NCBI RefSeq assembly: GCF_003024925.1
Contig: NZ_PUED01000008.1
Location: 1 to 34,637 of the forward strand
Direction: 5' to 3'
Length of the DNA: 34,637 nt
Origin: Paramuribaculum intestinale
GTDB taxonomy: Bacteria > Bacteroidota > Bacteroidia > Bacteroidales > Muribaculaceae
The notes below the pieces were generated by a model. That model did no database searches and was not told the origin of the DNA. It saw nothing but the letters and a program-made list of their open reading frames with translations. Positions 1-34,637 of the stretch are shown one piece after another (the stretch's first letter is position 1; the number at the start of each line of letters is the position of its first letter). Both the position numbers and the translations under genes were made by a program.

Positions 1-495
1 GTCGTCGAGCGGCAGGGCGGATTCGGGATTCCACCGGCCGAGCTGCGGCAGATTGCCCGATATGGCCAGGCGCCGCGACGGATCGATGGTTGGAGCCTCT
101 ATGGTCAGGGTGAGGTTGCCCGCCATGTCGTTGCGGGGGTGTGTCGGACGCCGGTTGACGACGTCGCGCAGCAGCGAGGAGTAGAACGGGGCGTCGGCCG
201 GACGGTCGTGCCACCGGTCTTCGACCGACAGCGGCCCTCCCTGCAGCGCTATGGTGCGTGGCAAGCCCCATTCGGTGCGCACCGGCAGGCTGACGCCGTC
301 GCACATCAGCAGGTAGGAGTAGCTCAGCGAGGCCGGAGCTTCGATTTCGGCTTCGGCCGTCCAGTGGCCGTCGCCGGTGTGGGTCATGATGAGTGCGGCG
401 CCGGGGGAACCGTTGCCCAGTGCGGGGCAGTTGCCGCTGACAGCTATCTGCTCGCCCCACCGGGTGTGGTAGTGGATGTGGAATCTTACTTTCAT
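1..495 (-). CDS. malQ: 4-alpha-glucanotransferase, N-terminal part (runs off the window)
   Basis: Only the first 165 codons are in the window, from the ATG at 495-493; the frame is open to base 1. The protein starts MKVRFHIHYHTRWGEQI and holds two similar beta-sandwich modules. The first has ISVSGN-like IAVSGNCPALGNG near residues 18-29. The second has LAISGNLPQLGRWNP near residues 145-160. This G-N-x-P-x-L-G-x-W pattern marks CBM20 starch-binding domains. In Bacteroidetes a tandem CBM20 precedes the GH77 catalytic domain of the amylomaltase MalQ, which transfers glucan segments between maltodextrins in the cytoplasm. The catalytic domain lies outside the window, so GH77 is inferred from the domain arrangement. 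The start codon is only 4 bp behind the nrdJ stop, so the two genes are probably cotranscribed. Confidence 0.82.
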   Translation of the reverse strand, partial: MKVRFHIHYHTRWGEQIAVSGNCPALGNGSPGAALIMTHTGDGHWTAEAEIEAPASLSYSYLLMCDGVSLPVRTEWGLPRTIALQGGPLSVEDRWHDRPADAPFYSSLLRDVVNRRPTHPRNDMAGNLTLTIEAPTIDPSRRLAISGNLPQLGRWNPESALPLDD

Positions 496-499
496 GGCC

Positions 500-3034
500 T
501 CATCCGCATTTAGAGGTGCCGCACGATGTGCATATCAGGCAGCCTTCCTGATAGATGAGGGTTTCCTGGCCGCAGTTGGGGCAGGTCTGACCCGAGGCTT
601 TCATGCCGTTGGGGAGATATTTCTTCAGGGCGCGTTCCACACCCATTTTCCATGTGTTGATCGACTGTGAGTTGAGCTCCAGTCCGCCGACGAGTTTGAT
701 CACCTGGTCGATAGGCATGTCGTAGCGCAGCACGCCCGATATCAGTTTGGCGTAGTTCCAGTATTCGGGATTGAACTTGTCCGACAGTCCCTCGATTGTG
801 GTCTTGTAGCCGCGCTTGTTGATAAACTGGAAGTCGTAGCGCTTGTTGCCCTTTTCGTCGACAGCCTTTATGATCTTGCCTTTGGTCACCGACTTGGGGC
901 AGAAAATGCCGTCATCGTCGTCGGCCAGGCCGGTGAATATCTCGTAGGGGCGTCCGTTCATCAGACCCACGAAGGCGATCCATTTTTCTTTGTTGTTCTG
1001 GAATCTCACCACGTCGGCCTCCAGCTCCATCGGGCGCTTGGCCGCGTGGGGCACATGTGTGGCAGCTCCCGCCGTGTCTTTCTTTTTGTCGATGGATACG
1101 AGCACACCCGATCGCGAGCCGTCGCGGTAGACGGTGCATCCCTTGCATCCCGAGCGCCATGCCTCTACGTAAAGCTGGTTGACGAGGCTCTCGCTCACGT
1201 CCGACGGCAGATTGATGGTCACCGATATGCTGTGGTCCACCCACTTCTGGATGCGTCCCTGCATCCTCACCTTCTCAAGCCAGTCGACATCGTTCGAAGT
1301 CGCCTTCCAGTAGGGCGAGCGGACCGTTATTTCGTCGAGCTGCTCCTGTGTGTAGTCCTGACGCACCTCTATGCCGGCGGCCTGCATCCATGTGAGGAAT
1401 TTGGGATGATACACGATGTATTCCTCGAAGGCGTCACCGCTGTCGTCGACGAAGTCCACCCTGACGTCGGTGTCGTTGGGGTTCACCTTGCGGCGGCGCT
1501 TGTAGACGGGCATGAACACCGGCTCGATGCCCGATGTGGTCTGCGTCATGAGGCTTGTGGTGCCTGTGGGCGCTATGGTCAGGCATGCTATGTTGCGCCG
1601 TCCGTGCTTGGCCATGTCGGCGTAGAGCTGCGGATCGGCCTCTTTCAGGCGCATTATGTAGGGGTTGTTTTTCTCGCGTTCGGTGTCGTAGATCTCGAAT
1701 GCTCCGCGCTGGCGGGCCAGTTCCACCGATGCGCGGTAGGCGGCCAGGGCGAGCGAGCGGTGCACGAGTTCGGAGAAGTCGGTCGCTTCAGGGGTGCCGT
1801 AGCGCAGACCCAGCGCGGCGAGCATGTCGCCTTCGCCGGTGGTGCCCACTCCGGTGCGTCGGCCCATGAGGGTCTTGCGGCGTATCTTCTGCCACAGGGC
1901 AAGCTCGGTCTGCTTCACCTCGGCTGTTTCGGGGTCTGATGCGATCTTCTCGATTATGGCGTCGATCTTCTCGGCCTCAAGGTCGATTATGTCGTCCATG
2001 ATGCGCTGTGCGGCGCCCACGTGTGCCGCAAACTTGTCGAAGTCGAATCGTGCGTGGTCGGTGAACGGGCCGTCGACATACGAGTAGAGGTTGATGGCCA
2101 GCAGGCGGCAGCTGTCGTAGGGGCAGAGGGGTATCTCTCCGCATGGATTGGTGGAGATGGTGCGGAAGCCGAGGTCGGCATAGCAGTCGGGCACCGACTC
2201 GCGTATGATGGTGTCCCAGAAGAGCACTCCCGGCTCGGCCGATTTCCAGGCGTTGTGCACTATCTTGTTCCAGAGCCGGGCGGCATCCACCTGATGTGTA
2301 ATCTCCGGATCGGGGGAGTCGGTGGGGAAGCTCTGGCAATAGGTGGTGCCGTCGATGGCGGCCTGCATGAAGGCGTCGTCGATGCGCACCGACACGTTGG
2401 CGCCGGTCACCTTGCCTTCGGTCATCTTGGCGTCGATGAATTTCTCCGAGTCGGGATGCTTGATGCTGACAGTCAGCATCAGGGCGCCGCGTCGGCCGTC
2501 CTGGGCCACCTCGCGGGTGGAGTTGCTGTAGCGTTCCATGAACGGCACGAGACCCGTCGAGGTCAGCGCCGAGTTTTTCACCGGCGTGCCCTTGGGACGT
2601 ATGTGGGTGAGGTCGTGTCCGACACCGCCGCGGCGTTTCATGAGCTGCACCTGCTCCTCGTCGATCTTGATGACGCCGCCGTAGCTGTCGGGATTGCCGT
2701 CGAGGCCTATCACGAAGCAGTTGCTCAGCGATGCCACCTGATAGTTGTTGCCGATGCCTGTCATGGGGCTGCCCTGGGGCACTATGTAGCGGAAATGGTC
2801 GAGAAGTTCGGTCACGCGCTCGTGCTGCATCGGCTCGGGATATTTGTTCTCGATGCGCACGATCTCGTCGGCCAGACGACGGTGCATGTCGGCCGGAGTG
2901 CGTTCATAGATATTGCCGTAGGAGTCTTTGAGCGCATATTTGCTGACCCATACGCGGGCGGCAAGCTCATCGCCGCCGAAATATTCAAGGGTGGCCTCAT
3001 AGGCCTCGTCGTAGGTGTAGGTGTTCTTTTCCAC
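500..3034 (-). CDS. nrdJ: Adenosylcobalamin-dependent (class II) ribonucleotide reductase
   Basis: Reduces ribonucleotides to deoxyribonucleotides in the cytoplasm using a radical generated from adenosylcobalamin, so it needs neither oxygen nor a partner subunit. The 844-residue protein has the class I/II active site: NPCGE at 296-300 with N296, the thiyl-radical C298 and E300. The redox pair is C106 (SNCFV) and C309, and the 11-residue spacing from C298 to C309 matches the class II enzyme of Thermotoga. The tail is a Cys-rich ribbon (C818, C821, C832, C835) ending in a CxxxxC pair, C838 and C843, which fits the swinging-arm thiols that re-reduce the active site. Translation starts at GTG (3034-3032): the next in-frame Met is residue 50, after conserved sequence. 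No cobalamin-riboswitch-like leader is visible; the promoter lies inside the palindrome at 3060-3098. Confidence 0.95.
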   Translation of the reverse strand: MEKNTYTYDEAYEATLEYFGGDELAARVWVSKYALKDSYGNIYERTPADMHRRLADEIVRIENKYPEPMQHERVTELLDHFRYIVPQGSPMTGIGNNYQVASLSNCFVIGLDGNPDSYGGVIKIDEEQVQLMKRRGGVGHDLTHIRPKGTPVKNSALTSTGLVPFMERYSNSTREVAQDGRRGALMLTVSIKHPDSEKFIDAKMTEGKVTGANVSVRIDDAFMQAAIDGTTYCQSFPTDSPDPEITHQVDAARLWNKIVHNAWKSAEPGVLFWDTIIRESVPDCYADLGFRTISTNPCGEIPLCPYDSCRLLAINLYSYVDGPFTDHARFDFDKFAAHVGAAQRIMDDIIDLEAEKIDAIIEKIASDPETAEVKQTELALWQKIRRKTLMGRRTGVGTTGEGDMLAALGLRYGTPEATDFSELVHRSLALAAYRASVELARQRGAFEIYDTEREKNNPYIMRLKEADPQLYADMAKHGRRNIACLTIAPTGTTSLMTQTTSGIEPVFMPVYKRRRKVNPNDTDVRVDFVDDSGDAFEEYIVYHPKFLTWMQAAGIEVRQDYTQEQLDEITVRSPYWKATSNDVDWLEKVRMQGRIQKWVDHSISVTINLPSDVSESLVNQLYVEAWRSGCKGCTVYRDGSRSGVLVSIDKKKDTAGAATHVPHAAKRPMELEADVVRFQNNKEKWIAFVGLMNGRPYEIFTGLADDDDGIFCPKSVTKGKIIKAVDEKGNKRYDFQFINKRGYKTTIEGLSDKFNPEYWNYAKLISGVLRYDMPIDQVIKLVGGLELNSQSINTWKMGVERALKKYLPNGMKASGQTCPNCGQETLIYQEGCLICTSCGTSKCG

Positions 3035-3059
3035 TGCTTGAGGGGGTTGTGTTTTTTAG

Positions 3060-3098
3060 GTCTGCAAAGTTACGAAATAATTGAGTAACTTTGCAGAC
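3060..3098. promoter_or_regulatory. Perfect 14-bp inverted repeat carrying divergent promoter cores
   Basis: GTCTGCAAAGTTAC (3060-3073) and GTAACTTTGCAGAC (3085-3098) are exact inverted copies separated by 11 A/T-rich bases. Each arm contains TAACTTTG, a match to the Bacteroidetes -7 element TAnnTTTG: 3086-3093 reads towards the nitroreductase and 3065-3072 reads towards nrdJ. The start sites should fall just outside the arms. That gives nrdJ a leader of about 24 nt and the nitroreductase one of only about 5-12 nt. No clear TTG -33 element is seen for either. The arms extend beyond the promoter core on both sides, so the site could also be an operator. Confidence 0.7.
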
Positions 3099-3104
3099 AA
3101 AAAG

Positions 3105-3860
3105 ATGCTTATGCCTACAGATACATTTTTCACACGGCGCCGCACTGTGCGCCGTTATTCCGACCGTCAGCTGTCCGACGACACTCTGCGCGAGCTGTTC
3201 GAAGAGGCTTCCCATGCCCCCACCACCGGCAATATGCAGCTCTATTCGGCGGTGGTCACGCGGTCGGCCGAAATGAAGCGCCGGCTGGCTCCGATGCACT
3301 TCGGGCAGCCGCAGCTTCAGGGATGTCAGGCGGCGGTCACGGTGTGCGCCGATCTGCGCCGCTTCACGCGCTGGTGTGAGATTTCCGGCGCCGAAGCCGG
3401 ATTCGACAATCTGCAGATGTTTTTCGCCGGTGTGCTCGATGCGGCGATGTTCGCACAGCAGCTGTGCACGGCGGCCGAAGGCCGCGGGCTGGGCACATGC
3501 TATCTCGGCACCACTACCTATAATGCTCCCGAAATAGCCGAGGCTCTGTCGCTGCCGCAGCTCGTGGTGCCCGTCACCACGGTGACCGTCGGCTATCCCG
3601 ACGAGTGTCCCGCCGATCCCGGACGCCTGCCTGTCGAGGCCATAATGCATCAGGAGAGCTACGAGGACTTCTCCGATTCCCGTCTCCGCGAACTGTATGC
3701 TGCCAAGGAGGCCCGCGAGGATTCGCGGCGGTTCGTCGAGGAAAACTCGCTTGAGAATCTCGCGCAGGTATTCGCCCGGGTGCGCTATCCGCGGGAGTCT
3801 AACGAACGCTTCTCGGAGTCGTTTGCGGCTTTTATACGCAAGGCCGGCATCAATTTCTGA
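3105..3860 (+). CDS. Nitroreductase-family flavin oxidoreductase
   Basis: A 251-residue protein of the FMN-dependent nitroreductase fold, expected to pass electrons from NAD(P)H to nitro compounds, quinones or flavins in the cytoplasm. The N-terminus FFTRRRTVRRYSDRQLS followed by EEASHAPTTGNMQ is the FMN-phosphate-binding signature of the family. The later segment LGTCYLGTTTYNAPEIAEALSLP followed by PVTTVTVGYPDE is also typical. The C-terminal 60 residues are helical and charged, as in NfsA-like members. I place the start at ATG 3105; ATG 3111 is equally possible. A TTG at 3081 extends the frame but lies upstream of the -7 promoter core at 3086-3093, so it cannot be in the mRNA. The substrate cannot be told from sequence. 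Followed after 26 bp by the U32 gene, probably in one operon. Confidence 0.87.
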   Translation: MLMPTDTFFTRRRTVRRYSDRQLSDDTLRELFEEASHAPTTGNMQLYSAVVTRSAEMKRRLAPMHFGQPQLQGCQAAVTVCADLRRFTRWCEISGAEAGFDNLQMFFAGVLDAAMFAQQLCTAAEGRGLGTCYLGTTTYNAPEIAEALSLPQLVVPVTTVTVGYPDECPADPGRLPVEAIMHQESYEDFSDSRLRELYAAKEAREDSRRFVEENSLENLAQVFARVRYPRESNERFSESFAAFIRKAGINF

Positions 3861-3886
3861 ACATCACTAACGCACATACACCGACA

Positions 3887-5155
3887 ATGAAACGTCAGGA
3901 TTTTGAAATAATGGCGCCCGTGGGTTCCTATGAGTCGCTTCAGGCGGCCATCAGGGCCGGAGCCGACGCCGTCTACTTCGGAGTGGAGGGGCTCAACATG
4001 CGTTCGCGGTCGAGCGCCAATTTCACTCTCGACGATCTCCGCCGCATAGCATCGCTCTGCTCTCATGCGGGGGTGAAGACATATCTTACCGTCAACACTA
4101 TCATCTACGACGACGACATACCGCTGCTCCACGATATTGTCGACGCTGCGGCCCAGGCGGGCATCTCGGCCATAATTGCGGCCGATCCGGCGGCCATATC
4201 CTGCGCCCGGAGCAAGGGCGTGGAGGTGCATATCTCCACGCAGGCCAATATTTCCAACATCGAGGCGGTGGAGATGTATGCGCAGTGGGCCGACGTTGTC
4301 GTTCTCGCCCGTGAACTGTCGCTCGACCGCGTGGAGGCCATCTACCGCGAGATCTGCTCGCGACCTGTGCTCGGCCCGTCGGGCAAGCCGGTGCGTATCG
4401 AGATGTTCTGCCACGGGGCGCTCTGCATGGCTGTCAGCGGCAAGTGCTACCTGAGCCTGCATGAGATGAATTCGTCGGCCAACCGGGGGGCATGCACCCA
4501 GATATGCCGCCGGTCATACACGGTCACCGACCGCGAGACAGGCGACCAGCTCGACATCGAAAACCAGTATATCATGTCGCCCAAGGATCTGTGTACGATC
4601 GGCTTTCTCGACCGTCTGGCCGATGCGGGCGTGAGGGTGCTGAAAATCGAGGGACGCGCCCGCGGACCCGAATACGTGGCCACCGTGGTCAGTGCCTACG
4701 ACCGCGCGCTGCGCGCGCTGTGCGGCGAGGGAGTCTACGACCGGACGCTGGTCGACTCTCTGACAGCCGATCTCCGCAAGGTGTTCAACCGCGATTTCTG
4801 GGACGGCTATTATCTCGGCCGGCGTCTGGGAGAGTGGTCGGGCAAGTATGGTTCGTCGGCCACGCGTGTCAAGCATTATGCGGCCAAGGCGGTGAAGTGG
4901 TTCCCGCGCATCGGTGTAGGGGAGTTCATAATGGAGGCAGGCGAGCTGTGTGTCGGCGACGAGATCGTCATCACCGGGCCTGCCACGGGAGCGCTGATCA
5001 CCACCGTGAGCGAGATCCGCGTCGATCTCCGGCCGGTCGATAAAACGGTCAAGGGAGAGGCATTCTCCATCCCTCTCCCTTCCCGTGTCAGGCCTTCCGA
5101 CCGTCTGTATGTATGGCGTCAAACCGCTATGGCTGCGGCCAGCGGCGAAAAGTGA
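3887..5155 (+). CDS. trhP: U32-family protein, probable tRNA U34 hydroxylation protein TrhP (YegQ-like)
   Basis: Members of peptidase family U32 are now known mostly as oxygen-independent hydroxylation enzymes. TrhP makes 5-hydroxyuridine at the tRNA wobble position, RlhA acts on 23S rRNA and UbiU/UbiV act in quinone synthesis. This 422-residue protein has the U32 start EIMAPVGSYESLQAAIRAGADAVYFG (residues 7-32, a TIM-barrel strand and loop). It also has the family Cys cluster: C180 (HGALC), C187 (SGKC), C203 (RGAC) and C207 (TQIC), which fits the 4Fe-4S ligands. Length and the C-terminal beta-barrel-like part (GVGEFIMEAGELCVGDEIVITGP) suit TrhP better than the shorter UbiU/UbiV, though RlhA-type activity cannot be excluded. 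Probably cotranscribed with the nitroreductase. The next gene converges 16 bp away, with no visible terminator between. Confidence 0.85.
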   Translation: MKRQDFEIMAPVGSYESLQAAIRAGADAVYFGVEGLNMRSRSSANFTLDDLRRIASLCSHAGVKTYLTVNTIIYDDDIPLLHDIVDAAAQAGISAIIAADPAAISCARSKGVEVHISTQANISNIEAVEMYAQWADVVVLARELSLDRVEAIYREICSRPVLGPSGKPVRIEMFCHGALCMAVSGKCYLSLHEMNSSANRGACTQICRRSYTVTDRETGDQLDIENQYIMSPKDLCTIGFLDRLADAGVRVLKIEGRARGPEYVATVVSAYDRALRALCGEGVYDRTLVDSLTADLRKVFNRDFWDGYYLGRRLGEWSGKYGSSATRVKHYAAKAVKWFPRIGVGEFIMEAGELCVGDEIVITGPATGALITTVSEIRVDLRPVDKTVKGEAFSIPLPSRVRPSDRLYVWRQTAMAAASGEK

Positions 5156-5171
5156 CACCTGTCGATATCCG

Positions 5172-5612
5172 TCAGTATATCCGCCCTGCGATCACTGCCG
5201 CACGCTCTTTCCCTGCGGAGGCTGCGCGCTCAAGCATGGCGAGCATGACCGATTCGCTCGCCTCGGCCGACTGTGTGTAGCAGGCGGCCATCTCCGGATC
5301 GCTGCCTGCATATAGCCCGGCCAGTGTCCGGCGGCCGGCGGCGTGCGTGATCAGGCGTGCGGTCAGTCCGCGTTCGGCGTCGCTGAGCGACTCGGGAGTG
5401 TCTATGGCTATGATCTCTCCGTCGTCGGATACCACGGTGATGTATGGCGCCGCACTGGCTGCGGTCTGTGCTGCCGCAGCTCTCGCCGTCACGGCCAGCG
5501 CCTCGCGGTTGTCGGGGGTGAGCAGTCCGGGAGTTGATCGGCCAAGGCGTCTTCTGAGGGCGTTGTCGGCCAGTATTTCCGATATGATTGCGTCTATTGA
5601 GATTCCTGTCAT
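5172..5612 (-). CDS. Uncharacterised Ala-rich protein at the end of the phage-head-like block
   Basis: A 146-residue soluble protein I do not recognise, with an ATG start at 5612. It opens with a helix-rich segment (SIDAIISEILADNALRRRLG), then an Ala-rich stretch around residues 42-56. A short predicted beta segment follows (APYITVVSDDGEIIAIDTPESL), then a long helical C-terminal half. No signal peptide or membrane segment. It is the last gene of the minus-strand block, 48 bp behind the 145-residue basic protein and read in the same direction, so it is probably in the same transcript. Gene order suggests a virion-related origin such as a connector, but nothing in the sequence proves this. It ends 16 bp from the convergent U32 gene. 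Confidence 0.6.
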   Translation of the reverse strand: MTGISIDAIISEILADNALRRRLGRSTPGLLTPDNREALAVTARAAAAQTAASAAPYITVVSDDGEIIAIDTPESLSDAERGLTARLITHAAGRRTLAGLYAGSDPEMAACYTQSAEASESVMLAMLERAASAGKERAAVIAGRIY

Positions 5613-5660
5613 TGTCTGGGGGCTTAATTGTTTCTGGAGCTGTTGGTGATGTGTTCTCTG

Positions 5661-6098
5661 TCAGGTGATCGGTTCTGTGCGTCGCAGGGAGCGTCGCCGC
5701 TGTCTTATCCGCTGATATAGCCTCAGGGCGGTCGATGGCTCGATGAAGAAGCCCGATGCGCCTCCGGCAAGCACGTGGGCAAGCGCTTCGCCGCGCCCTA
5801 TTCCGCGTTTCTGTTGCAGCAGAGCCACTTTGCGCTCGATCTCTTCGCGGCGGCTCGCGGTCGACGGATGTTCGCGACGTCGGCGACGGGAGCTGACCGT
5901 CGGCCGGTGAAGATGGCGCATGGCTTGTTCATGGCTTAGATAATACGACGGCGCCGGCATCCGCGAGGCCTTCATGGCTATCTCGGCGGCTGTGAGCGAG
6001 CCGCCGCGGGCCGACTCCACCACCGTGCGGCAGGCGGCTATGAAGTCGCGGTCGCGCGGCGATAGAGTCTGATCCTTGGGTCGGTGTGTGGTTGGCAT
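5661..6098 (-). CDS. Small basic uncharacterised protein, possibly nucleic-acid binding
   Basis: A 145-residue protein, ATG start at 6098, rich in Arg clusters (SSRRRRREH near 70-78, SRREEIERK, and a C-terminus RIRQRRRSLRRTEP). The N-terminal third (LSPRDRDFIAACRTVV, then LTAAEIAMKASRMPAPSYYLSHEQAMRHL) reads like a helix-turn-helix-sized helical domain. The high basic charge suggests DNA or RNA binding. In a phage head cluster a protein of this size could be a small terminase subunit, but I see no specific motif for that. It has its own promoter core at 6155-6162 and is separated from the portal-like gene by 147 bp, so it may be controlled independently of the capsid-like genes. Confidence 0.6.
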   Translation of the reverse strand: MPTTHRPKDQTLSPRDRDFIAACRTVVESARGGSLTAAEIAMKASRMPAPSYYLSHEQAMRHLHRPTVSSRRRRREHPSTASRREEIERKVALLQQKRGIGRGEALAHVLAGGASGFFIEPSTALRLYQRIRQRRRSLRRTEPIT

Positions 6099-6154
6099 AG
6101 TCTTGAACGTGTGAAAAAGGTGTAAAGGGTGTGTGGTTGTGATGTCGGGTGATG

Positions 6155-6162
6155 CAAAGTTA
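6155..6162 (-). promoter_or_regulatory. -7 promoter element upstream of the basic-protein gene
   Basis: The minus strand reads TAACTTTG, matching TAnnTTTG, 57 bp before the ATG at 6098. A start site near 6148 would give a leader of about 50 nt. It lies inside the 147-bp gap after the portal-like gene, which holds no other recognisable feature. Confidence 0.55.
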
Positions 6163-6245
6163 CGTCACGGCATGGGCGATAATCCGACACTACCGTGTTA
6201 AAACAGATAAATAAGTGTAGCCGATGTGATGTTTTTTCTTGCTTG

Positions 6246-7712
6246 TCAGGCGTAGGTCTCTGTTCTTGTTTCGCTTTGTATGCCGTCGATGAGGCGGTTG
6301 CGCGAGTCGACAAATGTAGCGAATGCCTCTATCAGGTCTATCAGTGCGGTGGTGGCGTTTCGTGTGCGGGCGTCGTAGAGGGCGGCCGAAGTGTTGCCGG
6401 TGGTGTCGCGTCCCTGCAGCGAGCTGTTCACTCCCGAGATCTGTTCGAGCATCGAGGTCTGGATCTGTAGCATCTGTTGGGCGCCGCAGTCGCCCGACGT
6501 GGTGAGCTGCCGTGGTTCCGACGAGCGTTCCGACGGTTTGAAGGGCACTATGGCGCCGGGTCGGCTCCACAGATCGGCCAGATCGGCCCAGCTGAGGTCG
6601 GACGGAAGCCGGTCGGTGGGGAAGAGCAGCACCCCCTTGGCCGATACGCTCATGATCTTTTCCATCAGCGTGATCATGCGGTTGATGATGCGTTGCTGAT
6701 CCACTACATCCTCCACAAAGGAGTGGATCTCGCCGTCGGTCAGCGGATACATCTTTATGGCGAACGGATGCCGCCCGTGCGGCCACGGGGAGTCGTATTC
6801 GGCCATGACCGTGCCGTCGGGGGCTATCCACCGGCAGTGCCACCGCAGGGTGTCGCAGCGCTTCCAGCTGATGGGTCGGTGTGTGTTGTTCGGTTTGGTA
6901 GCGGTGCGGTGTGATTTGCGGCGGCGGTTTATGCGACGGAGTTTGGCTTCCTCCTCCGGATCTACTGCAAACGCCGACCCGCTCTCCGGGTCATAGCAGC
7001 GTGTGATGCTGCGTGTTTCGAGTGTCCATAGCTCCACGGCTCTGCACCGGCCGGGCGATGAGGGGCGCATCATCTCCTCTATGGCTTCGGAACTGTAGCC
7101 GGTGTCGCTTCGGCCAGCTCGGTTTATGTCAGGGTTTAGATATATCCGCTCTATTGCACGGCGTCGGGCGGTGTCGTGGCGTCCGAGTCTGACGGTCAGC
7201 TCCCGAAGGCTCATCTCGTGGATCATCCCTGCTACCTCTATGTCGGCGCCGCGCGGATCGAGGTAGCGGTTGACGAAGAAGCGTTCGGGACTGACATTGT
7301 CCACCCACACCCCCTCGCCGTCGAGCCGTTTCTCCGCCACCACGCGCTGCACCGCGCATCCCGATATCAGGAATTCTTCAAGCATTCTCGCATCCATTTC
7401 GCGCAGGCTGTTGCGGCGGGCTGTCGTGGCGTCGGTGCCGCAGTCATTCTGGCAGAAGTCACGCCGGTAAAGTCCCACTACGCTTTTCACGAGCTGCCTT
7501 ATGAGATTGTTTGTCATCGGTCGTTCGCCTCCGTTTCCGGCTGCCTCGCCTTCGCTGACGGTCAGCCCCGACGGGAGTCTGACCGGATCCGACCACTGGT
7601 CGCCGTAGGTGTAGCGTTTCAGCCGCCGGCGCTGTTCGCGCAGCGTGCTTCCGGCCATCCATGCCGTCGCAGCGAGTTTCAGTGCGTTTTCGTCGTTATG
7701 CATTGTCATCAT
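6246..7712 (-). CDS. Phage portal-like protein (P22/podovirus type)
   Basis: A 488-residue soluble protein that resembles phage portal proteins, the dodecameric ring through which DNA enters a capsid. It opens with a helix and RRRLKRYTYGDQW (about 27-39), a usual portal start. NNLIRQLVKSVVGLYRRD (about 68-85) has the pattern of the conserved N-x-hydrophobic-V-x-V-G segment. A central wing-like part contains WIAPDGTVMAEYDSPWPHGRHPFAIKMYP. Then comes FVEDVVDQQRIINRMITLMEKIMSVSAKG, the long stem helix, and a C-terminal helix QISGVNSSLQGRDTTGNTSAALYDARTRN. This order fits the P22-like portal family by eye. Three ATGs (7712, 7709, 7703) are possible starts. It begins 3 bp behind the preceding gene, so it is translated from the capsid transcript. 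The frame is intact with no internal stop. Confidence 0.62.
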   Translation of the reverse strand: MMTMHNDENALKLAATAWMAGSTLREQRRRLKRYTYGDQWSDPVRLPSGLTVSEGEAAGNGGERPMTNNLIRQLVKSVVGLYRRDFCQNDCGTDATTARRNSLREMDARMLEEFLISGCAVQRVVAEKRLDGEGVWVDNVSPERFFVNRYLDPRGADIEVAGMIHEMSLRELTVRLGRHDTARRRAIERIYLNPDINRAGRSDTGYSSEAIEEMMRPSSPGRCRAVELWTLETRSITRCYDPESGSAFAVDPEEEAKLRRINRRRKSHRTATKPNNTHRPISWKRCDTLRWHCRWIAPDGTVMAEYDSPWPHGRHPFAIKMYPLTDGEIHSFVEDVVDQQRIINRMITLMEKIMSVSAKGVLLFPTDRLPSDLSWADLADLWSRPGAIVPFKPSERSSEPRQLTTSGDCGAQQMLQIQTSMLEQISGVNSSLQGRDTTGNTSAALYDARTRNATTALIDLIEAFATFVDSRNRLIDGIQSETRTETYA

Positions 7713-7715
7713 TTT

Positions 7716-8279
7716 TTAATTACAACATTCGGCGAGAGAGTGGAGCATGGCCGCGGTGAGCAGATATTCTCCGTCGGGTGGCATCACTACGGCCGTTATA
7801 CGCTCGGCCGCGGGTCTGTCGCCGTCATAATCGCCATATAGGGTCAGATGCCCTCCGCCGTGATCCACGGCCACCGGTCGGCATCGCCCGGCGCGGCCGT
7901 AGGGGTTGCCTTGGTCGGCGGCCGCCTCGCTCTCCGGAGTGGTCATGAGTGCGTCGGCTCTCCATCCGCGCAGCCTCACGGTGGCGGCTCTTATGGCGCG
8001 TGCCGGCATATACAGGTCGCAGCTCGAATGGTCGTCGGCGCGTGCGGCGAGTGTGGCCGTGGTCGTGCAGTCGGTAAGCGGCAGATCAGCCGCGTCGGCG
8101 TCGGTCATCATCTCTTCGTAGCGCATCCGCAATGTGGTTCGAAGCCATTGGTCGGCCACCGGGGCGTCCTCGCGCGTTATCTCGGTCTCTCCGTCTGCGT
8201 CGCCCGAAGGCTCCATGCAGCGCGCGAGTCTCACGCGCTGCAGGAGTTCATCTTCGGTCAGTCTGATCGTGACTGCCAT
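7716..8279 (-). CDS. Uncharacterised protein between capsid-like and portal-like genes
   Basis: A 187-residue acidic protein, ATG start at 8279, lying 3 bp after the capsid-like stop and 3 bp before the portal-like start; the tight packing shows one operon. Its N-terminal half is helical and charged (LTEDELLQRVRLARC, then a segment rich in Asp/Glu), and the C-terminal half has beta-rich parts (HLTLYGDYDGDRPAAERITAVVMP) ending in a Cys pair just before the stop. No signal peptide or membrane helix. A head-tail adaptor or connector function would suit the position and size, but this is inference from gene order only. Confidence 0.6.
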   Translation of the reverse strand: MAVTIRLTEDELLQRVRLARCMEPSGDADGETEITREDAPVADQWLRTTLRMRYEEMMTDADAADLPLTDCTTTATLAARADDHSSCDLYMPARAIRAATVRLRGWRADALMTTPESEAAADQGNPYGRAGRCRPVAVDHGGGHLTLYGDYDGDRPAAERITAVVMPPDGEYLLTAAMLHSLAECCN

Positions 8280-8282
8280 AGG

Positions 8283-9548
8283 TCAGACGCTGCGGGTCAC
8301 TCTGACGTGCGACTTCGGATGGCGCAGAGCCAGACAACTCGCTTCGGTGGCTACCACGGCTTCGGTGTTGCGCTGTCCCGATTTGCGCAGGTCGAGGCGC
8401 TCCACCTTGAAGGGTACGTGCACGTACTTCACCAGATACTCGGGGTCGATCACCAGGCCGTCGTACTCATGGCCGCACTGGTCGAACACTTCGGCATGGA
8501 TCACGTAGAGCGAGCCGAACTTCGAGCGTATCTCCGAGAAGTCTATCCCCCAGTGGGTCACCTTGTCGGAGGCCTGCGCCACGCGGGTGTAGCTGATCTT
8601 GTTGAGGAGGGCTGTCAGTTCGCTTCCGGCCAGCAGCACTTTGCGTCCCGAGCCGGCGTTGGTGCCTGTGAACGCGCTCTTCATCAGGTCTATCAGAGTA
8701 TTCTCGTTGATGGTCGTATAGCTGAAGTCGCTTCCGGCCTGGTTCCAGATGCCGCCGGTGAAGAGCACTTCGTCGGAGCGCAGCGGGTCGGTCACTCTGG
8801 CTTTGGTGCCGAATAGGAAGCTTTTCTCCATGCCCAGCCGCATGTCCATGATCGCTACCTCCTCCTGGTCGCTGAAAGTCCACCCGGTTTCCTTGGCGCT
8901 CTGGCGGGCGAGAATGCTCTGTTCCACTTGAGCCTTAAATATTTGACAGTAGTTTCGGGCTTTGCGCGGAAGGGCTTCGAACTGAGGCGTCTGCACATCG
9001 AGCTCGGCTGCGGCGCGTCCCATTCTGACGAGGGTCTTGCCGTTGATCTCTTCGTCGGTTTCGCCGCTCTCTCCGGCGTTGACGGCTATCACGTGAAGTC
9101 CCTGACCGCCTTCGCCGCGCCCCACCACGTAGAGCACCAGCGCCGGAGCCGCTTCGCCGGAGCTGTCGGCCACACCCTTGGCACCCATCACCATTATAGT
9201 GTCGGTCGGGGCGAAGATGTTGTCGTTGTCGGTAGCTATCTCATACACCGTGCGGCCGCTGCCGTGCTGGTCGTTGAGCGCTTTCAGGTCGCCTATGCCG
9301 CGGGCGCTCTGGGCCTTGGTGTCGACCGAATAGTAGTCGACCACCATCGACGCGGCGCGGCGGGCGCCTATCATGCGCGAGATCTGGTCGACAGGAGTGG
9401 CCATCGGTCTGACGCGCGCCACGCGGCTGTCTACGTCGTTGCGAAGCAGATCGCCCGAGACTTCGCGGATGTTCACGGTGGTCAGCGGGCCGTCGGCCAC
9501 GTGGGTGCCTCCGGCCATGCCGTCGGCTTTCACAGAAATTTCTCCCAT
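8283..9548 (-). CDS. Major-capsid-like protein (SU10/DUF5309 type, HK97 fold)
   Basis: A 421-residue protein whose pattern fits SU10-type (DUF5309) HK97-fold major capsid proteins. A central helix segment NYCQIFKAQVEQSILARQSA is followed by a spine helix DQEEVAIMDMRLGMEKSFLFG. Next come RSDEVLFTGGIWNQAG and a domain with LLAGSELTALLNKI, then SEIRSKFGSLYVIHAEVFDQ. The C-terminal strand run YDGLVIDPEYLVKYVHVPFKVERLDLRKSGQ followed by EAVVATEASCLALRHPKSHVRV is the most telling part. In phages such proteins form the icosahedral shell; here the assembly state is unknown. It is the second gene of the block after the scaffold-like gene (73 bp gap) and is read through to the portal-like gene. An alternative is an encapsulin-like shell protein, but the adjoining portal-like gene argues for phage origin. 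Confidence 0.62.
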   Translation of the reverse strand: MGEISVKADGMAGGTHVADGPLTTVNIREVSGDLLRNDVDSRVARVRPMATPVDQISRMIGARRAASMVVDYYSVDTKAQSARGIGDLKALNDQHGSGRTVYEIATDNDNIFAPTDTIMVMGAKGVADSSGEAAPALVLYVVGRGEGGQGLHVIAVNAGESGETDEEINGKTLVRMGRAAAELDVQTPQFEALPRKARNYCQIFKAQVEQSILARQSAKETGWTFSDQEEVAIMDMRLGMEKSFLFGTKARVTDPLRSDEVLFTGGIWNQAGSDFSYTTINENTLIDLMKSAFTGTNAGSGRKVLLAGSELTALLNKISYTRVAQASDKVTHWGIDFSEIRSKFGSLYVIHAEVFDQCGHEYDGLVIDPEYLVKYVHVPFKVERLDLRKSGQRNTEAVVATEASCLALRHPKSHVRVTRSV

Positions 9549-9621
9549 AATTGTTCTTGGATTTAGTCGTATTATTAAATAGGTGTGTTTTGTTTTTGGC
9601 AGAGATCGTGATGCCGTCAGG

Positions 9622-10008
9622 TCAGTCCCATGCCGTAGGTCGTATGCGGGTCAGGAATTCGTTGTCAATCTCCAGTCGGCTCTGTCGCTCCTCCTCGGCG
9701 TCGGTCAGATGACGGTCCTCCCACATCGAGCGGTGGCTCCGGTGCTGTAGCTGTTTTCTCTCCTCCTCGGCTCCCTCACGGCGTCCGCGTTCATATCCCT
9801 TGCTCTCGGCCTCGGCTATCATCCTTACCACCTCGGCGAGTTTCATGTCGCCGGTCGTCGGTGTGGCCTCTGTGCCCGGTGCGACTCCGTCAGCCTCGGG
9901 TGGAGTGCTGTCGGCGGGCGGATTCTCGTTGTCGGTTGGTTGCGGTTCTGTCAGCTGCAGGCTCTCCCCTGTGGCCTTGGCCTGTTCTTCGGTCTGTTCT
10001 TCTTTCAT
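9622..10008 (-). CDS. Acidic scaffold-like protein, first gene of the phage-head-like block
   Basis: A 128-residue hydrophilic protein. The first 55 residues are disordered and rich in Glu, Pro and Thr. A charged helix follows (MKLAEVVRMIAEAE, then KGYERGRREGAEEER, about residues 55-85), and a short C-terminus ends FLTRIRPTAWD. An acidic disordered arm plus a coiled helix, placed directly before a capsid gene, is what scaffolding proteins look like, but the class is poorly conserved in sequence. I chose ATG 10008: the frame extends to a TTG at 10044, but that lies too close to the -7 promoter core at 10047-10054 to be in the transcript. Transcription from there would give a leader of about 30 nt. 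Confidence 0.55.
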   Translation of the reverse strand: MKEEQTEEQAKATGESLQLTEPQPTDNENPPADSTPPEADGVAPGTEATPTTGDMKLAEVVRMIAEAESKGYERGRREGAEEERKQLQHRSHRSMWEDRHLTDAEEERQSRLEIDNEFLTRIRPTAWD

Positions 10009-10046
10009 AGTCGTTCGTGGTGTTGTGTTGTTATGCGTTGACAATG

Positions 10047-10054
10047 CAAAATTA
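10047..10054 (-). promoter_or_regulatory. -7 promoter element of the phage-head-like block
   Basis: The minus strand reads TAATTTTG (TAnnTTTG) 38 bp before ATG 10008. It lies in the 129-bp gap after birA, so the block can be transcribed on its own rather than only by read-through from birA. No strong hairpin terminator is visible between birA and this site. Confidence 0.6.
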
Positions 10055-10137
10055 CTCCACGTCGACCCCCTTTTCTCTGCGCGTTTGTCGCGTCTGTCGG
10101 TTCTCGGTCGATCCCTTGCAGCGGGTCATGATTGGGT

Positions 10138-10944
10138 TCACGGAAGCTCCGGGATCACCTGCTTCACCTCCTTGAACCAATACTCCCGCCCGTTGTCGAG
10201 TATCAGCCGCCCGGTGCGTTCCACCCGGGCTATGCCGGCTCTGAACACTTCGCCGCTCGCCGCATCCTCCCACAGATGCCGGCCCTCGCGGCGCCACAGC
10301 CTCGCGGCGTAGCTCCGCTCTATCTCGTCGGCACCGGCAGGGAGCATGGCCGTCAGCCGCGCCACGCGCTCCACCAGAAGCCGGGCTGTTGCGGCCGTAT
10401 CATACTCCTCCCCTGTGAGCTGACGCATGCTCACCGGATTGGGGGCATCGCTCCGCCACACGCTCTGATTTACATTAAGCCCTATTCCGGCTATGGCGCG
10501 GCTTATGCGTCCGCCCTCGAGTCCGCATTCTATCAGTATGCCCGCTATCTTCTGTTGGCCGACGTAGATGTCGTTGGGCCACTTCACTTCGGCCTGAACC
10601 CCTGTCAGCTCGGCGACCACACCGGCCGTGGCTATCGCCACAGCTTCCGACACCATGAACTGCTCGCGGGCCTCAACACCCTCCGGACGCAGCATCACCG
10701 ACAGTGTCACGTTCTGTCCCGCCTCGCTCTCCCAGCTGTTGCCGCGCTGTCCGCGTCCGGCAGTCTGGCGCCGCGCCATGATGGCGTAGCCGTGGGGCAG
10801 CGCTTCGCGGCGGTCGGTCTCGGTCATGACGCTGTTGGTCGAGCCGGCCTCGTCCATGATGGTCAGCAGTGCCTGATGTGTGCTGTCGCCGGCGGACGGG
10901 CCGGCGCTTTGAGCGCTCTTTGCGTGTCGGTATGATTCGTGCAT
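10138..10944 (-). CDS. birA: Biotin--[acetyl-CoA-carboxylase] ligase
   Basis: Activates biotin to biotinyl-AMP and attaches it to the carrier lysine of acetyl-CoA carboxylase and other biotin enzymes. The 268-residue protein has the class motifs GSTN (34-37), GRGQRG (63-68, the biotinyl-AMP loop), KWPND (121-125) and QQKIAGILIE (131-139) with the active-site lysine. It ends with a small C-terminal beta domain (RTGRLILDNGREYWF). There is no N-terminal winged-helix domain, so this is a catalytic-only enzyme, not the E. coli-type repressor. The N-terminus before GSTN is about 33 residues, longer than usual. Met30 could be the true start, but a promoter core 32 bp ahead of ATG 10944 supports the longer form. 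Confidence 0.93.
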   Translation of the reverse strand: MHESYRHAKSAQSAGPSAGDSTHQALLTIMDEAGSTNSVMTETDRREALPHGYAIMARRQTAGRGQRGNSWESEAGQNVTLSVMLRPEGVEAREQFMVSEAVAIATAGVVAELTGVQAEVKWPNDIYVGQQKIAGILIECGLEGGRISRAIAGIGLNVNQSVWRSDAPNPVSMRQLTGEEYDTAATARLLVERVARLTAMLPAGADEIERSYAARLWRREGRHLWEDAASGEVFRAGIARVERTGRLILDNGREYWFKEVKQVIPELP

Positions 10945-10975
10945 TTTCTACGTTGAATGAATTGTATTATATATG

Positions 10976-10983
10976 CAAAATTA
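10976..10983 (-). promoter_or_regulatory. -7 promoter element of birA
   Basis: The minus strand reads TAATTTTG 32 bp before the birA ATG, implying a leader of about 25 nt. It shares an A/T-rich 299-bp gap with the divergent SusC operon promoter at 11044-11074. Confidence 0.6.
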
Positions 10984-11043
10984 CGGAAAAATTACAATTT
11001 TCAAGAATTGACTGTTAAAATCGGAGAATTTATCGCTGTGTCC

Positions 11044-11074
11044 TTGCGAGATTTATTAAAAACGATTAAATTTG
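11044..11074 (+). promoter_or_regulatory. Promoter of the SusC/SusD operon (TTG, 20 bp, TAAATTTG)
   Basis: TTG at 11044-11046, a 20-bp spacer, then TAAATTTG at 11067-11074: a full match to the Bacteroidetes -33/-7 promoter. The start site would be near 11080, which leaves an untranslated leader of about 165 nt before the SusC ATG at 11244. The leader contains a short CCGCG/CGCGG hairpin (11178-11190). Confidence 0.65.
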
Positions 11075-11243
11075 CGCTTTGATAATTTTCGTTGACACAT
11101 TTTCACGTCTCTCTGTAGCCGGGTGTCGCGGAAGTTTCGCTCCGCTCCGTCGCTGACGGCAAGGAGCACGGATTCAGCCGCGTGACGCGGATTCCGGTGT
11201 TGACCAGTATTGACAGTCACATATTGTATAATTATTTTTTAGT

Positions 11244-14200
11244 ATGAAAAAGTTGTTTTTGTTACTCATGACCGTGGCTATGTTTGCGGTTGCTTCCGCC
11301 CAGGAACGCACCGTGACGGGTCAGGTCATCTACGCCGGCGACGGCGAGCCTCTTGTAGGCGCCTCTGTCCTTCCGATAGGAGGGGGCGTGGGATGCTCCA
11401 CCGACATCGACGGTAATTTTACACTTAAAGTCGGTGCCAATGTGAAGCGGCTCAAAGTCAGCTACGTCGGCATGAAGACTGCTGAAGTCGACATCACATC
11501 CGACAAGATGATCATCAAGCTCGACGATGCCGAAAACCGACTCGACGAAGTCATGGTCGTGGCCTACGGTACAGCCACTAAGGAGGCATTCACCGGATCG
11601 GCCGCCGTCATCGACGCTTCGCAGATCGAGAAGTCGCAGGTCAGCAACGCGCTCAACGCCCTTAACTCGAAAGTGGCCGGAGTGCAGCTCACCAATGCTT
11701 CAGGAGCTCCCGGCACCACCACACCCACTATCCGTATCCGTGGTATCTCTTCGATCAACGCCGGCAACGCGCCGCTCGTGATCGTCGACGGAGCACCCTT
11801 CTCGGGCGATATGAACACCATCAACTCGCAGGATATAGCATCGATGACTGTGCTTAAGGATGCTGCTTCCAACGCGCTCTATGGTGCCCGCGGTGCCAAC
11901 GGTGTCATCCTCATCACCACCAAAAAAGGACAGCTCGGAACGGGTGCCACTGTGACAGTCGACGCCAAATGGGGCGCCAACACACGTGCCACACAGGACT
12001 ACGACCTCATCAAGGATCCCCGTCAGTACTACGAGGTCTACTACAGCTCCCTCAACCGCTACGCGATGGACAAGATGCAGCTCAGCTCGCAGGCGGCCTA
12101 CCAGTGGGCCAACCAGAACCTCACCGCAGCCAACGACTACGGTCTCTGGTATCAGACCTACACCGCACCTCAGGGACAGTATCTCGTGGGTGAGAACGGT
12201 AAGTTCAACCCCGCCGCAACAAAAGGCTACATGCGCTCGTATCGCGGTGAGGAATACTGGATGGAGCCCGACAACTGGCTCGACGCTTCATATAAGAACA
12301 GCCTCCGTCAGGAGTACAACATGAGCGTGAGCAACGGCACCGACCAGACCTCATTCTATGCATCGGCCGGATTCCTCAACAACGAAGGTATCACACCAAA
12401 CACCGGATTCAAACGCTTCACCGGGCGACTCTCGGCCGACACACAGGCCAAGTCGTGGCTCAAACTCGGCGGAAGCATGAGCTACACACACTACTCCGCA
12501 TCGCGCATGTCGGAGGACGGAACGAGCAACTCGTCGGGCAACATATTCGCTGCAGCCACCGAGGTAGCTCCCATCTACCCCCTCTTCATCCGCAACGGAC
12601 AGAAGGACATCATTATCGACCAGAACGGCATCAAGCGCTATGACTACGGCGACGGAGAGAACGCCGGACTCCAGCGTCCCGTGTTCGGACAGTCCAACGC
12701 TATCTCCAGCACTATTCTCGATACCAACAAATACAACGGCAACGCTCTCAGCGGCTCAGGTTTCGTGGAAATCCGCTTCCTCAAGGACTTCAAGTTTACA
12801 TCCAACAACTCGGTTGACTACAACGAAACACGCTACAGCTCTATCACCAACCCCTACTACGGAGGATACGCTTCATCCAACGGTATAGTCACCAAGACCT
12901 CCACCCACCGTCTGAGCACCACATTCCAGCAGCTCCTCAACTGGAACCACATGTTCAACGGCGTGCACGAAGTGACCGCCCTCGTTGGCCACGAGTTCTA
13001 TCAGGATAAGTACAACTACCTCTCGGCCAACCGCTCGAATATGTTTGATCCCTCCAACGACGAACTCGATGGAGCTATCCTCTCGGGTGAGTCTGGATCT
13101 TACCGCACCTACTACAACAACGAAGGCTGGCTCTTCCGCGGACAGTACAACTACGCTCAGAAATACTTCGGATCGGTTTCGTTCCGTCGCGACGCTTCAT
13201 CGCGCTTCCACCCCGACAACCGCTGGGGCAACTTCTGGAGTGCCGGCGGAGCATGGATCATATCCAAGGAAAGCTTCTTCGACGTTTCGTGGGTCGACAT
13301 GCTGAAAATCAAGTTCTCTTACGGTGAACAGGGTAATGATAATATCAACAACTTCCTCTACACCAATACCTACAACATCATCAACGGTTCGGGCATGCCC
13401 GCAGCCACCCCCGCCACCAAGGGCAACCCCGATATCTCCTGGGAGAAAAACGGCAACCTCAACGGCGGCGTCGAGTTCGACTTCTTCAACTCGCGCCTCT
13501 CGGGTAGCATCGAAGGCTTCTACCGCAAGACATCCGACATGCTCTCATGGTTCCCCCTCCCCCCGTCGTTCGGCTACACCGGCTACTGGGACAACATCGG
13601 CGACATGACCAACACCGGTGTCGAGGTCGACCTCACTGGCACAATCATCAACACCCGCGACATCACCTGGAGCGTCAACGCCAACCTTACCTACTACAAA
13701 AACAAGATCTCCTACCTCCCCGAAGAGCGTAAGACGATGGATATCGACGGATATCGCGGATATTCATCCGGCACCCACTTCTACGGCGAGGGACTTCCCC
13801 TCTACAGCTACCGCATGTACCGCTACGCAGGTGTCAGTCAGGAGGACGGTACAGCTCTCTACTACCACAAGGTCCTTGACGAAAACAAACAGCCTACCGG
13901 TGAACTTGAAAAGGTTTCATACGACAAGCTGACCAACAATGACTACTTCATCCTCGACAGCGCTCTGCCTAAGGTCTACGGCGGATTCGGCACGCAGCTG
14001 ACCGCCTACGGTTTCGACCTCTCGCTCGACTTCGGTTACTCGATCGGCGGCAAGGTCTATGACGGCCAGTACGCTCTCTTCATGGGCAATCCCACCTCAG
14101 GCTCGAAAGGCTACAACTGGCATGCCGACATACTCAAGGCATGGACTCCCGAAAAACCCTCCAGCTCCATACCGCGTCTGCAGTACGGCGACCTCTACGC

Positions 14201-14459
14201 CACTTCGACATCCGACCGTTTCCTCGAAAGCGCCGACTACCTGAGCCTCAACACCATCAACTTCGGATACACGCTGCCACAGAACATCACTGCCAAGATG
14301 TTCCTCACAAAACTCCGTGTCTATTTCCAGGCCGAGAACGTATGGCTTTGGACAAAGCGTCAGGGCATCGACCCCCGTCAGTCGCTCAGCGGCTCTATCA
14401 ACAACACCTACTATGCGCCCATCCGCACACTCAGCGGTGGCCTGACAGTGACGTTCTAA
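11244..14459 (+). CDS. SusC/RagA-family TonB-dependent outer-membrane transporter
   Basis: A 1071-residue TonB-linked importer that, with its SusD partner, forms the pedal-bin complex taking up oligosaccharides or peptides across the outer membrane. A signal peptide (residues 1-19, cut after ASA) is followed by a carboxypeptidase-regulatory-like domain (about 22-100, TVTGQVIYAGDGEPLVGASVLP). The SusC-type TonB-box region DEVMVVAYGT comes next. The plug domain includes TIRIRGISSINAGNAPLVIVDGAP and ends ASNALYGARGANGVILITTKKG (to about residue 228). The 22-strand barrel ends in Phe (LSGGLTVTF), as the barrel-assembly signal requires. There is no N-terminal STN domain, so direct anti-sigma signalling is not expected. 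The substrate cannot be told: no glycoside hydrolase or HTCS/ECF regulator lies in this operon. Confidence 0.95.
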   Translation: MKKLFLLLMTVAMFAVASAQERTVTGQVIYAGDGEPLVGASVLPIGGGVGCSTDIDGNFTLKVGANVKRLKVSYVGMKTAEVDITSDKMIIKLDDAENRLDEVMVVAYGTATKEAFTGSAAVIDASQIEKSQVSNALNALNSKVAGVQLTNASGAPGTTTPTIRIRGISSINAGNAPLVIVDGAPFSGDMNTINSQDIASMTVLKDAASNALYGARGANGVILITTKKGQLGTGATVTVDAKWGANTRATQDYDLIKDPRQYYEVYYSSLNRYAMDKMQLSSQAAYQWANQNLTAANDYGLWYQTYTAPQGQYLVGENGKFNPAATKGYMRSYRGEEYWMEPDNWLDASYKNSLRQEYNMSVSNGTDQTSFYASAGFLNNEGITPNTGFKRFTGRLSADTQAKSWLKLGGSMSYTHYSASRMSEDGTSNSSGNIFAAATEVAPIYPLFIRNGQKDIIIDQNGIKRYDYGDGENAGLQRPVFGQSNAISSTILDTNKYNGNALSGSGFVEIRFLKDFKFTSNNSVDYNETRYSSITNPYYGGYASSNGIVTKTSTHRLSTTFQQLLNWNHMFNGVHEVTALVGHEFYQDKYNYLSANRSNMFDPSNDELDGAILSGESGSYRTYYNNEGWLFRGQYNYAQKYFGSVSFRRDASSRFHPDNRWGNFWSAGGAWIISKESFFDVSWVDMLKIKFSYGEQGNDNINNFLYTNTYNIINGSGMPAATPATKGNPDISWEKNGNLNGGVEFDFFNSRLSGSIEGFYRKTSDMLSWFPLPPSFGYTGYWDNIGDMTNTGVEVDLTGTIINTRDITWSVNANLTYYKNKISYLPEERKTMDIDGYRGYSSGTHFYGEGLPLYSYRMYRYAGVSQEDGTALYYHKVLDENKQPTGELEKVSYDKLTNNDYFILDSALPKVYGGFGTQLTAYGFDLSLDFGYSIGGKVYDGQYALFMGNPTSGSKGYNWHADILKAWTPEKPSSSIPRLQYGDLYATSTSDRFLESADYLSLNTINFGYTLPQNITAKMFLTKLRVYFQAENVWLWTKRQGIDPRQSLSGSINNTYYAPIRTLSGGLTVTF

Positions 14460-14480
14460 ACTTTTCAAACGAATTACACA

Positions 14481-16100
14481 ATGAACAACATATTCAAGTC
14501 ATTACTGGCTGCAGCAGTCGTAGCGCCCGCGCTTACCGGCTGCGTTGAGGAAACATTCCCCACCAGCGGAGCCACACAGGATCAGCTGGCCGCTTCCTCC
14601 AAGGCCACCGAGGCCCTCCTCTGGGCTATGCCGGCCTACTACAATACATTCGACATCATGGACAACGGTCAGGCCTACGACTGGGGCTACGGCGCGCTTA
14701 TGCATGTCCGCGACGTCATGACCTCCGATTTCGCAGTTTGCGCTTCGGGCTACGACTGGTTCTCTGCATGGGAGCAGAATCAGTATATCGGTCCGATGTA
14801 TATGCGCACGCAGTGGTACTGGAACTTCTACAACAAACAGGTGCTCACATGCAACAACCTCATGGCATCGTTTGATCTCGCCACTGCCGACGAGGCGCAG
14901 AAGACCTTCTACGGAGCCGGACTCGCTTTCCGTGCGTCGACATATCTCGATATGGCTCGCGTATATGAGTTCCTGCCCAACGACGGAACATCCTCTGTCA
15001 ACCTCAACGGCAACGACGTAGCCGGACTTACCGTGCCCATCGTTACCGAGAAGACCACCGAGGCCGAGTCGCGCAACAATCCCCGCGTGCCCCGTCAGCA
15101 GATGTTCGAGTTTATCATCGGCGACCTCGACCAGGCCGAGCAGCTCATCGCTTCCGGCGTTCAGACCTCCGACGACTGGCACAACATCCCCGACATCGCC
15201 GTGGTCTACGGACTCAAGGCCCGCACATACATGTGGGTTGAAGACTATCCCAAGGCTGCCGAATATGCCCGCAAGGCCATCGACACCGGCAAGTACGCTC
15301 CGCTGACCCGCGAGGAGTGGCTCAGCACCACCGACGGATTCAACAACTCCCAGCTCGGACGCTCATGGATGTGGTGCGCCAAGACTATGAAAGAGGACGC
15401 ATGCGTGCAGTCGGGCATCCTCAACTGGACCGCATGGGCATCCAACGAGGCGCAGTACGGCTACGCCGCGGCAGGTCCCTACAACATGATCAGCGTCGCT
15501 CTCTACAACAAGATGAGCGACCGCGACTTCCGCAAGCTCTCATACAAGGCTCCCGAAGGTTCTGTTCTGGCTGGCCAGGAACCGGTTATCGATGCAGCTT
15601 TCGCAGCTACGCTTCCCGCTTACTCTTCGTTCAAGTTCCGTCCCGGAGCCGGCAACATTGACGATTACAATGTCGGATCGGCTACATGTCTGCCATTGAT
15701 GCGTATCGAGGAAATGTATCTCATCGAGGCCGAGGCCGTGGCTCACACCGCTCCCGCGCAGGGCAAGCAGCTTCTTGAGGACTTCATGAAGACATATCGT
15801 TACAATGTTTACTCCTGCCGTGCTACTGACAAGGACGGTATTATCGACGAGATCTTCACCCAGAAGTGCATCGAGCTGTGGGGCGAGGGACAGACTTTCT
15901 TCGACTACAAGCGTCTCAACAAGCCAGTTGTCCGCGGCTACGAAGGTACCAACTTCCAGCAGTCGGCACAGTTCAACACCACCACACGTCCCGCATGGAT
16001 GAACTTCTGTATCGTTGAAACCGAAGGCAACAACAACGAGGCTGTCAAGGACTGGAACAACCCCGATCCCTCTGACTGCTACCCCTCGCTCAAATACTAA
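14481..16100 (+). CDS. SusD/RagB-family nutrient-binding lipoprotein
   Basis: The 539-residue surface lipoprotein partner of the SusC protein 21 bp upstream; it caps the barrel and binds the substrate. The signal peptide ends in lipobox LTGC (C21). The family features are the helical TPR-like core (RTQWYWNFYNKQVLTCNNLMASFD, then YGAGLAFRASTYLDMARVYEF), PRVPRQQMFEFIIGDLDQAEQLI and VYGLKARTYMWVEDYPKAAEYARKAI. The C-terminal signature is LPLMRIEEMYLIEAEA followed by DEIFTQKCIELWGEGQTFFDYKRLN. The second half of a SusD protein usually sets substrate choice, but I cannot read it from sequence. It ends 26 bp before the third gene. Confidence 0.95.
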   Translation: MNNIFKSLLAAAVVAPALTGCVEETFPTSGATQDQLAASSKATEALLWAMPAYYNTFDIMDNGQAYDWGYGALMHVRDVMTSDFAVCASGYDWFSAWEQNQYIGPMYMRTQWYWNFYNKQVLTCNNLMASFDLATADEAQKTFYGAGLAFRASTYLDMARVYEFLPNDGTSSVNLNGNDVAGLTVPIVTEKTTEAESRNNPRVPRQQMFEFIIGDLDQAEQLIASGVQTSDDWHNIPDIAVVYGLKARTYMWVEDYPKAAEYARKAIDTGKYAPLTREEWLSTTDGFNNSQLGRSWMWCAKTMKEDACVQSGILNWTAWASNEAQYGYAAAGPYNMISVALYNKMSDRDFRKLSYKAPEGSVLAGQEPVIDAAFAATLPAYSSFKFRPGAGNIDDYNVGSATCLPLMRIEEMYLIEAEAVAHTAPAQGKQLLEDFMKTYRYNVYSCRATDKDGIIDEIFTQKCIELWGEGQTFFDYKRLNKPVVRGYEGTNFQQSAQFNTTTRPAWMNFCIVETEGNNNEAVKDWNNPDPSDCYPSLKY

Positions 16101-16126
16101 TCAAGCATCATAATACTTTTTAGAAT

Positions 16127-17965
16127 ATGAAATTCAACAAAATACTCGCTCTGCCGGCCCTGGCCCTCACTATGTGGGGACTCGGTGCCTGCACCGACGA
16201 GGTGAAATATGATCCCGCAGAGCAGCTCTCCACGCCGCAGGTCTATTTCCCCACTACAACACCGTCCGCTGTCGACATCGAGGAAAACCAGACATCCGTC
16301 ACTGTCAACGTCGAGCGCGTCAACACTTCGGGTGCCATCACCGTGCCTGTCACTGCCACTGCTACAGTAGGCGGAGAGGCTACCGACATCTTCACCGTGT
16401 CGAGCGTGGCTGCTTTTGCCGACGGATCGGCTACTGCTCCCATCTCCATCGACTTCGACTTCTCGAAGATACAGCAGGAAACCAAATATACCATCAGCCT
16501 TGCCATCGAGGGCGCTGATCTGACTCCTTACGGCAAGTCGCAGCAGACCATCACGCTGCAGTATGCTCCCTGGACCGCATGGACTAAAGCCGGTGAGGCT
16601 GTATACACATGCTCTGCTTTCGGATTTACTGAGTCGCAGCCTGTTATGACACGTACGTCGCTTGTCAACCCGGATCTTCAGGAGTTCAAGTTCGCTGCCG
16701 GAACTCTTTTCCCAAAAGAGATACTTGTGCAGCTCAATAAGAAAACCAACATCGTTACTGTTCCGCGTCAGGCTACAGGCGCCAAGAATGGAGAATATGA
16801 GGTTCAGATCTGCGATTTGTACACCTTCACCACGCAAGTGGCTGGCGGGCTTGACTCGACTCCTTATGAGAAAACAAGCCGCTTCGACCAGGCTACAGGA
16901 CTGATGACCATAAATATGGCTTATTTCTGGGACAAGGGTGCAGGACAGCTTGGATGGACTGGCCCGGATGGCTTCGACTATATGCAGCTCCCGGGATACC
17001 CTGACTATGAGATGATGGTCAGCAACGACGGTTCGTTCGTAAGCGAAGACAGCAAGGAGTATGCCATACTCAATGTTGTCAAGGGCGCTGATGTTGCCAA
17101 CTACGCTTTCCGCATCTATCCCGGAGCGCTTGGCAATGCTGATATCGCCCAGAAAGTCGCCGATATAAAGGCCGCTATAGCAGCTGATACGGAAAGCCTC
17201 TACAGCGCAGGCAGAAGCTTTGAGATCCAGATGACCACGACCGGTTATTATACCGTTGTCATCCTCCCGGTCAATGCCGCCGGAGAGGCGCAGACCGAGT
17301 ATGTCTATACATTCCGTTATGAGATGCAGACTGTCGACTGGAATGCAGGATGGAAGACTGTTACTAAGGTCGTTGACGACCAGGAAGTGCCTGTGCAGGC
17401 TCTTTACAGCGATGCATTCTTCGCAGGTCTGATCACGCGTCAGCCCATGCAGTGGTTCGTTACCGTTCAGGAAAGCATCAAATACCCCGGTTACTACCGT
17501 ATCGTTAAACCGTATGCAACAGAGCTTGACGAAGATGGAACCACAGTGGGAGATTACTACGGTTATCCCTGCGATCGCGGTCACTTCTACGTTTACATCG
17601 ATGCTACCGATCCCGATAATGTTGTGGTAGAGCCCTCTTCCATAAGCATGGGCTTTGCAGTCGGAAGCGCTAAAAGCGGTAAGCTTGTCGATGGCACCAA
17701 GTTCGTGTTCCCCGCTCAAAGTGTAGGTATTTACAATGGCGTAGATCCTGCAACAGGAGAATATCTGTGGCGTTGCGCATGGAACGAAGAGTGTGCGATC
17801 CTTGATCTCGATCCGAAAGCCGACGATGAAGAAGAAGCTTCGGTTTCTTCTGTCAAAGTGCCTTACGCGGTTTCGGCCAAGCCCGCAGCTAAGGTTGCAG
17901 ACCACGGTATGCCTGTGAAAGTTCGTAAGCCTATGTCAAAGACATATACTGTCAAGGCACTCTGA
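16127..17965 (+). CDS. Surface lipoprotein with Calx-beta-like N-terminal domain, third gene of the SusCD operon
   Basis: A 612-residue lipoprotein (signal with lipobox LGAC, C22). Residues about 36-145 look like a Calx-beta type beta-sandwich: VYFPTTTPSAVDIEENQTSVTVNVER, then VPVTATATVGG. This is an architecture often found in Bacteroidetes SusE-position proteins. The rest is beta-rich and Tyr/Trp-rich, with no catalytic motif that I recognise; an additional binding protein for the SusCD substrate is likely. The last 50 residues are charged (DDEEEASVSS, then a Lys-rich end). From about 16600 onward the codons use A and T at third positions more often than SusC and SusD do. A 602-codon open frame lies antisense but is a shadow. 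A terminator hairpin follows at 18036-18065. Confidence 0.85.
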   Translation: MKFNKILALPALALTMWGLGACTDEVKYDPAEQLSTPQVYFPTTTPSAVDIEENQTSVTVNVERVNTSGAITVPVTATATVGGEATDIFTVSSVAAFADGSATAPISIDFDFSKIQQETKYTISLAIEGADLTPYGKSQQTITLQYAPWTAWTKAGEAVYTCSAFGFTESQPVMTRTSLVNPDLQEFKFAAGTLFPKEILVQLNKKTNIVTVPRQATGAKNGEYEVQICDLYTFTTQVAGGLDSTPYEKTSRFDQATGLMTINMAYFWDKGAGQLGWTGPDGFDYMQLPGYPDYEMMVSNDGSFVSEDSKEYAILNVVKGADVANYAFRIYPGALGNADIAQKVADIKAAIAADTESLYSAGRSFEIQMTTTGYYTVVILPVNAAGEAQTEYVYTFRYEMQTVDWNAGWKTVTKVVDDQEVPVQALYSDAFFAGLITRQPMQWFVTVQESIKYPGYYRIVKPYATELDEDGTTVGDYYGYPCDRGHFYVYIDATDPDNVVVEPSSISMGFAVGSAKSGKLVDGTKFVFPAQSVGIYNGVDPATGEYLWRCAWNEECAILDLDPKADDEEEASVSSVKVPYAVSAKPAAKVADHGMPVKVRKPMSKTYTVKAL

Positions 17966-18035
17966 ATCGATTATATGCAGTGACGGTGTCGGATCTGATG
18001 CCGTCAGTGTGTTGGACAAGCATTCTATACCTGTT

Positions 18036-18085
18036 GAGGGGCTGCGTCATGCGATGCAGCCCCTCTGTCTGTTTCCTCCTTTTTG
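18036..18085 (+). terminator. Rho-independent-like terminator of the SusCD operon
   Basis: GAGGGGCTGC (18036-18045) and GCAGCCCCTC (18056-18065) form a perfect 10-bp G/C-rich stem with a 10-nt loop, followed by a pyrimidine- and T-rich stretch. It lies 70 bp after the third gene's stop. Confidence 0.75.
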
Positions 18086-18115
18086 CGTTCGAGGCATTCA
18101 GCCCAGGGTATGATT

Positions 18116-18146
18116 TTGCCGTTTAGGGAAACTTTCTGTAATTTTG
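18116..18146 (+). promoter_or_regulatory. Promoter of the DUF3298 lipoprotein gene (TTG, 20 bp, TAATTTTG)
   Basis: TTG at 18116-18118, a 20-bp spacer and TAATTTTG at 18139-18146 match the Bacteroidetes consensus exactly. The leader would be about 90 nt. Its position after the terminator at 18036-18085 makes the downstream gene a separate transcription unit. Confidence 0.7.
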
Positions 18147-18244
18147 CGATGTTTCTACTTGTGAGAAATTAATGACTCGCAAAATTGGCTATTAGTGATT
18201 TTTGAGAGTTACTTACCGTTTGTTAATCTATAATCCACTTCTAA

Positions 18245-19078
18245 ATGAACTTCTTCCGACATCTTGTCATCCCGGCACTTGCAGCTGTAGCCACTGGTTG
18301 CGGGCACCGCAGCGCAGCGCCGGCCACCGATCCGTCGGCATATATGCCGCTTGATTCAATAGCGCTTGCCGACTCGGTCAGCCGCGACGGATCGCAGGCA
18401 TCGGTCAATATCCGGCTCGTCTATCCTGTAGGAGGAGATGCCGCGGCCGACTCCATCCGTCAGTGGATAGCCGACGTCATGTCGGCGGCATCGGCCGGAG
18501 AATATGGCCCCACGGCCTTCACTGCCTCCGGAGCTGAGTCGGTCCCGTCGGTGGCGCGTGAAGTGGCCGATTCGCTTCTGGCCATGTCGGCTCGCGATTT
18601 CGCTTCCATGCGCTCCGAAATGCCCGACAGAGATATGTCCTATACATTCGATTACTCCGCCGACACCGTGGCCGTAACCCCGGGCTACGCCACGTTCAGT
18701 TTCAGCGGCTACACTTACCAAGGAGGCGCCCACGGCTCGGCATACGTCATCCCTGCTCTGTTCGCCCTCCCTTCAGGCCGGCAGATCACATGGGACTCGC
18801 TGATCGCTCCCGGCAAGCAGACCCAGCTGCTCGACATGATACGCCGCGCGCTCATGGAGCAATACTTCGAGGTGTCGACCACCGAGGCATTGGCCGACAT
18901 GCTCCTGGTCAGTCCGTCGGAGATACAGCTTCCCGCCGCAGGCCCGGCACTGACGCCACGCGGACTCGAAGTCATCTACCAGCAATATGAGATCGCACCC
19001 TACGCAGCCGGTATGCCCTCCTGCACCATCCCCATGGACGACCTCCGCCCCCTTCTCGACCCCTCCCTCCACCTCTGA
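18245..19078 (+). CDS. DUF3298-type lipoprotein
   Basis: A 277-residue exported lipoprotein (signal followed by VATGC, C19). The C-terminal half has the DUF3298 pattern: SFSGYTYQGGAHGSAYVIPALFALPSGRQITWDSLI and IYQQYEIAPYAAGMPSCTIPMDDLRPLL near the end. The middle region (about 50-130) corresponds to the DUF4163-like partner domain. The fold is shared with B. subtilis RsiV and PdaC; in RsiV this domain binds lysozyme. The function in Bacteroidetes is not established, but envelope stress or peptidoglycan binding is the usual guess. It stands alone with its own promoter and a terminator. Confidence 0.83.
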   Translation: MNFFRHLVIPALAAVATGCGHRSAAPATDPSAYMPLDSIALADSVSRDGSQASVNIRLVYPVGGDAAADSIRQWIADVMSAASAGEYGPTAFTASGAESVPSVAREVADSLLAMSARDFASMRSEMPDRDMSYTFDYSADTVAVTPGYATFSFSGYTYQGGAHGSAYVIPALFALPSGRQITWDSLIAPGKQTQLLDMIRRALMEQYFEVSTTEALADMLLVSPSEIQLPAAGPALTPRGLEVIYQQYEIAPYAAGMPSCTIPMDDLRPLLDPSLHL

Positions 19079-19133
19079 TCCCGCTCTCACTCTCTTCTCT
19101 CTACTCTCTCCTCTCTACTCCGACAGAATATAC

Positions 19134-19169
19134 GATTACTTCGATAGCTCTGATTACTTCGATCCCCCC
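19134..19169. repeat. Short 9-bp-period intergenic repeat, copy 1
   Basis: GATTACTTC and GATAGCTCT alternate, then GATTACTTC recurs and GATCCCCCC closes the run: four 9-bp units starting with GAT. The 12-mer GATTACTTCGAT occurs twice exactly, 18 bp apart (19134-19145, 19152-19163). A related array with the same 18-bp spacing lies at 26241-26285. Confidence 0.6.
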
Positions 19170-19170
19170 G

Positions 19171-19220
19171 AAAAAATCCACGCCCGAAGGCTCTTGGCTC
19201 TCCGGGCGTGGATTTTTTTT
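19171..19220. terminator. Bidirectional terminator between the DUF3298 gene and glnN
   Basis: ATCCACGCCCG (19176-19186) and CGGGCGTGGAT (19203-19213) form a perfect 11-bp stem flanked by an A-run on the left and an 8-base T-run on the right, so it can end transcription in both directions between these convergent genes. Confidence 0.85.
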
Positions 19221-19237
19221 ATATTGCAGGCAGCGCG

Positions 19238-21424
19238 TCAGCGTATGAAAAGCAGCTCGCGGTATTTGGGCAGAGGCCACATCTCATTGTCGACCATCAG
19301 CTCAAGCTTGTCGATATGATAGCGGATAGTGTCCATGTGGGGCACCACACGGTCGTGGTAGGCCAGAGCCTTCTCGCGCTCCGACTCCAGACGGTTGGCC
19401 ACACGGCGGTCGTCGACCATCGCGGCCACCTCCTCGCGTATGACGGTGATGTGCTGGGTGAGTTTCTCGATCGAGTCGGTCACCGAGGCGGTGAGATCCG
19501 TGCGGTCGATGCCAAACACCTGACGCATCTTCAGCACATTGTCGAGAAGTATCGACTGATACTGCGTGGCCACCGGTATCACATGGTTTATTGCCAGATC
19601 GCCGAGCACACGGGCCTCGATCTGCACTTTCTTGGTGTACATCTCCCATTTCACCTCGTTGCGGGCCGCAAGCTCCACTTCGGAAAACACTCCCGTGGTG
19701 CGGAACATATCCACCGACGATTTGCGCTGATAAGCGTCGAAAATCAGCGGCACCGACGTCTCGCAGTCAAGACCGCGGCGGGCAGCCTCCTCCTTCCATT
19801 CGTCTGAGTAGCCGTTGCCGTCGAAATGTATCGCTTTCGACGATTTGATCAGGATGTGGATCTCCTCAAGTATCGCGTCGTTCTGGCTCAGGCCGGAGGC
19901 CATCCGCTCGTCGACGGCTTTCTTGAAGAGTATGAGCTGCTCGGCTACGGCTGCGTTGAGCGCTATCATGGCGGCGCCGCAGTTGGCCGAAGAGCCGACG
20001 GCGCGGAATTCAAACCTGTTGCCGGTGAAGGCAAAGGGCGAAGTGCGGTTGCGGTCGGTGTTGTCGCGCATGATCTCCGGTATCTGACTCAGGTTCAGCT
20101 CCAGCTCCTTGCGTGCGGCCAGATTGGTAAGCTCGGCGTTGGTGGAGTGCTCGATGCGCTCAAGTATGCCAGCTATCTGCGAACCCATGAATATCGATAT
20201 GATGGCCGGGGGAGCCTCGTTGGCGCCCAGACGGTGGGCGTTGGTGGCCGACATTATCGATGCCTTGAGCAGGGCGTTGTGGCGGTGTACGGCCGCCATC
20301 ACGTTGACCGTGAAGGTCAGGAATCGCAGATTGTCGGTGTGGCTGCGGCCGGGAGCGAAGAGCAGGGTGCCCTTGTCAGTGCCGAGGCTCCAGTTGTTGT
20401 GTTTGCCCGAACCGTTGATGCCGGCGAAGGGCTTCTCGTGGAGAAGCACGCGGAAGTGGTGGCGGCGCGCCACCTCGGCCATCACCGACATGATCAGCTG
20501 GTTGTGGTCGTTGGCCAGATTGGCTTCCTCGAATACCGGCGCAAGCTCAAACTGGTTTGGGGCAACCTCGTTGTGGCGTGTCTTGGCGGGAATGCCGAGC
20601 TTGTGGCACTCTATCTCGAGGTCGAGCATGAACGCCTCCACGCGCGAAGGTATGGCACCGAAATAGTGATCCTCGAGCTGCTGGTTCTTGGCCGATTCAT
20701 GCCCCATGAGGGTGCGGCCTGTGAGCATCAGGTCGGGACGCGCCGAGTAAAGGCTCTCGTCGACAAGAAAATACTCCTGTTCCCAGCCAAGATACGTGCG
20801 CACATGCTCCACATCCGGATCAAACATCTTCGCCACAGCGGTTGCCGCCTTGTCAACGCTGTTGAGCGCGCGGAGCAGGGGAGTCTTGTAGTCGAGGCTT
20901 TCGCCTGTATAGGATATGAATATGGTGGGTATGCACAGGGTGTTGCCTATGATGAAGGCCGGCGACGATATGTCCCATGCCGAATATCCGCGGGCCTCGA
21001 AGGTGTTGCGGATGCCGCCGTTGGGGAAGCTCGACGCGTCGGGCTCCTGCTGCACGAGCAGCTTGCCGTTGAAGCATTCGATCACTCCGCCCTTGCCGTC
21101 GTGCTCTATGAAGGAATCATGTTTCTCTGCGGTGGTTTCGGTCAGAGGCTGAAACCAGTGGGTATAGTGGCGAGCGCCGTTGTCGAGCGCCCAGCGCTTC
21201 ATCCCTTCGGCCACGCTGTCGGCCACTTCACGCTGCAGAGGCTGTTTGTTGTCGATTGCGCTGCAGAGCGCCTGATAGGTGTCGGCAGGCAGGTATTCAA
21301 ACATCTTCTGGCGGTTGAACACATACTTGCCGTAATACTTTTCGGGTCTTTCACTCGGGATTTCCACCGGGTCGGCCTTGCGGTTAAACGCTTCATCGAC
21401 CACTTTGAATCTCAATGATTCCAT
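19238..21424 (-). CDS. glnN: Type III glutamine synthetase
   Basis: Makes glutamine from glutamate, ammonia and ATP. The 728-residue length and layout are those of GSIII, the hexamer-of-dimers form common in Bacteroidetes. Family blocks are GGIRNTFEARGYSAWDISSPAFI (136-158) and YLGWEQEYFLVD (211-222, metal ligand Glu). KTRHNEVAPNQFELAPVFEE (281-300) carries further metal-binding Glu residues. LLHEKPFAGINGSGKHNNWSLG (327-348) is the nucleotide- and glutamate-binding loop. A GSIII-specific C-terminal extension includes KSSKAIHFDGNGYSDEWKEEAARRGL. It is the third gene behind dapF-dapL (99 bp gap), with no clear TAnnTTTG box in the gap, so partial cotranscription is possible. It ends at the bidirectional terminator 19171-19220. 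Confidence 0.96.
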   Translation of the reverse strand: MESLRFKVVDEAFNRKADPVEIPSERPEKYYGKYVFNRQKMFEYLPADTYQALCSAIDNKQPLQREVADSVAEGMKRWALDNGARHYTHWFQPLTETTAEKHDSFIEHDGKGGVIECFNGKLLVQQEPDASSFPNGGIRNTFEARGYSAWDISSPAFIIGNTLCIPTIFISYTGESLDYKTPLLRALNSVDKAATAVAKMFDPDVEHVRTYLGWEQEYFLVDESLYSARPDLMLTGRTLMGHESAKNQQLEDHYFGAIPSRVEAFMLDLEIECHKLGIPAKTRHNEVAPNQFELAPVFEEANLANDHNQLIMSVMAEVARRHHFRVLLHEKPFAGINGSGKHNNWSLGTDKGTLLFAPGRSHTDNLRFLTFTVNVMAAVHRHNALLKASIMSATNAHRLGANEAPPAIISIFMGSQIAGILERIEHSTNAELTNLAARKELELNLSQIPEIMRDNTDRNRTSPFAFTGNRFEFRAVGSSANCGAAMIALNAAVAEQLILFKKAVDERMASGLSQNDAILEEIHILIKSSKAIHFDGNGYSDEWKEEAARRGLDCETSVPLIFDAYQRKSSVDMFRTTGVFSEVELAARNEVKWEMYTKKVQIEARVLGDLAINHVIPVATQYQSILLDNVLKMRQVFGIDRTDLTASVTDSIEKLTQHITVIREEVAAMVDDRRVANRLESEREKALAYHDRVVPHMDTIRYHIDKLELMVDNEMWPLPKYRELLFIR

Positions 21425-21523
21425 CTTTTCGTTAGCTTTAACGGTTAATATTTATTGTTGTTCCGGCTTTCGAGCTATCTACCGGCCGGGTCTTTTGTCA
21501 TGATTGTCAGCCTGATTTTTTTT

Positions 21524-22756
21524 CTATAGGCGGAGCGCCGCGATGCGGCTTGCCGCCTCGGCTGTCGCCTCATGGGTGGCAAACGCTGTCAGACGCAGAT
21601 AGCCCTCGCCCGACGGGCCGAATCCGCAACCCGGAGTGCCCACCACGCGGCAGCGCTCCAGCAGCATGTCGAAAAAGCCCCACGACGTCATGCCGTCGGG
21701 AGTCCGCAGCCATATGTAAGGAGAGTCGGTTCCGCCATAGGCCTCCAGACCCGCTTCGCGCAGAGATGTCAGCAGTGTCGACGCATTGTGCTTGTAGTAG
21801 GCTATCGTTTCAGCCACCTGACGGCGCCCCTCCTCGGAGTAGATCGCCTCGGCGGCGCGCTGCGTAAGATACGATGCGCCGTTGAATTTCGTGGTCTGCC
21901 TCCGGAGCCACAGGCGGTGCAGGCTCACCTCACTGCCATCGGCAGCAAGGCCGCAAAGTTCGCGCGGTATCACCGTGTAGCCACACCGCAGGCCGGTGAA
22001 CCCCGCTGTCTTGGAAAAACTTCTGAATTCTATCGCCACACGTCGCGCGCCCTCTATCTCATAGATCGAGCGCGGTACCTCGGGAGAGCTGACGAAGGCC
22101 TCGTAGGCGGCGTCAAACAATATCAGCGAACCCTCCCGGAGCGCATAGTCCACCCACACTTTCAGCTGGCTGCGGGTGAGCACGGTGCCGGTAGGATTGT
22201 TGGGAAAACAAAGGTAGATAACGTCGGGCCGCTCCGACGGCAGCGAGGGCACGAATCCGTTCCCGGCCGTCACCGGCAGATATATGATGCGGCTCCAGCG
22301 TCCGTCGCTTCCGAGTGTGCCGGCGCGTCCGGCCATCACGTTGGTGTCGATATATACGGGATACACCGGATCGGTCATAGCCACCCGTGTGTCGGACGCA
22401 AGTATGTCGCCTATGTTTCCGGTGTCGCTCTTGGCGCCGTCGCTGACGAATATCTCGTCGGCGCTCACCTCTATTCCCCGGCTGCGGTAGTCACCCTCGG
22501 CTATCGCCTCGCGCAGGAAGCCATAGCCCTGTTCCGGACCGTAGCCGCGGAATGTCGCCGCCTCGCTCTCGTCGGCGGTGGCGCGATGCAGAGCCTCCGA
22601 GGCTGCGGGGCATATCGGCCGGGTCACATCGCCGATACCCATTCTGATGATCTTCTCGCCGGGATGAGACGCGGCGAACGCTTCCACCTTGCGGGCTATG
22701 TCGGAGAAGAGATAGGCCGACGGAAGCTTGGTGAAATTATCGTTGATATGTACCAT
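21524..22756 (-). CDS. dapL: LL-diaminopimelate aminotransferase
   Basis: A PLP enzyme that converts tetrahydrodipicolinate directly to LL-diaminopimelate with glutamate as donor, bypassing the acylated steps of the lysine/peptidoglycan pathway. The 410-residue protein has the DapL start (INDNFTKLPSAYLFSDIARKVEAF) and IRMGIGDVTRPICPAA (37-52). FVSDGAKSDTGNIGDIL (103-119) is DapL-specific, and CFPNNPTGT (183-191) and FDAAYEAF follow. The PLP lysine is K249 in FRSFSKTAGFTGLRCGY. It follows dapF by 15 bp; DapF uses its product, so the two genes encode consecutive steps. Confidence 0.96.
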   Translation of the reverse strand: MVHINDNFTKLPSAYLFSDIARKVEAFAASHPGEKIIRMGIGDVTRPICPAASEALHRATADESEAATFRGYGPEQGYGFLREAIAEGDYRSRGIEVSADEIFVSDGAKSDTGNIGDILASDTRVAMTDPVYPVYIDTNVMAGRAGTLGSDGRWSRIIYLPVTAGNGFVPSLPSERPDVIYLCFPNNPTGTVLTRSQLKVWVDYALREGSLILFDAAYEAFVSSPEVPRSIYEIEGARRVAIEFRSFSKTAGFTGLRCGYTVIPRELCGLAADGSEVSLHRLWLRRQTTKFNGASYLTQRAAEAIYSEEGRRQVAETIAYYKHNASTLLTSLREAGLEAYGGTDSPYIWLRTPDGMTSWGFFDMLLERCRVVGTPGCGFGPSGEGYLRLTAFATHEATAEAASRIAALRL

Positions 22757-22771
22757 TGTGTAAATCGTGTG

Positions 22772-23593
22772 TCAGTTTCTGATATAAGTGCCGGTAAACA
22801 CTTCTGTGGCCGGCCCGGTCATCATCACGTGACCCCCTTCGCTCTCCGGCAGCCACTCTATCGTCAGCCGGCCGCCCGGCAGACTTATCTCGGCCTTGCG
22901 ACCGGCCAGTCCGTTGGTTGCCGCCGCCACCAGTGTGGCGCAGGCGCCGGTGCCGCAGGCCATGGTCTCGCCTGAACCGCGTTCCCATACCCTCATCGTT
23001 ATCCGGTCGGGTGCATCTGTGCGTGCAAACTCTATATTGGCGCGGTCGGGCCACATCGGGTGTCTTTCAAGTTCCGGGCCGTGGCCGAGCACCATTGCGT
23101 CGGAAAGATCGTCGGTGAATATCACTCCGTGGGGATTGCCCATCGACACGGCTGTCAGTCTGTGACGGCTGCCGTCGGGCAGCGCCACCTCGGTGTCGAC
23201 GACACCCACCTCCGGGCGTCCCATGTCGACGGTGACGCTCTCCACCTTGCCGTCGGACCCTTTGCGGGCCATCAGCCGGCGTATGCCTGAAAGTGTTTCG
23301 AGAGTGAGGTCGGTGCGGTCGGTCAGCCCCTGGTCTATCACATACTTGGCTATGCAGCGCGAGGCGTTGCCACACATCCGGGCTTCCGAACCGTCGGCGT
23401 TGAATATTCGCATCCTGAAGTCGGCTTTGTCCGACGGACAGATCATCACTATTCCATCGCCGCCCACGCCTGTATGGCGGTCAGATATCTCCCTCGCCAG
23501 AGTGTCGGGGGATTCCGGTTCCGACTCCATGCAGTCAATATAGATGTAGTCGTTGCCGATGCCGTGCATCTTTGTGAATCTGATCTCTTCCAC
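22772..23593 (-). CDS. dapF: Diaminopimelate epimerase
   Basis: Converts LL- to meso-diaminopimelate, the peptidoglycan cross-linker and lysine precursor, by a cofactor-free two-cysteine mechanism. The 273-residue protein has the start FTKMHGIGNDYIYID, the first catalytic cysteine C74 in MCGNASRC, and the second, C213, in MACGTGACAT. Other family parts are GVGGDGIVM (42-50) and MGNPHGVIF (151-159). It is the first gene of the dapF-dapL pair, with a -7 element 35 bp upstream. Confidence 0.96.
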   Translation of the reverse strand: MEEIRFTKMHGIGNDYIYIDCMESEPESPDTLAREISDRHTGVGGDGIVMICPSDKADFRMRIFNADGSEARMCGNASRCIAKYVIDQGLTDRTDLTLETLSGIRRLMARKGSDGKVESVTVDMGRPEVGVVDTEVALPDGSRHRLTAVSMGNPHGVIFTDDLSDAMVLGHGPELERHPMWPDRANIEFARTDAPDRITMRVWERGSGETMACGTGACATLVAAATNGLAGRKAEISLPGGRLTIEWLPESEGGHVMMTGPATEVFTGTYIRN

Positions 23594-23627
23594 AGCAGGA
23601 AAATTGAAATTCGTAAAAATTAAGGCG

Positions 23628-23635
23628 CAAAATTA
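23628..23635 (-). promoter_or_regulatory. -7 promoter element of dapF-dapL
   Basis: The minus strand reads TAATTTTG 35 bp before the dapF ATG, giving a leader of about 28 nt. No clear TTG lies at the expected -33 distance. Confidence 0.6.
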
Positions 23636-23826
23636 ATCAAATAATTCAGAAATGACGTCGGACGACCATTTTTTAACGCAAAAAAAATCTACTCATTGCA
23701 TCCTTGACGGCTTCTTCTGACGGTTTAGTGCCTTGGCTTAACGTTTTCGTTGTATGACAGTAAACGTTTTCTGGCAGATTTATTTGGTAAAAAAGTTTGA
23801 ATTTTGGCAGTTTTGGCTGCAAAATG

Positions 23827-23856
23827 TTGCCGTTTGTTACAAAAATATTAATTTTG
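23827..23856 (+). promoter_or_regulatory. Promoter of the AraC-family gene (TTG, 19 bp, TAATTTTG)
   Basis: TTG at 23827-23829 and TAATTTTG at 23849-23856 with a 19-bp spacer. A start near 23863 leaves a leader of about 100 nt before ATG 23961. Confidence 0.65.
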
Positions 23857-23960
23857 TGCGGTCGGATGGATGGTCCGGCTTGCGTTCAATTATGCCTCAC
23901 GTTGCGCCTCAAGGCTGCGTGAGTAGTCTGTGTCAACACACGTAACCGAATTCATACGTT

Positions 23961-24869
23961 ATGATGGATCATGAAATCAGTCGTTCACAGAAGCAGGATC
24001 TTCAGCGCTACGCTTCCGATTTCAGCAATTTTGGCGACGACTATTTTTTTGCACGCTTCGACAGGCTGCCGATCGAGGGTATTCTTTCGGGGACGCCGAC
24101 GCGTGTGACCGGGCTGGCGATAATACTGATGCTCAAGGGCAGGATGACGGTCGATGTCAACCTTGCCACTTACGGTATGATACCCGACTCTGTGCTGCTT
24201 GTCGGGCCGGAAAGTCTATTTCAGCCTCGGCATATCGACGATGGCGACTTCGATATATGCCTGTTTTTCGTATCGCATGAATTCATGCGCGACATAAACC
24301 TGGATATCAATACGCTCAATTCCATTGGAGTGTCGGGAAGCCACTCGCCGCTGATGCTGCTTACGCCCGAAGAGATGATGCTGCTCAGGCGATATTTTGC
24401 ACTTGTTAAGGAGAATACGCGCGGCAACACCGAGGCCGTGTTCATCCGGTCTATAGCCCGATCCGTCATCGCGGCCGCATTCTATCAGCTCATGCAGTTC
24501 GGCAAGCGTCGCGAGGTGGCCGATGACTCGTCGGCAGAGCGGCCTTCGACACGCCGCCACAACTATGTCAAGGAGTTCATGCAGCTTGTCAGGGAATATC
24601 ACCGCAGAGAGCGGTCCATCAGCTTCTATGCGTCTAAACTCTTCATATCGCCCAAATATCTGTCGATAGTGGTCAGAGAAGCCACCGGACGGCCGGCATC
24701 GGCCTGGATCGACGACTATGTGATACTCGAGGCCAAGAACCTGCTGCGCTTCTCCGGCAAGAACGTTCAGCAGATAGCATATGAACTCAACTTCACCAAC
24801 CAGTCGTCGTTCGGCAAATATTTCAAGCACCTCACAGGCATGTCGCCCACGCAGTTTCAGCGCAGCTGA
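23961..24869 (+). CDS. AraC-family transcriptional regulator
   Basis: A 302-residue cytoplasmic regulator. Residues about 20-170 form a cupin-like sensing domain (RVTGLAIILMLKGRMTVDVNLATYGMIPDSVLLVGPESLFQP), typical of Bacteroidetes AraC proteins that do not carry a two-component part. The C-terminal double helix-turn-helix (about 200-300) reads YVKEFMQLVREYHRRERSISFYASKLFISPKYLSIVVREATGRPASAWID. It continues with the family signature VQQIAYELNFTNQSSFGKYFKHLTGMSPTQF. The ligand and targets are unknown. It is a single-gene unit between dapF (divergent) and mdh; no hairpin terminator is visible after it. The ATG at 23961 is followed by a second ATG at 23964 which could equally be used. Confidence 0.93.
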   Translation: MMDHEISRSQKQDLQRYASDFSNFGDDYFFARFDRLPIEGILSGTPTRVTGLAIILMLKGRMTVDVNLATYGMIPDSVLLVGPESLFQPRHIDDGDFDICLFFVSHEFMRDINLDINTLNSIGVSGSHSPLMLLTPEEMMLLRRYFALVKENTRGNTEAVFIRSIARSVIAAAFYQLMQFGKRREVADDSSAERPSTRRHNYVKEFMQLVREYHRRERSISFYASKLFISPKYLSIVVREATGRPASAWIDDYVILEAKNLLRFSGKNVQQIAYELNFTNQSSFGKYFKHLTGMSPTQFQRS

Positions 24870-24980
24870 CAGATCCCCGACAGACTATTGGCGAGGCCGC
24901 CCTGGCGTCGTATAACTATTGTTGGATATTGTTGGCTAAAAAAAACGCTTCTTGATGAACGTTGATTACGAAAATATCGT

Positions 24981-24988
24981 TACTTTTG
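24981..24988 (+). promoter_or_regulatory. -7 promoter element of mdh
   Basis: TACTTTTG (TAnnTTTG) 93 bp before the mdh ATG. No TTG lies at 18-21 bp; the nearest is 16 bp upstream (24962-24964). The transcript would start at the foot of the hairpin at 24993-25029. Confidence 0.55.
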
Positions 24989-24992
24989 TGAA

Positions 24993-25029
24993 ATCAAGCG
25001 CGGGGTGGCATAGGAGCCCGGTGCTTGAT
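24993..25029 (+). other. Possible leader-RNA hairpin at the 5' end of the mdh transcript
   Basis: ATCAAGC (24993-24999) pairs with GCTTGAT (25023-25029), and CGGG (25001-25004) pairs with CCCG (25017-25020) inside it. It would sit at the extreme 5' end of the mdh mRNA. A 5' stabilising stem is the simplest reading; it does not match a riboswitch that I recognise. Confidence 0.45.
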
Positions 25030-25080
25030 GCGAAATTCAAGGATATATAATAGTTATAACTTCTTAATACTCTAAAAAAA

Positions 25081-26082
25081 ATGAACTTTCTGACCGACGA
25101 AAAACTCGTGATTGTTGGTGCCGCAGGCATGATCGGCTCCAACATGGCTCAGACCGCCCTCATGATGGGTCTGACCCCCAACATCTGTCTCTACGACCCC
25201 TATGCTCCCGCGCTCGAAGGAGTGGCCGAAGAGCTTTTCCACTGCGGATTCGAAGGCGTGAACATCACCTTCACTTCCGACATCAAGGAAGCCCTCACCG
25301 GAGCCAAATATATCGTCAACTCGGGCGGCGCAGCCCGTAAGGCCGGCATGACCCGCGAGGATCTCCTCGTCGGCAACGCCAAGATCGCCGAGCAGTTCGG
25401 TAAGGACGTCAAGGCCTACTGCCCCGACGTGAAGCACATCGTCGTGATCTTCAACCCCGCCGACATCACCGGTCTGATCACCCTGCTCTATGCCGGCCTC
25501 AAGCCCTCGCAGGTGACCACACTCGCCGCTCTCGACAGCACACGCCTGCGCAGCGAGCTTGCCAAACAGTTCCACATCTCGCCCGACAAGATCGTCAACA
25601 GCCGCACTTACGGCGGACACGGCGAGCAGATGGCCGTTTATGCCTCCACTACAAAGGTCGACGGCAAGCCTCTGACCGAAATCATCGGCACAGCCGAATT
25701 CCCCGACAAGGCATGGGAAGAACTCCGTGTGCGCGTGGTGCAGGGCGGCAAGAACATCATCGACCTCCGCGGCCGCTCTTCGTTCCAGAGCCCCTCTTAC
25801 ATCTCTATCGAGATGATCGCCGCAGCCATGGGAGGCAAGCCCTTCACATGGCCCGCAGGATGCTATGTCGACGACGACCGCTTCAACCACATCATGATGG
25901 CTATGGAAACCGTCATTGACAAGAACGGCGTACACTGCAAGGAACCCCAGGGCACACCGCAGGAGCAGGCAGAGCTTGAGCAGAGCTACAAGCACCTCTG
26001 CACACTCCGCGACGAAGTGATCTCTCTGGGCGTGCTTCCCCCCGTCAACGAGTGGCACGCACTCAACCCCAACATCAAGTAA
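25081..26082 (+). CDS. mdh: Malate dehydrogenase
   Basis: NAD-dependent interconversion of malate and oxaloacetate; in fermenting Bacteroidales it mainly runs towards malate on the fumarate/succinate/propionate route. The 333-residue protein has the Rossmann motif VGAAGMIGS (12-20), D39 after the second strand for NAD ribose, the substrate-binding loop ARKAGMTRED (85-94) with two Arg, FNPADI (124-129), LDSTRLRSEL (151-160) and the catalytic H180 in TYGGHGEQM. The frame is rich in C-ending codons, like other highly expressed genes here. It stands alone with its own promoter and hairpin terminator. Confidence 0.94.
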   Translation: MNFLTDEKLVIVGAAGMIGSNMAQTALMMGLTPNICLYDPYAPALEGVAEELFHCGFEGVNITFTSDIKEALTGAKYIVNSGGAARKAGMTREDLLVGNAKIAEQFGKDVKAYCPDVKHIVVIFNPADITGLITLLYAGLKPSQVTTLAALDSTRLRSELAKQFHISPDKIVNSRTYGGHGEQMAVYASTTKVDGKPLTEIIGTAEFPDKAWEELRVRVVQGGKNIIDLRGRSSFQSPSYISIEMIAAAMGGKPFTWPAGCYVDDDRFNHIMMAMETVIDKNGVHCKEPQGTPQEQAELEQSYKHLCTLRDEVISLGVLPPVNEWHALNPNIK

Positions 26083-26113
26083 ACCGTCTACACGGTCTTA
26101 TATACCTCTATGC

Positions 26114-26143
26114 AGAGCGGTCGCGCCATCGCGCGGCCGCTCT
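26114..26143 (+). terminator. Strong hairpin after mdh, probable terminator
   Basis: AGAGCGG (26114-26120) pairs with CCGCTCT (26137-26143). Inside, CGCGC pairs with GCGCG and there is one T-G wobble, giving a 13-bp stem with a CATC loop. There is no good T-run after it, so it may act more as a 3'-end stabiliser than as a classic terminator. Confidence 0.55.
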
Positions 26144-26240
26144 CGCTATATTCGCGTCAGCCGGGACACCTGATTGCACGTGACATTGGCACCCACGACA
26201 TACCTCGCCGAACAGCGCCGGGCTCGGCTCTGCAGCCTTT

Positions 26241-26285
26241 GATTATTCTGATGGTTCCGATTACTCCGATGGCTCTGGCTGCTCC
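26241..26285. repeat. Short 9-bp-period intergenic repeat, copy 2
   Basis: Five 9-bp units: GATTATTCT, GATGGTTCC, GATTACTCC, GATGGCTCT and GGCTGCTCC. GATTA units alternate with GATGG units, giving an 18-bp period exactly as in the array at 19134-19169. Confidence 0.55.
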
Positions 26286-26453
26286 CGTCCTCCTATGGGA
26301 GAAGGTATTTGCAAGGAAATTATAGAAACGTTCCGTTAAGTAGCGTGATGTTACTGAACTTTATAATATTCAATATATCAATGTGATAATATTTGATGAA
26401 TGTTCGATGTAACAAGGCTGTAACTGATTTAACTTCGTTTAACACAAAAACAC

Positions 26454-26482
26454 TTGTAGAGCTGTAATTCTCCGTAACTTTG
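26454..26482 (+). promoter_or_regulatory. Promoter of the sigma-factor gene (TTG, 18 bp, TAACTTTG)
   Basis: TTG at 26454-26456 and TAACTTTG at 26475-26482. This is the housekeeping-type promoter, with a leader of about 70 nt before the ATG. Confidence 0.65.
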
Positions 26483-26558
26483 CATTGTCAACGAATTGTA
26501 ACATCAGTGCTGACAAACCCGACATAACAACCCATTACACCTCTAAAACCTCACTACA

Positions 26559-27062
26559 ATGGCTACAGCAAACTTTCAATCCAGACTCATGGGACTCCAG
26601 GCAAACCTCCTCAACTTCGCCTTCATGCTCACATCGAACCGCGACGATGCCTACGATCTGCTTCAGGATACCACGCTGAAAGCCCTCGACAACGCCGACA
26701 AATATGTCGAGAACACCAACTTCAAGGGATGGGTGTTCACCATCATGCGCAACATCTTCATCAACAACTACCGCCGCGTGGTGCGCTCGGCCACGGTCAT
26801 CGACCAGACCGACGATCTCTACCATCTCAACCTCAGCCAGGACTCGGGCCTGGAAACTCCCGAAGGCTCGTTCGGCGCCAAGGAGATCACCGACGCCATC
26901 AACGAATTCCCCGACAAATACCGCATACCCTTTTCGATGCACGTGGCTGGCTACAAGTACGGCGAGATCGCCGAAAAGATGCAGTTGCCGCTGGGCACCA
27001 TCAAGAGCCGCATATTCTTCGCGCGCCAACAGCTCCAGACACGCTTCGCCGACTACCGCTGA
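26559..27062 (+). CDS. ECF-like RNA polymerase sigma factor
   Basis: A 167-residue two-domain sigma factor. Region 2 covers about residues 10-75: FAFMLTSNRDDAYDLLQDTTLKALDNADKY, then NFKGWVFTIMRNIFINNYRR, the core-binding and -10-reading helices. Region 4 covers about 110-165: INEFPDKYRIPFSMHVAGYKYGEIAEKMQLPLGTIKSRIFFARQQL, a helix-turn-helix. Unlike most ECF operons in this phylum, no anti-sigma factor or SusCD operon adjoins it: upstream is mdh and downstream is a repeat and a convergent gene. It is therefore probably controlled by its own expression or by an unlinked partner. The regulon cannot be predicted. Confidence 0.92.
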   Translation: MATANFQSRLMGLQANLLNFAFMLTSNRDDAYDLLQDTTLKALDNADKYVENTNFKGWVFTIMRNIFINNYRRVVRSATVIDQTDDLYHLNLSQDSGLETPEGSFGAKEITDAINEFPDKYRIPFSMHVAGYKYGEIAEKMQLPLGTIKSRIFFARQQLQTRFADYR

Positions 27063-27091
27063 GCCGTCGGGTCGATGCAGATAAATGATTA

Positions 27092-27276
27092 AGAGAGTGT
27101 TTGAATTTAACACGAAGAAATAAATAGGGACTTCTTTCTATCCCCTCAAAGGTCTTTTCGGGCGATTTGCGTCAAGTTTCATCGGTCACGATGCCCGCAT
27201 CGCTCCCTCATCAACTCACGCAAATCTCTCCGAAAATCCTCTTTGAGTGAATAGAAGTGAAGTTCAAACAATCTCT
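27092..27276. repeat. MITE-like imperfect inverted repeat of about 185 bp
   Basis: The two halves are imperfect inverted copies. The outer ends are AGAGAGTGTTTGAA (27092-27105) and TTCAAACAATCTCT (27263-27276). Inner matches include CTCAAAG (27145-27151) with CTTTGAG (27240-27246), and ATTTGCGT (27165-27172) with ACGCAAAT (27218-27225). The centre is CGATGC/GCATCG (27189-27202). It holds no coding frame. It lies 30 bp after the sigma-factor stop and would form a long hairpin in its transcript. A non-autonomous mobile element or a genome-wide intergenic repeat are both possible. Confidence 0.6.
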
Positions 27277-27280
27277 AAAA

Positions 27281-27333
27281 AAAACGCAATCCCCGCCGGA
27301 TGCCCTATGAGCGTCCGGCGGGGATTTTATTTG
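27281..27333. terminator. Bidirectional terminator between the sigma-factor and GH109-like genes
   Basis: ATCCCCGCCGGA (27289-27300) and TCCGGCGGGGAT (27314-27325) form a perfect 12-bp stem with an A-run on the left and TTTATTT on the right, so it serves both convergent transcripts. Confidence 0.85.
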
Positions 27334-27349
27334 TGGGTCTGATTCGGAA

Positions 27350-28744
27350 TTACTTCTTGAAAGCGTGGCGGTAGCCTTTCACTTTGTCCCATCCGCCGCG
27401 GGTGAAGTCGGGCACTTCCACGGGGGCGCTGCCGTTGGCAATCGAGATCTCCGACAGGGGAGTCAGAGCGCACCATTCAGCCAGGTCATACACGTCCATG
27501 TCGAGGGGCAGACCGTTGAGCAGGCAGTAGACGAGGCGATAGTCCATGATGTAGTCCATGCCGCCGTGGCCGCCTACCTTCTTGGCTACGTCGCCCACCT
27601 CGCGGATGATCGGGTGAGTGTATTTCTCCACCAGTGCGGCCTGCTGTTCGGGCGAGATGGCGCCGTGGGCCGAGAGGTTCTGATGGTCGGGAACTGTAGC
27701 CGAGTCGAGCTGTTCGGGCTCGAAGGCATACTGCGATACGGGATACTTGTTGGCGAAGCCCTTGGTGCCGGTCAGCTGGTACATGCGGCTGTAGGGGCGC
27801 GGGTTCACGACGTCGTGCTGTATCTGGATGGTCTTGCCGTTGGCGGTGCGAATCATTGTCATTGTGTGGTCGCCGTTGGCAAATGTGTCGGCCTCTTCGC
27901 CGAACATCTTCTTCCATGCGGCCGGACCGTTGACAGCCTTGGTGTCCATGGCCACGAGAGTGGTCATGCGGTCGCCGCGGTGGATGTCGAGCAGCTGGCA
28001 GGCGGGGCCTACACCGTGGGTGGGATATACGTCGCCGCGACGCTCCTTGTTGAACTCAAGGCGCCAGTTGTTGGCATAGGCAGGCCAGAATTCGTCAAGA
28101 TTGTGGATATAAGAACCTTCGGTGTGGAGCACCTCGCCGAACAGACCCTGCTGGGCCATGTTGAGGGTGTTCATTTCGAAGAAGTCATACACGCAGTTTT
28201 CGAGCATCATGCAGTGCTTGCGGGTTTTCTCAGAAGTGTTGATGAGATCCCAGATCTCTTCGAGGGTAGAAGCGGCAGGCACCTCTATGGCGGTGTGCTT
28301 GCCCTGCTCCATTGCATATAATGCTATGGGAGTGTGATGTTTCCAGTCGGTCACCACATATACCAGATCCACGTTGGGATCCTCACAGAGCTGTTTCCAC
28401 GACTCTTCCTCGCCGCCGTATGTGGCAACGGGGCCATAGTTGCGTGATGCATAGCGTGCCATTACTTTGTTGATACGGGCTGTGTCTATGTCGCAGATGG
28501 CTGTCACGCGTGCGCCGGGCACAAGGGTGAGACGGTTGGCGGCATCCGCTCCGCGCATGCCGAGTCCTACCACGCCGATGCGTACTGAATCCATCGGTTC
28601 GGCGGCGAAGCCGAGCATGTCGGCCTGTCCGGCCGGACGTTCGGGTACTTCGGTGACAATCGTGCGGTTGGCGTCGGCGGTGCCACACGATGCGAAGAGC
28701 GCCATCGCACAGAGCGAGGCTACCATAATACTCTTGAAGCTCAT
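27350..28744 (-). CDS. GH109-like Gfo/Idh/MocA lipoprotein (probable alpha-N-acetylgalactosaminidase)
   Basis: A 464-residue exported NAD-binding protein. Signal peptide with lipobox FASC (C20); Rossmann motif IGVVGLGMRGADAANRL (56-72). Conserved GH109 blocks are DWKHHTPIALYAMEQGKHTAIEVP, ENCVYDFFEMNTLNMAQQGLFGEVLH and YPTHGVGPACQLLDIHRGDR. Family GH109 removes alpha-linked GalNAc (for example from mucin-type or blood-group A glycans) through an NAD-dependent oxidation-elimination mechanism, keeping the nicotinamide bound. The lipobox suggests anchoring in the outer membrane or facing the periplasm. Related Gfo/Idh proteins act on other sugars, so GalNAc specificity is inference. Single-gene unit with its own promoter core. 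Confidence 0.85.
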   Translation of the reverse strand: MSFKSIMVASLCAMALFASCGTADANRTIVTEVPERPAGQADMLGFAAEPMDSVRIGVVGLGMRGADAANRLTLVPGARVTAICDIDTARINKVMARYASRNYGPVATYGGEEESWKQLCEDPNVDLVYVVTDWKHHTPIALYAMEQGKHTAIEVPAASTLEEIWDLINTSEKTRKHCMMLENCVYDFFEMNTLNMAQQGLFGEVLHTEGSYIHNLDEFWPAYANNWRLEFNKERRGDVYPTHGVGPACQLLDIHRGDRMTTLVAMDTKAVNGPAAWKKMFGEEADTFANGDHTMTMIRTANGKTIQIQHDVVNPRPYSRMYQLTGTKGFANKYPVSQYAFEPEQLDSATVPDHQNLSAHGAISPEQQAALVEKYTHPIIREVGDVAKKVGGHGGMDYIMDYRLVYCLLNGLPLDMDVYDLAEWCALTPLSEISIANGSAPVEVPDFTRGGWDKVKGYRHAFKK

Positions 28745-28808
28745 GTCTTGACTGATAATTGTTTTAAGGTGTTGATTGGTTTGTTGAAATTCGTAATGAA
28801 TATTTTTA

Positions 28809-28816
28809 CAAAGATA
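28809..28816 (-). promoter_or_regulatory. -7 promoter element of the GH109-like gene
   Basis: The minus strand reads TATCTTTG (TAnnTTTG) 65 bp before the ATG, giving a leader of about 57 nt. Confidence 0.55.
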
Positions 28817-28851
28817 CTAATAATTTGTTATCCGACAGCGGTTCAGCTTTG

Positions 28852-28896
28852 AAAAAAATAGCACAGCCACCCCTGCGATGGAGTGGCTGTGCTATT
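28852..28896 (-). terminator. Terminator of the Agp-like phosphatase gene
   Basis: AATAGCACAGCCAC (28857-28870) and GTGGCTGTGCTATT (28883-28896) form a perfect 14-bp stem. On the minus strand it is followed by a T-run (A-run 28852-28858 on the plus strand), so it ends transcripts from the phosphatase gene just before the GH109-like promoter. Confidence 0.85.
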
Positions 28897-28928
28897 ATGG
28901 ATTGTTTATTGTGAATATTGCCAGATAG

Positions 28929-30224
28929 TTACGGTATCGCGTCGTAGGCACGCAGAGCCTGCTCGAAGCGCGATTCCACGTCGGAGAGCAGATAGAGGCC
29001 GTCGGCGTTGCGCTCCAGTCCTTCGAGCGACAGCGGATACACCATCGGCGGGTTGTCGAGAGTTATCAGCTGCAGGTTGCGGAGCTGCTCGAGAGTCGGA
29101 TACACGATGTTGATGTCGGCGTAGGTCTTGCCATCTTTGCCTTCGAATTTCTCCACCACGATCTTCGATCCTATCGGGGTCTTTTTCTCAATTGCGGCGG
29201 GCAGTTCGTAAGGCTCCACACCAAGGGCGGTGGCTACCGACGACAGATTGCTGTCGTGGCCTACGAGGAAGGTGAACCGGCGGTCGGGCGAGCGAAGTTC
29301 GTCATACATATACTGGATGAGCGGACGGGCCACGTTGACTGCAACGATCGGAGCTGTGAACAGGGCGTCCTGATACACGTCCTTGATATGGGCGAGACGT
29401 TCCCAGTCGGCGCGTGTCAGTTTGTGGCCGAAGGCTGCCTTGAGCGTGTCGGGTTCCTCATAATACTGGAGGATGAAGGCGTCGCTGGCGCCGTTGAGGG
29501 TCTTCAGGGCAGAGCCCGATTTCAGTCCCGGTTCCCGGAACTGCTCGAACACAAATTCCGTATCGTAGTTGTCGAGAGCCTTAAGCTTCGGATCGTTGTC
29601 CTTGGTCATCGGCGACTTGTCGACGTCGAGCACGTCGATGATCAGCTCATAGTCGGGGCGAAGCTGCTCGCTGATGCCGCGTATGCCGTTCTTGCCGCCC
29701 TGCTCGGCTATCTGTTTCATCGCGATGGCCACAAATTCGGGCGACACCTTCGTGAGCTGAGGGTTGAACAGAGGATCCATCTTCGAGGGCACGTAACGGT
29801 GGTTGACCTCCACGCCACCCACAGGCATGAAGCCCGAAGTGAAATACTGGGCGGTGGCAATGCAGCGCTGCATGGAGTTGGCCTGCACATTGACGTCGTC
29901 GGCCGACGGCTGATGGTTTTCGGGGAACAGACCGGCATCCTCGGCCCATTTGCGGAAATACTGGCCCATCATTGTCTCGACGGCGCCGCCGCGGAGGGTC
30001 AGTTCGCTTTTGGGCGCCGACCATACGGTCCACTGATGAGGGGTCATGCGTCCCAGATCGCTCTTGGAGTCCGACAGCGGAGAGCGGATGTTGTGGCGGC
30101 TGAGCACTACAGCTTCTTTAAGCTGATATTTCTGTTTGAATTCGGGTGAACGCTGCTGTTGGGCTACGCTTCCCAGAGGAAGTGAGAGGAGGATGGCTGC
30201 GAGAGCCGTGTTGAAGAGTTTCAT
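28929..30224 (-). CDS. Periplasmic histidine acid phosphatase, Agp-like
   Basis: A 431-residue exported phosphatase (signal peptide cut about SVA-QQQ, residue 21). It belongs to the histidine phosphatase superfamily, clade 2. The catalytic phosphohistidine lies in LSRHNIRSPL (R43, H44, R47), the RHNxRxP variant also found in E. coli glucose-1-phosphatase Agp, in place of the common RHGxRxP. The proton-donor motif is GHDSNL (H323, D324), again as in Agp. Sugar phosphates or phytate are the likely substrates. It is transcribed away from an OprP-like porin 171 bp distant, which suggests a joint function in phosphate or sugar-phosphate uptake. The gap between them holds the tandem repeat at 30256-30301. 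Confidence 0.88.
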   Translation of the reverse strand: MKLFNTALAAILLSLPLGSVAQQQRSPEFKQKYQLKEAVVLSRHNIRSPLSDSKSDLGRMTPHQWTVWSAPKSELTLRGGAVETMMGQYFRKWAEDAGLFPENHQPSADDVNVQANSMQRCIATAQYFTSGFMPVGGVEVNHRYVPSKMDPLFNPQLTKVSPEFVAIAMKQIAEQGGKNGIRGISEQLRPDYELIIDVLDVDKSPMTKDNDPKLKALDNYDTEFVFEQFREPGLKSGSALKTLNGASDAFILQYYEEPDTLKAAFGHKLTRADWERLAHIKDVYQDALFTAPIVAVNVARPLIQYMYDELRSPDRRFTFLVGHDSNLSSVATALGVEPYELPAAIEKKTPIGSKIVVEKFEGKDGKTYADINIVYPTLEQLRNLQLITLDNPPMVYPLSLEGLERNADGLYLLSDVESRFEQALRAYDAIP

Positions 30225-30255
30225 GTTATTTTATGATTGTGAGTAAGTGAATGGT

Positions 30256-30301
30256 CGGATTCAATATCGGATTAATATCGGATTAATATCGGATTCAATA
30301 T
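30256..30301. repeat. Four-unit tandem repeat of 12, 11, 11 and 12 bp
   Basis: CGGATTCAATAT, CGGATTAATAT, CGGATTAATAT and CGGATTCAATAT follow each other directly, so the outer and inner units are identical in pairs. The array lies in the divergent gap, 32 bp before the phosphatase ATG and 95 bp before the porin ATG. On the minus strand the outer units give TATTG-containing near-matches to the -7 element. It could be an operator or a slippage-prone promoter spacer. Confidence 0.75.
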
Positions 30302-30395
30302 TACAAACAATGTGAACAAAAAAAGGTTTTAGCTTGTTAAAATTTTATTAATTTTCGAAAACGTAACTAAGAAAGGGGCTTTTTCCAATACAATT

Positions 30396-31580
30396 ATGAA
30401 AAAAATGAATGGAATTGCTAAAGTGATGACTGTCATGGCTATAGTTGCCATGCCGGCTCTGCAGGCAATGGCTGCCGACGACGAGCCCAAACTGACAGTA
30501 AAACCCACCGGACGTGTGCTTATGGACGGTGCTGTCTATCTTCCCGACGGCGACGGACTCGCCGACGGAGTGGCTCTACCCGACATACGTATGGGTGTCA
30601 AGGCCTCATACGGCAAGTGGTCCGGAAAGATCGATGCCGGGTATTCGTTCAACAAGCTCAGCATGAAGGATGTCTATATACAGTATTCCTTCAACAGTGA
30701 GAACTATCTCCGTGCGGGCTACTTCGTTCATCAGTTCGGACTCAACGCCGCCACATCGTCGTCGATGAAGCCGCAGATGGAAGCCGCCACCACTGATACC
30801 TATTTCAATGCCACCGGACGTAATATCGGTCTGGAATATGTCCACGACTGCGGCCCGGCATTCCTTAGCTTCTCGGGCATCGTGGCCGGAACGTCGATGA
30901 CCTCCCCCTCCAACGAGCAGGGCAAGGTGAGCGTCGGAGCGCTCAACCGTGCGGTGTGGCGCCCCTGTCACGCCACCGGACTCGTGGCGCAGGTGGGCAT
31001 GTCGCTCTGGTATCAGTCGGCTCTCCACAAGGCAGAAACTGCCGAAGACGGAGAGACCGTCGCATCAAAGGGCTACTTCAACTGGTCGGCCGGATTTCCC
31101 ACGCGTGTCAGCAAGGAGGGAATGCTCGGAGCCGATGTCACCAATGCAAAAGGAGTGTTCAAACTTTCGCCCGAATGGCTGCTCATGAAGGGACGCATCG
31201 CATGCGAGGGACAGTACTACTATATGAACGTGGCGCGCCGCACCGGATTCGAGTCATATCGCGCGCAGGGTGTCTACGGCCTGCTCCGCGGCATTCTTAT
31301 CGGATCTGACTACGGCTACTCGCATGGCGACGCCGGACTCGCCACTCCCGGCAAGGGTACGCTCGAGATGGTGCTCGGCTACAACTACACCGATGCCAAC
31401 CAGGGTCGCAGCGGCATACATGGCGGCATCTCCAACGATGCGTCGATGACACTCAACTACTACTTCAACAAGTATGTTATCGGACGTCTCCGCTACAGCT
31501 ATACCGACGTGCGCTCCTCCGACGCGCAGCGCAACCGTCACGTCAACACCATACAGGCACGCATTCAGATCCTGTTCTGA
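30396..31580 (+). CDS. OprO/OprP-like porin
   Basis: A 394-residue outer-membrane beta-barrel protein with a signal peptide cut after AMA (residue 26). The barrel begins KPTGRVLMDGAVYLPDG and includes ASYGKWSGKIDAGYSFNKLSMKDVYIQYSF and NYLRAGYFVHQFGLNAATSSS. The alternating strands end in HVNTIQARIQILF with the terminal Phe. This pattern fits the phosphate-selective porin O/P family (PF07396). In Bacteroidetes the family's selectivity is rarely tested, so phosphate is an inference, strengthened here by the divergent phosphatase. Followed by a terminator at 31623-31657. Confidence 0.83.
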   Translation: MKKMNGIAKVMTVMAIVAMPALQAMAADDEPKLTVKPTGRVLMDGAVYLPDGDGLADGVALPDIRMGVKASYGKWSGKIDAGYSFNKLSMKDVYIQYSFNSENYLRAGYFVHQFGLNAATSSSMKPQMEAATTDTYFNATGRNIGLEYVHDCGPAFLSFSGIVAGTSMTSPSNEQGKVSVGALNRAVWRPCHATGLVAQVGMSLWYQSALHKAETAEDGETVASKGYFNWSAGFPTRVSKEGMLGADVTNAKGVFKLSPEWLLMKGRIACEGQYYYMNVARRTGFESYRAQGVYGLLRGILIGSDYGYSHGDAGLATPGKGTLEMVLGYNYTDANQGRSGIHGGISNDASMTLNYYFNKYVIGRLRYSYTDVRSSDAQRNRHVNTIQARIQILF

Positions 31581-31622
31581 CACGCGGCCTGACAATATCG
31601 ATGAATTGAATTTTTCTATTGG

Positions 31623-31659
31623 GCGTGCTGCAGCGGGAGTTGCGGCACGCTCGTTTTTA
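31623..31659 (+). terminator. Terminator of the porin gene
   Basis: GCGTGCTGCA (31623-31632) and TGCGGCACGC (31641-31650) form a 10-bp stem with one T-G wobble and an 8-nt loop, followed by TCGTTTTTAT. Confidence 0.8.
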
Positions 31660-31713
31660 TAATTCAATTAATTATGTGGGCAAAAGATGTGATAAAGGAT
31701 GCGGTGTGAGGGA

Positions 31714-32400
31714 TCATTCGTTGTCGGTCGAGAGCATCGCCAGCAGCTTGCGGCGCGATTTCACCCTGATCTCGTGCTGGTCATACTCTATGATGCCGCG
31801 TTCGCGCATCGACTCCAGAGTGGAGATAAACGATGTGCGCTGCACTCCGAACAGCGAGTAGAGGTCGCGCTGGCGTCCGATGAGCTTCACGTCGGTGCCG
31901 CCGCGCTGTGTCAGCGCTATGATCCAGAAGGCTATGCGCTCCTCAAGCGATCCCGCAGCCACGGCGAGAACGCCGTCGATAGCTTTTTGGGCGTTGACCG
32001 ACAGTGTGTTGAGGAAGTTGAACAGAAACACCTTGTCGGCGTTGAGTATATCCACATAGTCGTTCTTCGAGATCTGCATGATTCCGGCAGGCTCCATGGC
32101 CACCACTTCGGCCGGATACGTGGTGTTGCGGCCGAAAAGAAATTCGGGAGCTATCACGTTGGGAGCCTCCAGAGTCTGCGACACCTGAAACCGTCCGTTG
32201 GAGCTTGTCACAGTGGATCTGACCGAGCCTGATATCACGAATTTGATATGGGTGCATGGCTCGCCGCGCTCTATCACTCTCTCTCCTTCGAGATACTTCA
32301 GGAAGTGGAAGGGAGCGCGTCCCACCACCTCGCTGATGCGTTCACGGCTCACTCCGTTGAAGAGCGGCAGTCCCATCAGGATTTCATACATGCTGTCCAT
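31714..32400 (-). CDS. Crp/Fnr-family transcriptional regulator
   Basis: A 228-residue regulator. Residues about 10-130 form a cyclic-nucleotide-binding-type beta-barrel (LPLFNGVSRERISEVV, GERVIERGEPCTHIKFVISGSVR, APEFLFGRNTTYPAEVVAMEPAGIMQI). About 150-225 form a winged helix (IAFWIIALTQRGGTDVKLIGRQRDLYSLFGVQRTSFISTLESMRERGIIEYD). No Cys cluster of the FNR type is present. The open frame continues to 33129, but that part lies over surE in another frame. I start at ATG 32400 because the domain begins there (MDSMYEILMGLPLF). ATG 32391 is the alternative. It lies 38 bp behind surE, so the two are probably cotranscribed. Confidence 0.9.
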   Translation of the reverse strand: MDSMYEILMGLPLFNGVSRERISEVVGRAPFHFLKYLEGERVIERGEPCTHIKFVISGSVRSTVTSSNGRFQVSQTLEAPNVIAPEFLFGRNTTYPAEVVAMEPAGIMQISKNDYVDILNADKVFLFNFLNTLSVNAQKAIDGVLAVAAGSLEERIAFWIIALTQRGGTDVKLIGRQRDLYSLFGVQRTSFISTLESMRERGIIEYDQHEIRVKSRRKLLAMLSTDNE

Positions 32401-32438
32401 ATCGTTGTGTCTTTGATAGATTAACACGGTGATTTTGA

Positions 32439-33203
32439 TTAAAGTTCCCTCAGGCAGGCTATGTCTTTGCAGTCGGCGGTCATGTCCACGCCCGTGGGCA
32501 CGACTGTCACGTAGCCCCGGCCGAGCCAGTAGTTGTCGGTCGTGGAGTCGTCGGGATCGCGGTCCACGTATTCGCCGGTGAGCCGGTAGGCGGTGCGCCC
32601 GTCGGGAGCGGTTGTCTGCGAGTATTCGCCGATCCAGTGTCCCATGGATGCCCTGACGAGCTTTATCCCATTGGGTTTGCATCGGGCGGGGATGTTGACG
32701 TTCAGGCAGATGCCCGACGGCAGACCCGATGCGGCCACTCCGCGGGCTATCTCGTCGACATAGCGGCCACACTCGCTGAAGTCGGCGTCGGCGTGATGGT
32801 CGAGCAGCGAGAATCCCACCGACGGGATGCCGAGCGTGCACCCTTCGATCACGGCGCCCATTGTGCCGGAGTACAGCACCGAGTTGCCCGAGTTTGAGCC
32901 GTGGTTGATGCCCGACAGTATCAGGTCGGGACGGCGCTCTCTGAAGAGGGCGTGCATCGCGAGCTTCACGCAGTCCACCGGTGTGCCGTTGACCGACCAC
33001 ACCTGAGCGCCCTCTTCGTCGGCCCGGCGGGTAAGATACAATTCGCTGTTCACCGTTATGGCCGACGATTGACCCGATCGGGGGCTGTCGGGAGCCACCG
33101 TCACCACATCGGCCCAGCGGCCGACGCATTTTGCCAGATACCTGATGCCTGCGGCCTCGAAGCCGTCGTCGTTGGTTATGAGTATGAGTGTGCGCTGATC
33201 CAT
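32439..33203 (-). CDS. surE: 5'/3'-nucleotidase SurE
   Basis: A metal-dependent survival protein that dephosphorylates nucleoside monophosphates. The 254-residue protein has the metal ligands D12 and D13 in ITNDDGFEAAGI, S43 in PRSGQSSAIT and N100 in SGINHGSNSGNSVLYSGTMGAV. These are the four SurE active-site positions. The length is usual for the family. A -7 element 21 bp before the ATG gives a very short leader. First gene of a probable surE-crp unit. Confidence 0.95.
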   Translation of the reverse strand: MDQRTLILITNDDGFEAAGIRYLAKCVGRWADVVTVAPDSPRSGQSSAITVNSELYLTRRADEEGAQVWSVNGTPVDCVKLAMHALFRERRPDLILSGINHGSNSGNSVLYSGTMGAVIEGCTLGIPSVGFSLLDHHADADFSECGRYVDEIARGVAASGLPSGICLNVNIPARCKPNGIKLVRASMGHWIGEYSQTTAPDGRTAYRLTGEYVDRDPDDSTTDNYWLGRGYVTVVPTGVDMTADCKDIACLREL

Positions 33204-33223
33204 CTTTTTTCGGTTAGTGATGA

Positions 33224-33231
33224 CAAAGTTA
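33224..33231 (-). promoter_or_regulatory. -7 promoter element of surE
   Basis: The minus strand reads TAACTTTG 21 bp before the surE ATG; the leader would be about 14 nt. Confidence 0.6.
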
Positions 33232-33253
33232 CAAAATATCCGCCGATTTTGTT

Positions 33254-33261
33254 TAATTTTG
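33254..33261 (+). promoter_or_regulatory. Possible -7 promoter element for the DUF4293 gene
   Basis: TAATTTTG 131 bp before the ATG at 33393, divergent to the surE promoter with 22 bp between the two cores. No TTG lies at the expected -33 distance, so support is modest. Confidence 0.4.
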
Positions 33262-33392
33262 TCGCGCCGCAGAGTGCTCGCTGCGGTTAAATTGGATTAA
33301 TTGGAATGTGATAAGTGATTCGCGGCAAGCCACGGGTTACTGATGAGCTTAATAATGTCAACTGATTTTACGAGTTACTTAAGATTTACAAT

Positions 33393-33794
33393 ATGATACA
33401 GCGTGTTCAATCTCTCTGGCTTCTTGCTGCCGTGGCCGTCATGGCGGTGTTCTGTGTTCTCCCCTTCGGCTCTGTGGCCGGAAAGGCTATTGAAGTGGCT
33501 TCCGACATATTTGTGCTCGTGCCGGCGCTCGTTTCGGCGCTGCTCTGCCTCGTGGCGATATTCCTCTACCGCAGCCACGGGCGTCAGAAGGCTGTGATAG
33601 TCGCTTCGATGGCGTTCGCGATCATATCTGAGGCGTTTGCGCTTGTAGGGGTGCTCGTTGCCGACGGAGCCGGCTTCTCCTCTCTCTCATGGACTCTGCT
33701 GCTCCCTCCGGCGGCTGTCGTGGCTCAGATTGCAGCGTGGCGCGGTGTGAATGCCGACCAGCGGCTGCTCCGTTCCTACGATCGTCTGCGCTGA
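33393..33794 (+). CDS. DUF4293-family inner-membrane protein
   Basis: A 133-residue protein with four hydrophobic segments (about 8-26, 38-59, 66-90, 99-116) and a cytoplasmic-like basic C-terminus ending LLRSYDRLR. The start MIQRVQSLWLLAAVAVM and the end with paired Arg are typical of DUF4293, a Bacteroidetes-specific membrane family of unknown function. It ends 13 bp from the convergent recO gene. Confidence 0.85.
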   Translation: MIQRVQSLWLLAAVAVMAVFCVLPFGSVAGKAIEVASDIFVLVPALVSALLCLVAIFLYRSHGRQKAVIVASMAFAIISEAFALVGVLVADGAGFSSLSWTLLLPPAAVVAQIAAWRGVNADQRLLRSYDRLR

Positions 33795-33807
33795 TCCGTC
33801 GCCCCCT

Positions 33808-34530
33808 TTACATTGACCGGAGTATGTCGAGCGACTTCACCCCCTCCAGACGGGTGTGGTGGAGAGAGTAGAACTGCATTATACGGTCGAGCACGGCGTT
33901 GCGTGCCGCGCGGTCGAAACTGTATAGATGCATGTTGGCATACGTCATCCGGCAAAGAGCCGCAGCCACCCGCGCCTCGTCGCTGCCGATCCACCTGTTG
34001 TGGAGCGGGGCGCTGAGACGCCAGATGCCGTCGGCCATGTCAAACACCATGCCGCTCCTGTAGGCTCCCGCGTCGGGCTCTATCCCCAGACACACGGCCA
34101 GACCCCTCAGAAAAGCTATGTGATAGTTGGACGTGCGCTCGCGGGGCAGCTCGTCGAGCACCGCCACCGACTGCGCCACGAAGTCAAACGTCTGCGCGTC
34201 AGGCTGGCTGCTGCGAAGCACTATCCCCAGCACCTCCGCCAGAAACATCGCCACAGTCTGCTTTACCGGCGACGAAATAACCCCGTGCATAGGTCGCAGA
34301 GGCCTGACTGACATTATGCGGCTCACATCGCGCCCCGGCACGATGTCGGCCACGCACTCCACCACCGACATGGGCTGCAGCAAAGCCCTGCGACGGCTCG
34401 CCTCGCGCCCCTTGCCGCCGCGCACGAGCAGCGACATGAACCCGCGGCTGCGCGTGTAGGCCGAGAGTATCGAGCGGTCGTCGGCGTAGGCCACTGTCCT
34501 CAATGCTATCATATGTAAGGTTTCCTGCAT
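33808..34530 (-). CDS. recO: DNA repair protein RecO
   Basis: Part of the RecFOR pathway, loading RecA on single-stranded DNA at gaps. The 240-residue protein has the N-terminal OB fold (MIALRTVAYADDRSILSAYTRSRGFMSLLVRGGKG, then LLQPMSVVECVADIVPGRDVSRI). The helical C-terminal domain follows (QTVAMFLAEVLGIVLRSSQPD, then YHIAFLRGLAVCLGIEPD). The Cys cluster of Deinococcus-type RecO is absent, as usual in this phylum. ATG 34530 lies 22 bp behind the stop of the gene upstream, which suggests an operon. Confidence 0.92.
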   Translation of the reverse strand: MQETLHMIALRTVAYADDRSILSAYTRSRGFMSLLVRGGKGREASRRRALLQPMSVVECVADIVPGRDVSRIMSVRPLRPMHGVISSPVKQTVAMFLAEVLGIVLRSSQPDAQTFDFVAQSVAVLDELPRERTSNYHIAFLRGLAVCLGIEPDAGAYRSGMVFDMADGIWRLSAPLHNRWIGSDEARVAAALCRMTYANMHLYSFDRAARNAVLDRIMQFYSLHHTRLEGVKSLDILRSM

Positions 34531-34552
34531 GGTCGTCGTGGAGCGGGGTAGT

Positions 34553-34637
34553 TCAGTGTCGGTCGTTGCAGTCCACTAATCCGAGCGACTCAAGTATGTA
34601 GCGGGCCACAGATTCCTCGCTGTTTGGCCCTATCACA
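34553..34637 (-). CDS. C-terminal end of an unidentified protein
   Basis: The last 27 codons of a gene entering from outside the window, ending VARYILESLGLVDCNDRH and TGA at 34555-34553. The frame is open to the window edge and lies 22 bp ahead of recO on the same strand. The tail is too short to name. Confidence 0.6.
   Translation of the reverse strand, partial: VIGPNSEESVARYILESLGLVDCNDRH

Follow-up and report, generated by a model that had tools for sequence, protein, structure and literature searches.

A domesticated phage head and packaging gene set in Muribaculaceae that probably acts as a gene transfer agent

Six genes of the window (the whole 34,637-nucleotide stretch of Paramuribaculum intestinale contig NZ_PUED01000008.1 that was analysed) are one part of a larger phage-derived system of the Muribaculaceae. 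The genes of this system are mostly intact, evolve under purifying selection, and have been inherited largely with the host; they occupy between one and three loci, and nothing else of a phage genome can be recognised. We consider it probable (roughly 70%) that the block in the window represents the head locus of a short-tailed phage, similar to SU10 and BKO1-TP3, which was domesticated long ago and today works as a gene transfer agent (GTA).

The gene block and its proteins

The earlier note had described six open, collinear minus-strand frames at positions 5172 to 10008, and each was found where it had been placed (Table 1); for F, an in-frame TTG at 10044 is a possible alternative start. 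The spacing was likewise as claimed, with gaps of 16 bp (U32 gene), 129 bp (birA), and 3 bp (D/E and C/D junctions), and the remaining three junctions measure 48, 147, and 73 bp. GC3 values of 0.68-0.79 for the six block genes and 0.72-0.77 for three flanking host genes bear out the statement that the composition matches that of the neighbours. The order F, E, D, C is seen again in tens of relatives, so the block is not a product of chance. The suggested synteny of birA, block, and U32 gene held among close relatives only: a locus of the same genus (L031) has the full arrangement, both genes adjoin the block in L032 with differing orientations, and birA remains near the block in several other close relatives. 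Further relatives differ, and the idea of a fixed birA-U32 site was rejected.

Table 1. Features of the gene block and its host flanks in the window
Feature	Position	Strand	Basis
U32 peptidase-family gene, host flank, convergent	3887-5155	+	Pfam Peptidase_U32 3.4e-63
A, Ala-rich protein, 146 aa	5172-5612	-	open frame
B, basic protein, 145 aa	5661-6098	-	open frame
C, portal protein, 488 aa	6246-7712	-	Pfam P22_portal, PHROG 156
D, head-to-tail adaptor-like protein, 187 aa	7716-8279	-	predicted fold
E, SU10-type major capsid protein, 421 aa	8283-9548	-	Pfam SU10_MCP
F, scaffold-like protein, 128 aa from ATG	9622-10008	-	position and weak profile similarity
birA (biotin-protein ligase), host flank	10138-10944	-	NCBIfam birA_ligase 1.8e-36

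The capsid and portal identities, originally read by eye, agree with the profile searches (E, SU10_MCP 4.7e-52; C, P22_portal 1e-20). E passed the curated cut-off of Pfam PF17236 for SU10-type major capsid proteins (177.7 bits against 24.1) and matched PHROG family 26635 (4.7e-82) as well as a major head protein family (5.5e-12), and C matched the portal family PHROG 156 (4e-38). The proposed comparison of the two proteins with known capsids and portals gave profile matches to the capsid chain of VP1 (PDB 9in6, 4e-11, from 13 relatives of E) and to PDB 8jov (1.3e-6), respectively. C is without ~120 residues that are present near the C-terminus of phage portals, and both the portal (468 against 646-670) and the scaffold (median 117 aa against ~255) are shortened in the Muribaculaceae. 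A split portal, considered for some genera in which each genome gave two matches, was rejected, the cases being mostly one frame with a ~40-residue stretch missing; G267 (L032) has two different portal frames, and G052, G184, and G220 also have shorter separate ones.

D had been labelled unknown, but its predicted fold (pLDDT 93) resembles the portal-tail adaptors of short-tailed phages, and on the basis of this model we assign it that fold; a D profile found no match among PDB sequences. F is labelled scaffold-like because of where it lies and because its profile weakly resembles the phage protein that precedes the capsid: the F family comprises 53 Muribaculaceae-type loci and is weakly matched in 14 phage loci (best 6e-5), and the longer F of sister families has matches among phage ORFs (33, best 9e-45) and Muribaculaceae ORFs (19, best 3e-11). 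B carries two similar PAPxYYxS-type motifs, and its family matches ORFs in 33 of the 36 phage loci. PHROG 27246 matches 19 of 27 aligned B members, the window's own B not among them. Solely by the place of its relatives near the terminase gene in some phages (L106 and L109), B is a candidate small terminase. The A family covers 26 loci, and its profile against four phage and sister-family proteins gave an E value of 1.7e-5 (probability 78%). The phage set used for locus counts, homologue searches, and trees excludes L111, whose capsid is host-like.

A second locus and the spread of the system

In the same genome, the large terminase T and its ~800-aa partner protein N are encoded on another contig (C368), flanked by aroB and a hexapeptide-transferase gene. 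When 21 TerL loci were chosen and read with their flanks, N was present in 18 and adjoined T in 15. The TerL profile matches T4 gp17 (7e-13), and the catalytic residues scored (Walker-A R and Q, HLSE glutamate, nuclease D, E, and DD) are kept in all 25 full-length host TerLs. The tail nozzles T7 gp12 and P22 gp10 have a beta-propeller nozzle fold. By eye N looked like such a nozzle; a model from five sequences reached a pLDDT of 29.8 with no recognised fold, and the N profile gave no useful match to the PDB. The only family match of N was PHROG 32516 (function unknown; 8 of 17 members), viral scans using two host N proteins found no relative, and a PHROG tail appendage is a weak hit (0.0017) for one sister-family N. 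No integration or replication genes were recognised by eye beside either the block or the N-T pair of this genome.

The block is not confined to a single strain beside a full prophage. Among 297 Muribaculaceae genomes, the capsid gene was found in 265, the portal in 277, T in 275, and N in 261 (prophages included in these counts); among the 204 genomes with a completeness of 90% or more and a contamination of 5% or less, the corresponding numbers were 188, 194, 194, and 185. A prophage would be contiguous, carry integration and replication genes, and occur patchily; this system is present in most genomes of the family. Some of the matches counted look like prophages (for example, in G184), and the capsid matches in part of genus g30 are all weak and prophage-like.

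All eight genes are collinear in one cluster at L195, and L083 holds E-D-C-N-T in a single run with a T of only 319 aa. Elsewhere the genes lie in two or three loci; in G173, a single contig carries T at 0.94 Mb, the portal at 1.36 Mb, and the capsid at 1.89 Mb. In 16 of the 55 loci with enough flank, neither D nor C accompanies the capsid, and in Duncaniella-type loci the capsid stands alone, an arrangement that at first pointed to a nanocompartment. A shell made of capsid only was rejected because G130, G104, and G006 (genus g7, apparently Duncaniella) proved to carry portal, D, B, and A at a different locus. A locus is missing from some nearly complete genomes: G005 and G104 (99%) have capsid and portal without T or N, and G038 (99%) and G091 (98%) have T and N without capsid or portal. 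Among the matches listed, nearly all copies are open at ~50-60% protein identity, and stops are borne by one capsid (G135), three TerLs (G042, G077, and G141), five portals (G015, G023, G041, G057, and G127), and three N proteins (G075, G270, and G284). The capsid gene is carried by the isolates Duncaniella muris DSM 103720 and Heminiphilus faecis AM35, and the system is therefore directly testable.

Inheritance in the family and its sister families

Trees were compared with that of RpoB for 12 of 14 genomes, two without an RpoB match being dropped. The capsid tree shared seven of nine splits with RpoB and the TerL tree six of nine, against a random expectation with a mean of 0.2 and a maximum of 3 (capsid) and 2 (TerL). 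The capsid and TerL trees shared four of nine splits, which does not exceed the best result among 1000 random relabellings; capsid distances follow those of RpoB weakly (r 0.38). One branch with a support of 1.0 separates the 89 host capsids from the sampled phage sequences, and the same holds for 32 TerLs and 60 portals. By our own counting of substitutions against the nearest relative, dN/dS was 0.11 for E, 0.11 for T, and 0.16 for C, like that of neighbouring host genes (U32, 0.09; nitroreductase, 0.12; birA, 0.24). Together with the prevalence, these results uphold the earlier suggestion of a domesticated, lineage-wide capsid module under selection.

The capsid also occurs in six other families of the order Bacteroidales at 46-52% identity (25 genomes), TerL was present in eight of eight sister-family cases tested, and in the capsid tree the Muribaculaceae and sister-family copies do not form separate clades (the trees treat L103 as a sister-family locus). 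Of eight sister-family loci read, seven have a fibre-like gene, two a holin-like gene, and one an M15 endolysin; a fumarase gene adjoins six, perhaps seven, of them, and sister-family genes also lie beside ribosomal-protein genes. We give even odds to the broader proposal that a single ancient domestication, before at least seven Bacteroidales families diverged, gave rise to a host-owned DNA-packaging particle, which the sister families would retain as a full GTA with fibre-like and lysis genes, and which in the Muribaculaceae would have been reduced to ~8 dispersed genes. The reduced set would be a GTA of a new, minimal form and a permanent channel for gene flow within a dominant family of the mouse gut.

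A probable gene transfer agent and its alternatives

From the gene content we infer packaging, release, and transfer. In some cells, under some condition, F would guide E into a procapsid on the portal C, and T, perhaps with B as the small terminase, would cut and package a headful of whatever host DNA it met. D, and perhaps N, would then seal the portal and make up a stub tail, after which the cell would lyse, and kin may receive host DNA from the particle. The phage ancestor of RcGTA probably differs from that of the Muribaculaceae system. GTAs are defined by caudoviricete-derived proteins that form tailed-phage-like particles, by a fully endogenised genome, often in several loci, that is mostly inherited vertically and co-diversifies with the host, by the packaging of mostly random host DNA without the ability to package their whole own genome, and by delivery of that DNA to other cells (PMC9662315). 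The similarities of capsid, portal, and TerL and the predicted fold of D point to caudoviricete-derived proteins. The genes are endogenised over two contigs in the genome of the window and over three loci in G173; loci so far apart probably could not be packaged in one piece. The capsid and TerL trees are consistent with vertical inheritance when set against RpoB, and agree more weakly with each other.

Among phages, BKO1-TP3, BF1-TP2, and BS-TP4 of Bacteroides, together with related IMG/VR contigs, have as a group homologues of E, C, D, B, T, and N and weak homologues of F and A. The three differ from the host system in being phages of 64-68 kb, and BKO1-TP3 has its portal gene upstream of the capsid gene and many other genes, including a DarB-like giant and a 2,639-aa protein. 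SU10, P22, and GP4 share the SU10-type capsid, the P22-type portal, and the adaptor-like fold, but are free viruses of distant similarity. The FpGTA of Faecalibacterium (Borodovich et al. 2026, PMC12946183) is by its published description a gut-bacterial GTA candidate with short-tailed-phage-like proteins; TerL, portal, scaffold, and capsid form one 10.5-kb operon, and a second locus holds further structural and lysis genes. The RcGTA-like GTAs of Alphaproteobacteria resemble the present system in their caudoviricete-derived genes, several loci, endogenisation, and vertical inheritance (PMC9662315). They belong to another phylum and their function was demonstrated experimentally, and FpGTA, of a single genus of Bacillota, is backed by particles, ~9-kb packaged DNA, and proteomics, whereas the Muribaculaceae system is known from its genes.

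No homologue of the sister-family fibre was found in 37 Muribaculaceae genomes tested, nor were homologues of X128, c8, c9, c14, or c16 found in the Muribaculaceae loci examined; parts needed for delivery may therefore be missing from the Muribaculaceae form. Together with the shortened scaffold and portal, these absences (c9 aside) favour a reading that we hold to be unlikely but the best placed of the alternatives, namely that the reduced set fills heads with DNA without delivering it, fibre and ejection parts being gone, and serves another end such as DNA export or disposal at lysis, or interference with kin or phages. Against it stand the adaptor-like D in 54 loci, the prevalence of N, and the M15 endolysin gene immediately before the portal in G173; moreover, fibres change fast and are easily missed. 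An encapsulin-type nanocompartment consists of a shell protein and cargo, without portal or terminase. The earlier note had raised a nanocompartment as a possibility. The keeping of an HK97-type capsid family as a host gene and the loci with capsid but no local D or C would suit such a shell, which would hold enzyme cargo instead of DNA. Portal and active-looking terminase genes are, however, present in most genomes, and G130, G104, G006, and G173 pair their capsid with a portal at a capsid-free locus. Since portal, adaptor-like D, and a terminase with intact ATPase and nuclease motifs are kept, in most cases in the same genomes, a DNA-packaging particle is far more likely, and we give the nanocompartment very little weight. 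Equally improbable is a capsid-forming satellite of the cf-PICI type, which makes its own heads and borrows the tails of helper phages: head and packaging genes without recognised fibre genes would fit, but no mobile unit was seen, the genes are dispersed among host genes and largely track the host tree, and the fumarase gene is a recurrent neighbour in the sister families. Chance retention of one decaying ancient prophage, for which genomes without a locus or with stops might speak, is the least probable, given the open frames, the dN/dS values near those of host genes, and the conserved TerL residues.

A literature search found no report of the Muribaculaceae system and no paper joining GTAs or domesticated capsids with Muribaculaceae, or DUF5309 with Bacteroidales-type names. 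The excerpts of PMC9662315 and PMC12946183 describe no GTA in Bacteroidota: the text of the former contains no 'bacteroid', and the latter places GTAs in Bacillota and lateral transduction in Bacteroides, without naming Muribaculaceae in its main text. A host-owned gene-transfer particle is our best guess for this ancient virus-derived gene set. If this is true, a host-controlled DNA-packaging particle has belonged to a dominant gut family and its neighbours since before the families split, which would bear on gene exchange among gut Bacteroidales and on the interpretation of bacterial DNA found in virus fractions of faeces.

Terminase and the distribution of the gene set

Of the 297 Muribaculaceae genomes, 265 have a match to the capsid gene, mostly at one copy per genome, and 277 a match to the portal, both counts taking in prophage hits. 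Relative L031 is 89% identical, and the capsid matches listed included one in-frame stop (genome G135). Within genus g30, part of which has perhaps lost the system, many capsid matches were weak (about 1e-5 to 1e-14). Weak matches only were obtained from, for example, G030, G069, and G100, and full-scoring capsids from G050, G086, and G113.

A few relatives carry, close to the portal, a gene of the large-terminase (TerL, T) family that encodes 600-odd residues. The window's genome has its own TerL (PHROG terminase match, 5.5e-17; profile comparison with T4 gp17, 7e-13) on a separate contig, C368, where the 747-residue partner protein N and then TerL are flanked by aroB and a hexapeptide-transferase gene. 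Of the 297 family genomes, 275 have TerL and 261 have N. Among 21 hand-picked TerL loci read with their flanks (that of the window's genome plus 20 others), N was present in 18 and adjoined TerL in 15. Among host TerLs of at least 580 residues, all 25 retained the Walker A arginine and glutamine, the glutamate of HLSE, and the D, E, and DD residues of the nuclease. Separately, gp51 of Bacteroides phage BKO1-TP3, recorded as a tail spike protein, matched the large-terminase profile at 2.8e-208.

One gene set is seen in many ARRANGEMENTS, forming a single run, two loci, or three loci depending on the genome. At L195, N, T, the scaffold-like F, capsid E, adaptor-like D, portal C, and small proteins B and A all lie on one strand within about 10.5 kb; L083 has a single run E-D-C-N-T, its T being only 319 residues; the window's genome has two loci; and G173 has three, at 0.94, 1.36, and 1.89 Mb of the same 3.34-Mb contig. 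When 4.5 kb or more of downstream sequence was required, 55 capsid loci of this type could be compared: 15 have F-E-D-C-B-A, 14 F-E-D-C, 14 E alone, and 12 other combinations. Three g7 genomes carry the portal with D, B, and A, with no capsid gene within those 14- to 16-kb stretches. The two-frame portal of G267 is either a decaying or a truly split copy. The capsid block is not a local prophage; G184 has the dispersed set plus a separate portal-terminase pair of prophage type.

Positions of individual features
Locus	Positions	Feature
L032 (G267)	13163-14547	portal, two overlapping frames
L082	13221-13598	small lipoprotein-like gene directly 3' of portal
L090	13188-13568	small lipoprotein-like gene directly 3' of portal
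L095	13254-13625	small lipoprotein-like gene directly 3' of portal
L175	15820-17934	phage BKO1-TP3 gp51
G184, C1	853473-854749, 1156838-1161171, 2069573-2074070	dispersed portal and N-TerL loci; prophage-type portal-TerL pair apart

Comparison with sister families and phages

An order-wide search of 393 genomes placed the capsid in 33: 6 of the Muribaculaceae, 25 of six other families (f22, f28, f60, f68, f88, and f109; main copies 46-52% identical), and 2 with low-identity matches (30 and 37%). In the eight sister-family capsid loci read for gene content, a longer scaffold gene lies upstream of the capsid, which is followed in variable order by D (8/8), X128, a small head gene also present in phages (7/8), and a fibre-like gene (7/8). 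A fumarase-like gene, identified by a Pfam check on one locus, adjoins six of the eight, and its start is readable in a seventh. Two loci have a holin-like gene and one an M15 endolysin. TerL was present in all eight genomes and, in four of the loci read, is arranged back to back with, or adjacent to, two or three conserved genes; portal and N are divergent neighbors in two loci, and ribosomal protein L21 lies between TerL and portal in one. On the basis of their surroundings, these sister-family genes are chromosomal and not prophage. The conserved terminase neighbors c8, c14, and c16 (L276, L282, L283, and L284; c16 of 574-864 residues) are candidate internal or ejection proteins. Those members that were searched against Pfam and PHROG matched neither, and the phage loci examined contained no homologue.

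The Muribaculaceae portal has a median length of 468 residues, versus 646 for three sister copies and 670 for phages, mostly because some 120 residues are missing close to the C terminus, and the scaffold a median of 117. A fibre profile search found none in 37 family genomes and one in 24 others, that one being the source of a query row. In G173 an M15 endolysin gene lies directly upstream of the portal. The lipoprotein-like genes of L082, L090, and L095 are related to one in the prophage-type locus L108 and possibly encode a spanin.

A simple hydropathy cut placed a hydrophobic, signal-anchor-like N terminus on all 9 capsids from sister families, on 20 of 25 from phages, and on 18 of 80 from Muribaculaceae (loci L254-L261, L103, L203, L054, L072, L069, L206, and L266; phage loci L112 and L130-L134); this segment perhaps indicates membrane-linked assembly. 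The window's capsid has no such segment.

Inheritance, selection, and gene transfer agent features

Trees of capsid, TerL, and RpoB were compared for the 12 genomes that have all three, two of 14 tried having been dropped for want of an RpoB hit. Capsid and TerL had 7 and 6 of 9 splits in common with RpoB, where random values averaged about 0.2 and reached no more than 3 and 2, respectively; capsid and TerL had 4 in common, equal to the random maximum. Path-length correlation with RpoB was 0.38 for capsid (39 of 5000 permutations as high) and 0.71 for TerL (0 of 5000). In larger trees, host capsids, TerLs, and portals were each set off by one branch (support 1.0) from the sampled phages, which were those retrieved with the window's capsid, so that closer ones may exist. 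The TerLs and the portals of Muribaculaceae and of the sister families fell into separate clades; the capsids did not. Comparison of the window's genome with its nearest relative gave dN/dS values of 0.11 for E and T, 0.16 for C, 0.25-0.27 for A, B, D, and F, and 0.32 for N, with 0.09, 0.12, and 0.24 for the host genes U32, nitroreductase, and birA; dS was high for several genes.

One account (PMC9662315) gives as genomic features of gene transfer agents (GTAs) phage-derived proteins, endogenization over several loci, and vertical inheritance, and as experimental features random host DNA and delivery. The genomic features are all found in this gene set. Among described systems, FpGTA of Faecalibacterium (PMC12946183) comes nearest, as it also has short-tailed-phage-like proteins and two loci; particles and about 9 kb of packaged DNA are shown there, whereas the Muribaculaceae set is known from genes. 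Because of these genomic features and this nearest case, we file the set as GTA-like, and it would be a GTA in function with a probability of roughly 0.7. The weak points are the missing fibre, the unrecognized fold of N, the modest capsid-TerL tree agreement, and the few near-complete genomes without one locus. The broader conclusion, that the genes make a DNA-packaging particle which has been domesticated and serves the host in some way, is very probable.
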